From contig NZ_LR962863.1 of assembly GCF_900458895.1 (NCBI RefSeq), forward strand, positions 1,240,001-1,304,000: a stretch of 64,000 nucleotides of DNA, given 5' to 3'. The stretch's first letter is position 1; every line of letters begins with the position of its first letter. The notes beneath the pieces were generated by a model. It did not search any database and was not told the origin of the DNA. It was given only the letters and a program-made list of their open reading frames with translations. The DNA is from Staphylococcus schleiferi (GTDB taxonomy: Bacteria > Bacillota > Bacilli > Staphylococcales > Staphylococcaceae). Shown here piece after piece: positions 1 to 64,000 of the stretch. The position numbers and the translations under genes were made by a program.

Positions 1-2092
1 ATTCAAAGGTATTGGTAAAAAAACAGCAGAACTGATTGTCGAAACAATCGGAGAAAATGCAATTAATGAAATATTGAAAGATAATCAAGTCATCGAAAAG
101 GTTCCAAAACTTTCTAAAAAGAAGCAAGAACAAATTGTGCAGCAAATTATTACCAATCAAGAAAGTGAACAAGTGATGATACGTCTCAATGAATTAGGAT
201 TTGGATCAAAATTAGCGATGGATATTTATAAATTTTATCAACATGAAACGCTTAATGTACTAGATCAAAATCCTTATCAATTGGTTTACGATATCAAGGG
301 AGTTGGTTTTCAAAAAGCGGATCAACTTGCACAGCAATTAGGCATTCATCCGAATCATCCTGATCGTCTAAAAGCCGGGCTATTATTTTTAGTTGAAGAA
401 ACTTGTATTAAACAAGGGCATACGTACTTACCACAAGAGGCGCTTATCAATGAGACCATACAACTTCTTTCTAAAAATGAGGGTGAAGACATTCGTTATG
501 AAGCCATTGAAGACATCATGGTTCAATTGACTGAAGAAAAAAAGTTAATAGAAGTTGATCACATGATTGCCATACCAAGTCTATATTATTCTGAAATTAA
601 AAGCACACAAAATTTATTCAGAGTTTATAGTCATAATGAAGCACTGACGCAATTTGAACGTTCAGATATTCAACTGCATATTGGTGAAATCGAAGAGATG
701 AATGAAGTCCATTATGCTACCTCTCAAAAAGAAGCGTTAGAATGTGCAATCAATCATAAAGTTATGTTATTAACTGGTGGTCCGGGAACAGGGAAAACAA
801 CGGTTATTAAAGGTATCGTTCAACTTTACTCAGAGATTCATGGTGTGTCTCTTGATTATGATGATTACCATGATAACGACTATCCAATTGTTTTAGCAGC
901 ACCAACGGGACGTGCGTCGAAACGATTGCATGAATCAACAGGCTTAGAAGCCATGACGATACATCGTTTAATAGGTTGGAATCAAGAAACGAAGCCGGAT
1001 GATATTTTGGATAATGAAATTAATGCCAAACTAATTATTATAGATGAGATGTCTATGGTGGATACGTGGTTATTCCATCAATTTATGGCTGCCGTGCCGT
1101 TAGATGCACAAATCATTTTCGTTGGGGATGAAGACCAGTTATCATCCGTTGGTCCGGGGCAGGTTTTTAAAGACCTTATCGATTCGAATGTGCTACCTAG
1201 AATTAATTTAACTGAAGTATACAGACAACAAGAGGGTTCAAGTATTATAGAACTTGCACACAAAATGAAACTAGGTGAGCCTGTTGATATTACCCAGCGT
1301 TTCCATGATCGTTCTTTTATACCCTGTAGTACCGAACAAATTCCTGACGTCGTTGAAAAGGTTGTAAATAATGCAGTACAAAAAGGTTATACGATGGCTG
1401 ACATTCAAGTTTTAGCACCTATGTATAGAGGGAACGCTGGTATTAAAAGATTAAATCAGATTTTACAATCCATTCTTAATCCAGTTCAAGATAAGTCTAA
1501 GCGAGAAATTGTATTTGGTGATGTGATTTATCGTAAAGGCGATAAAGTATTACAACTCATCAACAGACCGAACGACAATGTTTTTAATGGTGACATTGGC
1601 ATCATTGTCGGCATTTTTTGGGCGAAAGAAAATGCCCTTAACAAAGATGTCGTTGTCGTAGATTATGACGGTAATGAAATCACTTATATGAAATCAGATT
1701 TAACAGAACTTACACATGCTTATTGTACCTCTATTCATAAAGCGCAAGGCTCAGAATTTCCGATTGTTCTTATGCCCATCGTCAAACAATATTATCGAAT
1801 GCTTCAAAAGCCGATTCTTTATACGGGATTGACACGGGCTAAACAATCTCTTGTATTTTTAGGTGATTCAGAAGCTTTCAATATGGGGCTAGCCACAGAA
1901 GGTAAGGCACGTTTAACACAATTACATTCATTTTTAACGCAATATTTTAATAATGACACTGAAGAATATAATCAAGACAATCAAGAGGACTTACCAATCG
2001 AATTGACCGAAGCAACCATGTTTAAAATCAATCCTATGATTAATATGGGTGAAGTCACACCATACGATTTTCTTGAAATTGACAAAGCTTAA
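1..2092 (+). CDS. recD2: ATP-dependent DNA helicase RecD2 (5'-truncated by window edge)
   Basis: The reading frame is already open at base 2, so the gene begins upstream; about 696 residues are visible, short of the roughly 800 usual for RecD2. This SF1B 5'-3' helicase acts in DNA repair and replication-fork maintenance without RecBC. Visible marks are two helix-hairpin-helix segments (GIGKKTAE at the window edge and IKGVGFQKAD near base 300), Walker A GGPGTGKTT near 780, Walker B IIIDEMS near 1040, GDEDQL near 1130, and the C-terminal UvrD-like motifs TSIHKAQGSEF near 1730 and YTGLTRAK near 1820. The alaS promoter -35 lies inside its last codons. Confidence 0.95.
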   Translation, partial: FKGIGKKTAELIVETIGENAINEILKDNQVIEKVPKLSKKKQEQIVQQIITNQESEQVMIRLNELGFGSKLAMDIYKFYQHETLNVLDQNPYQLVYDIKGVGFQKADQLAQQLGIHPNHPDRLKAGLLFLVEETCIKQGHTYLPQEALINETIQLLSKNEGEDIRYEAIEDIMVQLTEEKKLIEVDHMIAIPSLYYSEIKSTQNLFRVYSHNEALTQFERSDIQLHIGEIEEMNEVHYATSQKEALECAINHKVMLLTGGPGTGKTTVIKGIVQLYSEIHGVSLDYDDYHDNDYPIVLAAPTGRASKRLHESTGLEAMTIHRLIGWNQETKPDDILDNEINAKLIIIDEMSMVDTWLFHQFMAAVPLDAQIIFVGDEDQLSSVGPGQVFKDLIDSNVLPRINLTEVYRQQEGSSIIELAHKMKLGEPVDITQRFHDRSFIPCSTEQIPDVVEKVVNNAVQKGYTMADIQVLAPMYRGNAGIKRLNQILQSILNPVQDKSKREIVFGDVIYRKGDKVLQLINRPNDNVFNGDIGIIVGIFWAKENALNKDVVVVDYDGNEITYMKSDLTELTHAYCTSIHKAQGSEFPIVLMPIVKQYYRMLQKPILYTGLTRAKQSLVFLGDSEAFNMGLATEGKARLTQLHSFLTQYFNNDTEEYNQDNQEDLPIELTEATMFKINPMINMGEVTPYDFLEIDKA

Positions 2093-2108
2093 TTCTTTTT
2101 TATATAAT
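2079..2108 (+). promoter_or_regulatory. sigma-A promoter of alaS
   Basis: TTGACA (2079-2084), an 18-base spacer and TATAAT (2103-2108). The -35 box overlaps the last codons of recD2. It lies just upstream of the T-box leader, as expected for alaS transcription. Confidence 0.75.
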
Positions 2109-2119
2109 CATATTAAGTT

Positions 2120-2309
2120 CACGTGCATAGCCGAGTAGGTGTTAATCGACTTTTAAAGAGACGTACTGTTGCTGGAAAAGTACGAGTCGATACATTGAAC
2201 GCTACTATGTATCATTAATAATAAAAACAAAGAGTGATAGTATGGATACATGCTGTAACTAGGGTGGTACCGCGAACATTCGTCCCTTTCTGCGACGAAT
2301 GTTTTTTTG
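2120..2309 (+). promoter_or_regulatory. T-box leader of alaS (alanine)
   Basis: The T-box sequence AGGGTGGTACCGCG lies at 2261-2274, followed by a terminator stem AACATTCGTC / GACGAATGTT with a T run (2275-2307). A GCT triplet at 2201-2203, in the context GAAC-GCT-A typical of specifier loops, fits alanine. Uncharged tRNA-Ala would pair with the leader and favour the antiterminator, raising alaS expression. The specifier assignment is inferred from position and context; the T-box core is directly visible. Confidence 0.93.
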
Positions 2310-2335
2310 TATTTATGAAATGAGGAGTTGTAAAG

Positions 2336-4966
2336 ATGAAAAACTTAAAAGCAAGTGACATTAGACAAATGTATATTGATTTCTTTGTGGAAAAAGGGCA
2401 TATGGTTGAACCATCAGCTCCCCTTGTACCCATTGATGACGATTCCCTGTTATGGATTAATTCAGGGGTAGCCACTTTGAAAAAATATTTTGATGGCCGT
2501 GAAATACCAAAAAAGCCACGTATCGTTAATGCACAAAAGTCTATTCGTACAAATGATATTGAAAATGTAGGTTTTACAGCCCGTCACCATACATTTTTTG
2601 AAATGCTTGGAAACTTTTCAATTGGGGATTACTTTAAAAAAGAAGCGATTGAGTTTGCTTGGGAGTTTTTAACGAGCCCGAAATGGATGGCAATGGAACC
2701 TGAAAAACTTTACGTGACAATTCATCCCGAAGATACGGAAGCATATGATTTATGGTCTAATCTTATAGGTTTATCGGAGGATCGTATTATCCGAATTGAA
2801 GGAAATTTCTGGGACATTGGGGAAGGACCATCTGGACCTAATACTGAAATATTTTATGACCGTGGAGAAGCTTATGGACAAGATGATCCAGCTGAAGAAA
2901 TGTATCCTGGTGGAGAAAATGAGCGTTATCTAGAAGTATGGAATTTAGTGTTCAGTGAGTATAATCATAATAAAGATCATACTTATACACCACTACCAAG
3001 TAAAAATATTGATACCGGCATGGGATTAGAGCGTATGGCATCGATTTCCCAAAATGTACGCACAAACTATGAAACAGACTTATTTATTCCAATTATTGCA
3101 GAAGTCGAAGCTGTTTCAGGAAAAAAATATCTCGTTAATGCGCAACATGATGTTGCATTTAAAGTGATTGCAGACCATATTCGTACGATTGCTTTCGCTA
3201 TTTCTGATGGCGCACTTCCAGCGAATGAAGGACGTGGTTATGTATTGCGTCGTTTATTACGTCGTGCGGTTCGATTTAGCCAGTCATTAGACATCAATAA
3301 ACCTTTTATGTATCAACTCGTCGACATTGTGGCAGAAATTATGGAACCTTATTATCCAAATGTTAAAGAAAAGGCAGATTTTATTGCGCGTGTCATTAAA
3401 TCTGAAGAAGAGCGTTTTCATGAAACGCTTGAAGAAGGTCTTTCTATACTTAATCAGTTCATTAGTACTGCGAAAGCATCAGATCGTATCATCAATGGTG
3501 AAGATGCTTTCAAATTATATGATACGTACGGTTTCCCAATCGAATTAACAGAGGAAATTGCCGTAAACGAAGGCTTGCAAATTGATATGGATGCATTTGA
3601 ATCTCATATGGATGCCCAACGTGAACGTGCAAGAAAAGCGAGACAAAATAATCAGTCAATGCAAGTTCAAAGTGAAGTCTTAAAAGCAATTAAAACACCA
3701 AGTCAATTTTTAGGATACGAAACATTTGAAACAGACGCAGTGATTACTGATATTATTTTAGATGGGGCACGTGTAAGTTCTGCAGATGCCGGTGAAACAA
3801 TCCATTTTATTCTAAATCAAACACCGTTTTATGCTGTTAGTGGTGGACAAGTTGCTGATAAAGGTGTGATTACAAATGACCATTTCGAAATCGCAGTTAC
3901 AGATGTGATTAAAGCGCCTAATGGGCAACACTTACACACAGGTATTGTTCAATTTGGCGAAGTACAAGAATCAGCAAATGTTACAGCTAAAGTGAACAGC
4001 CAAGCGAGAAAGGCGATTATGAAAAACCACAGTGCAACGCATTTACTACATGCTGCATTAAAAACTGTATTAGGTGAACATGTTAATCAAGCAGGTTCAC
4101 TTGTGGATAGCGAGCGACTTCGCTTCGATTTTTCACATATTGCGCCTATGACACAAGAAGAAATCGAACGTGTAGAACAACTCGTTAATGAGGAAATTTG
4201 GAATAGCATTAATGTAGATATTCAAGAAATGAATATTGAAGATGCAAAAGCCAAAGGCGCTATGGCACTATTTGGAGAAAAATACGGTGATGTTGTTCGT
4301 GTTGTTGATATGAGTCCATTCTCAATCGAACTCTGCGGTGGAACACATGTGAATAACACTTCAGAAATTGGTCTCTTTAAAATTACAAGTGAGTCCGGAA
4401 CAGGTGCGGGTGTCAGACGCATTGAAGCCGTTACAGGACAAAAAGCATTCTTGTATTTAGAACAATACCTCGCGCGCTTTAATGAAATTAAATCTTTAGT
4501 CAAAGCAAAATCAGATGAACAAGTTTCAGAAAAAATTGAGCAATTACAACATAATGAAAAAGAATTACAACGTACGATTGAAGAAAAAAATAAAGCACTC
4601 AACCAACTCAAAATGGGCGATATTAAGAGCCAAGTTGAGCAAATCAATGAATTCCCTGTATTAATTACAGAAGTTGAAGTTGATAATGCAAAAGCAATTC
4701 GAACAACAATGGATGATTTTAAATCCAAACTTCAAGATACGATTATCATTTTAGCAAGTGATGTTGGAGGCAAAGTTTCATTGATTGCAACAGTGCCAAA
4801 ACAATATACAGATCGCGTTAAAGCTGGCGACTTGATTAAACATCTTGCACCTGAAGTAGGTGGTAAAGGTGGCGGTCGTCCGGACATGGCCCAAGGCGGC
4901 GGTACACAACCTGAAAAGATAACAGAAGCATTACAATTTATTAAAAACTATATTAAATCCTTATAA
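2336..4966 (+). CDS. alaS: alanyl-tRNA synthetase
   Basis: Class II aminoacyl-tRNA synthetase of 876 residues, full length for the family. It charges tRNA-Ala in the cytoplasm and edits Ser/Gly mischarging. The catalytic domain occupies the N-terminal part ([11 protein letters not shown] is the class II region). The editing domain carries HSATH at about residues 565-569 and CGGTH at about 667-671, the four zinc ligands. A coiled coil (about 720-760) leads to the C-Ala domain with [14 protein letters not shown] near the end. The ATG at 2336 follows GAGGAG. It is controlled by the T-box upstream and is followed by ireB-like and ruvX genes. Confidence 0.98.
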
Positions 4967-5028
4967 TGCAATTAGGTTTCATGTAAAATGGAAGTGTAAT
5001 CTATTATGGTTTAAGGAGTGTTAAAACT

Positions 5029-5301
5029 ATGGCAAATTTTGATAAAACAATGAAATTCAACTATGAAGATATTCCAAAAGAAAACGTCGAAACGGTTTTA
5101 AACAATGTCTATCATACTCTAGAAGAACGTGGTTACAACGCTGTCAATCAAATCGTAGGATACTTATTATCAGGGGATCCTGCTTATATACCACGTCATA
5201 ATGAAGCGAGAAATCAAATTAGACACATCGATCGCGATGATATTATGGAAGAGCTCGTCTCTTATTATTTACAAAACCATAATAAGAAAGACCATGCTTA
5301 A
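5029..5301 (+). CDS. IreB/ReoM-type regulatory phosphoprotein (UPF0297)
   Basis: A 90-residue UPF0297 protein. In Enterococcus (IreB) and Listeria (ReoM) this family is phosphorylated by the PASTA Ser/Thr kinase and controls cell-wall synthesis by modulating ClpCP degradation of MurA. The N-terminus FDKTMKF places a threonine at residue 7, matching the phosphorylated position known in ReoM. It is start-anchored by AAGGAG upstream of 5029. The gene overlaps ruvX by 8 bases, an alaS-ireB-ruvX-UPF0473 order conserved in Firmicutes. Function in this organism is inferred from the family. Confidence 0.9.
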
Positions 5302-5722
5302 ACATAAAATTATTGGGTTAGATGTAGGCAGTCGTACTGTCGGCATCGCAATTAGTGATCTAATGGGATGGACAGCACAAGGTTTAGATACACTCCAAAT
5401 TAACGAAGAAGAAAATCAGCTCGGGATTGAAACCTTAATTGACATTGTTAAAAAAGAAAATGTGGGTACTGTAGTCATTGGGTTACCAAAAAATATGAAC
5501 AATACAATCGGATTTCGAGGAGAAGCATCATTAAAATATAAAGAAGCTTTAGCTGAACAAATGCCAGAGTTAGAAATTGTGATGTGGGATGAGCGATTAA
5601 GCACGATGGCAGCTGAACGCTCACTCCTTGAAGCTGATGTATCAAGACAAAAACGCAAAAAAGTAATTGATAAAATGGCGGCTGTATTCATTTTACAAGG
5701 CTATTTAGATAGAATTAATTAA
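5294..5722 (+). CDS. ruvX: RuvX/YqgF family RNase H-fold nuclease
   Basis: The 142-residue protein begins [12 protein letters not shown], the first RNase H-fold strand with its catalytic Asp. It has a central DERLST motif and ends with [14 protein letters not shown]. Family members act in pre-16S rRNA 5' processing and were first predicted as Holliday-junction resolvases. I chose the ATG at 5294, inside the last codons of the ireB-like gene, because the extra N-terminus of the longer open frame has no family counterpart and overlaps the upstream gene far more. Confidence 0.93.
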
Positions 5723-5735
5723 GGAGAGCTAAAAT

Positions 5736-6053
5736 ATGACAAACGAAAACCATAATCAAGAAATAGAAATTAAAAATGATGAAACGTTATTAACACTCTA
5801 TGATGAAGAAGGTAATGAAGTTCTTTATCGTAAAATGTTAGAATTTTACCACCCTGGATTTGAGAAAGAATACGTGATTCTAGCTGAAGAAGGCGCACAA
5901 GCGGATGACGATGACTTAATCGAGCTTGTACCGATGATTAATGAGCCTGATGAGTCTGGTGAAGGTGGGCGTTTCTTACCTGTAGAAACAGATGAAGAAT
6001 GGGACATGATTGAAGAAATTGTCAACACAAATATGGAAGATCCTGAAGTTTAG
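5736..6053 (+). CDS. UPF0473 (YrzB-like) acidic protein
   Basis: A 105-residue, strongly acidic protein with the DUF1292 pattern [11 protein letters not shown] near the N-terminus and a C-terminal segment of Glu/Asp runs. The family has no firmly assigned function; it almost always follows ruvX, as here, 13 bases downstream behind AAGGAG. It is the last gene before the terminator at 6104-6147. Confidence 0.88.
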
Positions 6054-6103
6054 TCTCGAAGTTAAGTATAGAGAAGCTCAATTTTGATATATAAAAAGTA
6101 AAT

Positions 6104-6147
6104 GCAAAACCTTTAATTGATTAGATTAAGGGTTTTGCCCTTTTTTG
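6104..6147 (+). terminator. terminator of the alaS/ruvX transcript
   Basis: Inverted arms GCAAAACCTT and AAGGGTTTTGC are followed by CCTTTTTTG. The stem has one unpaired base. It closes the upstream operon about 50 bases after the UPF0473 gene. Confidence 0.85.
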
Positions 6148-6222
6148 TTATTGGAGACGAATCAAGCTCAGAATGCACATGAATAAAATATGAAATAAGA
6201 GCCATAGGTAAGGATTTTGCTG

Positions 6223-6461
6223 TTTACCTACAATTCAATTCTGTGATAAAATATGTAGAAGTGATTTTGATGTATTGAGCTGTTTGACTTTATCATTTAT
6301 ATACTTTTTTCATATAAGATATGAGTCAAAGTTAGATTAATATGTGGAAGAAGCGAATTAATAGCTCAATAATACTAAAACATTAAATGTATTTACGATA
6401 CATTTATATATGACACCTGTGTTCAAAAAATCAGTCCAGTTAGACTGGTTTATTTTTTGAT
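6223..6461 (+). ncRNA. candidate structured leader RNA or sRNA upstream of yrrM
   Basis: A possible promoter (TTTACC, 18 bases, TAAAAT at 6247-6252) precedes a region with nested complementary arms. The outer stem is ATTGAGCT (6274-6281) with AGCTCAAT (6363-6370). Inside lie TTTGACT (6283-6289) with AGTCAAA (6324-6330) and ATTAAT (6336-6341) with ATTAAT (6357-6362), together forming a three-way junction. Next comes a hairpin AAATGTAT / ATACATTT (6385-6405), then a terminator-like hairpin CCAGT-TAG-ACTGG flanked by A and T runs (6425-6458). It ends about 37 bases before the yrrM start, so it may be an attenuating leader of that operon. No protein-coding content is apparent. Confidence 0.5.
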
Positions 6462-6497
6462 AAATTTTAGATTAATGTTAAAAGGAAGTTAACATAA

Positions 6498-7142
6498 ATG
6501 GAAGATAACAACCAAAACTATCTTTTAAGTTTGCAAAATTACGACAGTCCAATAGACGCATTACGTAGCATTGCTGAAAAGAACAATGTACCGATTATCG
6601 ATCAATTATCATTAGATTTGATTAAGCAATTGATTCGAATTCATAATTCTAAACATATATTAGAAATAGGGAGTGCTATTGGCTATAGTGCTATGCAATT
6701 TGCTTCTGTTAATTCTGATATTCAAATTACAACAATTGAGCGTAATGAAGCCATGATACAAGAAGCAAAAGCAAACATTGAAAATTTAGGATACCAGTCT
6801 CAAATTCGATTGATTGAAGCAGATGCCACAGGCGCATTGGAACTTGTAAATGATCAAAGTTATGACATGATTTTTATAGATGCAGCGAAAGCGCAATCCC
6901 AACGATTTTTTGAGATTTATAGTCCACTGCTTCGTGAAAAAGGTGTTATTATAACAGATAATGTTTTATATCATGGTTTTGTTGCCAATATTGATGTAGT
7001 AAAGAGTCGAAATGTTAAACAAATGGTTAAAAAAGTACAAAAATATAATGCATGGTTGAGTCAAAGAGAAGACTACTCAACCAATTTTGTTCACATGGAT
7101 GATGGTTTAGCCATTTCAATAAAGGAGAGTAAAAATGACTGA
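6498..7142 (+). CDS. trmR: tRNA 5-hydroxyuridine methyltransferase-like protein (YrrM/TrmR)
   Basis: A 214-residue class I SAM-dependent O-methyltransferase. Motif I is ILEIGSAIGYSA (about residues 54-65), followed by IDAAKAQ and ITDNVLYHG, as in the COMT-like family. The B. subtilis orthologue TrmR methylates 5-hydroxyuridine at tRNA position 34 to 5-methoxyuridine. The assignment here rests on similarity plus the adjacent yrrN-yrrO genes, which make the hydroxyuridine precursor. Its start follows AAAGGAAG. The last 8 bases overlap yrrN. Confidence 0.88.
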   Translation: MEDNNQNYLLSLQNYDSPIDALRSIAEKNNVPIIDQLSLDLIKQLIRIHNSKHILEIGSAIGYSAMQFASVNSDIQITTIERNEAMIQEAKANIENLGYQSQIRLIEADATGALELVNDQSYDMIFIDAAKAQSQRFFEIYSPLLREKGVIITDNVLYHGFVANIDVVKSRNVKQMVKKVQKYNAWLSQREDYSTNFVHMDDGLAISIKESKND

Positions 7143-8064
7143 ATTATTAGTGACGCCGAAATCAATCGAACATATAAAGACACTTATTGATAAAGGGGCA
7201 GACTCCTTCGTAATCGGAGAAGAAAAATTTGGTTTGCGTCTGGCTGGTGAATTTAATCGTGATGCGATGCGTGAAGCCGTCAATATCATTCATGCGGCAG
7301 GGAAAAAAGCATATGCAGCTGTAAATGGCATTTTCCATAATTATCATATTCCTGCACTTGAAGATTATATTGAATTTTTGCATGAAATTAGAGTGGATCG
7401 CATTATTTTCGGTGATCCTGCTGTCGTGATGATTGTTAAACAGCAAGCCGAACCAATCCCTTTGAACTGGAATGCAGAAACATTGGTCACGAACCATTTT
7501 CAATGTAACTATTGGGGGAAAAGAGGCGCTAAAAGAGCCGTATTAGCTAGAGAATTGAGTCTTGAAGAAATCATCAATATTAAGGAAAATAGTGATGTTG
7601 AAATAGAAGTGCAAGTTCATGGAATGACATGTATGTTCCAATCTAAGCGTATGCTTTTAGGCAATTATTACACATTCCAAGAGAGACAAATGAAAATAGA
7701 GCGCCAAAATATCGCAGATGATGTGCAACTTTTACTTTACGATGAAGAACGTGAGAATAAGTATCCTGTTTTTGAAGATTACAATGGCACACATATAATG
7801 TCACCGAACGATATTTGCTTAATCGAAGAATTAGAGCCACTATTTGAAGCAGGTATTGATAGTTTTAAAATTGATGGTGTGTTACATGATGAAGCCTATA
7901 TCAATACTGTGACACAACAATATCGAGAAGCTATTGATTTATACAACGAAGATCCAGAAGCGTATGATGATGAAAAATTTATGCTTGTAGAGCCAATTGA
8001 GGAAATTCAGCCTGAGCACCGACCATTTGATGAAGGTTTTTATTACAAGCAAACAGTCTACTAA
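7135..8064 (+). CDS. yrrN: peptidase U32 family protein, tRNA hydroxylation subunit (YrrN)
   Basis: A 309-residue U32-family protein starting ELLVTPKSIEHI. It resembles the smaller of the two U32 proteins (B. subtilis YrrN/TrhP1) that together with YrrO form 5-hydroxyuridine at the tRNA wobble position using prephenate. The TIM-barrel-like core includes NWNAETLVTNHF and SFKIDGVLHD. It lacks the complete cysteine set found in YrrO, as is typical of this partner. It is translationally coupled to trmR. Older annotations call it a protease; that activity is doubtful for this branch. Confidence 0.88.
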   Translation: MTELLVTPKSIEHIKTLIDKGADSFVIGEEKFGLRLAGEFNRDAMREAVNIIHAAGKKAYAAVNGIFHNYHIPALEDYIEFLHEIRVDRIIFGDPAVVMIVKQQAEPIPLNWNAETLVTNHFQCNYWGKRGAKRAVLARELSLEEIINIKENSDVEIEVQVHGMTCMFQSKRMLLGNYYTFQERQMKIERQNIADDVQLLLYDEERENKYPVFEDYNGTHIMSPNDICLIEELEPLFEAGIDSFKIDGVLHDEAYINTVTQQYREAIDLYNEDPEAYDDEKFMLVEPIEEIQPEHRPFDEGFYYKQTVY

Positions 8065-8083
8065 TTTATGGGAGAGATTAAAG

Positions 8084-9352
8084 ATGAAGGTACTTGAAGA
8101 AGTTAAATCAGGTTCAAAACCTAAATTAAAAAAACCTGAATTACTTGCTCCAGCTGGTAATCTAGAAAAATTAAAAATTGCAATTCACTATGGTGCAGAT
8201 GCTGTTTTTATAGGTGGCCAAGAATATGGTTTGCGTTCAAATGCTGATAATTTTACAATTGATGAAATTCGTGAAGGTGTTGAATTTGCAAATCAATACG
8301 GGGCAAAAGTTTATATTACAACTAATATTATTGCTCATGACGAAAATATAGAAGGTCTTGAAGAATATTTACAACAACTTGAATCAACAGGTGCTACAGG
8401 AATCATTGTAGCAGATCCACTCATTATAGAAACTTGTAAAAGTGTGGCACCAAAACTAGAAATCCATCTTTCAACACAACAATCATTAAGTAATTATAAA
8501 GCGGTTGAATACTGGAAAGAAGAGGGATTAGACCGTGTCGTATTAGCCCGTGAAACAGGCGCAATGGAAATGAAAGAGATTAAGGATAAAGTCGATATTG
8601 AAATCGAGGCCTTTATTCATGGCGCTATGTGTATCGCTTATTCAGGTCGTTGTACATTAAGTAATCACATGACTGCACGTGATTCCAATCGCGGTGGATG
8701 TTGTCAAAGTTGTCGCTGGGATTATGATTTGTTGACTGTCGATCAAAACGGTGAATTAGATGTCTATTATGATGAAAAAGGACAAGCAACACCTTTTGCG
8801 ATGAGTCCAAGAGATTTAAAACTGATTGAATCGATTCCAAACATGATGGATTTAGGTATTGATTCATTAAAAATTGAAGGTAGAATGAAATCGATTCATT
8901 ATATAGCGACTGTTGTTTCTGTATATAGAAAAGTTATTGATGCTTATGCAGAAGATCCAGAGAATTTCAAAATAAAACCAGAATGGCTTTTTGAATTAGA
9001 TAAGTGTGCAAACCGCGATACTGCACCTGCATTCTTTAAAGGAACGCCGGGTTATGAAGAGCAAATGTTCGGCAATGAATCTTCTAAAAAAGCACCCTTT
9101 GATTTCGTCGGGTTAGTTCTTGATTATGATGAAAAAAGTCAAATCGCTACGATCCAACAAAGAAATCACTTTAAGCCAGGTCAAGAAATTGAATTTTTTG
9201 GTCCAGAAATTCAAACTTTTTCACAAATTATAGATAAAATCTATGATGAAGAAGGTAATGAACTTGATGCTGCGCGTCATCCATTACAAATTATACAAAT
9301 CAAAGTAGACCAGCCAATTTATCCTAACAACATGATGAGAAAGGAAGTTTAA
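8084..9352 (+). CDS. yrrO: peptidase U32 family protein, tRNA hydroxylation subunit (YrrO)
   Basis: A 422-residue U32-family protein. The family signature EAFIHGAMCIAYSGRCTLS is present, with the cysteines of a probable iron-sulfur cluster continuing in GGCCQSCRWD. It is the larger partner in prephenate-dependent wobble-uridine hydroxylation (TrhP2 in B. subtilis). The ATG at 8084 was chosen because GGGAGAG lies just upstream and because the family N-terminus begins about here; the longer open frame overlaps yrrN. The next gene, udk, begins 3 bases after the stop. Confidence 0.92.
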   Translation: MKVLEEVKSGSKPKLKKPELLAPAGNLEKLKIAIHYGADAVFIGGQEYGLRSNADNFTIDEIREGVEFANQYGAKVYITTNIIAHDENIEGLEEYLQQLESTGATGIIVADPLIIETCKSVAPKLEIHLSTQQSLSNYKAVEYWKEEGLDRVVLARETGAMEMKEIKDKVDIEIEAFIHGAMCIAYSGRCTLSNHMTARDSNRGGCCQSCRWDYDLLTVDQNGELDVYYDEKGQATPFAMSPRDLKLIESIPNMMDLGIDSLKIEGRMKSIHYIATVVSVYRKVIDAYAEDPENFKIKPEWLFELDKCANRDTAPAFFKGTPGYEEQMFGNESSKKAPFDFVGLVLDYDEKSQIATIQQRNHFKPGQEIEFFGPEIQTFSQIIDKIYDEEGNELDAARHPLQIIQIKVDQPIYPNNMMRKEV

Positions 9353-9355
9353 AGC

Positions 9356-9979
9356 ATGGCAACAACGATAATCGGTATTGCTGGAGGATCAGGTTCAGGA
9401 AAAACTTCTGTGACAAACGAAATAATGAACAATTTAGAGGGCCACAGTGTTGCGCTGATGGAACAAGATTACTATTATAAAGATCAGTCACATCTCACTT
9501 TTGAACAGCGATTACAAACAAATTATGATCATCCATTTGCATTTGATAATGATTTATTAATTCAAAATTTAAAAGCGTTGCAGTCGGGACAAAGTGTCGA
9601 AGTACCGACTTATGACTATACGAAACATACACGTAGTGATAAAACAATTGCATTTCAACCTAAAGATGTTATTATCGTAGAAGGTATATTTGCGCTTGAA
9701 AACAAAGAACTACGTGATATGATGGATGTGAAAATTTTTGTCGACACAGATGCGGATTTGAGAATTTTACGCCGCTTAATTAGAGATACTGAAGAGCGAG
9801 GACGTACGATGAATTCTGTAATCGAGCAATATCTCAATGTCGTGAGACCAATGCATAATCAGTTTATTGAGCCGACGAAAAAGTTTGCTGATATCATTAT
9901 ACCTGAAGGTGGTTCTAATAAAGTTGCGATTGATATCATGACAACGAAAATTCAAGCGCTCGTTCGTAAACAAGATTAA
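9356..9979 (+). CDS. udk: uridine kinase
   Basis: A 207-residue P-loop kinase with Walker [10 protein letters not shown] at the N-terminus and the substrate segment [10 protein letters not shown]. It phosphorylates uridine and cytidine with ATP or GTP in pyrimidine salvage. EGIFAL and [12 protein letters not shown] match the kinase core and lid. It lies 3 bases after yrrO and 24 before greA, in the yrrMNO-udk-greA order shared with Bacillus. Confidence 0.97.
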
Positions 9980-10003
9980 ATATATGTAAAAGGAAGATGT
10001 AAA

Positions 10004-10480
10004 ATGGAAAACCAAAAACAATATCCAATGACGCAAGAAGGATTTGAAAAGTTAGAACAAGAACTCGAAGAATTAAAAACAGTAAAACGTCCTGAAGTCG
10101 TTGAAAAAATCAAAGTTGCGCGTAGTTTTGGTGATTTATCTGAGAACTCTGAGTACGATGCAGCTAAAGACGAACAAGGTTTTATCGAACAAGATATTCA
10201 ACGTATTGAGACAATGCTTCGTCATGCTTTGATTATTGAAGATACAGGCGATAATCATGCTGTACAAATTGGTAAAACTGTAACTTTTGTTGAACTTCCT
10301 GGGGATGAAGAAGAAAGTTACCAAATTGTAGGATCGGCGGAATCAGATGCATTTAATGGTAAAATTTCTAATGAATCTCCAATGGCTCAAGCTTTAATTG
10401 GTAAGCAATTAAATGAAGAAGTGCGCGTTCCTCTTCCAAATGGTGGAGAAATGAACGTTAAAATTATAGATATTAAATAA
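10004..10480 (+). CDS. greA: transcription elongation factor GreA
   Basis: The full-length 158-residue protein has an N-terminal antiparallel coiled coil (about residues 8-75) whose tip holds the acidic [15 protein letters not shown] segment. A C-terminal FKBP-like domain contains [10 protein letters not shown]. It enters the RNA polymerase secondary channel and stimulates cleavage of backtracked RNA. AAGGAAG precedes the ATG. It ends the yrrM operon; the terminator hairpin is at 10603-10635. Confidence 0.97.
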
Positions 10481-10499
10481 ACTTAGATGAATATAACAA

Positions 10500-10559
10500 G
10501 TAGGGCATTGGCATCTGAGTCGCTCTTTTAGAATTTTGAAGTGAACCAATGTCCTCAAT
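10500..10559 (+). other. inverted repeat downstream of greA
   Basis: AGGGCATTGG and CCAATGTCCT are near-perfect complementary arms separated by about 32 bases. No T tract follows, so I do not call it a terminator. It may stabilise the greA transcript 3' end. The rest of the 302-base gap holds the terminator, direct repeats and pxpB promoter listed separately. Confidence 0.4.
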
Positions 10560-10602
10560 CTCACCTTAGTGATTCATTTACATAAACTTGTTTTTTTTGA
10601 TT

Positions 10603-10635
10603 CGGTGTATGGTTTTATCACCGTTTCTTTTTTTG
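10603..10635 (+). terminator. terminator after greA
   Basis: CGGTG / CACCG arms with an 11-base loop are followed by TTTCTTTTTTT. A T run also precedes it. It separates the greA transcript from the pxp operon. Confidence 0.7.
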
Positions 10636-10679
10636 AATTAAAAACTTTAAAAATAAATTTATTTAATTAAATTTGCATA

Positions 10680-10746
10680 ACAACGCTTTGTAGCTATTTT
10701 TTAATACAACGCTTCATTGCGATGCACTTTTACAAAATGATAAAAT
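10680..10746 (+). promoter_or_regulatory. direct repeats and putative promoter of the pxp operon
   Basis: ACAACGCTT occurs at 10680-10688 and again at 10706-10714, 26 bases apart. A weak promoter TTGCGA (10717-10722), 18-base spacer, TAAAAT (10741-10746) follows immediately. The repeats are positioned as an activator or repressor site could be; no known regulator matches them in my reading. Confidence 0.4.
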
Positions 10747-10782
10747 GTAAATATGTAAGGGTTTTTATAAGGGGGGCTTTAA

Positions 10783-11517
10783 TTGAATTTTCGTCAAATC
10801 AGTGAGCAATCGTTCATGATTTATTTTAAATCCGAAATAAGTGAAGATGTCTTTGAAAATGTTAATTTTGTTGTAGATTATCTTCGTTCAAAACACCATC
10901 CATATATACAAGAAGTTGTACCGTCTTATCGAGCAATTTTAGTTTATTTTGATGGCATACGTGTTAATTTTGAAACATTAGTTGAAGAACTTGAACTCAA
11001 TCAACTGAAATATAATCATGAACATAACACACAAGGACAGCGAAGAATTATTAATTTGCCTGTGCTATATGGAGGGAAATGGGGACCTGACCTTGACGTC
11101 GTTGCCGCCCATAACCAATTATCAATCGAACAAGTGATTCAATATCATACTGAAGCATTTTATCTCGTTTATATGATCGGCTTTATGCCAGGCTTTCCGT
11201 TTTTAGGAGGCTTGAACGAGAAGCTCCATACACCAAGAAAAGAAGAGCCAAGAATTAAAATAAAAGCGGGATCAGTGGGTATTGCAAATAATCAAACAGG
11301 TCTATATCCATCAGATTCTCCTGGTGGATGGCAGATTATAGGTAGAACACCTATTGATGTTTTTAATCCTCATAGAAATCCTAAAATACTGTATAAACCG
11401 GGAGATAAGATAAAATTTTATTCCATTAATGAGGAAGAATTCTTGCATGTACAAAAATATATACAAAAAAATCAGCTAGATTATGATGAATGGGTGATGA
11501 TTGAAGATGTCGATTAA
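10783..11517 (+). CDS. pxpB: 5-oxoprolinase subunit PxpB / KipI family (carboxyltransferase domain 1)
   Basis: A 244-residue AHS1-family protein with the signature GFMPGFPFLGGL and KAGSVGIANNQTGLYP. In B. subtilis the family member KipI inhibits sporulation kinase KinA, and with PxpA and PxpC it forms the ATP-dependent 5-oxoprolinase. It is also homologous to part of the carboxyltransferase domain of urea carboxylase. The start is TTG at 10783 behind AAGGGGGG. It overlaps pxpC by 11 bases. Confidence 0.92.
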   Translation: MNFRQISEQSFMIYFKSEISEDVFENVNFVVDYLRSKHHPYIQEVVPSYRAILVYFDGIRVNFETLVEELELNQLKYNHEHNTQGQRRIINLPVLYGGKWGPDLDVVAAHNQLSIEQVIQYHTEAFYLVYMIGFMPGFPFLGGLNEKLHTPRKEEPRIKIKAGSVGIANNQTGLYPSDSPGGWQIIGRTPIDVFNPHRNPKILYKPGDKIKFYSINEEEFLHVQKYIQKNQLDYDEWVMIEDVD

Positions 11518-12532
11518 AATATTAAAGCCCGGATTATTTACCACAGTTCAAGATATGGGACGTTATCATCATCAGTTTGAAGGGTATTCACCTGCTGGTG
11601 TACTAGATCGGCCGAGTTATGAAATATTAAATACTTTATTAGAAACGGAAAACCAACCCGCACTTGAAGTGACTATGATTGGACCTAAAATCAAGTTCTT
11701 AAGAAGAAATTTAATGGCATTAACAGGGGCACAATTTTCAGCTACTCTAAATAACGAGCCTATCCCTCACCAAACAGTGATTAAGGTAGAAAAGGGCGAC
11801 ATACTTGATGTAGGAAAAGTAGAAAAAGGAATGCGAGGCTATATTGGGTTTGCTGAAATATTAGATATCCCAAAAGTAGAAGGAAGCTATTCTACACATA
11901 CGCGGACACGAATTGGTGGCTATAAAGGGCGTCAATTAAAAGAAAATGATATTTTAAAAACAAAGCCAGGCTTTATAGATCTCAGTTTAATCGGGCGTTC
12001 TAGTGACTATTCTAGTTTTAATAGAGCAAAACACTTACCGATTGGCATCATGGATGGACCACAACTTGAATCTTTTACAAGACGAACTATTAAGGAAATC
12101 GAGCAGTTTGAATTCAAAATTTCAGAAAGTTCAGACCGGATGGGCTATCGTTTAAAAGGGCAATCGATACAACCTTTCCAAAGTGCCGATATTATTTCTG
12201 AACCTGTTGCATTAGGTAGTGTTCAAGTGCCTAAAGATGGCAATCCAATTATTTTATTAAATGACAGACAGACGGTTGGCGGGTACACAAAAATTGGTAC
12301 TGTCATTGATTGTGACATCGTTGATATTGCACAAAAACAGCCTGGAGAAACAATAAAATTTGAATGGATTACATTTAACGAAGCGAACGAAATCTTAGCG
12401 AGAAAGCGACGTAAGCTTGATGACGCAAAAGCTAAAATTCGTAAACAACCGCAGCGTTTCTTGAAAAACATTCGACCTACGCAGCAAAAAATTAAAACCG
12501 TTCTTAAAGGAGATCAATTACCATGGACTTAA
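11507..12532 (+). CDS. pxpC: 5-oxoprolinase subunit PxpC / KipA family (biotin-dependent carboxyltransferase family)
   Basis: A 341-residue AHS2-family protein beginning SIKILKPGLFTTVQDMGR, with GPQLESF and SSDRMGYRLKG, typical of KipA/PxpC. It pairs with PxpB. The ATG at 11507, within the last codons of pxpB, matches the family N-terminus. Its stop overlaps the start of the biotin carrier gene by 10 bases, so all four genes are probably translationally coupled. The family is homologous to the C-terminal part of the urea carboxylase carboxyltransferase domain. Confidence 0.92.
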   Translation: MSIKILKPGLFTTVQDMGRYHHQFEGYSPAGVLDRPSYEILNTLLETENQPALEVTMIGPKIKFLRRNLMALTGAQFSATLNNEPIPHQTVIKVEKGDILDVGKVEKGMRGYIGFAEILDIPKVEGSYSTHTRTRIGGYKGRQLKENDILKTKPGFIDLSLIGRSSDYSSFNRAKHLPIGIMDGPQLESFTRRTIKEIEQFEFKISESSDRMGYRLKGQSIQPFQSADIISEPVALGSVQVPKDGNPIILLNDRQTVGGYTKIGTVIDCDIVDIAQKQPGETIKFEWITFNEANEILARKRRKLDDAKAKIRKQPQRFLKNIRPTQQKIKTVLKGDQLPWT

Positions 12533-12963
12533 AACAAATCGAACAAACATTAAATCTGTTAAATCATTACGGTGCAAAACACTTTAAATATAAAGATGAT
12601 GACATTGAACTTGAATTGGACTTGTTTACAAATACAAACGGTCAATCATCTGAGCAATTTGATGCTTCTCCATCACCAGTACCTCAAAACACAAATGAGA
12701 ATGCGCAAAAGCAAGAAGAAAATGAATCAAAAGCGATTCGCTCACAAATGATTGGAACTTTCTATTTGCAAGATGAAAAAGAATTAACTAAACCCGTTAT
12801 TAAAGTTGGCGACAAAGTCAATAAAGGTGATATTATCGGCTACATTGAAGCAATGAAAGTGATGAATGAAGTTACAGCTGATGAATCTGGAGAAATCCAA
12901 GAAATCTTAATTGGCCACGGTGAGAATGTAGAATTTAATCAAGTAATTGTAACTTTAAAATAA
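12523..12963 (+). CDS. biotin carboxyl carrier protein (AccB-like)
   Basis: A 146-residue carrier protein: an N-terminal helical segment, a Gln/Asn/Glu-rich linker (about residues 38-70) and a C-terminal biotinyl domain with EAMKVMNE, in which Lys112 would carry biotin. It belongs to the pxp operon, directly before a biotin carboxylase. No acetyl-CoA carboxyltransferase genes (accA/accD) are nearby. Staphylococci usually have another accBC elsewhere for fatty acid synthesis, so this is probably a dedicated second copy; that is inference. Confidence 0.92.
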   Translation: MDLKQIEQTLNLLNHYGAKHFKYKDDDIELELDLFTNTNGQSSEQFDASPSPVPQNTNENAQKQEENESKAIRSQMIGTFYLQDEKELTKPVIKVGDKVNKGDIIGYIEAMKVMNEVTADESGEIQEILIGHGENVEFNQVIVTLK

Positions 12964-12976
12964 TGGGGGTGAAAGC

Positions 12977-14347
12977 ATGTATCGTGTACTAGTTGCAAAT
13001 AGAGGAGAAATAGCGGTCCGGATTATAAGAGCGCTTAGAGAAATGGGTATGGAGTCTGTCGCGATTTATGCCGTTGGCGATGAAGATAGTTTGCATGTCA
13101 AACTCGCTGATGACGCCGTCTGTATCGGACAGCCTAATCCACTTGATAGTTATTTGCATATTCGTAAAATCTTGTCAGCTGCAGAAATTACAAATGCAAA
13201 TGCAATTCATCCAGGTTATGGTTTCTTATCTGAAAGCCCAGTTTTTGCTGAAAAAGTAGAAAGCGAAGGCCTCTATTTTATTGGCCCTACTAAAGAAACG
13301 ATGAAATTAATGGGAGATAAAATTACTGCGAGACAAACCGTTGACCAAGCAGGCGTACCAGTCATTCCCGGGTCAAAATCATCTGTAGAGGATATCGAAG
13401 AAATTGAAAAACTTGCAGAAGAGATTGGCTATCCACTTGTTATTAAAGCGGCGAGTGGCGGAGGCGGTAAAGGCATTCGCATTGTTAAAGACGAATCTCA
13501 ATTAGAACGCGCATTTAAAGAAGCCAAAAGTGAAGGTAATAAATATTTTAATGATGATCGTGTTTATGTTGAGGCATTTATCCCTGTAGCAAAACATGTT
13601 GAAGTTCAAGTTTTGGGTGACGGACAAGGACAGTATATCCATTTAGGTGAGAGAGATTGCTCTGTACAAAGAAAAAACCAAAAACTGATTGAAGAATCGC
13701 CATGTAGCGCTTTAAGTGATGAAAAAAGAGAAAAGATTTGTAATGATGCTGTCAAAGTCGCTCGAGCAGCTCAATATAGAAGTGCAGGAACGATTGAGTT
13801 TCTTGTTACAGAAGACGCTTATTACTTTATTGAAATGAATGCACGAATTCAAGTCGAGCATACAGTGACTGAAATGCGTACGGATATTGATCTAGTTCGT
13901 CAACAATTATTAATCATGAAGAACGGTCAACTCGATTTAAAACAGGAAGATATTTCTTTTAAAGGTCATGTCATAGAAGCACGAATTAATGCTGAAGATC
14001 CTGAAAAAGGCTTCCGTCCGACACCGGGTACAGTTCAACGCCTTCATTTCCCTCATGGCTTCAATATACGAGTTGACTCGCTTTTATACAGCGGTTATAC
14101 TGTATCTTCATATTATGATTCACTGGTAGCTAAAGTCATCGTTAAAGGTGAATTTAGACAACATGCGATAGAAAAATTAAAAGTGACATTAGATGAACTC
14201 GTTATAGACGGTTTTAAAACGACTGCAGACTTCTTGTATGCTTTACTTTCGTATCCGCCATATTTTGAAGGTGATGCGAAAGAAGTAGATATTAAATTTT
14301 TAGATCGTCACAACATTTTTAAGGAGGTCACTGAAAATGAAAATTGA
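12977..14347 (+). CDS. biotin carboxylase (AccC-like)
   Basis: A 456-residue ATP-grasp enzyme, usual length for AccC. Visible motifs are [15 protein letters not shown] at the N-terminus, the glycine-rich ATP loop [11 protein letters not shown] (about 160-170), and [16 protein letters not shown] with bicarbonate/biotin-site residues. It carboxylates biotin on the carrier protein using ATP and bicarbonate. It lies 13 bases after the carrier gene behind GGGGGTG. It overlaps pxpA by 11 bases. The natural acceptor of the carboxyl group in this operon is unknown. Confidence 0.93.
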
Positions 14348-15095
14348 CTTAAACTGTGATTTAGGTGAAAGTTTCGGTAATTATAAAATTGGTAACGACC
14401 AGTCTGTCATACCATTGATAACATCTGCAAATATTGCATGTGGGTTTCACGCAGGTGATGAAAATGTAATGGCAGAAACAGTTAAACTTGCCAAACAAAA
14501 TCATGTGGGTGTTGGGGCACATCCAGGTTTTCCTGACTTACAAGGTTTTGGTCGCCGAAACTTAGACATGTCATTAAAGGAAATTTTTAATATGGTAGTC
14601 TATCAAGTCGGTGCCTTAAAAGCATTTTGTGACATTCAAGGCGTCAAACTCAATCATGTGAAACCGCACGGGGCCTTATATCAAATGGCTTCTAGAGATG
14701 CAGAAATCGCTAAGGCGATTGCCTCTGCAATCTATGAAATAGACCCTAAATTATATTTAATGGGTCTTTCTAATTCTATTTTGATTGATGAGGGAAGAAA
14801 GCAAGGATTAAATGTGGCTTCTGAAGTTTTTGCTGATCGCAGATATGAAAATGATGGCCAATTAGTGAGTCGTAAAAAGGAAGGAGCCGTCATTGAAGAT
14901 TCGCATGAAGCAATTGAACAAGTTTTACAAATGGTTAAAGAAGGTACTGTAAAAACGATTTCAGGTGAAATGATAGATATCAAAGCAGATACTATTTGTG
15001 TACATGGAGACGGAGCACATGCACTGGAATTCGTTAAACAAATTCGATCGCATCTATCAGAAGAAAATGTTGATATCCGTACATTAGGGGGTTAA
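14337..15095 (+). CDS. pxpA: 5-oxoprolinase subunit PxpA (LamB/YcsF family)
   Basis: A 252-residue LamB/YcsF protein with [12 protein letters not shown] at the N-terminus, [22 protein letters not shown] and [12 protein letters not shown], the metal-binding and catalytic motifs of the family. PxpA with PxpB and PxpC cleaves 5-oxoproline to glutamate with ATP. AAGGAGG lies just before its start, inside the carboxylase gene. The NRAMP-like transporter follows after 3 bases. Confidence 0.95.
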
Positions 15096-15098
15096 TAA

Positions 15099-16337
15099 AT
15101 GAAAAAAAATCCAAATCAAATTGAGAATAATGAAAGTTTTCAATTCACAAAAACACATAAGAGGCTATTGTTAGGCTCTGTATTTTTAATGGCTACTTCT
15201 GCAATTGGACCAGCCTTTTTAACGCAAACTGCTGTATTTACACAACAATTTATGGCTAGTTTCGCTTTTGCAATATTGCTCTCTATCATTATAGACATTG
15301 GTGCACAAATTAATATTTGGCGTATCCTTGTTGTGACTGGTTATCGTGGCCAAGAAATTGCGAATGAAGTGATTAAGGGATTAGGAACTTTCATCTCAAT
15401 TTTAATTGCTATAGGGGGATTAGCATTTAACATTGGAAACATTGCTGGTGCTGGATTAGGACTTAATGCTATTTTTGGACTCGATGTTAGAGTAGGCTCA
15501 GCGATTACAGCTGCTATCGCTATATTAGTGTTCATCTCTAAAAATGGTCAAAAGATTATGGACGTTGTGACAATGATATTAGGTGTCGTGATGATTGCAA
15601 CTGTTGCATATGTCATGGTGCAGTCTCATCCGCCTTATCTTGATGCAGCAAAACATATGATTTTACCAGAAAATCCTTCATCACTGGTATTACCTATCAT
15701 TACTTTGGTCGGGGGCACTGTTGGGGGTTACATTACATTTGCTGGTGCACATCGAATATTAGATGCAGGTATTAAAGGACAAAATTATTTACCTTTTGTG
15801 AACCGTTCAGCAATAACAGGTATTCTCACAACGGGTGTAATGAGAGCACTCTTGTTTTTAGCTGTCTTAGGTGTCGTTGTTACTGGTGTGACATTGAATC
15901 CAGATAATCCACCAGCTTCAGTTTTTGAACATGCAGTAGGACCGATTGGAAAAAATATTTTCGGTGTTGTTCTCTTTGCTGCTGCAATGTCATCTGTTAT
16001 TGGATCTGCATATACAAGTACAACTTTCATAAAAACATTACATCATAAAATTAAAACTTATGATAACTATGTTGTTGTAGCCTTCATAGTTATTTCTACT
16101 CTAATATTCTTGTTTATTGGTAAACCTGTAAAATTACTGATTATTGCAGGTGCGCTCAATGGATTAATTCTTCCTATCGTATTGGGAACAATTTTGATTG
16201 CTTCAAAAAATAAACGAATCGTAGGTGACTACAAGCACCCAACTTGGATGCTTATATTTGGAATTGTAGCAGTTGTCGTTACAATTTTTACAGGATTTTT
16301 CTCTTTACAAGGTTTAGCAGCTTTATGGAATCAATAA
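15099..16337 (+). CDS. NRAMP-like transporter (YcsG family)
   Basis: A 412-residue integral membrane protein with about eleven hydrophobic segments beginning near residue 28. It resembles the YcsG branch of the NRAMP superfamily, and ycsG sits beside ycsF (pxpA) in B. subtilis too. The canonical metal-binding DPGN of TM1 is replaced by a SAIGPAFLTQTA stretch, so transport of divalent metal is doubtful; the context suggests uptake of a substrate for the operon such as an organic compound. That substrate is inference only. It is the last gene before two terminators. Confidence 0.82.
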   Translation: MKKNPNQIENNESFQFTKTHKRLLLGSVFLMATSAIGPAFLTQTAVFTQQFMASFAFAILLSIIIDIGAQINIWRILVVTGYRGQEIANEVIKGLGTFISILIAIGGLAFNIGNIAGAGLGLNAIFGLDVRVGSAITAAIAILVFISKNGQKIMDVVTMILGVVMIATVAYVMVQSHPPYLDAAKHMILPENPSSLVLPIITLVGGTVGGYITFAGAHRILDAGIKGQNYLPFVNRSAITGILTTGVMRALLFLAVLGVVVTGVTLNPDNPPASVFEHAVGPIGKNIFGVVLFAAAMSSVIGSAYTSTTFIKTLHHKIKTYDNYVVVAFIVISTLIFLFIGKPVKLLIIAGALNGLILPIVLGTILIASKNKRIVGDYKHPTWMLIFGIVAVVVTIFTGFFSLQGLAALWNQ

Positions 16338-16423
16338 GATACGATTTAAAATATGAGGTTATAAGAAAATAGTTCAGAATTAAGATGCGATGATTTTAAT
16401 ACAATCTTTGCAAACAAGTGTTA

Positions 16424-16454
16424 ACAGGATGACAAATGCCATCCTGTTTTTTTA
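16424..16454 (+). terminator. terminator of the pxp operon
   Basis: AACAGGATG / CATCCTGTT arms with an 8-base loop followed by a T run. It lies about 90 bases after the transporter stop. Confidence 0.88.
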
Positions 16455-16491
16455 TATATTTATGTTCAAACAGTCCTACTCATCCTTGCCG

Positions 16492-16539
16492 GGGCGGGAC
16501 GACGAAATCATTTTGATTTCTGTCCCGCTCCCATTTTTT
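16492..16539 (+). terminator. second strong hairpin terminator
   Basis: GCGGGAC…GTCCCGC encloses GAAATCA / TGATTTC and is followed by CTCCCATTTTTT. GC-rich hairpins of this look occur repeatedly between staphylococcal genes. The remaining gap up to mtnN (16540-16801) holds no gene that I can see, only AT-rich DNA and the palindrome listed separately. Confidence 0.8.
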
Positions 16540-16749
16540 ATTATGAAGTTGTTGGTCTAAGTATGATAAAATAGCAAAGGTAAGGTATTGGAAGTGTATA
16601 AGGATAGGTTAGGGTGTTGTGTTTTAAAGGTGTGTATTTCTTGTTTTGCGTTAATGGCACTTTACTTCTTACATTAATGACAATAGTGTAAACTAAGCGA
16701 CATTCTAATCTTTTATAAACGACTTAAACATTTATATTTAAAATCATAC

Positions 16750-16765
16750 ATTTAATCGATTAAAT
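16750..16765. promoter_or_regulatory. 16-base perfect palindrome upstream of mtnN
   Basis: ATTTAATCGATTAAAT is a perfect inverted repeat, ending 36 bases before the mtnN ATG. It has the size and position of an operator for a dimeric regulator. I do not recognise the regulator; AT-rich composition makes chance palindromes more likely than usual. Confidence 0.35.
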
Positions 16766-16801
16766 AGTAATAATTCAATATATGTAACAGGAGGCAATAT
16801 T

Positions 16802-17488
16802 ATGATTGGCATTATTGGTGCTATGGAAGAAGAAATAGAAATTTTAAAATCTCAGATGGTGGCGTTAGAAGAGATTAAAATCGCACATACGGTTTTCTAT
16901 AAAGGCTTATTAAATGACAAAGAGATTATTTTAACACAAAGCGGAATTGGTAAAGTCAATGTTGCTATCTCAACGGCATTATTAATCAACGAATTTAAAC
17001 CATCGTATATTATAAATACTGGATCAGCAGGTGCACTTCAACCTGGCTTGTCATTAGGGGATGTCGTCATTAGTTCAGAAGTGGCATATCATGATGCTGA
17101 TGCTCGCGCTTTTGGATATGAAATAGGGCAAATACCTGGCATGCCAGCAACGTACAAAGCGGATCAAGAATTATTTAAAAAAGTAGATAAAGTTTTAAAA
17201 TCTTTAAGCCAAAATGGTAAAGAAGGCCTTATTGTATCGGGAGATAGCTTTATTGGTACCAACGCGCAACGTCAAACAATTTTAGCTTCATTCCCACATG
17301 CTTTAGCAGCTGAAATGGAAGCTGCAGCCATTGCTCAAACTTGTTTCCAATTTAATACGCCATTTATTATCACACGCGCAATATCTGATTTAGCAGATGA
17401 AGAAGCCGGAATGACTTTTGAAGCATTTTTAAAAGTAGCCTCACAGTCTTCAAGTAAAATGGTTAGTGAATTAGTCAAAGAATTATAA
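16802..17488 (+). CDS. mtnN: 5'-methylthioadenosine/S-adenosylhomocysteine nucleosidase
   Basis: A 228-residue enzyme that releases adenine from methylthioadenosine and S-adenosylhomocysteine (Pfs). Motifs are [11 protein letters not shown] at the N-terminus, [17 protein letters not shown] and [10 protein letters not shown], with catalytic Asp in [10 protein letters not shown]. It supports methionine salvage and produces the AI-2 precursor chain. AGGAGG precedes the ATG. It heads the yqeG cluster, though a separate -10-like TATAAT lies between the two genes. Confidence 0.97.
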
Positions 17489-17516
17489 ACAAAGCGCTTT
17501 TAAGAAGATATTGTGT

Positions 17517-17522
17517 TATAAT
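17517..17522 (+). promoter_or_regulatory. possible -10 box for the yqeG-yqeM cluster
   Basis: TATAAT lies 36 bases before the yqeG ATG. A convincing -35 is missing; the -35 region contains AAAGCGCTTT. Low confidence. Confidence 0.35.
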
Positions 17523-17557
17523 ACTACGAATGAAGTATTTTAAAATGGAGGATTATA

Positions 17558-18085
17558 ATGGGTATTATCAAGCGATTATTTTTGCCTAACCAATATGTCA
17601 AATCAATTCATGAAATCGACTTTGACCAATTACACGCATTAAATATTAAAGGTGTCATTACAGATTTAGATAATACATTAGTAGGTTGGGATGAAGCAGA
17701 TCCCACACCTAAAGTTCAGGAATGGTTTAAAGGCCTTGAAGATAGAAATATGAAAGTAACAATTGTTTCTAATAATAATGAAAAAAGAGTGAAATCTTTT
17801 TGCCAAAACTTAAATGTAGATTATATTTTTAAAGCTAAAAAGCCACGTGGAAAATCTCTAAGACGTGCAACACATCAAATGGGATTAGAGAAAGATGCGG
17901 TTGTTGTCATTGGAGATCAAATGTTAACAGATGTATTTGGTGGGAATCGCAGTGGTTTGTATACAATTATGGTTGTCCCAGTTAAAAATTCAGATGGATT
18001 TATCACTAAGTTTAACCGGCTATTAGAGAGACGCTTATTAAATCATTTCAAGCGAAAAGGTTATATTAAATGGGAGGAATCTTAA
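17558..18085 (+). CDS. yqeG: YqeG family HAD-type phosphatase
   Basis: A 175-residue HAD IIIA protein. The motif I is DLDNTLV (residues about 37-43), motif II VSNNN, then KAKKPRGKS with the motif III Lys and VVIGDQMLTDVFGG as motif IV. The family resembles mitochondrial phosphatidylglycerophosphatase, but its substrate in Firmicutes is not settled. Position directly before yqeH is conserved. AAAATGGAGG precedes its start. Confidence 0.92.
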   Translation: MGIIKRLFLPNQYVKSIHEIDFDQLHALNIKGVITDLDNTLVGWDEADPTPKVQEWFKGLEDRNMKVTIVSNNNEKRVKSFCQNLNVDYIFKAKKPRGKSLRRATHQMGLEKDAVVVIGDQMLTDVFGGNRSGLYTIMVVPVKNSDGFITKFNRLLERRLLNHFKRKGYIKWEES

Positions 18086-19186
18086 TTGACTGAAACTTTA
18101 AAGTGTATCGGTTGTGGTGCAGTCTTACAATCGACTGACCCTCAAAAACCTGGTTACGTCCCAAAAGCAAGCATGGGAAAAGAAGACGTCATTTGTCGAC
18201 GTTGTTTCCGCTTAAAGAACTACAATGAGGTTCAAGATGTCGGTATGGATAGTGAAGATTTTCTTGAATTATTGAATAGCTTATCGAACAAACCTGGAAT
18301 TGTAGTTAATTTAGTAGATGTGTTTGATTTTGAAGGTTCGTTTATTAATGCAATTAAAAGAATTGTAGGAAATAAAAAAATTATTTTAGCAGCGAATAAA
18401 GTTGATTTATTACCAAAACAAATTAATAAGCGTCGTGTAACGGAGTGGTTACGAAAATCTGCTAAAAATTATGGCTTATATCCTGAAGATGTATGTCTCA
18501 TTTCTGCGCATAAAGGGTTCGGTATTGATGAACTTCTCCAAACGATTGAAAAGCATCGTGACGGGCAAGACGTGTATATTGTTGGCACAACAAATGTGGG
18601 GAAATCGACATTGATTAATCGCTTAATAGAACAAAGCGTAGGAGAAAAAGATGTAGTCACGACATCAAAAGTACCAGGTACAACGCTTGATATGATAGAT
18701 ATCCCAATTGATGATCAAAGTGACATGTATGATACACCAGGTATTATACAGGCACATCAAATGACACATTTTGTAACGACAAAAGAACTCAATATCATTA
18801 TGCCTAAAAAAGAAATTAAACAGCGCGTTTATCAACTCAATGAATTACAAAGCTTGTTTATTGGGGGACTGGCTCGTGTTGATTATTTAAAAGGAGGAAA
18901 ACGGCCTCTAGTTTGTTATTTTTCTAACGAGCTTCACATCCACAGAACTAAGCTAGAAAAAGCTGATCAATTATGGAAAACTCAACTTGGTTCATTATTA
19001 ACACCACCGTCCCAACCTCAAGACTTTGATTTTGAACTACTCAATACGATTCATTTGAATACAGGAAATGAGAAAAAAGACATCATGATTTCTGGTTTAG
19101 GCTTCGTTACCGTTGACGCTGGTGCAGAGTTAGATGTGACGGTTCCTAAAAATGTTGAAGTGACATTAAGACCTTCCATTATGTAA
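18086..19186 (+). CDS. yqeH: ribosome biogenesis GTPase YqeH (circularly permuted)
   Basis: A 366-residue GTPase needed for 30S assembly. The N-terminal zinc finger has Cys7, Cys10, Cys37 and Cys40. The G motifs are in permuted order: G4 NKVD (104-107), G5 SAHKG (about 140), G1 GTTNVGKST (167-175), G3 DTPG (216-219). The start is TTG at 18086, immediately after the yqeG stop, with GGGAGG inside the last yqeG codons. It is followed by aroE after 13 bases. Confidence 0.96.
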   Translation: MTETLKCIGCGAVLQSTDPQKPGYVPKASMGKEDVICRRCFRLKNYNEVQDVGMDSEDFLELLNSLSNKPGIVVNLVDVFDFEGSFINAIKRIVGNKKIILAANKVDLLPKQINKRRVTEWLRKSAKNYGLYPEDVCLISAHKGFGIDELLQTIEKHRDGQDVYIVGTTNVGKSTLINRLIEQSVGEKDVVTTSKVPGTTLDMIDIPIDDQSDMYDTPGIIQAHQMTHFVTTKELNIIMPKKEIKQRVYQLNELQSLFIGGLARVDYLKGGKRPLVCYFSNELHIHRTKLEKADQLWKTQLGSLLTPPSQPQDFDFELLNTIHLNTGNEKKDIMISGLGFVTVDAGAELDVTVPKNVEVTLRPSIM

Positions 19187-19199
19187 GGAGTGAGCATGT

Positions 19200-20009
19200 A
19201 TGAAATTTGCAGTTATCGGGCATCCAATCGATCATTCTTTATCACCCATCATGCATCAGACAAATTTTAAAAGTTTAAATTTAAACGATCAATATGAAGC
19301 ACTAAATATTCCAGAACAGGATTTTCATCATATTAAAGATATCATTTCCGAAAGAGATTTAGATGGTTTTAATGTCACTATTCCTCATAAAGAGCGTATC
19401 ATCCCTTTTTTAGATTCACTTACTGAAGAGGCGCAAGCAATTGGTGCGGTGAACACTGTTCGAATTATCAATAATCAGTGGATTGGACACAATACTGATG
19501 GCCTCGGCTTTGTTAAAGGATTGCAATCAAAATATGGAGATTTAAGTGACGCACAAATCCTTATCTTAGGTGCAGGAGGGGCAAGCAAGGGAATCGCTTA
19601 TGCATTAAAAAAAGTATGCAAACATCCAATTACAGTTGCTAATAGGACAATGGCACGCTTTGACAGTTGGAAATTTAATGTGCTTAAGTATAGTTTAGAT
19701 GAGGTTCATCCTCTATTAGAGACGTTTGATATTATTATCAATACAACGCCAGTAGGCATGAATCAATCTACTGATAGTATCATTACTTTTCAAAAGTTAA
19801 AGCCTAGCGCACTTGTATGCGACATCGTTTATAACCCTTTGCAAACATCATTTTTAAAACAAGCTGCTCAAAAAGGGTATACGATATATAATGGTTTGGA
19901 TATGTTTGTTTTTCAAGGCGCAGAAAGCTTTAAAATTTGGACAGGCCTAGATAGTAATATTTCAGAAATGAGACAATCTGTACTAAACAAATTAAATGAA
20001 ACGAATTAA
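19200..20009 (+). CDS. aroE: shikimate dehydrogenase
   Basis: A 269-residue NADPH-dependent enzyme converting 3-dehydroshikimate to shikimate. It begins [14 protein letters not shown], carries NVTIPHKE with the catalytic Lys, a Rossmann loop LGAGGASKG (about 124-132) and NTTPVGM, and ends with the [11 protein letters not shown] helix. GGAGTG precedes the ATG. Placement between yqeH and yhbY is conserved in Firmicutes. Confidence 0.97.
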
Positions 20010-20022
20010 TAAGGAGGCTATT

Positions 20023-20316
20023 ATGGCGTTAACAGGAAAACAAAAGAGATTTTTAAGGAGTCAAGCACATCATGTTGATCCTACATTTCAAATTGGAAAA
20101 TCAGGTATAAATGAAAATATGATTATTCAAATTAAAGATATTCTTGAAAAACGAGAATTAATTAAAATTCATATTTTACAAAATAATTTAGAAGATAAGG
20201 CCACACTTGCAGAAACGATAGCAAATGAAACTCAAAGTGAATTGGTTCAACTGATTGGATCTATGATTGTTCTTTATAAGGAATCTAAAGAAAATAAAAC
20301 GATTGAACTCCCTTAA
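20023..20316 (+). CDS. yhbY: YhbY/YqeI family RNA-binding protein
   Basis: A 97-residue CRM-domain protein beginning ALTGKQKRFLRSQAHH, with the GKSGINE loop typical of the fold. E. coli YhbY binds pre-50S particles. The ATG at 20023 follows AAGGAGG; an open frame extends further back into aroE but lacks a ribosome binding site and family support. nadD begins one base after its stop. Confidence 0.93.
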   Translation: MALTGKQKRFLRSQAHHVDPTFQIGKSGINENMIIQIKDILEKRELIKIHILQNNLEDKATLAETIANETQSELVQLIGSMIVLYKESKENKTIELP

Positions 20317-20317
20317 T

Positions 20318-20899
20318 ATGAAAAAAATCGTTATTTATGGGGGACAGTTTAATCCAATTCACAGTGGTCACGAGATGGTTGCGAGTGAGGTAAATGACCA
20401 GATTAGACCGGATGCGTTCTATTTTATACCGAGTTACATGTCTCCTTTAAAGACACCGAGCGGTTTAATTGATGTCAAACATCGTATAAAAATGGTCGAA
20501 CTTGTCATTCAAAATCTGGGATTTGGCACACTTCGTTTAGACGAAATACATCGTAAAGGACAAAGTTATACTTACGATACATTAGTCGCAATTAAAAATG
20601 AAGCGCCAGACGCGCAACTCTATTTTGTTATTGGCACTGACCAATATGAACAATTAGACAAGTGGTATAAAATTGAGGAATTAAAGAAAATCGTTACTTT
20701 TATTGTTGTTAATAGAGGCTATCCAATCCAATCACAGTCAGAATCTATTCAACCGATTAATATTCCTAATATCGAAATCAGCTCAACTGAAATTCGTGAA
20801 CGTTGTCAACAAAACAGAACGATTCATATGTGGGTACCGTTAAATGTCGAACAGTATATTTTCAAGGAGGGGTTATATGGATCAAGCGTTTGCAATTGA
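20318..20899 (+). CDS. nadD: nicotinate-nucleotide adenylyltransferase
   Basis: A 193-residue nucleotidyltransferase that adenylates nicotinate mononucleotide in NAD synthesis. The N-terminus has IYGGQFNPIHSGHE with the HxGH motif, and the C-terminal part has ISSTEIRER, the ISSTxIR signature. The ATG at 20318 directly follows the yhbY stop; earlier in-frame starts lie inside yhbY. It overlaps yqeK by 23 bases. Confidence 0.95.
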   Translation: MKKIVIYGGQFNPIHSGHEMVASEVNDQIRPDAFYFIPSYMSPLKTPSGLIDVKHRIKMVELVIQNLGFGTLRLDEIHRKGQSYTYDTLVAIKNEAPDAQLYFVIGTDQYEQLDKWYKIEELKKIVTFIVVNRGYPIQSQSESIQPINIPNIEISSTEIRERCQQNRTIHMWVPLNVEQYIFKEGLYGSSVCN

Positions 20900-21449
20900 A
20901 TTGGTTAAGCAAAAGTTACCTAAAAAAAGATTTGAACATTCAATGCGTGTTGCAGAAACAGCTGTTAAATTAGCAGATATTTATGAAGGGGATAAAGAAA
21001 AAGCGGAATTAGCAGGTATTTTACATGATTTTTGTAAATATGACGACCTCAGCTTTTTATATCAACAAGTGACGCGCTATCAGTTAGATCACGAGCTTTT
21101 AGGTTATGGTTCTGAGATTTTACACGGTCCTGTTTGTGCGGCATTGATGAAACATCAATATGGTGTAAACGATAAAGAAATTTTATTAGCAATCTATAAT
21201 CATACAACAGGGCGTAAACAAATGACGAAAACTGAAAAACTAGTGTTTATCGCTGACTATATCGAACCTGGACGTAAAACACCCGGTGTAGATGAAATAC
21301 GCGATATGGCCTATAATGGTGTAGGCTTAGACAAAACAATATATGAAATATCCAAACGTACAGTATTGTATCTTGTGAACAAAGATGTTAATGTTTTTCA
21401 ATCAACTATTGATTGTCTTAATTATTACAATTTAAATGACTCTAATTAA
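20877..21449 (+). CDS. yqeK: HD-domain bis(5'-nucleosyl)-tetraphosphatase YqeK
   Basis: A 190-residue HD-domain hydrolase. FEHSMRVAETA supplies the first His and AGILHDFCKY the HD dyad; HGPVCAAL and NHTTGRKQMT contribute further metal ligands. YqeK enzymes cleave Ap4A symmetrically. The ATG at 20877 follows AAGGAGGGG. The nadD-yqeK-rsfS order is conserved. Confidence 0.94.
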   Translation: MDQAFAIELVKQKLPKKRFEHSMRVAETAVKLADIYEGDKEKAELAGILHDFCKYDDLSFLYQQVTRYQLDHELLGYGSEILHGPVCAALMKHQYGVNDKEILLAIYNHTTGRKQMTKTEKLVFIADYIEPGRKTPGVDEIRDMAYNGVGLDKTIYEISKRTVLYLVNKDVNVFQSTIDCLNYYNLNDSN

Positions 21450-21460
21450 AGGATGATTCA

Positions 21461-21817
21461 ATGAACGTAAAAGACTTACTCATGTTAGCTGTTAAAGCTG
21501 CAGACGATAAAAAAGGCGAAGATATTATCTCACTTAATATGCATGGCATTTCTGATATTGTAGATTACTTTGTAGTTTGTCATGGAAACAATGAAAGACA
21601 AGTTCAAGCTATCGCAAGAGCTGTTAAAGAACAAGCGGAAGAACAAGGCGTTACAGTGAAACGTATAGAAGGTTTCAATGAAGGCCGATGGATTTTAATT
21701 GATTTAGCAGATGTTGTTGTTCATGTTTTTCATAAAGATGAACGCAGTTATTACAATTTAGAAAAACTTTATCAAGATGTAGAAATGATGGGGTATAAAG
21801 AGGTTATGAGTTCATAA
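21461..21817 (+). CDS. rsfS: ribosome silencing factor RsfS
   Basis: A 118-residue Iojap/RsfS protein which binds L14 on the 50S subunit and blocks subunit joining in stationary phase. It carries DIVDYFVVCHGNNERQVQAI and the conserved GRWILIDLADVVVHVF segment. The stop overlaps the start of yqeM by one base. Confidence 0.96.
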   Translation: MNVKDLLMLAVKAADDKKGEDIISLNMHGISDIVDYFVVCHGNNERQVQAIARAVKEQAEEQGVTVKRIEGFNEGRWILIDLADVVVHVFHKDERSYYNLEKLYQDVEMMGYKEVMSS

Positions 21818-22539
21818 TGCAATATGAGAATTTAAGTGTATTTTATGATCGATTAACTGATGATCAGCCTTATGATAAATGGCTTGCCATTATAAAGGAT
21901 ACGCTTCATGCGGCTCAAGCTCATTCCATCTTAGATATTGGTTGCGGGACGGGTAATTTAACACAGTTTTTACCACAACTAGCGACCGAGGTAGTAGGAA
22001 TGGATTTAAGTCCTGAGATGATAGCACGTGCACAGCAAAAATCTGAACATGTAAATTGGATACAAGGAGATATGACAGCATTTAACTTAAATCGCCAATT
22101 TGATTTAGTAACGATTCTTTGTGACAGTTTAAATTACGTTGTTGAAGAAGCGGATGTAATGGCAACTTTTAATCATGTCTTCCATCATCTCAAACAACAA
22201 GGAAGTTTTATCTTTGATGTGCACAGTATTTATAAAATGGATACACAGTTCAACCAACAAGTTTATTTAGATGATCGTGATGACTTAACGCTCGTATGGC
22301 AAACCGAGACTGGCGAGTTACCTCATAGTGTTTGGCATGACTTAACATTTTTTATTCGAACAGAAGATGGACAATATTTAAGAAGAGATGAATCACAGTT
22401 TCAACGGACGTTAGAAAAAGCACAGTATATAGAAATGCTTAAAGCAATTGGTTTTAAAGATATTGAAACATTTTATGATTTCGATTATAGTAATAAAAAT
22501 AGTGAGAGTGATCGACTCTTTTTTATAGCAAAAAAATAG
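21817..22539 (+). CDS. yqeM: class I SAM-dependent methyltransferase YqeM
   Basis: A 240-residue methyltransferase of unassigned substrate. Motif I is ILDIGCGTGNLTQFL (about residues 39-53), followed by GMDLSPEMIARA and DLVTILCDSLNYV. It ends the yqe cluster and is followed within 14 bases by a terminator that overlaps the comEA ribosome binding site. The substrate is unknown. Confidence 0.9.
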   Translation: MQYENLSVFYDRLTDDQPYDKWLAIIKDTLHAAQAHSILDIGCGTGNLTQFLPQLATEVVGMDLSPEMIARAQQKSEHVNWIQGDMTAFNLNRQFDLVTILCDSLNYVVEEADVMATFNHVFHHLKQQGSFIFDVHSIYKMDTQFNQQVYLDDRDDLTLVWQTETGELPHSVWHDLTFFIRTEDGQYLRRDESQFQRTLEKAQYIEMLKAIGFKDIETFYDFDYSNKNSESDRLFFIAKK

Positions 22540-22552
22540 AAGTAAAACCATC

Positions 22553-22589
22553 CCTCTTTGCGTGTAAATAAACGCAAGGAGGTTTTTTT
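22553..22589 (+). terminator. intrinsic terminator whose 3' arm is the comEA Shine-Dalgarno
   Basis: An 11-bp stem (22553-22563 with 22572-22582, one G-U pair) with an 8-base loop is followed by seven T. The 3' arm contains AAGGAGG (22576-22582), the only ribosome binding site for the comEA ATG at 22590. The hairpin can therefore both end yqeM transcription and hide the comEA translation start. Confidence 0.85.
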
Positions 22590-23228
22590 ATGCGATCTAC
22601 ACAACATGTTTTTGATTTGCTTAAGCATTATAAGATTCACTTATGTCTATGTATTTCTTTATTAATCATTATTCTTTGTTCTATATTCTTTTTTACGGGA
22701 TTTGACAGCAAAGAATCAAAAGATGAGATATCTCTGCCACATCAAAGTGATTTGATAGAGTCAAGTGTTGGGAAAGATAAGCAATCCAAGCCAAATGAAC
22801 AGACGATACCTTCAACAGTTATAGTCGATATAAAAGGTGCAATAAAGCATGCGGGAACATACGAAATGAAACCTAACGCGCGTATAAAGGATTTATTGGA
22901 TAAAGCTCAGCCACTTAAGAACGCAGATTTATCAACGGTTAATTTAGCCGAAAAGTTACGTGATCAAAAGATGATTTATATTCCAACTGTTAACGATAAA
23001 CAACAAGTTGAGGCACATGCTGAATCATTAGGTAAAGAGCATGAGACTTCAGATTCAAATCAAGTCATTAATTTAAATACAGCAGAAGAAAAAGACTTGA
23101 CCCAAGTTCCTGGAATTGGACCTTCGAAGGCCCAAACAATCATTAAATATAGAGAAGAACACAACGGCTTTAATGCTGTTGATGAATTAAAAGAAATTAA
23201 AGGTATCGGCGATAAAACGTTTGAATAA
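22590..23228 (+). CDS. comEA: competence protein ComEA (DNA receptor), C-terminus possibly shortened
   Basis: A 212-residue protein: an N-terminal membrane anchor (about residues 17-37), a SLBB-like domain (VIVDIKGAIKHAGTYEMK), a Ser/Lys-rich linker and a C-terminal double helix-hairpin-helix domain (INLNTAEEKDLTQVPGIG, then LKEIKGIGDKTFE). It binds incoming DNA outside the membrane and delivers it to ComEC. The stop comes straight after GDKTFE, where relatives usually continue for several residues with the last helix. A group I intron core begins just downstream, so the final codons may lie beyond it. Confidence 0.88.
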   Translation: MRSTQHVFDLLKHYKIHLCLCISLLIIILCSIFFFTGFDSKESKDEISLPHQSDLIESSVGKDKQSKPNEQTIPSTVIVDIKGAIKHAGTYEMKPNARIKDLLDKAQPLKNADLSTVNLAEKLRDQKMIYIPTVNDKQQVEAHAESLGKEHETSDSNQVINLNTAEEKDLTQVPGIGPSKAQTIIKYREEHNGFNAVDELKEIKGIGDKTFE

Positions 23229-23710
23229 TGAAAAGACCTAAGCTTTTGACATTTTAGATGTATTTTTCAAGTCAAAGCGCCTCTTTTATTCAGTGTGTAG
23301 AGAAATCTGCACATCGTGACAGTACGACTGTCCAACAAAGAAATTGAATTGCTTGAAAACCCTAAAGCCTGCTTGACCACAACGTAGAGATAATCAAACT
23401 CAAGCGTGAAGGTTGCGAAACTGCAGAAAAAATAAGCAGGATGACATAAGGTTAAAACCTAAGTGTTTTTTGCAATGGGCAACTAGCAGCCAAGCCTAGA
23501 AATAGGAAGGTTCAACGACTATTCCTCTTGAGGGAAGTACACACAAGCGTGTGGAAGTGGTTTCGCCGTAATGGATAATGCCAACGGAAAAGATATAGTC
23601 TGTGCTTGTATGAAAATACAAGATGCACGTAAAGGTGCTGACGGTGGTGTAGCGTCTACCGTTGAACAACCCAAACCTAAATAATCTCTCATAAAGTGTA
23701 TGAGATCGAA
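23229..23710 (+). ncRNA. group I intron (no recognisable endonuclease ORF) at the comEA 3' end
   Basis: Core elements appear in order: AATTGCTTGAAAACCCTAAAG (shown here only as the P/P4 strand, 23346-23366), the P5 arms GCCTGCTT / AAGCAGG, GGGCAACTAGCAGCC (Q, 23478-23492), TTCAACGACTA (R, P7 5' strand, 23511-23521) and AAGATATAGTC (S, P7 3' strand, 23590-23600). P7 pairs GACTA with TAGTC. P9-type hairpins follow: CTTGTAT / ATACAAG, CGGTGG / CTACCG, and TCTCAT / ATGAGA ending about 23705. A GAAA-capped hairpin (23301-23320) lies upstream. The same core occurs in phage T4 td and other phage introns. Exact splice sites are undetermined. Confidence 0.85.
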
Positions 23711-23941
23711 CCGTATAGAAACCGTTTTTATACTTTATCATTTTTGGTGAATTCATATGTAAAACCTATCTATATGCTGAAATCTCATTCAGATTTGTTA
23801 TAACGGGTAATTATTGAGGTAAAAACAGAAAATCAAATCTTACTTTTCAGTCTGATTGTAGAATCTAACTAGTGAAATACTATAGAAAAAGTTATAATTT
23901 AATAAAGAATCATTGGAAATAACTTCGAGGAGTGACTTAAA
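23711..23941 (+). other. intergenic region between intron and comEB
   Basis: It contains a hairpin GTATAGAAAC / GTTTTTATAC (23713-23733) followed by a T-rich stretch, and a -10-like TATAAT near 23896. No gene is visible. The start of the 3' exon of comEA, if present, should lie near 23707-23720. Confidence 0.4.
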
Positions 23942-24406
23942 TTGAAACGTATTCAATGGCATGACTATTTCATGGCGCAATCACATTTACTAGCATTGAG
24001 ATCGACTTGTACTCGATTATCAGTCGGTGCAACCATTATTAAAGACAATCGTATTATTGCTGGGGGCTATAATGGCTCAGTTTCAGGAGAAGTCCACTGT
24101 ATTGATGAAGGTTGTTTAATAGAAGACAGTCATTGTATTAGAACGATTCATGCAGAAATGAATGCAATATTGCAATGCGCCAAGCAAGGTGTCTCAACAG
24201 AGGGGGCTACAATTTACGTGACGTATTTTCCATGCTTAAATTGCACAAAATCTATAATTCAAGCCGGAATCAAAACTGTTTATTATGCCGAAGATTACCA
24301 TAATCATCCCTATGCAATCCAGTTATTAAAGCAATCTGGAATTAATTTTGAAAAGATCGACTTTAATGCTCAAACTATTGCTAATTATCTTCTTAATACA
24401 AAATGA
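23942..24406 (+). CDS. comEB: ComE operon protein 2 (dCMP deaminase-like)
   Basis: A 154-residue cytidine/deoxycytidylate deaminase-family protein. Zinc-binding motifs are HAE in TIHAEMNAILQC and PCLNC in FPCLNCTKS; DEGC and EDSHC add cysteines. B. subtilis ComEB is dispensable for DNA uptake itself. The start is TTG at 23942 after GAGGAGTG. Its stop overlaps the comEC start as ATGA. Confidence 0.95.
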   Translation: MKRIQWHDYFMAQSHLLALRSTCTRLSVGATIIKDNRIIAGGYNGSVSGEVHCIDEGCLIEDSHCIRTIHAEMNAILQCAKQGVSTEGATIYVTYFPCLNCTKSIIQAGIKTVYYAEDYHNHPYAIQLLKQSGINFEKIDFNAQTIANYLLNTK

Positions 24407-26637
24407 CCTATCTCTTATTATGCTATATTATTGGTCAAATCGCTTATCATCATTTAATGACTGCGCTTTTTCTATTATTCATTATATTAATTACTATGTA
24501 TAGGAAAAGAAAAAGCAAATTATTGATGGTGACCAGTCTTTTAATCGTGTCGATTGGATTTGGGATTGAAAAGAAACAACATGCGCCTTTAGAACATATT
24601 CAATCTTCCTATACCCAACAATCAAATGAGGAAAAGAACGTATTGATTCATTTTTCTTCTCTTCCTTCAGTCAAGGAAGGGTTACTTACGGCAAATATAT
24701 CAGACTTTAATAAACAGTTAGTTTTAAAGGCGCCTTTTAAAACTAAAATCAACCTTCCAAATGCTAATTTCTTTCTGAACCATGCTTGTCCGGTGAAGGG
24801 AATATATCACGATCCCCAACACCTTTCACAATTGGAAGTTCTTTTTGTTAAAAAAATTGATTTTAATAGATGTATACGCATGCAACCCAAATTTAAAGAC
24901 TATATCATGTATGCACGTAATAGTTTGATTGAACGCATTAGAGCGCATCATTTTATAGGCCAAGGTGAAATATTAGCAATTGCGACAGGCTCTACAGATG
25001 ATATGTCTAGCGACAAAAAGTCCCGAGCGAGAGGCTTGGGGATATCACATTTATATGCGATTAGTGGGACACATGTGAATATATTAATTGCGTTTTTTTA
25101 TATGTTCACTAAGCGGTTACCCATTCCCATTTATGTGATTGAATCTCTATTACTTCTCTTTTTGCCGTTATTCCTTATGTTTGTTAATGCAAGCCCCAGT
25201 GCACAAAGAGCTGTATTAATGACAATGTTAATTTTAATACTTTCAAAATATTTTCATTTCACGTCGATACAAGCATTAGCATGTGTGTATATTTTCATGT
25301 CGTTTTTGAATTTTCAATATCACTATCATCTAGGTTTTATATATTCGTTTCTCATTAGTAGTGTTCTTATCTTGATGAAAGATCTTTTAAATAAGTATCA
25401 ATTCGCGTATTCGCTTATTTTAGCATCTGTGATTTCAATTGTTGCTGTTCTGCCAATCAACTATCTCCAATTTAATGAAATACAATGGCAGGGGATCATC
25501 AGCAATATTATCTTTATTCCGCTATATAGTTTTGTCATTATCCCTTTCTCATTCATTGTAGGTCTATGTGCATTAATATATCCCTCTTTGTTATTCCTTT
25601 TTAAGCCTTTGTCGATAATTATTTTCACGATACAAAATTTCATTTTAAAAGGTTTACAACCGCTTACGCAGTATCATTTTCCCATTGCAGATTTTGGAGA
25701 AGTTGGATTTTTAATGATTACAATCGTTACTTTTATTCTTCTTTACTTCCTTTCTAATGAAAAATATCTCATGTTCTTTTTGGCTGCTGTTTCTTTCCTA
25801 TTTATAGCGACTCACTTACATCCAAATTATCCGAACCAAATGACAATTTTAGATGTTGGACAAGGCGATGCCATACTCTTCCAAAATAAAAATGGTAAAA
25901 CACTCCTAATTGATACTGGTGGGGTAGCTGAACATGGGAGCATGAAAAAACGTAACTACAACATCACGGAAAAATCAACTTATCCGTTATTTAAAAAGAG
26001 GGGTATTCATCATGTTGATTATTTAATTATCACTCATGATCATAGTGATCATTTAGGCGAACTTGCGCAAATTTCAAAATATATCAAAATCAAAAATATT
26101 ATCATTAATCCTTCTCATTTTAACCAAGAAAAGTTGCAATGGATTCAAAATATTGCGAAAAGCCAACATACAAAATTATTGTCCTATAAAGACATTTCTT
26201 TTATCGATTTAGGCGCATTTAAATTTACTCTATTGGATACAAATATTGAAAACAGTGCTGACCCAAATGAACATTCAATCATTACTTTAGCATCGATCGA
26301 TCAAACCCATATCTTACTAATGGGGGATGCTACAGAAAAAAATGAACTGAAGCTACTCGCTAATTATCGCTTACCGAAAATTCAAATCTTAAAGGTAGGA
26401 CATCATGGAAGTCAAACGAGTTCATCAACAACCTTTATCAATGAAATACGACCTCAAATCGCACTGATATCAGCAGGTAGAAATAATGTCTATCATTTGC
26501 CGCATCCAACTACTATTCAAAAGCTAAGGGCTATTCATGCAAAAGTATATAACACCGCTGATAATCATCATATAAATATCGAATTTAATGATAAAGGTAA
26601 GACATCGTATCAAATTCATACTGAGAAAGCTTCATAA
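24403..26637 (+). CDS. comEC: DNA uptake channel ComEC/Rec2
   Basis: A 744-residue membrane protein forming the channel for single-stranded DNA in transformation. Two N-terminal membrane helices are followed by an OB-like soluble part, the competence domain with many helices (about 180-480; SHLYAISGTHVNI is the family signature), and a C-terminal metallo-beta-lactamase-like domain with TILDVGQGDA, ITHDHSDHLGE and KVGHHGSQTSS, a putative nuclease. It is complete and uninterrupted, with ATGA coupling to comEB. Confidence 0.96.
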   Translation: MTYLLLCYIIGQIAYHHLMTALFLLFIILITMYRKRKSKLLMVTSLLIVSIGFGIEKKQHAPLEHIQSSYTQQSNEEKNVLIHFSSLPSVKEGLLTANISDFNKQLVLKAPFKTKINLPNANFFLNHACPVKGIYHDPQHLSQLEVLFVKKIDFNRCIRMQPKFKDYIMYARNSLIERIRAHHFIGQGEILAIATGSTDDMSSDKKSRARGLGISHLYAISGTHVNILIAFFYMFTKRLPIPIYVIESLLLLFLPLFLMFVNASPSAQRAVLMTMLILILSKYFHFTSIQALACVYIFMSFLNFQYHYHLGFIYSFLISSVLILMKDLLNKYQFAYSLILASVISIVAVLPINYLQFNEIQWQGIISNIIFIPLYSFVIIPFSFIVGLCALIYPSLLFLFKPLSIIIFTIQNFILKGLQPLTQYHFPIADFGEVGFLMITIVTFILLYFLSNEKYLMFFLAAVSFLFIATHLHPNYPNQMTILDVGQGDAILFQNKNGKTLLIDTGGVAEHGSMKKRNYNITEKSTYPLFKKRGIHHVDYLIITHDHSDHLGELAQISKYIKIKNIIINPSHFNQEKLQWIQNIAKSQHTKLLSYKDISFIDLGAFKFTLLDTNIENSADPNEHSIITLASIDQTHILLMGDATEKNELKLLANYRLPKIQILKVGHHGSQTSSSTTFINEIRPQIALISAGRNNVYHLPHPTTIQKLRAIHAKVYNTADNHHINIEFNDKGKTSYQIHTEKAS

Positions 26638-26708
26638 TTAGGAATCACCTTTACTTTTCATGATATAATGTATAAATACGATTGAGAAATAAGAGAGGAA
26701 GTATATGT

Positions 26709-27683
26709 ATGTCAAACATTCACGTCATTCATGGGGAGGTCCCTGAGTTAATAGACCGCGAAACAGATCAACTCATCGATCATTATCTTGATAATGAACC
26801 TAAGGATGATTTTAATTATGTAAAGTATAATTTATATGAGGTCAATATTCATACAATTATCGAAGAAGCTTTGACACTTCCGCTATTTTCAAATAAAAAA
26901 GTGATTGTTGTTCAAAATAGTTTCGTTTTTACAGGAGAAAAACCGCCTAAAGATTACATTGCTCATACAGATGCGTTACAAGCATTTATAGAAAAATACG
27001 ATGGGGAAGCATTACTGATATTTCAAGTCCAATCAGTGAAATTAGATGAGAAAAAGAAGCTTGTAAAAACTTTAAAAAAGCATGCATCAATTAAAAAAAT
27101 TGAACAAATGTCAGAACAAGAAATGTTGAATTGGATTAAAACATATTTAAATACATCTTATAAGGAAATTAAACAAGATGCATTAGAGCACTTTTTATCA
27201 TTAACAGGCGTACAATATCGTGTTATAAAACAAGAGCTTGATAAGTTGTTATTATTTGTAGGAGAACGCCCCGTCATAAATAAAAACGATATACAAATGA
27301 TTGTTAATAGAAGTCTTGAGCAAAATGTTTTTCTATTAACCGAATATATTCAAAAAGGTCAAAAGGATAAGGCAATTCAACTCATTAAAGATTTAATTCA
27401 GCTTAAAGAAGAACCCATTAAATTATTAGCACTTATCACAAGTAATTATCGATTGTATTATCAAACCAAAATTTTGAGTCAAAAAGGATATTCTGGACAA
27501 CAAATTGCTAAAACTGTTGGTGCACACCCTTATCGAGTTAAATTAGCACTCAACCAAGTTAAAAGATATCAGTTAGAATCATTATTATCGATTATTGATC
27601 GATGCGCTGAAACAGATTATAAACTTAAGTCTTCCTATATGGATAAAGTTTTAATTTTAGAATTATTTATACTCAGCTTGTAG
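26709..27683 (+). CDS. holA: DNA polymerase III subunit delta
   Basis: A 324-residue clamp-loader subunit, starting SNIHVIHGEVPELIDRE. It has the AAA-like fold without a functional P loop and helical C-terminal domains (LLALITSNYRLYYQTK; AKTVGAHPYRVKLAL). It opens the beta clamp together with delta' and tau. The ATG at 26709 was chosen because AGAGGAAG lies 8 bases upstream and the family begins here. holA after comEC is the standard Firmicutes order. Confidence 0.94.
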   Translation: MSNIHVIHGEVPELIDRETDQLIDHYLDNEPKDDFNYVKYNLYEVNIHTIIEEALTLPLFSNKKVIVVQNSFVFTGEKPPKDYIAHTDALQAFIEKYDGEALLIFQVQSVKLDEKKKLVKTLKKHASIKKIEQMSEQEMLNWIKTYLNTSYKEIKQDALEHFLSLTGVQYRVIKQELDKLLLFVGERPVINKNDIQMIVNRSLEQNVFLLTEYIQKGQKDKAIQLIKDLIQLKEEPIKLLALITSNYRLYYQTKILSQKGYSGQQIAKTVGAHPYRVKLALNQVKRYQLESLLSIIDRCAETDYKLKSSYMDKVLILELFILSL

Positions 27684-27843
27684 CGTATGGCGATTAGTTC
27701 CGCGATACGTTCAAATCGTTATGTACAACGATGCGTTTTCTTCATTCAACTTTTTATGGCGAACCACATTATATTTTAAGTGTTTGTTTAATCAACCGTT
27801 AATATTTTTCTAATGGTTGATTAAATGACTAAGATTTTGTTGC

Positions 27844-27881
27844 AAAAAAAATAAGGTTGAGACATTGGTAAGTCTCAACCT
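27844..27881 (-). terminator. terminator, best read on the minus strand (rpsT)
   Basis: AGGTTGAGAC (27854-27863) and GTCTCAACCT (27872-27881) are perfect arms. On the minus strand the stem is followed by TTATTTTTTTT, so it would end rpsT transcription; it could also stop holA. Confidence 0.8.
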
Positions 27882-27960
27882 ATGAAAGTTATTAAATTAA
27901 TGAAATCAGCAATAGATAACCACATTAATGCTTAATAGAAGCTTTTATTGATTAATGCTA

Positions 27961-27978
27961 GAGGGGACGAATGTCCCA
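27961..27978. repeat. small inverted repeat between terminator and rpsT
   Basis: GGGAC-GAAT-GTCCC lies 36 bases beyond the rpsT stop. Its role is unknown; with the terminator and two other short arms (ATTAATGCTTAAT…ATTAATGC) it suggests a folded rpsT 3' UTR. Otherwise no gene is visible in 27684-28013. Confidence 0.35.
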
Positions 27979-28013
27979 CACTCATAATCTATAACTTTCA
28001 AACAAATATTGAA

Positions 28014-28262
28014 TTATTTTGCTGACATCAATTTAGATTTCATTCTATCAGCTTTGTTAGAATGAATTAAATTCTTTTGAGCAGCTTTATCAATACGTTT
28101 AATTGCATTGCTTACTAATTCTTGTTTATTATCGGCATTTGTCTCAATAGCTTTTTTAGCATTTTTGACTGCAGAACGCATATCATTCTTTTGAGAAATG
28201 TTTTTGCTTTCAGCTGTATGAGTTGTTCTCACACGTTTAATTGCAGATTTAATATTGGGCAT
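28014..28262 (-). CDS. rpsT: 30S ribosomal protein S20
   Basis: An 82-residue basic helical protein beginning PNIKSAIKRVRTT, on the opposite strand from its neighbours. It binds 16S rRNA helix 9 and helix 44. The ATG was selected because AGGAGG lies 8 bases upstream; a GTG three codons earlier would directly abut the Shine-Dalgarno. It is transcribed divergently from lepA, a common Firmicutes arrangement. Confidence 0.96.
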   Translation of the reverse strand: MPNIKSAIKRVRTTHTAESKNISQKNDMRSAVKNAKKAIETNADNKQELVSNAIKRIDKAAQKNLIHSNKADRMKSKLMSAK

Positions 28263-28561
28263 GAAAGACACCTCCTATAATCATCTTGGTATCAAAATAA
28301 TTTGATTACAACAAGATTCATTCTATCAAAACTCAAATCAATGTGCAACGATTAATTCAAGTGTAGCTGTAATTTTTGATAATTCAATAAGAACTCACGA
28401 AATATAAGGCCTATTCAGGATTGTTGAAGAAAATAGGTTATAATAGAAATATTAACATTAAACACCTCTAGACTCAGTTGCATTTATAACTTAAAAACGT
28501 TATTATAGCAAAGATGTAATCGTTAATTGACGGGTAATTTTATGAAAGTGAGTATGATGAT
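28263..28561. promoter_or_regulatory. divergent intergenic region rpsT/lepA
   Basis: The AT-rich 299-base gap should hold both promoters. A clear TATAAT is at 28439-28444 facing lepA, though no good -35 precedes it. No coding content is seen. Confidence 0.35.
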
Positions 28562-30385
28562 ATGAATAATCAAGAACGTTTAAATAGACGTAAATATATC
28601 AGGAATTTTTCGATCATAGCACATATCGATCACGGAAAATCCACTTTAGCAGATCGTATACTGGAAAATACGAAAACAGTAGAATCTCGCGAAATGCAAG
28701 CACAGCTATTAGATTCAATGGATTTAGAACGCGAACGTGGAATCACAATTAAATTAAATGCAGTTCGCTTAAAATATGAAGCCAATGATGGTGAAACTTA
28801 TACTTTCCACCTTATTGATACACCAGGTCACGTCGACTTTACTTATGAAGTCTCTCGCTCTCTTGCTGCGTGTGAAGGTGCGATTTTAGTCGTTGACGCT
28901 GCTCAAGGAATAGAGGCACAAACATTAGCGAATGTATATTTAGCATTGGATAATGACTTAGAGCTTATTCCTGTTATTAATAAAATAGATTTACCTGCCG
29001 CAGAACCTGAACGCGTCAAACAAGAAGTTGAAGACGTCATCGGTTTAGATAAGGACGATGCAGTATTAGCAAGTGCAAAATCAAACATAGGTATAGATGA
29101 AATCTTAGAAAAAATTGTTGAAATGGTACCACCACCAGATGGTGACCCTAGTGCACCTTTAAAAGCTTTAATCTTCGACTCAGAATATGATCCATATAGA
29201 GGGGTTATTTCATCTATAAGAGTCGTTGACGGTGTCGTTAAAGCAGGCGACCGCATTCAGATGATGGCGACAGGAAAAACGTTCGAAGTGACTGAAGTCG
29301 GAATTAATACACCAAAAGAATTGCCTGTAAACGAATTAACAGTAGGCGATGTAGGTTATATTATTGCAAGCATTAAAAATGTAGACGATTCTCGAGTTGG
29401 TGATACTATCACACATGCTGAAAACCCTGCTGAGACACCATTAAAAGGGTATAAGAAAATGAATCCGATGGTTTACTGTGGCTTATTTCCAATCGATAAT
29501 AAAGATTATAACGATTTACGTGAAGCATTAGAAAAATTACAACTTAATGATGCTTCTCTTGAGTTTGAGCCCGAATCATCAAAAGCACTCGGATTCGGAT
29601 ATAGAACTGGATTTTTAGGTATGTTACACATGGAAATTATTCAAGAACGAATTGAACGAGAATTCGGAATTGAATTGATTGCGACAGCGCCTTCAGTTAT
29701 TTACACAGTGGTATTGAGAAATGGTGATCAATTACAAGTCGACAACCCAGCTCAAATGCCAGAGAGAGATCAAATTGATAAAATATATGAACCTTATGTA
29801 AGAGCAACAATGATGGTACCAAACGATTACGTGGGTGCAGTTATGGAATTATGTCAACGTAAACGTGGTCAATTTATCAACATGGACTATTTAGATGATA
29901 TACGTGTAAATATTGTATACGAACTTCCGTTATCTGAAGTCGTATTTGATTTCTTTGATCAACTCAAATCAAATACTAAAGGATACGCCTCATTTGATTA
30001 TGAGTTTATCGAAAATAAAGAAAGTAACCTTGTTAAGATGGATATCCTTTTAAACGGAGATAAAGTTGATGCTTTAAGTTTTATCGTTCACCGTGATTTT
30101 GCATATGCACGAGGCAAAGTTTTAGTTGAAAAATTAAAAACGCTTATCCCACGTCAACAATTTGAAGTGCCTGTTCAAGCTGCAATTGGGCATAAAATTG
30201 TGGCGCGTACAAATATTAAGTCCATGGGTAAAAACGTGCTATCTAAATGTTATGGTGGCGACATTAGTCGTAAACGTAAATTATTAGAAAAACAAAAAGC
30301 AGGAAAAGCGAAAATGAAAGCAGTAGGTAATGTTGAAATACCTCAAGACGCTTTCTTAGCCGTATTAAAAATGGATGAAGAATAA
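28562..30385 (+). CDS. lepA: elongation factor 4 (LepA)
   Basis: A 607-residue translational GTPase, full length. G1 is [10 protein letters not shown] (about 20-29), G2/switch I includes RERGITIK, G3 DTPGHVDF, G4 NKIDLPAA. The C-terminal EF4-specific domain ends with [21 protein letters not shown]. It affects ribosome back-translocation or initiation. The ATG at 28562 is weakly preceded by GAAAGTGAG. A hairpin and hemW follow. Confidence 0.97.
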
Positions 30386-30396
30386 AATTTTGTTAT

Positions 30397-30437
30397 ATGC
30401 TCCCCATACTTTAAAGTGTTTAGGGGGCATATTTTAT
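30397..30437 (+). terminator. hairpin between lepA and hemW
   Basis: ATGCTCCCC and GGGGGCAT can pair, followed by ATTTTA. The T tract is short, so it is probably a weak attenuator rather than a full terminator. Confidence 0.45.
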
Positions 30438-30448
30438 GGGGTGACATG

Positions 30449-31570
30449 ATGACAGTGAAAAGTGCATATATTCATATTCCTTTTTGCGTTAAAATCTGTA
30501 CTTATTGTGATTTCAATAAATATTTCATTCAAAATCAACCAGTTGATGCTTATTTACAATGCTTAAGAGAGGAAATAAAGCAATCAAATGCTTCTACTTT
30601 GGAGACATTGTTTGTGGGCGGAGGGACCCCTACAGCTTTGTCAGTAGAGCAACTCACATACCTATTAGAAACGATTCAACAACAATTTAAAATTTCAGGA
30701 GAATACACTTTTGAGGCTAACCCAGATGAATTAACGGCTGAAAAAGTAGCTTTACTCAAATCATATGGGGTAAATCGTTTGTCACTTGGTGTCCAAACGT
30801 TTGATGATGATTTACTCAAAACTTTAGGGCGTAGTCATCAAAAATCCGATATTTATCAAGCAATTGAAAATGCAAGATATTATGACATTCCATCTATTAG
30901 TTTAGATTTGATGTATCATTTGCCGGGTCAAACTTTAAAACAATTTCAAACTAGTCTTGATGAAGCTTTATCTTTAAATATAGATCATTTATCAAGTTAT
31001 GGACTTATTTTAGAACCTCAGACCCAATTTTATAACCAATATCGAAAAGGAAAGTTAAAGCTACCTAATGAAGATATTGGTGCTGAAATGTATCATTTCT
31101 TAATGAATCGAATCAAAAAAAGTGAATTACACCAATATGAAATCTCTAATTTCGCAAAAGCCAATCATGAATCTGCACATAATAAAGTTTATTGGAAAAA
31201 TGAAAGTTATTATGGGTTTGGTGCTGGCGCAAGTGGCTATATTGACGGGATTAGATATACAAATGTAAATCCCGTTAATCATTATATTAAAAAAGTCAAC
31301 CAAGGTTTGAAACCAAGGTTATCTGAAACAGAACCGACTGAACAAGAACAGATTGAGGAAGAAATGTTTTTAGGACTTAGAATGAACCAAGGTGTCAATA
31401 AAGATACATTCCAAATGAAATATCAACGGCGGTTAGAAGACATATATTCTAAAGAAATTTTAAAGCTGGAAAAACAAGGACTCATCGAAAATTCACCTAC
31501 GGAAATAAAGCTTACAGATAAAGGACGAATAGTAGGAAATGAAGTCTTTGAAGCATTTATACAAGTGTAA
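30449..31570 (+). CDS. hemW: radical SAM heme chaperone HemW (HemN-like)
   Basis: A 373-residue radical SAM protein with Cys13-x3-Cys17-x2-Cys20 (PFCVKICTYCDF) binding the 4Fe-4S cluster, plus GGGTPT and the SLGVQTF region. HemW binds heme and delivers it to respiratory enzymes; older annotation as oxygen-independent coproporphyrinogen oxidase is probably wrong for this branch. I chose the second of two consecutive ATGs (30449) because GGGGTG lies 5 bases before it. lepA-hemW-hrcA is a conserved order. Confidence 0.92.
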   Translation: MTVKSAYIHIPFCVKICTYCDFNKYFIQNQPVDAYLQCLREEIKQSNASTLETLFVGGGTPTALSVEQLTYLLETIQQQFKISGEYTFEANPDELTAEKVALLKSYGVNRLSLGVQTFDDDLLKTLGRSHQKSDIYQAIENARYYDIPSISLDLMYHLPGQTLKQFQTSLDEALSLNIDHLSSYGLILEPQTQFYNQYRKGKLKLPNEDIGAEMYHFLMNRIKKSELHQYEISNFAKANHESAHNKVYWKNESYYGFGAGASGYIDGIRYTNVNPVNHYIKKVNQGLKPRLSETEPTEQEQIEEEMFLGLRMNQGVNKDTFQMKYQRRLEDIYSKEILKLEKQGLIENSPTEIKLTDKGRIVGNEVFEAFIQV

Positions 31571-31598
31571 AATCTTTTTTGATATTTGATGCTTTAAC

Positions 31599-31628
31599 AT
31601 TGACTTACTTTGACCAATTTGATAAATT
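31599..31628 (+). promoter_or_regulatory. hrcA-dnaK promoter with CtsR operator
   Basis: The -35 TTGACT (31600-31605) and TAAATT (31623-31628) are 17 bases apart. ATTGACT-TAC-TTTGACC (31599-31615) matches the tandem heptad of CtsR with a 3-base gap, one copy perfect, and overlaps the -35. CtsR would repress this promoter at normal temperature. Confidence 0.75.
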
Positions 31629-31632
31629 ATAG

Positions 31633-31659
31633 TTAGCACTTGAAACAAAAGAGTGCTAA
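31633..31659 (+). promoter_or_regulatory. CIRCE operator (HrcA binding site)
   Basis: TTAGCACTT, a 9-base spacer and GAGTGCTAA form the CIRCE inverted repeat with a single mismatch. It lies between the promoter and the hrcA ATG. HrcA, encoded immediately downstream, binds it and represses the operon. Confidence 0.96.
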
Positions 31660-31672
31660 TGAGGTGAAAAAC

Positions 31673-32662
31673 ATGATTACACGAAGACAATTAAGCATTT
31701 TAAATGCGATTGTTGAAGATTATGTTGAATTAGGACAACCAATCGGTTCTAATACACTAATACGAAGACATAATGTTGATGTTAGTCCTGCGACAATTAG
31801 GAACGACATGAAGTCTTTAGAAGAAAATGATTTAATTAAAAAAACACATTTTTCTTCTGGGCGTGTGCCCTCTGAACAAGGGTTTAGGCTATATGCGAAT
31901 CGATTGTTAGAGGCGTCATTAAATTCAGATGAGCAAAGTCATCTCAGTTTACATGAAATGTTTGTCAATCATCATTATGATATTTCATCTACATTAGATA
32001 ACTTTGCAAAAGTGTTTTCAAATCAAACACATTACACAACTCTTGTAATAGGACCTGATCATTCAAAGTCCACCATTTTAGATTTACATTTAATGAAGGT
32101 AAACCCTCATCATTTAATTGTCGTACTGGTTTATAAAACTGGACATGTAAAACATTTGCATGTTTCCACACAGCAAACCATTGATGATCAATCTATTATT
32201 AAAGTTTCAAATTATCTTTCTCAAAGTATTCATACATTTCTCAACGATGGCCAAAATCATCATTTTGAAATGTATCGTATGTTAGGCTTTGATGATAAAG
32301 AAATAAACTTAATCATGCATATTTATCAGTTAATTGAACAATACAATAAAGACGAATCATCTCATGTCTATTTAGGTGGCAAACATCAATTAATTGAGGG
32401 GTTAAATGAATCAAATGTTGCATCCATTCAACCTATCTTGAAGTATATTGAGTCTGAGCAGATTACAGAATTTATTCATAAAATTTCTAATCATCCAATC
32501 AATATACGCATTGGTACTGAAATTGAGAACAATTTGCATGGTGTAGCCATTCTTACCAGTCCATATCAAATCGAAAAAGATTTGAATGGTTATATTGCTG
32601 TTATTGGTCCTACAGCAATGCGTTATCAAAACGTGATACAATTGCTTAGTCGAATATCATAA
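31673..32662 (+). CDS. hrcA: heat-inducible transcription repressor HrcA
   Basis: A 329-residue repressor with an N-terminal winged helix (ITRRQLSILNAIVEDYVELG; SPATIRNDMKSLE is the recognition region) and a GAF-like dimer domain ending TAMRYQNVIQLL. It represses its own operon through CIRCE, with GroEL helping it fold. The ATG at 31673 follows GAGGTG, which is why the longer open frame through CIRCE is not used. Confidence 0.97.
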   Translation: MITRRQLSILNAIVEDYVELGQPIGSNTLIRRHNVDVSPATIRNDMKSLEENDLIKKTHFSSGRVPSEQGFRLYANRLLEASLNSDEQSHLSLHEMFVNHHYDISSTLDNFAKVFSNQTHYTTLVIGPDHSKSTILDLHLMKVNPHHLIVVLVYKTGHVKHLHVSTQQTIDDQSIIKVSNYLSQSIHTFLNDGQNHHFEMYRMLGFDDKEINLIMHIYQLIEQYNKDESSHVYLGGKHQLIEGLNESNVASIQPILKYIESEQITEFIHKISNHPINIRIGTEIENNLHGVAILTSPYQIEKDLNGYIAVIGPTAMRYQNVIQLLSRIS

Positions 32663-32704
32663 AATAGGCATACACGCATGCTTAAATGTAACGGAGGTTT
32701 GAAA

Positions 32705-33304
32705 ATGTCAGAGGAAAAAGACATTCGTGATAACGAAGAAAAAATTGAACAGGAACAGAACGAAAATTTATCTTCTGAACCTGTAGAAGATGTTCAAACT
32801 GAAAATGAAAGTAGTTCAGAAATTAGCGAAGAGACTGAAACTGTAGATCCAAAAGATGAAGAAATTGCATCTTTAAAATCTAAGCTAGATGAAAAAGAAG
32901 AACAGTATCTTCGTTTGTATGCTGAATTTGAAAATTATAAACGACGTATTCAAAATGAAGCACAAATTCAAAAGAAATATCAAGCTCAAAGTGTACTTAC
33001 TGATGTATTGCCTGCATTAGATAATTTTGAGCGCGCTTTAAAAATAGAAGGTAATGATGAATCATTCAATTCACTTAAAAAAGGTGTAGAAATGGTTTAT
33101 GATAGCCTTACTAAAGCACTTGAGGATAACGGATTAGAACGTATCAAAACAGAAGGCGAACAATTTGATCCGAACTATCATCAAGCTGTAATTCAAGATG
33201 ATCATCCTGATTATGAATCTGGACAAATCACAGAAGAGTTACAACCAGGTTATAAATTGAATGACAGAGTATTACGTGCTTCAATGGTAAAAGTAAATCA
33301 ATAA
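32705..33304 (+). CDS. grpE: nucleotide exchange factor GrpE
   Basis: A 199-residue cochaperone that releases ADP from DnaK. A long acidic, disordered N-terminus (to about residue 50) leads to a coiled coil (about 55-100, [18 protein letters not shown]) and the beta-wing domain ending [15 protein letters not shown]. The ATG at 32705 is preceded by GGAGG. It sits between hrcA and dnaK under CIRCE/CtsR control. Confidence 0.97.
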
Positions 33305-33364
33305 TTTTGACTGAAAATACCATTTATGTAAAAATAACAATGTTTGAAATTTAGGAGGAATTAG

Positions 33365-35200
<1,836 letters not shown>

Positions 35201-35237
35201 GTCATGTCACTAAGTATATATTGACTGTAAAAAGTCG

Positions 35238-35278
35238 CTCAAAGGGGCTAGGACATTCAATCGTCCCAGCCCCTTTTT
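35238..35278 (+). terminator. terminator between dnaK and dnaJ
   Basis: AAAGGGGCT…AGCCCCTTTTT arms enclose GGAC / GTCC. It would lower transcription into dnaJ-prmA-rsmE-mtaB relative to dnaK. The stem is GC-rich and the T run short. Confidence 0.85.
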
Positions 35279-35304
35279 AATCATAATTTGCATATAAAGG
35301 AGAG

Positions 35305-36442
35305 ATGGCATTGGCAAAAAGAGATTATTATGAAGTTCTTGGTGTAAGCAAAAGCGCAAGTAAGGATGAAATTAAAAAGGCTTACCGCAAATTGTCAAAA
35401 AAATATCATCCAGATATTAATAAAGAAGAGGGCGCAGATGCTAAGTTTAAAGAAATAAGTGAAGCTTATGAAGTACTTAGCGATGATAATAAACGCGCAA
35501 ATTATGATCAATTTGGTCATTCTGGACCTCAAGGTGGATTTGGTCAAGGTTTTGGTGGCCAGGACTTTTCAGGATTTGGGGGCGGATTTGAAGATATATT
35601 TAGCTCATTTTTTGGTGGTGCTCAAAGACAGCGTGATCCAAACGCCCCACGTAAAGGTGACGACCTTCAATATACAATGACCATTTCTTTTGAGGAAGCT
35701 GTATTCGGTACGAAAAAAGAAATTTCTATTCGTAAAGAAGTTACTTGTCATACGTGTGGTGGGGGAAGGTGCCAAACCAGGAACTAAAAAGAAAACATGT
35801 TCATACTGTAAAGGTAAAGGCCATATAACAGTAGAGCAAAACACAATACTTGGACGTGTAAGAACTGAGAAAGTTTGTCCTGAATGTAATGGAACTGGCG
35901 AAGAATTTGAAGAGCCATGTCCAACTTGTAAAGGTAAAGGAACAGAAATTAAAAATGTCAAACTTGAAGTGACTGTTCCAGAAGGTGTCGATAACGACCA
36001 ACAAATTCGTTTAGCAGGTCAAGGTTCACCAGGTGAAAATGGAGGTCCTGCTGGTGATTTATTTGTCGTATTCCGCGTTAAACCATCTGATAAGTTCCAA
36101 CGTGAAGGCGATGACATTTTATATCACCATGATATTGGATTTGCACAAGCTGCTTTAGGTGATGAAGTTAAAATCCCAACATTAAATGGACATGTCATGT
36201 TAACTATTCCAGAAGGTACACAAACTGGTAAACAGTTCAGACTTAAAGGTAAAGGGATTAAAAATGTGCATGGCTATGGATACGGTGATTTATTTGTATA
36301 TATCCGTGTACAGACGCCTACACGCTTAACTGAAAGACAACGTGAAATTTTAAAAGAATTTGCGAGTGAATCAGGAGAAAATATTACTGAACAGCCATCT
36401 AATTTTAAAGATAAAGCACGTCGCTTTTTCAAAGGAGATTAG
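35305..36442 (+). pseudogene. dnaJ: molecular chaperone DnaJ, split by a +1 frameshift
   Basis: The N-terminal part (J domain with YHPDI, Gly/Phe region with [10 protein letters not shown]) ends at 35787 after TCHTCGGG; the zinc-finger and C-terminal parts continue in the next frame ([30 protein letters not shown]) to 36442. Removing one G from the five-G run at 35761-35765 restores CHTCGGEGAKPG and a protein of about 378 residues. The break lies inside the first CxxCxGxG repeat. Start options are ATG 35305 or TTG 35311; the latter matches relatives better and has better spacing from AAAGGAGA. Either a real disruption or a homopolymer sequencing error. Confidence 0.9.
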
Positions 36443-36445
36443 TCA

Positions 36446-37378
36446 ATGACATGGATTGAACTTTCTGTAACCGTAAACCAAGACGCAGAAGCCGTTGTTA
36501 CTGAAATTCTTCAAGAAGCCGGTTCAAGTGGTGTTGCGATTGAAGATTCGGGAGAGCTTTCAAAAGAACGTGAAGATCGATTCGGAGAGATTTTTGAACT
36601 GAATCCAGAAGACTACCCTGAGAGACACATGATTATTAAAGCCTATTTTAATGATTTTCAATATGATGAAACTTTAAAAGAAAATATTAAATCACAATTT
36701 ACGCATGCGCCTTTAATTGATCAATCCATCCTAGCTTTAAGTGAAAAGACTATTCAGGAATCAGATTGGGAGAATGAGTGGAAAAACTATTTTCACCCAT
36801 TTCAAGCTTCAAATCGTTTCTATATAGTGCCGAGTTGGGAGTCAGTAGACCGTACATCTGATCATCTTTATATTGAGTTAGACCCAGGTATGGCATTTGG
36901 TACAGGTGATCACCCAACGACAAGTATGTGCTTAAGTGCTTTAGAGACAACAATACAACCTGAACATCGCGTTATAGATGTGGGCACAGGGTCTGGTATT
37001 TTAAGTATCGCCTCTTATTTACTTGGTGCTAAAGCGATTAAAGCCATTGATTTAGATGAAATGGCTGTAAAAGTTGCACAAGAAAATTTCGAAAAAAATC
37101 ATTGTCTTGACACTATACAAACAGGCACAGGCAACTTATTGGTCAATGAGACAGAACAATATGACGTTATCATTGCTAATATATTGGCACATATTATCGA
37201 AAAAATGATTACAGACGCTTATGCGCGATTGAATCCTAACGGTTATTTCATTGCATCTGGTATTATTGAAGAAAAGCGTGATGAAATACAAGCGCAAATG
37301 AAAGCAGCTGGTTTTACAATTATTAACACTGAGTTGCAAGAAGGTTGGGTTTGCATTATAGCGCGTAAGGAGATTTAA
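36446..37378 (+). CDS. prmA: ribosomal protein L11 methyltransferase
   Basis: A 310-residue class I methyltransferase that trimethylates ribosomal protein L11. It has an N-terminal substrate domain, the FGTGDHPTT segment and motif [15 protein letters not shown] (about 174-187), and IANILAHII. It begins 3 bases after dnaJ behind AAGGAG, as in most Firmicutes. Confidence 0.96.
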
Positions 37379-37379
37379 T

Positions 37380-38132
37380 ATGCAAAGATACTTTATTCAT
37401 AAAAACGCTGAACTTCATCAGCGTTTTTTTATCACAGATAAAAATGATATACACCATATTAAAAATGTCATGCGTTTATCAGTAGGCGATGAGATTATCG
37501 TTAATTTTTTAGACGCTCAAACTTTCCGCTGTAAAATTATAGAAATATCTGATAGCGACATTTCAATCGAATGTCTGGCACGAGTCGATATAGCGAGTGA
37601 ATTGCCTATTTCTATCACTATTTGTAGCGGTCTTATTAAAGGCGATAAATATGAGTGGTTGCTACAAAAAGCAACTGAGCTTGGTGCAAGTGCGTTCATC
37701 ACAACTCAAATGGACCAATCTATTGTTAAATTAAATAAGCAAAAAGCCGATAAAAAAGTTGAACGTTGGAAAAAAATCGTTAAAGAAGCAGCTGAACAAA
37801 GCTATCGTCAAATCATCCCTGAAGTTAACTTTACCTCGAATTTAAAAGACATTTATGGTATGATAAATCAATATGATTGTGTGCTTATGGCTTATGAGGC
37901 ATCTGCAAAAGAAAATGAACGGGCATTTTTTAAGACTAAGATTCAACAATTAAAGCCAGGTGCTCGTGTCTTAATGCTATTTGGTCCTGAAGGTGGCTTT
38001 TCTGATGAAGAGGTGGCAGCTTTTGAAAAAGTTGCAACTTGTATTGGTTTAGGCCCAAGAATTTTACGTGCTGAAACCGCACCACTATATGCACTAAGTG
38101 CCATAAGTTATGAAATAGAATTGATGGGGTGA
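37380..38132 (+). CDS. rsmE: 16S rRNA (uracil(1498)-N3)-methyltransferase
   Basis: A 250-residue SPOUT enzyme with an N-terminal PUA-like domain and a knotted C-terminal domain (MLFGPEGGFSDEE, GLGPRILRAETA). It methylates U1498 in the decoding site of 16S rRNA. It starts one base after the prmA stop; AAGGAG lies within prmA. Standard neighbour of prmA and mtaB. Confidence 0.96.
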   Translation: MQRYFIHKNAELHQRFFITDKNDIHHIKNVMRLSVGDEIIVNFLDAQTFRCKIIEISDSDISIECLARVDIASELPISITICSGLIKGDKYEWLLQKATELGASAFITTQMDQSIVKLNKQKADKKVERWKKIVKEAAEQSYRQIIPEVNFTSNLKDIYGMINQYDCVLMAYEASAKENERAFFKTKIQQLKPGARVLMLFGPEGGFSDEEVAAFEKVATCIGLGPRILRAETAPLYALSAISYEIELMG

Positions 38133-38136
38133 GTAT

Positions 38137-39486
38137 ATGAGTACAGTTGCTTTTCACACATTAGGTTGTAAAGTAAACCACTACGAGACAGAAGCAATTT
38201 GGCAATTATTCAAAGAAGAAAACTATGAACGTGTTGATTTTGAACAAAATGCAGACGTTTTTGTTATTAATACATGTACTGTAACAAATACAGGCGATAA
38301 AAAAAGTAGACAAGTGATTCGTCGTGCCATTCGACGTAATCCAGAAGCTGTCGTGTGTGTGACAGGATGTTATGCACAAACTTCTTCTGCTGAAATTATG
38401 GAAATTCCTGGTGTTGACATTGTTGTAGGTACGCAAGACAGACATAAATTACTTGGTTATATCAACGAATACCAAAAAGAACGCCAACCTATTAATGGCG
38501 TAAGTAATATTATGAAAAATCGCACTTATGAAGAATTAGATGTCCCATATTTTACAGACCGCACACGTGCATCTTTAAAGATTCAAGAAGGATGCAATAA
38601 TTTCTGTACTTTCTGTATCATACCGTGGGCACGGGGCTTAATGCGTTCTAGAGATCCTAAAAAAGTTATTGAACAAGCAACACAGCTTGTTAATTCCGGT
38701 TATAAAGAAATTGTTTTAACTGGTATTCATACAGGAGGTTATGGACAAGACTTAAAAGATTATAACCTCGCACAATTGCTTAGAGATCTTGAAACTGTAG
38801 ATGGGCTTGAACGTATTCGAATCTCCTCTATAGAAGCAAGTCAGCTGACTGATGAAGTAATAGAAGTATTAAAACAGTCACATAAAGTGGTAAGACACTT
38901 GCACGTGCCACTTCAATCTGGTTCAGATAGTGTATTAAAACGCATGCGTCGTAAATATTCTATGTCTCATTTTTCTGAACGTATTCAAAAATTACACGAA
39001 GCACTACCAGGCTTAGCTGTAACAAGTGATGTTATTGTTGGTTTCCCAGGTGAAACGGAAGCAGAGTTCCAAGAAACTTATGATTTTATTGTTAATCATC
39101 ATTTCTCTGAACTACATGTATTCCCATATTCCCCAAGAATTGGGACACCTGCAGCACGCATGGACGATCAAATAGATGAAGAAATCAAAAACGAACGTGT
39201 TCATAAGTTAATCGAATTGAGTAATCAACTCGCAAAAACGTATGCTTCTCAATTTGAAAATGACGTATTAGAAGTAATCCCTGAAGAAAAAGGGTCACAC
39301 AACAATGTATTGGTAGGTTATGCTGATAATTATATGAAAGTTGAATTTGAAGGCGATACTTCTTTAATTGGCCAAATTTGTAAGGTTAAAATTACAAAGG
39401 CTGGATATCCTATTAATCAAGGTTCTTTATTACGTGTGGTTACGCATGCTTCAAACGCTTCTGAACACGAGCATGTGCTTATATAA
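38137..39486 (+). CDS. mtaB: tRNA-t6A37 methylthiotransferase MtaB
   Basis: A 449-residue radical SAM methylthiotransferase that converts t6A to ms2t6A at tRNA position 37. The N-terminal MTTase domain has TLGCKVNHYETE and NTCTVTNTGD, the radical SAM motif is GCNNFCTFCIIPWARG, and a C-terminal TRAM domain follows. It ends the dnaK-linked operon. Confidence 0.96.
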   Translation: MSTVAFHTLGCKVNHYETEAIWQLFKEENYERVDFEQNADVFVINTCTVTNTGDKKSRQVIRRAIRRNPEAVVCVTGCYAQTSSAEIMEIPGVDIVVGTQDRHKLLGYINEYQKERQPINGVSNIMKNRTYEELDVPYFTDRTRASLKIQEGCNNFCTFCIIPWARGLMRSRDPKKVIEQATQLVNSGYKEIVLTGIHTGGYGQDLKDYNLAQLLRDLETVDGLERIRISSIEASQLTDEVIEVLKQSHKVVRHLHVPLQSGSDSVLKRMRRKYSMSHFSERIQKLHEALPGLAVTSDVIVGFPGETEAEFQETYDFIVNHHFSELHVFPYSPRIGTPAARMDDQIDEEIKNERVHKLIELSNQLAKTYASQFENDVLEVIPEEKGSHNNVLVGYADNYMKVEFEGDTSLIGQICKVKITKAGYPINQGSLLRVVTHASNASEHEHVLI

Positions 39487-39692
39487 TTAAAGTAAGTTAT
39501 ATTAAATTAACATTAATTTATAGATTTACACAGAATATTAAAAGCTTTAGTATATTTCTTGTTCATTTGTACTGTTTTCAATGGACGTTATCCTTATCAA
39601 AATAGGCTGTTTCTATACTTTTGCCTTCTATATTCTTTGTAATCGTACATTAAAAAAGATTTCGTTTATCTTTAAAAATGTAAATTTGAAGA
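39487..39692 (+). other. intergenic region mtaB-rpsU, no gene seen
   Basis: AT-rich sequence with no recognised coding potential; the open frame across it has no family resemblance or ribosome binding site. It ends in the rpsU promoter. Confidence 0.5.
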
Positions 39693-39721
39693 TTGACCGA
39701 AATAGAGATTTAATTTATACT
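39693..39721 (+). promoter_or_regulatory. sigma-A promoter of rpsU
   Basis: TTGACC (39693-39698), 17-base spacer, TATACT (39716-39721). A leader of about 70 bases precedes the ATG. Confidence 0.7.
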
Positions 39722-39794
39722 ATTGTGTATATGGTTCATAGCCATGTACTGATGAATAAAAGTTTTTTTGATATTTGGAGGGAGGGAAATACAG

Positions 39795-39971
39795 ATGTCT
39801 AAAACAGTAGTCCGCAAAAATGAATCATTAGAAGATGCTTTACGTCGTTTTAAACGCTCAGTTTCTAAAAGCGGTACAATTCAAGAAGTTCGCAAACGCG
39901 AATTCTATGAAAAACCAAGCGTAAAACGTAAAAAGAAATCTGAAGCTGCTCGTAAACGTAAATTCAGATAA
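39795..39971 (+). CDS. rpsU: 30S ribosomal protein S21
   Basis: A 58-residue basic protein beginning [20 protein letters not shown] and ending in [13 protein letters not shown]. It sits near the 3' end of 16S rRNA and helps start translation. The ATG at 39795 follows GGAGGGAAA. It has its own promoter and a strong terminator. Confidence 0.97.
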
Positions 39972-40015
39972 TTTCATTGTGTTGAACTCCCTCAACGTTC
40001 AAATAATGATATATA

Positions 40016-40046
40016 AAAGCCTAGAACATCGTGTTCTAGGCTTTTT
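40016..40046 (+). terminator. terminator of rpsU
   Basis: AAAAGCCTAGAAC pairs perfectly with GTTCTAGGCTTTTT around a 3-base loop. It separates rpsU from the nfeD-like gene. Confidence 0.95.
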
Positions 40047-40131
40047 AACATTAAAAAATAAAATGCATAACTACTACATGTCAGCTGTAATTTCATGTAT
40101 ACTACAAAGAAGAGAGTGAGGTGTATGAACA

Positions 40132-40830
40132 ATTAAATTCGTCATACATAATTTAAATATGATTGATAAGGTAACAAATCAAAGTGGCTTTGAGCAAATT
40201 GGCTCATGGTTAACCACGCAAAGTATTTCGTTAGTACTAACCTGTCTAGTCTTTCTTGGTTTTTTATATCAACTTTATTCTCGAAAAATTAATTTTGCTG
40301 GTATTATTGCCTTGTTCGCTTTATTACTTATATTTTTAGGTTTCATCATAGAAGGCAGTTTATCTGTGATTACGATTATGTTATTTACAATTGGTGCTAT
40401 TTTAGTAATCATAGAACTATTTGTTTTTGGTGCAGTTCTAGGTATTATTGGTATGATTTTAATCATTATCAGCTTGATTACCATGGGTAATGATTTACCA
40501 ATGATGCTACTTAATGTTATCGTTGCACTAATTTTGACATTAATTGAATGGGTGATTTTAGTGAAATTCTTTAAAAAGAGTATTTCTATCTTTGATAAGG
40601 TTGTTTTAAAAGATTCAACGAATAAAGAATCTGGCTATACTTCTCACAATGATCGATCAGACTTAGTGGGCAAGAAAGCCATCACGTATACCGATTTGAG
40701 ACCTTCAGGAATTATTTTATACAATCATGAGCGTATTGATGCTGTTTCAGAAGGCTCTTTTATCAATAAAGATTCTGAAGTCACAATTATCGAAGTCGAA
40801 GGTACACGTGTTGTAGTAAGAGAAAACTAA
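40132..40830 (+). CDS. NfeD family membrane protein, apparent ATT start
   Basis: A protein of 223 residues from the first internal ATG (40159) or 232 from ATT at 40132. Four to five membrane helices span about residues 20-140, followed by a C-terminal OB-fold (NfeD) domain with [15 protein letters not shown]. No ribosome binding site precedes 40159. GAGGTG at 40118-40123 lies one base before an out-of-frame ATG (40125, stops after three codons) but 8 bases before the in-frame ATT. NfeD proteins pair with flotillins, and floA follows. Alternatives: a one-base frameshift near 40130, or weak initiation at 40159. Confidence 0.82.
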
Positions 40831-40849
40831 ATATAAAGGAGAGAATGCA

Positions 40850-41848
40850 ATGTTAACAACTGGATTTATATCATTTATTATCATCGCTGCACTTATCATT
40901 GTCGCACTTATCATATTATTCTCATTTGTACCAGTAGGATTATGGATATCTGCACTTGCAGCTGGTGTTAAAGTCGGCATTGGCACTTTAGTTGGGATGC
41001 GCTTACGTCGTGTATCACCACGTAAAGTCATTGGTCCATTAATCAAAGCGCATAAAGCCGGTTTACACCTTACAACAAACCAACTTGAATCACACTATCT
41101 AGCTGGAGGTAATGTAGACCGCGTTGTTGATGCCAATATTGCTGCTCAACGTGCTGACATCAATTTACCATTTGAACGTGGTGCTGCTATCGACTTAGCA
41201 GGCCGCGACGTTTTACAAGCGGTCCAAATGTCTGTAAACCCTAAAGTTATTGAAACACCATTTATCGCAGGTGTGGCAATGAACGGGATTGAAGTAAAAG
41301 CGAAAGCACGTATTACAGTACGTGCAAATATTTCACGCTTAGTCGGTGGTGCTGGAGAAGACACAATTATCGCACGTGTCGGTGAAGGTATCGTTTCAAC
41401 GATTGGTTCAAGTGAGCACCATACGCAAGTTTTAGAAAACCCTGATAATATTTCTAAAACAGTGTTAAGTAAAGGTCTTGACTCTGGAACAGCATTTGAA
41501 ATTTTATCAATTGATATTGCTGATGTTGATATTAGCAAAAATATCGGTGCAGACTTACAAACTGAACAAGCTATTGCTGATAAAAATATTGCACAAGCAA
41601 AAGCAGAGGAACGCCGTGCGATGGCTGTTGCCCAAGAACAGGAAATGAAAGCACGCGTACAAGAAATGCATGCGAAGGTAGTAGAAGCGGAAGCAGAAGT
41701 TCCACTTGCATTAGCCGAAGCTTTACGTTCAGGAAATTTAGGTGTCAAAGATTATTACAATCTTAAAAATATAGAAGCTGATACAGGTATGAGAGAAGCG
41801 ATTAATAAAAGCACTCAAAATAACGATAACTCTACATCAGAACATTAA
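40850..41848 (+). CDS. floA: flotillin-like protein FloA
   Basis: A 332-residue protein with an N-terminal membrane hairpin or anchor (about residues 4-50, mostly hydrophobic), an SPFH-type domain, and a C-terminal coiled coil rich in Ala/Glu (about 230-295, [20 protein letters not shown]). It scaffolds functional membrane microdomains. The ATG at 40850 follows AAAGGAGAG. It lies between the NfeD-like gene and the YqfB-like gene, as in B. subtilis yqeZ-yqfA-yqfB. Confidence 0.95.
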
Positions 41849-41861
41849 TTGAGGTGATTTT

Positions 41862-42458
41862 ATGAGTATAGGAGTGATCATATTTATCATTTCTGTCGTT
41901 ATTTCAATCATTAGCGCAGTTAATGATAAAAGTCATGAGAAACGCCAAAATCGTAAGCCTCCTCAACAAAAACATATTGAACATGAAAAAACGAATCAAA
42001 AAAGCTTTTTAGATAAAGTACAAGAAAAGCTAGAAGAATTTGAAAAAGAATTTTCAGAACCTGAGCATGTCCCTCAGGAAGAAAGGCAGCATCAACCTTC
42101 ACAACAACCTATACCTAAAAAGCAAGTTGAGCCAATAAAGCCTAAAGTGTCAGAACAAAAAAAGCAAGAAGATACGTCGAAGCAACTCAAAGAACTGTTA
42201 CAATCTCAAATGGATGAAATCGACGCACAACTTAATAAAGAGCGTCTTAAACAGTTAGAACGCATGGAACGTAAAGCAAAAGAAATTATTCAAGATGAGT
42301 ATTTATCTAATCGTACTAAACGAATGAAATTACAGCAACTCACTGAGAGAAAAGAACCAACCCCAGCTTTGAAAGGGGACTTAACCTTTTCTGAAAATGA
42401 GGTAGTAAACGGTTTGATTTGGTCGGAATTTTTAACCAAACCTAAACAACTAAAATAA
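41862..42458 (+). CDS. uncharacterised membrane-anchored coiled-coil protein (YqfB position)
   Basis: A 198-residue protein with one N-terminal hydrophobic helix (about residues 3-20) followed by a highly charged, Gln/Lys/Glu-rich region with coiled-coil character (about 90-160) and a short conserved-looking end (NEVVNGLIWSEFLTKP). I do not recognise a functional family. Its place right after floA, 13 bases on behind GAGGTG, suggests a role linked to the flotillin system. A terminator follows. Confidence 0.8.
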   Translation: MSIGVIIFIISVVISIISAVNDKSHEKRQNRKPPQQKHIEHEKTNQKSFLDKVQEKLEEFEKEFSEPEHVPQEERQHQPSQQPIPKKQVEPIKPKVSEQKKQEDTSKQLKELLQSQMDEIDAQLNKERLKQLERMERKAKEIIQDEYLSNRTKRMKLQQLTERKEPTPALKGDLTFSENEVVNGLIWSEFLTKPKQLK

Positions 42459-42470
42459 ACTCACTCTACT

Positions 42471-42501
42471 AACCAAAGGGATTTTCCCTTTGGTTATTTT
42501 T
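42471..42501 (+). terminator. terminator after the floA operon
   Basis: AACCAAAGGG-ATTTT-CCCTTTGGTT perfect stem followed by ATTTTT. The gap to phoH (42502-42740) is AT-rich with a TATAAT-like sequence near 42649; nothing else is seen. Confidence 0.93.
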
Positions 42502-42740
42502 ATGAAATCGTTTATTAGTTGATAATATTACATCCATCATTATTACTTGTCCCTAGTGGGCAAAATTATAACAGCAATGTTCTGTTAACAAGCCGACAAC
42601 TTTATGTCATTTCATGTTAGATTTACGGTTGAAATATAGCAAACATGATATAATAAACCTATAGCGATAAAAGAACAATTGCAACATACAATTTAAATTT
42701 GATACATTTGTGATAACAATACATGAAAAGGAGCTACTAT

Positions 42741-43685
42741 ATGCCTGGAATTATTCAGATTGACGATATCAATCAAGCACAAGCTTTATTAGGGAATAAT
42801 GATGAACATATTAAACTAATTGAAGATGCGTTTGATGTCGTCATACATGCAAGAGGACAAGAAGTAGCAGTCAAAGGTGAAAAGCTGGATGCTGTTACTG
42901 AAGCGGAATCTGTACTCATCAACTTACTTAAAGTGATTGAGCAAGGTGCATCAGTTACGGTTAAAGATGTACAAGCAGCAATCAAAATGGCAAAGAATGG
43001 ACAAATCGAACATCTTATCGATTTATACGAAGAAGAAATCACTAAAGATGCATTTGGAAAAACCATTCGTGCCAAAACGATGGGGCAACGTATGTATATT
43101 CATGCAATGAAAAAGAATGACTTAGTTTTTGGTATTGGTCCTGCCGGTACTGGGAAGACATTTTTAGCAGTTGTTTATGCCGCAAAAGCTTTGCGTGCTG
43201 GCCAAGTTAAAAGGCTTGTACTTACTCGTCCAGCCGTAGAGGCAGGGGAATCTCTGGGGTTTTTACCTGGCGATTTAAAAGAAAAGGTGGATCCTTACCT
43301 CCGTCCTTTATATGATGGTCTGAATACAGTTCTTGGTGTTGAGCAAACCGCACGCTTTATCGAAAGAGGTATCATCGAAATTGCACCTTTAGCTTATATG
43401 AGAGGGAGAACGTTAGATGATGCATTTGTCATATTAGATGAAGCGCAGAATACAACACACGCTCAGATGAAGATGTTTTTAACACGACTTGGTTTCGGCT
43501 CGAAAATGGTTGTAACTGGAGATAAAACACAAATCGACTTACCTAAAGGCGTCAAAAGCGGCTTAATAGAAGCAGAACAAAGACTGAAAAATATTAAAGG
43601 GCTATCAATTCAACATTTAGATCAAGCTGATGTTGTTCGCCATCCTTTAGTTGGAAGAATAATCAGTCGATACGAGGAGGATTAA
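42741..43685 (+). CDS. phoH: PhoH family ATPase
   Basis: A 314-residue P-loop ATPase, Walker A GPAGTGKTFLA (about 133-143) and Walker B FVILDEAQN. An N-terminal KH-like domain precedes it. It is encoded next to ybeY and is thought to act in RNA metabolism. The ATG at 42741 is preceded by AAAGGAG; an in-frame ATG six codons upstream overlaps that ribosome binding site. It starts the phoH-ybeY-dgkA-cdd-era-recO operon. Confidence 0.95.
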   Translation: MPGIIQIDDINQAQALLGNNDEHIKLIEDAFDVVIHARGQEVAVKGEKLDAVTEAESVLINLLKVIEQGASVTVKDVQAAIKMAKNGQIEHLIDLYEEEITKDAFGKTIRAKTMGQRMYIHAMKKNDLVFGIGPAGTGKTFLAVVYAAKALRAGQVKRLVLTRPAVEAGESLGFLPGDLKEKVDPYLRPLYDGLNTVLGVEQTARFIERGIIEIAPLAYMRGRTLDDAFVILDEAQNTTHAQMKMFLTRLGFGSKMVVTGDKTQIDLPKGVKSGLIEAEQRLKNIKGLSIQHLDQADVVRHPLVGRIISRYEED

Positions 43686-43688
43686 TCC

Positions 43689-44153
43689 ATGTTTACAATT
43701 GATTTTAGTGATCATACAGGAGAAGTGAAAGCAGAATGGTATGAACAAATTAATGCGCTGTTGGATTACGCAAGAACTGAAGAAGGTATAAATGAAGAAG
43801 CTGAACTATCAGTGACATTTGCAGACAAAGACGAAATCCAAGCTATTAATCGTGAATATAGAGATAAAGACCGTGTCACAGATGTTATATCTTTTGCTTT
43901 TGAAGAACAAGAAGACATTTTTGAAGGCATGGAAATGCCACGTATTTTAGGAGACATCATCATTTGTACTGATGTGGCGCAAGAACAGGCGCAACAGTAT
44001 AACCATTCTTTTGAGCGAGAGCTAGGATTTTTAGCACTACATGGCTTTTTGCATTTATTAGGTTATGATCACATGTCTGAAGAAGAAGAAAGAATTATGT
44101 TTGGCCGCCAAAAAGAAATACTAGAAGGCTTTGGTTTAACTAGGGATCGATGA
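43689..44153 (+). CDS. ybeY: endoribonuclease YbeY (rRNA maturation factor)
   Basis: A 154-residue metalloprotein with the zinc motif [11 protein letters not shown] (H-x3-H-x5-H). It is needed for 16S rRNA 3' maturation and 70S quality control. [10 protein letters not shown] and LGDIIICTD are family segments. GAGGAGG lies before the ATG. It overlaps dgkA by 4 bases. Confidence 0.96.
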
Positions 44154-44488
44154 TGAATCGTTTTAAATACGCATTACAAGGTGGCCTCACGTTGTTGCGT
44201 AAAGATAGAAACTTTTTATACCATCTTATATTGGCGGTTTTAATTATAATTTTTGGAAGTTTCTTGTCGTTAAATCGAATCGAATGGATATTAATCATAT
44301 TAGCAATATTTTTAGTTCTCATTACAGAGGCGATTAATACAGCCATTGAGTACGCCGTAGATTTGACAACAGGTTCATTTCATATATTTGCAAAAAATGC
44401 AAAAGATATTTCAGCATTCAGTGTGTTGCTAGCATCTATTTTTGCTATAATTATTGGTTGTATGATTTTTATACCTAAATTGATATAA
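44150..44488 (+). CDS. dgkA: diacylglycerol/undecaprenol kinase family protein
   Basis: A 112-residue protein with three membrane helices (about 30-47, 50-66, 93-111) and the family signature [13 protein letters not shown]. Gram-positive members phosphorylate undecaprenol, supplying lipid carrier for wall synthesis. It lies between ybeY and cdd, its usual site. Two ATGs in tandem (44150, 44153) are equally possible starts. Confidence 0.93.
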
Positions 44489-44503
44489 GAGGAGCTAAAA
44501 AAC

Positions 44504-44914
44504 ATGGCTTATACAGAAGAACACTACAAAGAAGTTAGAGCAGCGCAACAAAAAGCATATGCACCTTATAGTAAATTTAAAGTTGGTGCATATCTTATCA
44601 CGAAAGATGGACATACATTCCATGGTGCAAACGTTGAAAATGCCGCTTATCCATCATCAATTTGCGCTGAGCGTTCAGCTTTAGTTGCTGCAATTTCTCA
44701 AGGTTATCGCCCTGGTGATTTTGAATCGATTACCATAACAGTGGATAGTCCTGAACTTGCTTCACCATGTGGTCCTTGCAGACAGGTGATGAAAGAATTA
44801 TGTGATGATGACATGCCTGTGTATATGACGAACCAAACAGGAGAAGTAAGAACATCTACTGTTGCTGAACTTTTACCATATGGATTTTCTGGAAAGGATT
44901 TAAATAATGAATGA
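44504..44914 (+). CDS. cdd: cytidine deaminase
   Basis: A 136-residue homotetrameric enzyme that deaminates cytidine and deoxycytidine. Zinc ligands are in CAERSAL (Cys with the catalytic Glu) and [14 protein letters not shown] precedes the start. The stop overlaps the era start by 8 bases. Confidence 0.97.
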
Positions 44915-45803
44915 ATATAAATCAGGATTTGTAACTATCATTGGCCGTCCCAATGTGGGTAAATCTACGTTTGTTAATCGTGTCATCGGTCACAAGATTG
45001 CGATTATGTCAGACAAAGCGCAAACGACACGAAATAAAATACAAGGGGTCATGACAGAAAAAGATGCACAAATCGTATTTCTGGATACACCCGGTATTCA
45101 CAAACCTAAGCATAAGCTAGGGGACTACATGATGAAAGTGGCTAAAAATACACTTTCTGAAATTGATGCAGTGATGTTTATGGTCAATGTCAATGAGGAG
45201 ATTGGCCGAGGCGATCAATATATTATGGAGATGTTAAAAACGGTAAAAACACCTGTTTTTTTAGTCTTAAATAAAATTGATTTAGTGCATCCTGATGCAT
45301 TAATGCCAAAAATCGAACAATACCAAACTTATATGGATTTTTCGGAAATCGTACCTATTTCTGCGTTAGAAGGCCATAACGTCGAACATTTTCTAAATGT
45401 ATTAAAATCTTATTTACCTGAAGGACCCCAATATTATCCAGATGGTCAAATTTCAGATCACCCAGAACAATTTGTCGTGAGTGAACTCATTCGTGAAAAA
45501 ATTCTACAAACGACTACTGAAGAAATCCCTCATGCTATTGGGGTTAATGTTGAGCGTATGACCAAAGAATCTGAAGATCGTGTTCATATTGAGGCTACGA
45601 TTTTTGTAGAACGTGATTCACAGAAAGGGATTGTCATTGGTAAAGGTGGCAAAAAATTAAAAGAAATCGGCAAAAGAGCGCGCCTTGATATTGAACATCT
45701 ACTCGGCTCAAAAGTATACCTTGATTTATGGGTAAAAGTTCAAAAAGATTGGCGCAACAAGACTACATTTATTAAACAAATGGGTTACGTTGAAGACGAA
45801 TGA
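44907..45803 (+). CDS. era: GTPase Era
   Basis: A 298-residue GTPase for 30S assembly. G1 is [10 protein letters not shown] (about 12-21), G3 DTPG, G4 NKID; the C-terminal KH domain has [15 protein letters not shown] and binds the 3' end of 16S rRNA. Full length. AAAGGA lies within cdd upstream of its start. Confidence 0.97.
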
Positions 45804-45827
45804 TTTTGTAAATCAGGTGGTGGCGAC

Positions 45828-46598
45828 ATGTTAGTGAAGCAAAAAGGTATCATCATTAAAGCTGTAGATTATGGTGAATCTGATAAAATTATCACCATTT
45901 TAAATGAACATGGCGCTAAAGTTCCCCTTATGGTAAAGCGTGCCAAAAAGGTCAAATCAGGGCTTCAAGCTACTACCCAACTTTTTGTACAAGGTCTGTT
46001 CATATACAACAAATGGAAAGGCATGGGGTCACTTACATCTGTTGATGTGATTGATTTGAATTACGAATTGCGTCAAGATATATATGCGAATAGTTATGCC
46101 AGCCTTTGTCTAGAAACGATTGATCGCTCAATGGAAGCAGATGAAGTCAATCATCATATGTACGCATTACTTATTTTTGCATTTGATCGAATTCATCAAG
46201 GTGTCTCTCCCCAACTTGTGGCAAATATTGTGATGTTAAAATGTATGTCTCGCTTTGGTTTTGATATAGACTTGTCTCAATGTGTAGTTACAGGAGATAC
46301 CCATCCGGGTCATTTCACACATTATAGTTTTAAATTTAACGGCGTTTTGTCTCAACAGGCTGCATCTCAAGATGAACATGCTTATCCATTATCGAATAAA
46401 ACAATCTACCTTACTCAAGTTTTAAAAAATTTACCTTTGAATAAAATTAAAGAAATTCGTATTCAAGATGCCATTGTTGACGAAATGTCTCAATTCATTT
46501 TACTTCTGTATAAGGAGTATGCTGGCATGTATTTTAAAAGTCAAAGACTCATTAATCAACTTCATCGACTTGAAATGAATCAAAATTTTGATCGATAA
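45828..46598 (+). CDS. recO: DNA repair protein RecO
   Basis: A 256-residue RecFOR pathway protein: N-terminal OB fold ([20 protein letters not shown]) and a helical C-terminal domain. It helps RecA load onto SSB-coated DNA. I see no CxxC pair of the four-cysteine zinc site of many RecO proteins; the equivalent region keeps only scattered cysteines. It ends the era operon, followed by two terminators. Confidence 0.93.
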
Positions 46599-46665
46599 AA
46601 AAGTTGCTTATCCACTAAAAAGTGAAGAGGTCTAATGACAAATTTTACAATATAAAAGAAATGGT

Positions 46666-46700
46666 AGTGGATTACATCAATGTCGTCCACTCCCATTTTC
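46666..46700 (+). terminator. terminator after recO
   Basis: AGTGGA…ACAT / ATGT…TCCACT stem, followed by CCCATTTTC. It closes the phoH-recO operon. Confidence 0.7.
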
Positions 46701-46732
46701 TTATTTAAAATGGTTCTTCATTTTTTATGGTG

Positions 46733-46757
46733 GGATGACATAAGTCATCCTGCTTTT
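46733..46757 (+). terminator. second terminator before the IS remnant
   Basis: GGATGAC-ATAA-GTCATCC followed by TGCTTTTTT. It insulates the transposase fragment from recO. Confidence 0.85.
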
Positions 46758-46831
46758 TTGTACAAAAATAGCGCAAATGCCTCTATCATTTTAAGTGACT
46801 AAACCAAAAATAAAGGAGACATATTGCGCCT

Positions 46832-47278
46832 ATGTGTAATGATATATTAAAAGATAATAATATTAAAATCACTAAAGTTGAAGAAGATGTAGTTATTAGA
46901 GGTAAGAAATCTAACGTCATCTTTGGTACCCTTTCTTACAAGCCTATGACTTGTCCTCACTGTTATCATTCGAATCCAAACCGAATACACAAACACGGAA
47001 AACGTTTATCGCGAATTACTTTTTTAAGATTCCAAGAGATAGCAGTGTATTTAAATCTGTTAAAACAACGTTTTAAATGTATGGTTTGTGGTCGGACTTT
47101 TACTTCTAAAACAAATGTTGTTGAGGATAACTGTTTTATCTCAAACCATGTTCAGAAAGCCATTATAGATAAAGCAACACAAGTTCGCTCAGAAACTGAT
47201 ATCGCAAGTGATTGTAACGTTTCTGCATCTTCTGTAAAACGTGTGATTCATAAAGTAAGCAATGCCACTTTTCAATAG
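46832..47278 (+). pseudogene. truncated ISL3-family transposase
   Basis: A 148-residue frame corresponding to only the N-terminal part of an ISL3 transposase, which normally has about 430 residues. Two CxxC zinc pairs (CPHCYH, CMVCGRTF) and a helix-turn-helix (SETDIASDCNVSASSVKRVI) are visible. The DDE catalytic domain is absent: the frame meets a stop right after SNATFQ and the following DNA is unrelated. AAAGGAGA precedes the start. It cannot be an active transposase alone. Terminal inverted repeats were not identified. Confidence 0.88.
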
Positions 47279-47289
47279 TGAAATTACTT

Positions 47290-47462
47290 AAATAGATTGC
47301 GTACCGAGTCGAGACTCCCGAGGCATAGAGCCGAAACCGAAAATCCATTTTGGCTTTTTATGAGCTACCATAAAAGCCAAAATTAGTTGAGGTAAGGCGC
47401 CTGGGAAAGCGAGACTCGAAGAAGCAATCGGAAGTTTGCGACTTAATTATTATAGACACATA
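47290..47462 (+). repeat. highly base-paired element abutting the IS remnant
   Basis: CGAGTC (47306-47311) pairs with GACTCG (47413-47418); CCC-G-AGGC pairs with GCCT-GGG inside it; and ATTTTGGCTTTTTATG (47348-47363) pairs with CATAAAAGCCAAAAT (47370-47384) around a six-base loop. Nested arms over about 115 bases look like a folded RNA or a small non-autonomous mobile element. It begins close to the point where the transposase is broken. No coding content. Single copy in this window. Confidence 0.5.
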
Positions 47463-47486
47463 ACCACCATATAAAGTGTACAGCCT

Positions 47487-48878
47487 TTAAAATTTAACTT
47501 TTTCTGCTAAAAATGCATTTAATTCACTAATTGGCATACGAACTTGTTCCATTGTATCACGATCACGCACTGTTACTTGTTGATCTTCAAGTGAATCAAA
47601 GTCGAACGTAATACAGTATGGTGTACCAATTTCATCTTGTCGACGATAACGTTTACCAATAGATTGAGATTCATCAAAATCTACTACAAAGTCTTCACTT
47701 AATTGTTCATAAACTTTAATCGCATCTGCAGATAGCTTTTTACTTAATGGTAAAATTGCTGCTTTGTATGGTGCAATGGCAGGGTGGAAGTGTAATACTG
47801 TACGTGCATCTTTACTTCCTTCAACACCTTCTTCATCATAAGCGTCACATAAAAAGGCTAATGTCACACGATCGGCACCTAATGAAGGTTCAATACAGTA
47901 AGGGATATACTTTTCATTTGTTTCTGGATCATGATATCTAAAATCATCTCCAGAGTGTTCACTATGTTGTTTTAAGTCGTAATCTGTTCGACTAGCAATA
48001 CCCCATAATTCGCCCCAACCAAATGGGAAACGATATTCGATATCTGTTGTAGCATTTGAGTAGTGAGATAACTCATCTTCATCATGGTCACGTAAACGTG
48101 TATTGTCTTTGTTAAGACCTAAATTAGTTAACCAGTTCGCAGCAAATTCTTTCCAATAGTTTTGCCATTCGATTTCTGTACCAGGTTTACAGAAAAATTC
48201 TAATTCCATTTGCTCAAATTCACGTGTACGGAAAATAAAGTTCCCAGGTGTAATTTCATTACGGAAAGATTTACCAATTTGCCCAATACCAAATGGTAGT
48301 TTCTTACGCATTGAACGTTGTACATTTTTATAATTCACAAAAATACCTTGAGCTGTTTCAGGTCGTAAGAAGATCTCATTTGTTGAATCTTCAGTAACAC
48401 CTTGGAATGTTTTAAACATTAAATTAAATTGACGAATGTCTGTCCAATTCGCAGTACCACTTACAGGACAAGTGATGCCTTCTTCATCAATAATGCGTTT
48501 CATCTCATCAAAACTTAAACCATCAGCAATAAAGTTTTCATCGCCTTTTTCGTTTAACATATAGTCTTCAATCAATTTGTCAGCACGATATCTTATTTTA
48601 CTATCTTTGTTATCGATCATTGGATCATTAAAGTTACCTAAATGTCCTGATGCTTCCCAAGTTTTAGGGTTCATTAAAATAGCAGCATCCAAACCTACAT
48701 TATAAGGTGATTGCGTGATGAACTTTTTCCACCATGCTCTTTTAATATTGTTTTTCAATTCAACACCTAAAGGACCATAGTCCCAAGTGTTTGCTAAACC
48801 ACCATAAATTTCACTACCAGGAAAAACAAATCCTCTGTGTTTGGCTAATTGTACAATAGTATCCATGTTTTTATCCAT
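47487..48878 (-). CDS. glyS: glycyl-tRNA synthetase (single-chain, eukaryotic type)
   Basis: A 463-residue class II synthetase of the alpha2 type (GlyQS in Gram-positives). Visible are [29 protein letters not shown] and [20 protein letters not shown] (motif 2) and [12 protein letters not shown] (motif 3). It charges tRNA-Gly. The ATG at 48878 follows AAGGAGTG; the same frame stays open upstream through the T-box, which must not be counted as protein. It stands against its neighbours on the minus strand. Confidence 0.96.
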
Positions 48879-48889
48879 TTCAATTTTAC

Positions 48890-49080
48890 ACTCCTTAACA
48901 ATAAAAAAGCCCCAAGCCAAAGAATCAACTTTGCCTTGGGACGAATTATTATAATAATCCGCGGTTCCACCCAAATTAGTGTCGCCACTCACTTTTATTC
49001 AACTCAAATCATACGCCAAATCAGTGTGTTAAGCTTCCACCATCCTTAACTCGCTTTATTATTAATTCTAAATTATACGA
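48890..49080 (-). promoter_or_regulatory. T-box leader of glyS (glycine)
   Basis: On the minus strand the T-box GGGTGGAACCGCGG lies at 48972-48959, followed by a terminator stem CCCAAGGCAAAG / CTTTGGCTTGGG with a T run (48942-48903). A GGC triplet (minus strand, 49017-49015) is a plausible glycine specifier. Regulation by uncharged tRNA-Gly is established for this class. The specifier assignment is less certain than the T-box itself. Confidence 0.9.
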
Positions 49081-49317
49081 ATTAGAAAGGCAAGTAAAAT
49101 CATAATTGTATCACTTTCGAATACAAGTTATAATGAATATTGTACTAAAAATGCAAAGTCAAACTAATTTTGATTGCATGCCAACTCAAAGTTTATATGA
49201 GGAACTATAGGTTACTTTTATAAACTTTCAATATATCGTTTTCCATAATCGATGCAATATTAACAATTTAATGTTACTGGTTTGCCAACAGATAAAAATA
49301 TAGTGCTAGTATGTAAA
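49081..49317. other. divergent intergenic region glyS/ccpN
   Basis: An AT-rich gap that must contain the glyS promoter (minus) and ccpN promoter (plus). I see only weak boxes (for example TATAAT on the minus strand near 49071-49076). No gene seen. Confidence 0.4.
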
Positions 49318-49369
49318 AAGGAGGCACTTCTGCTATTTAATTAGCATAACCGTTTACGGTTTTAAATAG
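49318..49369 (+). promoter_or_regulatory. Shine-Dalgarno followed by hairpin in the ccpN 5' region
   Basis: AAGGAGG (49318-49324) has no start codon at a usable distance. Eight bases on, CTATTTAA (49333-49340) pairs with TTAAATAG (49362-49369), enclosing AACCGT-TT-ACGGTT (49348-49361). The conserved CcpN N-terminus begins only 12 bases after the hairpin. The element sits exactly between ribosome binding site and start. Confidence 0.6.
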
Positions 49370-49381
49370 TTAGAGACTCAT

Positions 49382-50005
49382 ATAGAACTTAGTCAAAGAC
49401 AAGCCCATATTGTAGAAATTGTTAAGTCTTCTGGACCTATTACAGGTGAAAAGATAGCAGAACAGTTAAATTTAACTCGTGCTACGTTGAGACCTGATTT
49501 AGCTATCTTAACGATGGCTGGATATTTAGAAGCAAGACCTAGAGTCGGTTACTTTTATTCCGGTAAGTCAGGATCACAACTTTTAACTGAACAATTAAAA
49601 CAATATATCGTTAAAGATTACCAATCACATCCAGTGATTTTAAAAAGCGATGTGACAGTTTATGATGCGATTTGCTCGATATTTATTGAAGATGTAGGAA
49701 CATTATTCATTGTTAATAATGAAAATGAACTCGTTGGTGTATGTTCGAGAAAAGATTTACTTAGAGCTTCGATGGCAGGGCAAGACATACACACTATGCC
49801 AGTCAATATTATTATGACAAGAATGCCTAATATCGTCTTGCTCAATGAGAATGATTTAGTCTTGTATGCAGCACGACAAATGATAACAAAAGAAATAGAC
49901 TCAATACCTATAGTACGAGCAAAAGAAAACGGCAAGTTTGAAGTGACAGGACGTATTTCGAAAACCACAATCACAAAACTATTCGTATCGCTATTTGATC
50001 ATTAG
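49382..50005 (+). CDS. ccpN: transcriptional repressor CcpN (CBS-domain), no canonical start codon
   Basis: From ATA at 49382 the frame gives 207 residues: ELSQRQAHIVEIVKSSGPIT, a winged helix ending RATLRPDLAIL, then two CBS domains (EDVGTLFIVNNENELVGVC; KEIDSIPIVRAKENGK). Homologues begin M-E-L-S, so the expected ATG is ATA here. The only standard in-frame start is TTG at 49487, which would delete the DNA-binding helices. CcpN represses gluconeogenic genes and is linked to yqfL, which follows. Either a near-cognate start, or a broken gene. Confidence 0.8.
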   Translation: MELSQRQAHIVEIVKSSGPITGEKIAEQLNLTRATLRPDLAILTMAGYLEARPRVGYFYSGKSGSQLLTEQLKQYIVKDYQSHPVILKSDVTVYDAICSIFIEDVGTLFIVNNENELVGVCSRKDLLRASMAGQDIHTMPVNIIMTRMPNIVLLNENDLVLYAARQMITKEIDSIPIVRAKENGKFEVTGRISKTTITKLFVSLFDH

Positions 50006-50016
50006 GAGGATAATCT

Positions 50017-50844
50017 ATGAAAAATGTAAAAGTAATTGTTGCTTCAGATTCAGTGGGAGAGACTGCTGAATTAGTAGCTAAAGCATGTATTTCCCAATTT
50101 AAACATAGCGATCACTCATCTGACATATTACGCTATCCTTATATAGAAACAAAAGAAAATATCGACGAAATCATTGCCTTAGCAAGAGAAGTCGATTCTA
50201 TCATTATATACACACTTGTACGCCCTGATATCCGTAATTATATGCAAGAATTAATAGAGCAATACGATCTCAAATCAGTTGATATTATGGGTCCTATGAT
50301 TCAAGTGATGGAAAAAACATTTAATCAAAAATCATTAAACGAACCTGGTATTGTACATCAGCTTGACGAAGATTATTTCAAAAAAATAGAGGCGATGGAG
50401 TTTGCTGTTAAATATGACGATGGCAAAGATCCTAAAGGGTTACCTAAAGCAGATATTGTTTTAATTGGGGTCTCACGTACTTCAAAAACACCCATTTCAC
50501 AATATTTAGCACATAAACGATACAAAGTGATGAATGTTCCTATCGTTCCTGAAGTGACACCTCCTGATGCGTTATTTGAAATAGATCCGCAGAAGTGTAT
50601 AGCTTTGAAAATAAGTGCTGAAAAATTAAATGCAATTCGTAAAGAAAGACTTAAACAGTTAGACTTATCTGATTCCGCACGCTATGCGACAGACCAACGT
50701 ATTACAGAAGAACTTGAATACTTTAATCAAATTGTTGAAAAGATAGGCTGTCCAGTTTTAGATGTTTCTAATAAAGCGATTGAAGAAACTGCCAATAATA
50801 TTATTCAAATCATTGAGCATAATAATTCCTTTTTTAATGGATAA
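50017..50844 (+). CDS. yqfL: PPDK regulatory-type kinase/phosphorylase (YqfL)
   Basis: A 275-residue DUF299 protein with the P-loop GVSRTSKTP (about 150-158) and N-terminal [14 protein letters not shown]. Family members phosphorylate or dephosphorylate pyruvate phosphate dikinase or PEP synthase; YqfL in B. subtilis modulates CcpN activity. It follows ccpN by 11 bases behind AGGAGG, supporting a shared role in central carbon control. Confidence 0.94.
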
Positions 50845-50919
50845 ATTGTATAATAATACAACTGTCTTTTAATCATTCACAAAATTATGATGCAGTAAAT
50901 TGTAATATAAGGTGATGAA

Positions 50920-53831
<2,912 letters not shown>

Positions 53832-53886
53832 GATTAAAAGCGCATAAAACAATGGGATAGATGCATAAAGACTTTATTTCAAATTA

Positions 53887-53997
53887 GACTAAAGTGCTTC
53901 TTACAACTTAAAAAGATATTAATGCTTTAGTCAGCCTTGTTAAGGTGGGACTATGAAATTTAAATTCACTTTAGATTTCTATCCCACTCTTTTTTTG
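53887..53997 (+). terminator. hairpins and terminator after sigA
   Basis: A stem GACTAAAG / CTTTAGTC (53887-53932) is followed by a terminator GTGGGA…TCCCAC enclosing GAAAT / ATTTC and ending in CTTTTTTT (53945-53997). It closes the dnaG-sigA transcript. Confidence 0.8.
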
Positions 53998-54056
53998 TAT
54001 CAACATCTAATTGATACATCTTTTTACTTAGCATTTTACATAGAGGAGGAATTACT

Positions 54057-54752
54057 ATCATTCCAATTAATAAACGACTTAAAAAGGTCAGTGAATATAT
54101 TACCGGTGATGTCCTTGCTGATATTGGTTCAGATCATGCTTTTTTACCTATGTTTTGTATTGAAAATGGTTTGATAGATCATGCTATTGCAGGAGAAGTC
54201 ATTAAAGGCCCCTATCAATCTGCTGTGAAAAGTGTGCAACTTCATGGCTATCAATCTAAAATTGATGTGCGTCTTGGTGATGGGTTAACCATTCTAACAG
54301 CGCACGACAAAGTAGATACCGTGGCTATTTGTGGCATGGGCGGACCATTGATTGCTCGAATTTTAAAAGAAGGTGCCGCATTCATTCAAAACCAACCGAG
54401 ATTAGTTTTACAGTCTAATATTCAAAGTCAGCCTATACGTGAATTTTTACAAAATAATGGCTATCAAATTACAACAGAAACATTAATGAAAGAGCGCGCG
54501 CATATTTATGAAATCATTGTTGCAGATCCTGGAAAAATGCAGTTATCTCAACGTGATTTAAAGTTTGGACCATTTCTACACCCATCACCCGATGATTTAT
54601 TTATTGAAAAGTGGGAAAGAGAGTTAGAGGCATTAGCGGACATTAAGAAGAATCTCAATCCCGAAAAACATAAACAACGTTGGAACGAGATAAGCCATTT
54701 AGAAAGTGACATAAAAGAGGTGTTACCACAATGCAACTCAAAAAGCTTTTAG
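54057..54752 (+). CDS. trmK: tRNA (adenine-N1)-methyltransferase TrmK, apparent ATC/ATT start
   Basis: Coding from 54057 gives 231 residues: IPINKRLKKVSEYITGDVLA leading into motif I DIGSDHAFLP, then GEVIKGPYQSA and CGMGGPLIARIL. It methylates A22 of tRNA. No ATG, GTG or TTG occurs in frame between the upstream stop (54012) and ATG 54150, which would remove motif I. AGGAGG at 54044-54049 lies 7 bases before ATC 54057 and 10 before ATT 54060. The gene is otherwise intact and overlaps nif3 by 22 bases. Confidence 0.88.
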   Translation: MIPINKRLKKVSEYITGDVLADIGSDHAFLPMFCIENGLIDHAIAGEVIKGPYQSAVKSVQLHGYQSKIDVRLGDGLTILTAHDKVDTVAICGMGGPLIARILKEGAAFIQNQPRLVLQSNIQSQPIREFLQNNGYQITTETLMKERAHIYEIIVADPGKMQLSQRDLKFGPFLHPSPDDLFIEKWERELEALADIKKNLNPEKHKQRWNEISHLESDIKEVLPQCNSKSF

Positions 54753-55837
54753 AAATTTTAAATAAAAATGTGCCATTCCATACTGCTGAGTCATGGGATA
54801 ACGTAGGCTTATTAATTGGCAATAAAGAGAGCCAAGTTACAGGTATTTTAACTGCACTTGATTGTACGGGCGAAATTGTCGATGAAGCAATAGAAAAGAA
54901 TTTAAATACCATCATCGCGCATCATCCTCTTATATTTAAAGGCATCAAACAAATTATTGATGATGAGGCATATGGATCAATTATATATCGATTAATTCAA
55001 AATAATATTAATCTAATCGCATTGCATACCAATTTAGACGTTCATCCTGAAGGCGTAAATGCCATGCTTGCTGAAAAGATTGGTCTAAAAGATTTTGAAC
55101 TGCTTAACAAAGAAAAAGAGCATTATTATAAAATTCAAGTTTATATCCCTGAAGAGAACGCTGAGGCTTTTAAAGATACTTTATCACAGCACGGTCTTGC
55201 TCAAGAGGGAGAATATGCGTATTGTTTCTTTAATACAAATGGAAAAGGACAATTTAAACCTTTAGAAAACGCAAACCCTCATATTGGGGAAATTGGAAAA
55301 GTTGAGACGGTGCAAGAACAAAAAATAGAATTTATGGTTCAATCCAATCAACGTCCTTTAGCAGAAGCATTAATTCATCAATACCATCCTTATGAAACAC
55401 CCGTCTATGACGTCATTCAAATGACACGAACATCTCATCATGGTCTTGGGATAATAGGGAATCTAGAACATAAAATGACGGTCCATTCATTCGTCAATCA
55501 GGTCAAAAACGCTTTACAAATGCCAAGTGTAAGATTTATTGGGGATATGAACGCTTCAATTCAGCGCGTTGCAATTATTGGTGGGTCTGGAATGGGCTAT
55601 GAAACACAAGCGCAGCAATCTGGCGCCGACCTTTTCATAACAGGAGATATTAAGCATCATGATGCATTAGATGCAAAAATAGCAGGTATCAATTTATTAG
55701 ATATTAATCATTATAGTGAATATGTAATGAAAGAAGGGCTCGTTCATTTATTAAGAAATTGGTTAGAGTCAGAACCAGAACATTCACTCAAAATTGAAGC
55801 CTCAGCACACAATACCGATCCTTACGATTATTTATAA
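54731..55837 (+). CDS. Nif3-like dinuclear metal-binding protein (YqfO)
   Basis: A 368-residue Nif3/GTP cyclohydrolase I type 2 homologue with HHPLIFKG and HTNLDVHPEG metal ligands in the N-terminal half, an inserted PII-like domain (about 125-230) and C-terminal TGDIKHHDALDA. Its reaction is not established. It follows trmK in nearly all Firmicutes. AAGAGGTG precedes its start inside trmK. Confidence 0.93.
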   Translation: MQLKKLLEILNKNVPFHTAESWDNVGLLIGNKESQVTGILTALDCTGEIVDEAIEKNLNTIIAHHPLIFKGIKQIIDDEAYGSIIYRLIQNNINLIALHTNLDVHPEGVNAMLAEKIGLKDFELLNKEKEHYYKIQVYIPEENAEAFKDTLSQHGLAQEGEYAYCFFNTNGKGQFKPLENANPHIGEIGKVETVQEQKIEFMVQSNQRPLAEALIHQYHPYETPVYDVIQMTRTSHHGLGIIGNLEHKMTVHSFVNQVKNALQMPSVRFIGDMNASIQRVAIIGGSGMGYETQAQQSGADLFITGDIKHHDALDAKIAGINLLDINHYSEYVMKEGLVHLLRNWLESEPEHSLKIEASAHNTDPYDYL

Positions 55838-55922
55838 AAGATAGTGTAAAAATCTTATAAAATTCACTAACAAAAGCTGAAAAGTTGGTTAATGGTCAAT
55901 TAAAATCTATTTTTACTAAAGC

Positions 55923-55962
55923 AAAAGTCGAAGCAATCGTATCAAACTGCTTCGACTTTTAT
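55923..55962. terminator. bidirectional terminator between nif3-like gene and ispH
   Basis: AAAAGTCGAAGCA and TGCTTCGACTTTT are perfect arms with A and T tracts on both sides, so it can serve both convergent genes. Confidence 0.92.
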
Positions 55963-55963
55963 A

Positions 55964-56932
55964 TTATTCCATGATTTTAACAGGTTTAGCTTTTTTAATT
56001 TTAGGTAGAATTTTTTCAACAGGCACATTAGAGTGAGTTGTATGGGTTTCAGGATTCATTGGGTCGTAATCTTTCAAGAAGTTAATCACTTCTTTTACAA
56101 TTGGCGTTGGCGTCGAAGCCCCTGCAGTAACAGCGACAGTCTCAACACCTTCAAGCCATTCAAGTTTAAGTTGAGAAATGTCCGCAATTCGATAAGATTG
56201 CGTATGTGCAATATCTTTAGAAACTTGTGCAAGACGATTAGAATTATTACTTTTTGGATCACCGACAACAATCAGTAGGTCAGCTGCACCAGCCTGCTCA
56301 GCAACTGCTTCTTGTCTCACTTGCGTCGCTTGACATATCTCTTTATGTTGTTCAATGTGTGGGAACTTCTCTTGTAAATCCTCCATTAAATGTAAAACAT
56401 CCCATTGCGACATCGTTGTTTGGTTAGTCACAATTAAAGGATAATCATTAAGTGTATCTGGTAAAGCTTCTACATCTTCTTTCGTCTCAACAAGATAAAC
56501 AATATCTGGTGCAACACCGACAGCACCTTCAGGCTCAGGATGGCCTTTTTTACCAATATATACGACATGATAGCCACTTGCTTTTTTCTCTCTAATCAAA
56601 GCGTGTGTATTCTCAACATCTGGACAAGTAGCATCAATACATGTTAATCCCTTAGCTTTAGCACGTTTTTTCACTTCTGGCGAAACACCATGTGCTGTGA
56701 AAATAACAGTGCCTTCTGAAATCTGTTCTAAAATCTCTAATCGATTTGGTCCGTCTAATGTGATAATACCATCCGTTTCAAAAGCATCCGTTACATGCTT
56801 GTTATGAACAATCATACCAAGTATATAGATAGGCCGTGGTAAATTAGGGTCAAGCGAAGCATTTCTAGCAATCACCATCGCATCGACAACACCATAACAA
56901 TAACCACGAGGGGTAATCTTAATAATTTCCAT
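55964..56932 (-). CDS. ispH: 4-hydroxy-3-methylbut-2-enyl diphosphate reductase
   Basis: A 322-residue iron-sulfur enzyme of the MEP isoprenoid pathway. The cluster ligands are Cys12 (RGYCYG), Cys103 (DATCPDV) and Cys200 (HKEICQAT). It converts HMBPP into IPP and DMAPP. Many staphylococci rely on the mevalonate pathway instead; S. aureus lacks ispG/ispH, so this pair needs explaining and the species is probably not S. aureus. Confidence 0.9.
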
Positions 56933-57071
56933 TTTTATACACGAACCTCCTTCGATACATCATTATATCAGTAACACCGTACTTTTAAAATTAAAATACA
57001 AATAAAATCTAGATTTAGTCTCACAACTACAAATGTAAAAATCATATTTAAAAAAACATGCACTTTGCTTA

Positions 57072-57100
57072 TTTTCATTAAACATGATTTCATTTATAAT
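57072..57100 (+). promoter_or_regulatory. promoter of cshB
   Basis: TTTTCA (57072-57077), 17 bases, TATAAT (57095-57100). The -35 is weak and the -10 perfect; it lies about 30 bases before the cshB ATG. Confidence 0.55.
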
Positions 57101-57130
57101 ATAGAGACGAATCTTTAAGGAGGCCAAATC

Positions 57131-58471
57131 ATGGCAAATCATCCATTTGACCAATTTCGTTTTGATTCAAACTTAATTGAAGCAATTAAATCATTAAATT
57201 TTAAACAACCCACTGAAATACAACAACGTGTGATTCCAAAAATAATGAAACGTGTAAATCTGATTGGTCAATCACAAACGGGTACAGGGAAATCACATGC
57301 ATTTCTTTTACCATTATTCCAACAAATTGATTCCACATACGAGGAACCACAAGCCATTATCGTTGCACCAACACGTGAGTTAGCAACACAACTTTACCAA
57401 GCTGCGCAACACCTTAGTCAATTTAAAACTAATGTAAAAGTAAGCTTGTTTATTGGTGGAACTGATTTTGAAAAAGACAAACAAAAGACAACGGTTCAAC
57501 CCCAATTGGTGATTGGTACACCAACGCGCATAAACGATCTCGCTAAATCGGGTGCGCTACATGTTCACTTAGCAAATTATTTAGTTGTAGATGAAGCTGA
57601 TTTAATGATTGATTTAGGTCTCATCGAAGACGTGGATCAAATCGCGTCTAAACTTGATGAACAAGCAAAAATGGCTGTTTTTAGTGCTACAATTCCTAAG
57701 ACATTATATCCATTTTTAAATAAATATTTAGAGCAACCAGAATTTATCGAAGTTAAGAGTGAATCGAAAAATAAAAAGAGTATTGAATTCTTCCTTATTC
57801 CTACAAAAGGTGCACAAAAGATAGATAAAACCGTTTCACTTATTGAACTTTTAAACCCTTATCTCGCGATAATATTTTGTAATAGTAGAGATAGTGCAGA
57901 TGCGCTTGCAAGTGAGTTGCAGCAACAAGGTATTCAAGTCGGTATGATTCATGGTGGCTTGTCTCCTCGCGAACGTAAACAACAAATGAAACGAATCCGA
58001 AACTTAGATTATCAATATGTAATCGCAAGTGATTTAGCTTCAAGAGGAATCGACATTGAAGGAGTTAGTCACGTCATTAATTTTGATGTACCTAAAGACA
58101 TTGACTTCTTTACACATCGTGTTGGAAGAACAGGACGCGGTAATTATAAGGGCATTGCAATTACACTTTATACACCTGAAGAAGAAGAACTGATTCAATT
58201 AATTGAACAAAAAGGCTATCAGTTTGAAAATGTAGATATTAAAAATGGTGAATTAAAACCTATCAAAGCGCACAATACAAGAAAGCTACGTCAAAAACAA
58301 GATGATCACATTACGCAACAAGTAAAACATAAAGTGAAACGTAATAATAAGAAAAAAGTTAAACCAGGCTATAAGAAAAAATATAAGCAAGAGCTCGAGC
58401 AGATTAAACGCCAAGTAAAAAGACAGTTTAGCAGAAGTAAAAAACGTCAAGCTAGAAAGAATAAAAGATAA
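57131..58471 (+). CDS. cshB: DEAD-box RNA helicase CshB
   Basis: A 446-residue RNA helicase. The Q motif region FDSNLIEAIKSLNFKQPTE leads to Walker A SQTGTGKS (about 48-55), then PTRELA, VDEAD, SAT and HRVGRTGRG. The C-terminus is highly basic (Lys/Arg-rich, last 70 residues), as in CshB. It acts in cold adaptation and ribosome assembly. AAGGAGG precedes the ATG. Confidence 0.95.
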   Translation: MANHPFDQFRFDSNLIEAIKSLNFKQPTEIQQRVIPKIMKRVNLIGQSQTGTGKSHAFLLPLFQQIDSTYEEPQAIIVAPTRELATQLYQAAQHLSQFKTNVKVSLFIGGTDFEKDKQKTTVQPQLVIGTPTRINDLAKSGALHVHLANYLVVDEADLMIDLGLIEDVDQIASKLDEQAKMAVFSATIPKTLYPFLNKYLEQPEFIEVKSESKNKKSIEFFLIPTKGAQKIDKTVSLIELLNPYLAIIFCNSRDSADALASELQQQGIQVGMIHGGLSPRERKQQMKRIRNLDYQYVIASDLASRGIDIEGVSHVINFDVPKDIDFFTHRVGRTGRGNYKGIAITLYTPEEEELIQLIEQKGYQFENVDIKNGELKPIKAHNTRKLRQKQDDHITQQVKHKVKRNNKKKVKPGYKKKYKQELEQIKRQVKRQFSRSKKRQARKNKR

Positions 58472-58489
58472 AAAAAGGATAGGATAATT

Positions 58490-59380
58490 ATGTTAATAGG
58501 TTCTCACGTCTCAATGAGTGGTAAAAAAATGTTACAAGCATCCGCTGAAGAGGCACATCAATACGGGGCTTCAACATTTATGATTTATACTGGAGCACCC
58601 CAAAATACACGTCGCAAAGCGATAGAAAATCTTAATATCGAAAATGGTAAAGCAACAATGCAAAAATATGGTTTATCAAATATTGTTGTACATGCACCCT
58701 ATATTATTAATATTGCAAATACGAACAAACCAGAAGTCTTTGAACTAGGGGTCAATTTCTTACAAAATGAAATTGAGCGTACAGAAGCAATTGGAGCCAA
58801 AGATATTGTCTTACATCCAGGTGCGCATGTTGGTGCTGGTCCTGAAGTCGGAATTAAAAAAATTATTGAGGGACTTAATGAAGTTTTAACCAACCAAAAC
58901 GATGTTAGAATAGCGCTTGAAACAATGGCTGGAAAAGGTTCAGAGGTGGGCCGAACTTTTGAAGAACTCGCTCAAATTATTGATGGTGTTACACACAATG
59001 AACGACTTTCTGTTTGCTTAGATACATGCCATATTCACGATGCAGGATATGATGTCGTTCATGATTTTGATGGTGTTTTAGAAGAATTTGACCGTATTAT
59101 AGGGGTAGACCGTATCAAAGTCGTCCATGTGAATGATAGCAAAAATCCAATTTCAGCTCATAAAGATCGCCATGAAAACATTGGCTTTGGTCATATCGGA
59201 TTTGATGCACTCAATTATGTCGTTCACCATGAACAATTCAAAGATATTCCTAAAATTTTAGAAACGCCTTACGTTGGGGAAGATAAGAAAAATAAAAAGC
59301 CACCGTATCGTTTTGAAATAGAAGCTTTCAAAAACAACAAATTCGATCCAGAAATGAAAAACAAAATTATGTCAGTTTAA
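58490..59380 (+). CDS. nfo: endonuclease IV
   Basis: A 296-residue AP endonuclease with a TIM barrel and three zinc ions. Motifs include [37 protein letters not shown] and [20 protein letters not shown]. It cleaves DNA 5' to abasic sites. It begins 18 bases after cshB behind AAAGGATAGG. Confidence 0.96.
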
Positions 59381-59470
59381 TCTATAGCTCAGAATGATTT
59401 TTTGAACGGGCATATTGTGCCAGTTATTTAAATTCAAAAGTGCACTTTAAATATACAAGTTGCACAAATA

Positions 59471-59503
59471 GGGGTGAGCACTAATTTTTTAGTCTCACTC
59501 CTT
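59471..59503 (+). terminator. terminator after nfo
   Basis: GGGGTGAG…CTCACTCC arms with ACTAA / TTAGT inside, followed by a short T run. The rest of the gap to znuC holds a TATAAT at 59563-59568. Confidence 0.75.
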
Positions 59504-59639
59504 TAAATTTGAGTAAATCAGTACTAACTTTTTTTACATTATAAAAATCGCGTATTTAATGTTATAATAAATCGAAGTCGGAAAGATTACTATTTACATT
59601 GTATGCTTAAATCAATATGGTGAAAATTGAGGTGAAAAG

Positions 59640-60410
59640 ATGCCACAACCAGTCTTTGAATTAAAAGGGATAGACTTTTTTTATGACAATAAAAAAGTAT
59701 TAGAAAATATCAACATTCGTATCAATAAAGGTGAATTTTTAGCCATTGTTGGACCTAATGGCGCGGGTAAGTCTACGTTGCTCAAATTAATTTTAGGGAT
59801 TTTGCCGATTCAAAAGGGGGAAATTCTTATTGATGGAGAGTCATATCACAAAAAATTGACAACTGATAAAATCAGTTATGTCTCACAAAAAGCGTCATCT
59901 GTCACATCTGGTTTTCCAGCTACTGTGAAAGAAGTTGTTTTAAGTGGTTTAACTCGTAAAAAGCGTCTTTTCAGATGGTTTAGCAAGTCTGATGATCAGA
60001 AAGTAAATCAAGTCTTAGATCGCTTGAATATTTCGCAATTAAAGCATAAAAATATTGCACAGTTATCCGGAGGGCAACAGCAACGCGTATTAATTGCACG
60101 GGCACTTGTCTCAAATCCTTCTGTACTTGTATTAGATGAACCAACTAATGGCATTGATGCGAAACACGTCGGTGAATTTTATGAGACGTTAGATCACCTC
60201 AAAAAAGAAGGCGTTACTATTATTTTAGTAACACACGATATTGGTGTTGTTGTTGATACAGCAACTGAAGTGGCTTGTTTAAATAAACATTTGCACTTCC
60301 ATGGGGCAACAAGTGAATTCAAATCACTTGATGAAGTTGAAATTTCTAAAATTTATGGCCACCCCATTAAATTTGTAGACCATAAACATGATAGGGATTG
60401 TTGTGTATGA
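59640..60410 (+). CDS. znuC: zinc ABC transporter, ATP-binding protein
   Basis: A 256-residue ABC ATPase, Walker A GPNGAGKST (38-46), signature LSGGQQQRV, Walker B VLVLDEPTN, and a His/Cys-rich tail (HPIKFVDHKHDRDCC). It drives metal uptake through the membrane protein encoded next. The gene pair adjacent to zur indicates zinc. The binding-protein gene is not in this cluster. The stop overlaps the znuB start. Confidence 0.93.
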   Translation: MPQPVFELKGIDFFYDNKKVLENINIRINKGEFLAIVGPNGAGKSTLLKLILGILPIQKGEILIDGESYHKKLTTDKISYVSQKASSVTSGFPATVKEVVLSGLTRKKRLFRWFSKSDDQKVNQVLDRLNISQLKHKNIAQLSGGQQQRVLIARALVSNPSVLVLDEPTNGIDAKHVGEFYETLDHLKKEGVTIILVTHDIGVVVDTATEVACLNKHLHFHGATSEFKSLDEVEISKIYGHPIKFVDHKHDRDCCV

Positions 60411-61271
60411 TTGATGCATTATTGAATTTTGAATTTATCAGGTATTCTTTTATTAGTGGTATATTAATAGGGGTTATTGCTCCCTTAATCGGTACATTTA
60501 TCGTTGTGAGACGCTTATCATTAATTGCAGATGCTTTAAGTCACGTAACTCTTGGTGGGATATCATTCGGCATGTACTTATTAACTGTCTCATCAGTATT
60601 TGCATTTATTAATCCGATATGGACTGGTATTGTTTTTGCAATTGTTGGTGCGTTGTTAATTGAAAAACTTAGAACATCTTATAAAAACTATTCTGAAATC
60701 GCTATACCTATTATTATGAGTACAGGTATTGGCTTAAGTGCGATATTTATATCTTTAGCCAAAGGGTTTAACCAAGAACTTTTTAGGCCTTTTATTTGGC
60801 TCTATTAGCGCTGTATCGCTGAGTGATTTGTTTACAATTGTTACAATTACGGTATTAGTGTTAATATATATCATGTTATTTTATAAAGAGCTATTTATAC
60901 TCTCTTTTGATACAGAGTACAGTCAAGTTATCGGTATACCAAAGTGGATTCAGTTTTTATTTATCGTTATTGTCGCATTAGTCATATCTGCTTCTATGCG
61001 TGTTATTGGTGTATTACTTGTTAGTGCACTAATTACATTACCGGTTGCCATAGCGATGCGTTGGACAAAAGGGTTTAAGCAATTTATATTTTTAAGTATC
61101 ATGATTGGTGAGTTTTCTGTCATTATTGGACTGGTTACTGCATTTTATTTAAATATCTCACCTGGTGGTATTATCGTTGTTATTTTAGTTATCATGTTAA
61201 TGTTAACACTATTTTATCAGTCCTTTGTAGTCAGAAAATTTAAAGGAGTGAATGTGAATGAAAACAAATGA
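60407..61271 (+). pseudogene. znuB: zinc ABC transporter permease ZnuB, split by a one-base frameshift
   Basis: The N-terminal half (60407-60808: SGILIGVIAPLIGTFIVVRR; LSHVTLGGISFG) stops after FIWLY, and the second half continues in another frame (from about 60787: GSISAVSLSDLFTIV) to 61271. Removing one base from the TTTTTA at 60780-60785 restores NQEL(L/F)GLLFGSIS and a permease of about 287 residues with seven or more membrane helices. Both halves look otherwise intact. If real, zinc uptake through this system would be lost. Confidence 0.88.
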
Positions 61272-61686
61272 AGCCATTCGTATATTGAAAAATAATGGGC
61301 ATAAATATACGAACAAAAGAAGAGATATGATTGAGATGTTTATTAATGAGGATAAATATATCAATGCTAAGACCATTCAACAACACATGAATGCACACTA
61401 CCCAGGTATATCTTTTGATACGATTTATAGAAACTTACATTTATTTAAAACTTTAGGCATCATCGAGGGAACAGAAATGGATGGAGAAATGAAGTTTCGT
61501 GCGGCATGTACTTCGCATCATCACCACCATTTTATTTGTAAAGTGTGTGGAGATACAAAAGTGATTGATTTTTGTCCAATGTCTGAAATCAAAGCAAAAC
61601 TACCAAATGTTGACATTGAAATGCATAAATTAGAAGTTTACGGCATGTGTGAAAAATGTAAGCAAAAAGGCTACCATCTTGTTTAA
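61258..61686 (+). CDS. zur: zinc-specific Fur family repressor Zur
   Basis: A 142-residue Fur-family protein with an N-terminal winged helix ([24 protein letters not shown]) and a metal-rich hinge ([14 protein letters not shown]) plus CEKCK at the C-terminus for structural zinc. It represses zinc uptake genes when zinc is plentiful. It overlaps znuB by 14 bases. AAAGGAGTG precedes its start. Fur or PerR identity is unlikely because of the context. Confidence 0.93.
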
Positions 61687-61740
61687 TTAGAGAGATCTCT
61701 ATTTACTTTAGTAAAAAATGATATGTATTGTAAAAATAGT

Positions 61741-61780
61741 AAAAACCCGGACGTTTGCTTTCGTTAACGTTCGGGTTTTG
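61741..61780. terminator. bidirectional terminator between zur and ispG
   Basis: AAAACCCG-ACGT and ACGT-CGGGTTTT arms pair with one mismatch, with A and T runs outside. It suits both convergent genes. Confidence 0.88.
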
Positions 61781-61815
61781 ATATTTGTTCAGCAAAATAG
61801 GGTAACATGTGATGT

Positions 61816-62928
61816 CTAGTTTTGATTTGCAGTTGCTTCTTTTTTCTTGTTTTCTTCCCATTCAGCAGCGAGTTTATCGATTTCCATTTTCAATTCATCC
61901 ACCATTGTCTCTTCAGGTACTTTTCTCACCGTTTTTCCTTTCATAAATAACAAGCCTTCTCCACGAGCACCGGCAATACCGATATCTGCTTCTCTCGCTT
62001 CACCTGGACCGTTTACGGCACAACCCAGTACTGCTACTTTTAAAGGAACTTGAAGTTTCTCAATGTATTCTTCTACTTCATTTGCAATTGAAATTAAATC
62101 AATTTCGATACGACCACAAGTTGGACACGCAATCAAAGTTGCTGCATTACTTGCTAAGCCAAAAGATTTTAATAAAGACTTCGCAACTTTCACTTCTTCA
62201 ACTGGATCCGCTGAAAGTGAAATTCTCATTGTGTTACCAATACCAAGAGATAAAATTGCGCCCAAACCAGCAGAAGATTTAACTGTACCATTAAACAATG
62301 TACCACTTTCTGTAATACCAAGGTGTAATGGATAATCAAATGCTTGTGCAGCCTTTGTATAAGCTTCAATTGCGAGGTTAACATCGCTCGCTTTCATTGA
62401 CACGATAATGTCATGAAAATCTAAATCCTCTAAAATTTTAATATGGTGTAATGCACTCTCTACCATACCATCAGCAGTAGGGTAACCATATTTTTTTAGA
62501 ATATGTTTTTCAAGAGAACCCGCATTAACACCAATTCGAATTGGGATTCCTTTTTCTTTACAAGCCTCCACAACAGCTTCTACTTTTTCACGTCTTCCAA
62601 TATTACCTGGATTAATACGGATTTTGTCCGCACCATTTTCAATCGCAATCAATGCTAATTTATAATTAAAATGGATATCTACAACAAGAGGGATATTAAT
62701 TTGAGCTTTAATATCTTTAATAGCGTACGCATCTTCTTCGTTAGGACATGCAACACGTACAATTTGACAACCTGCTTCCTCTAAGCGTTTAATTTCAGCC
62801 ACTGTTGCCTCTACATCGTGAGTTTTCGTCGTTGTCATACTCTGAATAACAACTTCATCTGCACCACCAATTGTTAAATTACCGACTTTAACGGGGCGCG
62901 TATTTTTACGATGTGTAATTTCAGCCAT
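61816..62928 (-). CDS. ispG: 4-hydroxy-3-methylbut-2-en-1-yl diphosphate synthase
   Basis: A 370-residue MEP-pathway enzyme. The TIM barrel has [12 protein letters not shown] and RINPGNIG; the iron-sulfur domain has CPTCGR and [10 protein letters not shown], whose cysteines bind the cluster. It makes HMBPP, the substrate of IspH (also in this window). The ATG at 62928 follows GGAG; the frame's earlier Met lacks support. It shares the upstream region with sodA. Confidence 0.92.
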
Positions 62929-63355
62929 AATAGGAACTCCTTTATGAATAATTTTAACTTGAAAATGCACTTCTAAGAGGCTATTAATTCAACGTTATTT
63001 CATATTATACAATAAGCTCACCTGCATATTCAAAACAATTAGATTGAGAATGTCATAAATTTTTCATAAACGTTGTAAAGTGAATATTTACTATTGGCGT
63101 ATTGAAAATATGTTTCATCAATAACAATTCATTCATCCATCCAATCACATTTTATAAATAAAAAGTGTCAAGCAATTTAAAAAACTTTATATATAGATAA
63201 TTTGATGATTAAAATGTTTAAATCTACTGAAATTGCGCTATAATATAAGTACGTAGTCAAAATGAAATTCATCAATTTGTAAGCATATTAATTGTGACAA
63301 GTTGATGAATGTTGATACAATTATCATGGAATCAAATTTAGGAGGATGATTAATT
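62929..63355. promoter_or_regulatory. divergent intergenic region ispG/sodA
   Basis: A 427-base AT-rich gap. A TATAAT facing sodA is visible at 63239-63244 with no strong -35. AGGAGG precedes the sodA ATG. No gene or clear operator seen. Confidence 0.4.
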
Positions 63356-63955
63356 ATGGCATTTGAACTACCAAAATTACCATATGACTATGATGCGTTA
63401 GAACCACACATTGATAAAGAAACAATGGTGCTACATCATGACAAACATCATAATACGTATGTAACAAAGTTAAACGCAGCAGTTGAAGGTACAGATTTAG
63501 AAGATAAATCTATTGAAGATTTAATTGCTAATTTAGATAGTGTACCTGAAGATAAACGTACTGCAGTTCGTAATAATGGTGGTGGACACTTAAACCACTC
63601 ATTTTTCTGGCAAATTATTTCACCTAACTCAGAAGAAAAAGGTGAAGTTGTAGATAAAATTAAAGAACAATGGGGTTCTTTAGATGCATTCAAAAAAGAA
63701 TTTGCTGAAAAAGCTGCAGGTCAATTTGGTTCAGGTTGGGCATGGTTAGTAGTGAATAATGGTCAATTAGAAATCGTAACGACTCCTAACCAAGATAGTC
63801 CACTTACTAATGGCCAAACTCCAATTTTAAACTTAGATGTATGGGAACATGCATATTACCTTAAATATCAAAATAAACGCCCAGATTATATCAATTCTTT
63901 CTGGAATGTTGTTAACTGGGAAAAAGTTGACGAATTATATCAAGCAGCGAAATAA
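63356..63955 (+). CDS. sodA: superoxide dismutase (Mn/Fe type)
   Basis: A 199-residue SOD with metal ligands His27, His81, Asp161 and His165 ([22 protein letters not shown]). It removes superoxide in the cytoplasm. Members of this family use Mn or Fe; the sequence alone does not settle which, though staphylococcal SodA is usually Mn. AGGAGG lies upstream of the ATG. Confidence 0.97.
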
Positions 63956-63970
63956 TATGCGATATAGAAG

Positions 63971-64000
63971 GGGGTTGAGGCTCGTGGGCCATCAACCTCT
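63971..64000 (+). terminator. terminator after sodA, cut by the window end
   Basis: GGGGGTTGA pairs with TCAACCTC around a 13-base loop (AGGGGGTTGA…TCAACCTCT). The T run would lie beyond the window. Confidence 0.7.

What the first reader, a model, noticed from the sequence alone, without database searches (positions are those of the whole stretch)
23229..23710. Group I intron core adjacent to the comEA 3' end
The sequence shows the P-Q-R-S core in order, with P7 (GACTA/TAGTC) and typical P9 hairpins, resembling phage introns such as T4 td. It begins right after comEA GDKTFE-stop, where ComEA proteins usually continue by some residues. Self-splicing could therefore restore the last codons, or the intron may lie in the 3' end region of the comE transcript. 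No homing endonuclease ORF is visible, suggesting an ORF-less, old insertion. An intron in a DNA-uptake gene is unusual because transformation itself could spread it.
Basis: partly seen in the sequence, partly recalled or inferred. Interest (0 to 1): 0.8.

Follow-up and report, generated by a model that had tools for sequence, protein, structure and literature searches.

The report
Self-splicing transposon remnant splitting comEA
A staphylococcal DNA-uptake gene is interrupted nine codons before its end by a self-splicing RNA element left behind by a transposon, so the cell probably has to splice this message to make a working DNA-uptake protein.

Summary
It spans 23226-23828 (603 nt). The stop codon that seems to end comEA (23226-23228) lies inside it.

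The element is best read as an ORF-less IStron: a group I ribozyme fused to the ends of an IS200/IS605-type transposon. Its closest relative (90% identical ribozyme) sits on an Enterococcus plasmid beside transposase genes. A natural empty allele fixes that relative's boundaries as TTGAA|T...CAG|. TTGAA is outside the published targets for this type (TTGAT, ATTAT, TTTAT; PMC4227781), and the 5' exon ends in A instead of U.

Of 84 Staphylococcus genomes only the window's and one other, S. coagulans, carry it. The two intron copies differ at 7 of 602 sites, against 61 of 730 four-fold sites of flanking genes. The 3' exon holds the equivalent of B. subtilis ComEA K199, whose alanine mutant transforms at 0.0031 of wild type (PMC9747964). 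Splicing is inferred, not shown.

The parts
22590..23225 (+). comEA exon 1 (212 codons, ends ...GIGDKTFE)
   Evidence: ORF; HHH_3 match at 157-212 reaching only profile position 58 of 65; relatives continue for 8 more residues
23221..23225 (+). TTGAA target / 5' exon end that pairs with the internal guide sequence
   Evidence: natural empty allele of the closest relative; pairing with 23289-23293
23226..23828 (+). ORF-less IStron, predicted intron (603 nt)
   Evidence: 5' boundary by homology to the L053/L100 pair, 3' boundary by reading-frame scan and terminal CAG
23226..23228 (+). in-frame stop codon TAA, first three bases of the element
   Evidence: sequence; TGA at the same place in L053
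23231..23288 (+). transposon left-end palindrome forming the outer part of P1
   Evidence: sequence inspection (AAAAG/CTTTT and GCTTTTGAC/GTCAAAGC); described for IStrons in PMC4227781 section 16
23289..23293 (+). internal guide sequence TTCAG
   Evidence: exon/IGS types co-vary across 36 loci
23289..23622 (+). ribozyme core matched by RF00028
23517..23600 (+). P7 (23517-23521 with 23596-23600), P7.1, P7.2, P3 3' strand and P8
23605..23662 (+). P9, P9.1, P9.2
23664..23669 (+). GAACAA motif after which the transposon part begins in IStrons
   Evidence: motif from PMC4227781 section 14
23675..23685 (+). 5' arm of the inverted repeat that closes the transposon part (10 of 11 pairs with 23810-23820)
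23686..23809 (+). 124-nt remnant between the inverted-repeat arms, no ORF, origin not identified
   Evidence: no match in plasmids and none convincing in session loci
23810..23820 (+). 3' arm of the inverted repeat
23825..23828 (+). ACAG, element 3' end and predicted 3' splice site (CCAG in S. coagulans)
   Evidence: relatives end in CAG
23829..23855 (+). comEA exon 2, KIKSYFSV*
   Evidence: best of 713 tested 3' junctions, score 26.2 against 7.0 for the next

Best explanation
An ORF-less IStron sits in comEA of this Staphylococcus (sister of S. coagulans). Its ancestor was probably an IS200/IS605-type transposon carrying a group I ribozyme, which inserted right after a TTGAA in the next-to-last helix-hairpin-helix coding stretch and later lost its transposase genes. 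In the comEA transcript the ribozyme pairs its guide UUCAG with exon UUGAA, cleaves after that A, and joins it to exon 2 after the terminal CAG. The result is KTFE-KIKSYFSV*, a full-length ComEA. Without splicing, the stop codon at the start of the intron ends ComEA at KTFE, without the final residues of its second DNA-binding motif. Shown: structure, empty-site boundaries in the closest relative, exon 2, conservation between two species. Inferred: splicing in the cell, loss of transposase genes in place, need of splicing for competence.
For: RF00028 match. Co-varying helices in 32 ribozymes. 90% identical ribozyme on E. gallinarum plasmid NZ_CP078507 followed by an annotated IS200/IS605 transposase and a second ORF annotated 'transposase'. 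Natural empty allele NZ_CP040462 reads TTGAA-CCTGG where the plasmid copy reads TTGAA|TGATTAGGG...GGTTCAG|CCTGG, with no ambiguity at either edge. Exon 2 is the best of 713 junctions: 26.2, next 7.0, best of 200 shuffles 17.7. Second copy in S. coagulans spliced the same way gives RIKSYFSV*, with an indel just before its 3' splice site that leaves the frame intact. Intron divergence 7/602 against 61/730 four-fold sites (Fisher p 3e-10). All 7 substitutions fall outside the listed helices. ComK, a ComGA-type ATPase, comEB and comEC are present and open. BcISt1, another IStron, splices in vivo and its 5' exon ends in G, with the following U belonging to the element (PMC4227781 section 18).
Against: No RNA data. 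The splice-site pair would be A-U, where group I introns nearly always have U-G; if cleavage fell one base later (TTGAAT|), the junction would be a stop codon (*IKSYFSV*). The minimum-energy fold of the whole stretch does not reproduce P1. Against comEA's own four-fold sites alone (3/71) the low intron divergence is not significant (p 0.08). Exon 2 has 1 change in 27 sites, too few to show selection. The 3' end is ACAG/CCAG, not the published TCAG, and the 124-nt remnant has no match.
Confidence: 0.85

Rival explanations
1. Dead relic: the element once spliced but no longer does (no U-G pair at the splice site), and ComEA is now the 212-residue form ending KTFE.
For: The guide offers U opposite exon A and A opposite the following U, so no U-G pair. 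38 database members fall in one 212-aa cluster, which is how annotation would show either case. Staphylococcal competence is often silent (recalled).
Against: The E. gallinarum copy has the same UUCAG guide and A-ended exon and comes from an element that still has transposase genes. Helices intact, substitutions only outside listed helices. Exon 2 stays in frame in both species despite an indel next to its 3' splice site.
Confidence: 0.12
2. Homing-type group I intron that lost its endonuclease.
For: ORF-less group I intron in a protein-coding gene; distant blastn matches include Staphylococcus phage introns.
Against: Best matches are IStron ribozymes; element ends, GAACAA motif and inverted repeat follow the IStron plan; target-to-guide covariation matches transposon targets.
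Confidence: 0.02
3. Different junction in the RNA: cleavage after TTGAAU, giving KTFE* also after splicing; the intron would then serve only comEB-comEC message processing.
For: A U at the 5' splice site is the near-universal rule (PMC4227781 section 15).
Against: Empty allele puts the T inside the element; BcISt1 is published to splice before such a U; conserved KIKSYFSV* would be pointless.
Confidence: 0.06

Closest known systems
IStron of Enterococcus gallinarum plasmid pEG002 (L053, unnamed in the record)
   Same: Ribozyme 90% identical over 23287-23616; guide UUCAG; TTGAA target; T as first element base; CAG 3' end
   Different: Carries an IS200/IS605 transposase gene and a second ORF annotated transposase; lies in a pilin-related gene; its transposon part does not match the window remnant
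CdISt1 and other group A IStrons (PMC4227781, sections 14-16 read)
   Same: Group I ribozyme with P7.1/P7.2 and P9.1/P9.2, GAACAA-type motif, closing inverted repeat, subterminal left palindrome, IS200/IS605 kinship through L053
   Different: Target TTGAA instead of TTGAT/ATTAT/TTTAT; exon ends in A instead of U; ends ACAG instead of TCAG; no ORF
ORF-less BcISt1 of emetic Bacillus cereus (group B; PMC4227781 sections 14, 18)
   Same: Both ORFs lost, inverted-repeat stem kept, vertical inheritance; 5' exon does not end in U and the U is the first element base
   Different: IS607-type, GG-ended target, CGG 3' end
E. durans / E. lactis plasmid copies (L054, L099)
   Same: TTGAA|TAA start; GAACAA then a short inverted repeat, no annotated ORF inside
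   Different: About 73% identical; different gene (SufB-like, recalled, not searched); guide of L099 altered to TTAAG

Membership tests
Group I intron | Conserved core matching RF00028 with P3-P8 | tested here: met
Group I intron | U-G pair at the 5' splice site | tested here: not met
   exon A opposite guide U; exceptions known in group B IStrons (PMC4227781 section 15)
Group I intron | Self-splicing with guanosine | not testable with these tools
   no RNA data
Group IA2 subclass | P7.1 and P7.2, extended P9 domain | tested here: met
   P7.1, P7.2, P9, P9.1, P9.2 counted; P9.0 not tested
IStron | Transposon part after P9.2 and a GAACRA-type motif, closed by an inverted repeat | tested here: met
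   GAACAA at 23664-23669; 10 of 11 pairs between 23675-23685 and 23810-23820
IStron | Transposase ORF(s) | tested here: not met
   none in this copy, none of the two domains in the genome; ORF-less copies are accepted as IStrons in PMC4227781. Filed as a non-autonomous derivative
IStron | Insertion with no target duplication | tested here: met
   L053 against L100, for the relative; the window has no known empty allele
Group A IStron | Target TTGAT, ATTAT or TTTAT with exon ending in U, 3' end TCAG | tested here: not met
   TTGAA|T and ACAG. Not filed as group A as published
Group B IStron | GG-ended target, CGG end, IS607 kinship | tested here: not met
   TTGAA target; relative annotated IS200/IS605
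Homing group I intron | Homing endonuclease gene | tested here: not met

The most novel reading that the evidence does not exclude
The stranded ribozyme has become a switch on DNA uptake: whether comEA message is spliced (full-length ComEA) or not (KTFE* product) is set by conditions, so competence in this lineage is gated by RNA self-splicing.
Probability: 0.1. Interest if true: 0.8.

Novelty: new variant of a known kind. Interest (0 to 1): 0.5.

Why it matters
It would be an IStron in a staphylococcal chromosome, in a core competence gene, with a target and 5' splice site outside those published for IS200/IS605-type IStrons (PMC4227781; that text has no occurrence of Staphylococcus, comE, and TTGAA only inside one unrelated repeat). 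It also explains why ComEA is annotated eight residues short in these species, and gives a simple RNA test: does a group I ribozyme cleave after A when its guide and target change together? The 3' exon holds residues known to matter for transformation, so splicing failure should equal loss of DNA uptake.

Tried and rejected
Homing intron of td type: rejected on relatives and element plan. Exon 2 close to 23885 (a short in-frame stretch after CTATAG): rejected when flank comparison showed that this is the native comEB upstream region. Cleavage after TTGAAT: kept as a rival; it gives a stop. Origin of the 124-nt remnant: no match in plasmids at E 0.01, none convincing among session loci; Rfam at relaxed threshold gives only the intron and a chance CRISPR repeat at E 0.99. 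Single-sequence folding: z -3.7 against 20 shuffles, but the minimum-energy structure does not show P1 or the pseudoknotted core. Guide pattern TTCAGTRYRTAGAGAAATYTG: 2 of 398 genomes of the class, own and S. coagulans; the one viral contig hit, L095, shows no ribozyme around it. Literature: searches for IStron with group I intron, comEA with group I intron, S. schleiferi with intron, IStron with TnpB, and others listed no paper on this insertion; only open-licence PMC text is held. Papers: PMC4227781 outline, sections 14, 15, 16, 18 and passages; PMC9747964 section 10 and passages; PMC3984707 and PMC8987985 passages; the rest listings only.

Full report
Observation. RF00028 matches 23289-23622 on the plus strand with 65.2 bits (gathering 50, E 2.8e-14), and it is the only match in the 2.52-Mb host genome. 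I wrote 14 named helices plus P3 on the window sequence (70 pairs) and counted them on an alignment of 32 IStron ribozymes, the window plus 31 of the 38 references printed. 96.7% of 2221 cells pair, 45 of 70 pairs change on both sides, and the covariation score is 0.552 against 0.180 for shuffles and at most 0.098 for slid partners. P7 and P7.1 never vary, so they neither support nor oppose; P7.2 pairs in only 76.6% of cells and the P8 helices in 90.8%. Single-sequence folding gives z -3.7 against 20 shuffles but a minimum-energy structure that lacks P1 and cannot show the P3/P7 pseudoknot.

Where the intron ends. Of 28 comEA loci fetched from other Staphylococcus genomes, 23 gave a C-terminal tail by pattern, and every one of those continues for 8 residues after the KTFE position (such as KLKDYLTV*); five loci were missed by the pattern, three of which are visible. 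I scored the translation after each of 713 possible 3' junctions against those 23 tails. Position 23829 (KIKSYFSV*) scores 26.2, the next best 7.0, and the best of 200 shuffles 17.7. Just beyond exon 2 the sequence resembles the comEA-comEB spacer of L011-L015 (TAACTAGT...TATAAT). The intron is therefore 23226-23828 and exon 2 is 23829-23855.

What it is. The ribozyme is 90% identical over 23287-23616 to one on E. gallinarum plasmid pEG002. There it is followed by an annotated IS200/IS605 family transposase and a second ORF annotated 'transposase' (TnpB-like by position and size, not tested). Such chimeras are IStrons (PMC4227781; sections 14, 15, 16 and 18 read). The window follows their plan: P9.2, a GAACAA motif (23664-23669), and an inverted repeat with 10 of 11 pairs (23675-23685 with 23810-23820). 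The 124 nt between the arms hold no ORF and match nothing found. The genome has no match to Y1_Tnp or PF07282.

Boundaries. The pilin-related gene interrupted in pEG002 is uninterrupted in NZ_CP040462 (100% identical over the 100-residue query; the record is not among the 29 listed for the element). The empty allele reads GTGTATTGAACCTGG; the filled one GTGTATTGAA|TGATTAGGG...GGTTCAG|CCTGG. Neither edge can slide. So in the closest relative the target is TTGAA, the T belongs to the element and the end is CAG. The same edges in the window give TTTGAA|TAATG...ACAG|AAAATC.

Target and guide change together. Of 42 entries, 36 unique loci gave a guide; six were dropped (three duplicates, two without a recognised guide, one too short). 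All 14 with guide GTCAG have TTGAT upstream, against 4 of the other 22. All 17 with GTAAG have TTAT upstream, but TTAT is short and also occurs in 7 of the other 19. Three of the 4 with TTCAG have TTGAA in the scanned stretch, against 3 of the other 32; the fourth, L054, has TTGAA just outside it. Published IS200/IS605-type IStrons use TTGAT, ATTAT or TTTAT with an exon ending in U (PMC4227781 section 15). Here the exon ends in A, opposite guide U. Group B IStrons also break the U rule: BcISt1 was shown by RT-PCR to splice after G, the next U being the first base of the element (section 18).

Distribution and conservation. Among 84 Staphylococcus genomes, the full element occurs in the window's and in G016 (98%); four others gave only short matches. 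13 of 84 genomes have some group I intron over the cut-off, these two included. Window against S. coagulans: intron 7 substitutions in 602 sites plus one deletion and one insertion; ribozyme 2 in 333; exon 2 1 in 27 (K to R); four-fold sites of eight flanking genes 61 in 730. Fisher p is 3e-10 against all eight genes, 6e-6 against comEA, comEB and the methyltransferase gene together (16/200), but 0.08 against comEA alone (3/71). All 7 substitutions lie outside the listed helices. The low divergence fits constraint but could partly reflect a slowly diverging locus. The insertion lies just before the 3' splice site (ACAG against CCAG) and does not disturb the spliced frame.

Why splicing should matter. 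B. subtilis ComEA mutants K197A and K199A transform at 0.54 and 0.0031 of wild type (PMC9747964 section 10). The spacing K193, K197, K199 fits only KSFEKIK in 8dfk, and K195-T196, K199, K201 of the Geobacillus protein fits KTLEKLK in 8dss (my assignment). The first and third residues of exon 2 are these two lysines. The K199-equivalent is not universal: 17 of 23 staphylococcal tails have K there, 6 have S or C. The host has matches to ComK and a ComGA-type ATPase, and intact comEB and comEC. A 212-aa form with 38 members is the only cluster at 98% identity in the protein database; no full-length form appears, though clustering at 90% could hide one.

Mechanism, with status. Insertion after TTGAA by an IS200/IS605-type transposase: inferred from the relative. 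Loss of transposase genes: inferred. Guide pairing and ribozyme fold: supported by covariation. Cleavage after A and ligation to exon 2: inferred from empty-site register, frame and the BcISt1 precedent. Non-function of the KTFE* product: inferred from B. subtilis mutants.

Judgement. A new variant of a known kind: an ORF-less IStron with a TTGAA target and an A-ended 5' exon, in a competence gene. The open point is whether it splices and whether that is regulated.

Noticed in passing
46765-46822 (-): Rfam match to the staphylococcal small RNA sau-5949 (65.7 bits, gathering 56).
   Followed up: no
23942-23944: comEB in the window starts with TTG (AAATTGAAACG), where relatives such as L011 and L012 have ATG.
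   Followed up: no
L080 (Epulopiscium sp., genome contigs): Apparent ORF-less IStron: ribozyme followed almost at once by TGGGAGGCTCAG and then host sequence.
   Followed up: partly
L054 and L099 (E. durans and E. lactis plasmids): ORF-less TTGAA-type IStron copy with a near-perfect inverted repeat, in what I recognise as a SufB-like fragment (recalled); the guide differs by one base between the two copies.
   Followed up: partly
L038-L044, L046-L052: Other group I intron matches in 13 further Staphylococcus genomes, 11 of them over the cut-off; little DNA similarity to the window element.
   Followed up: no
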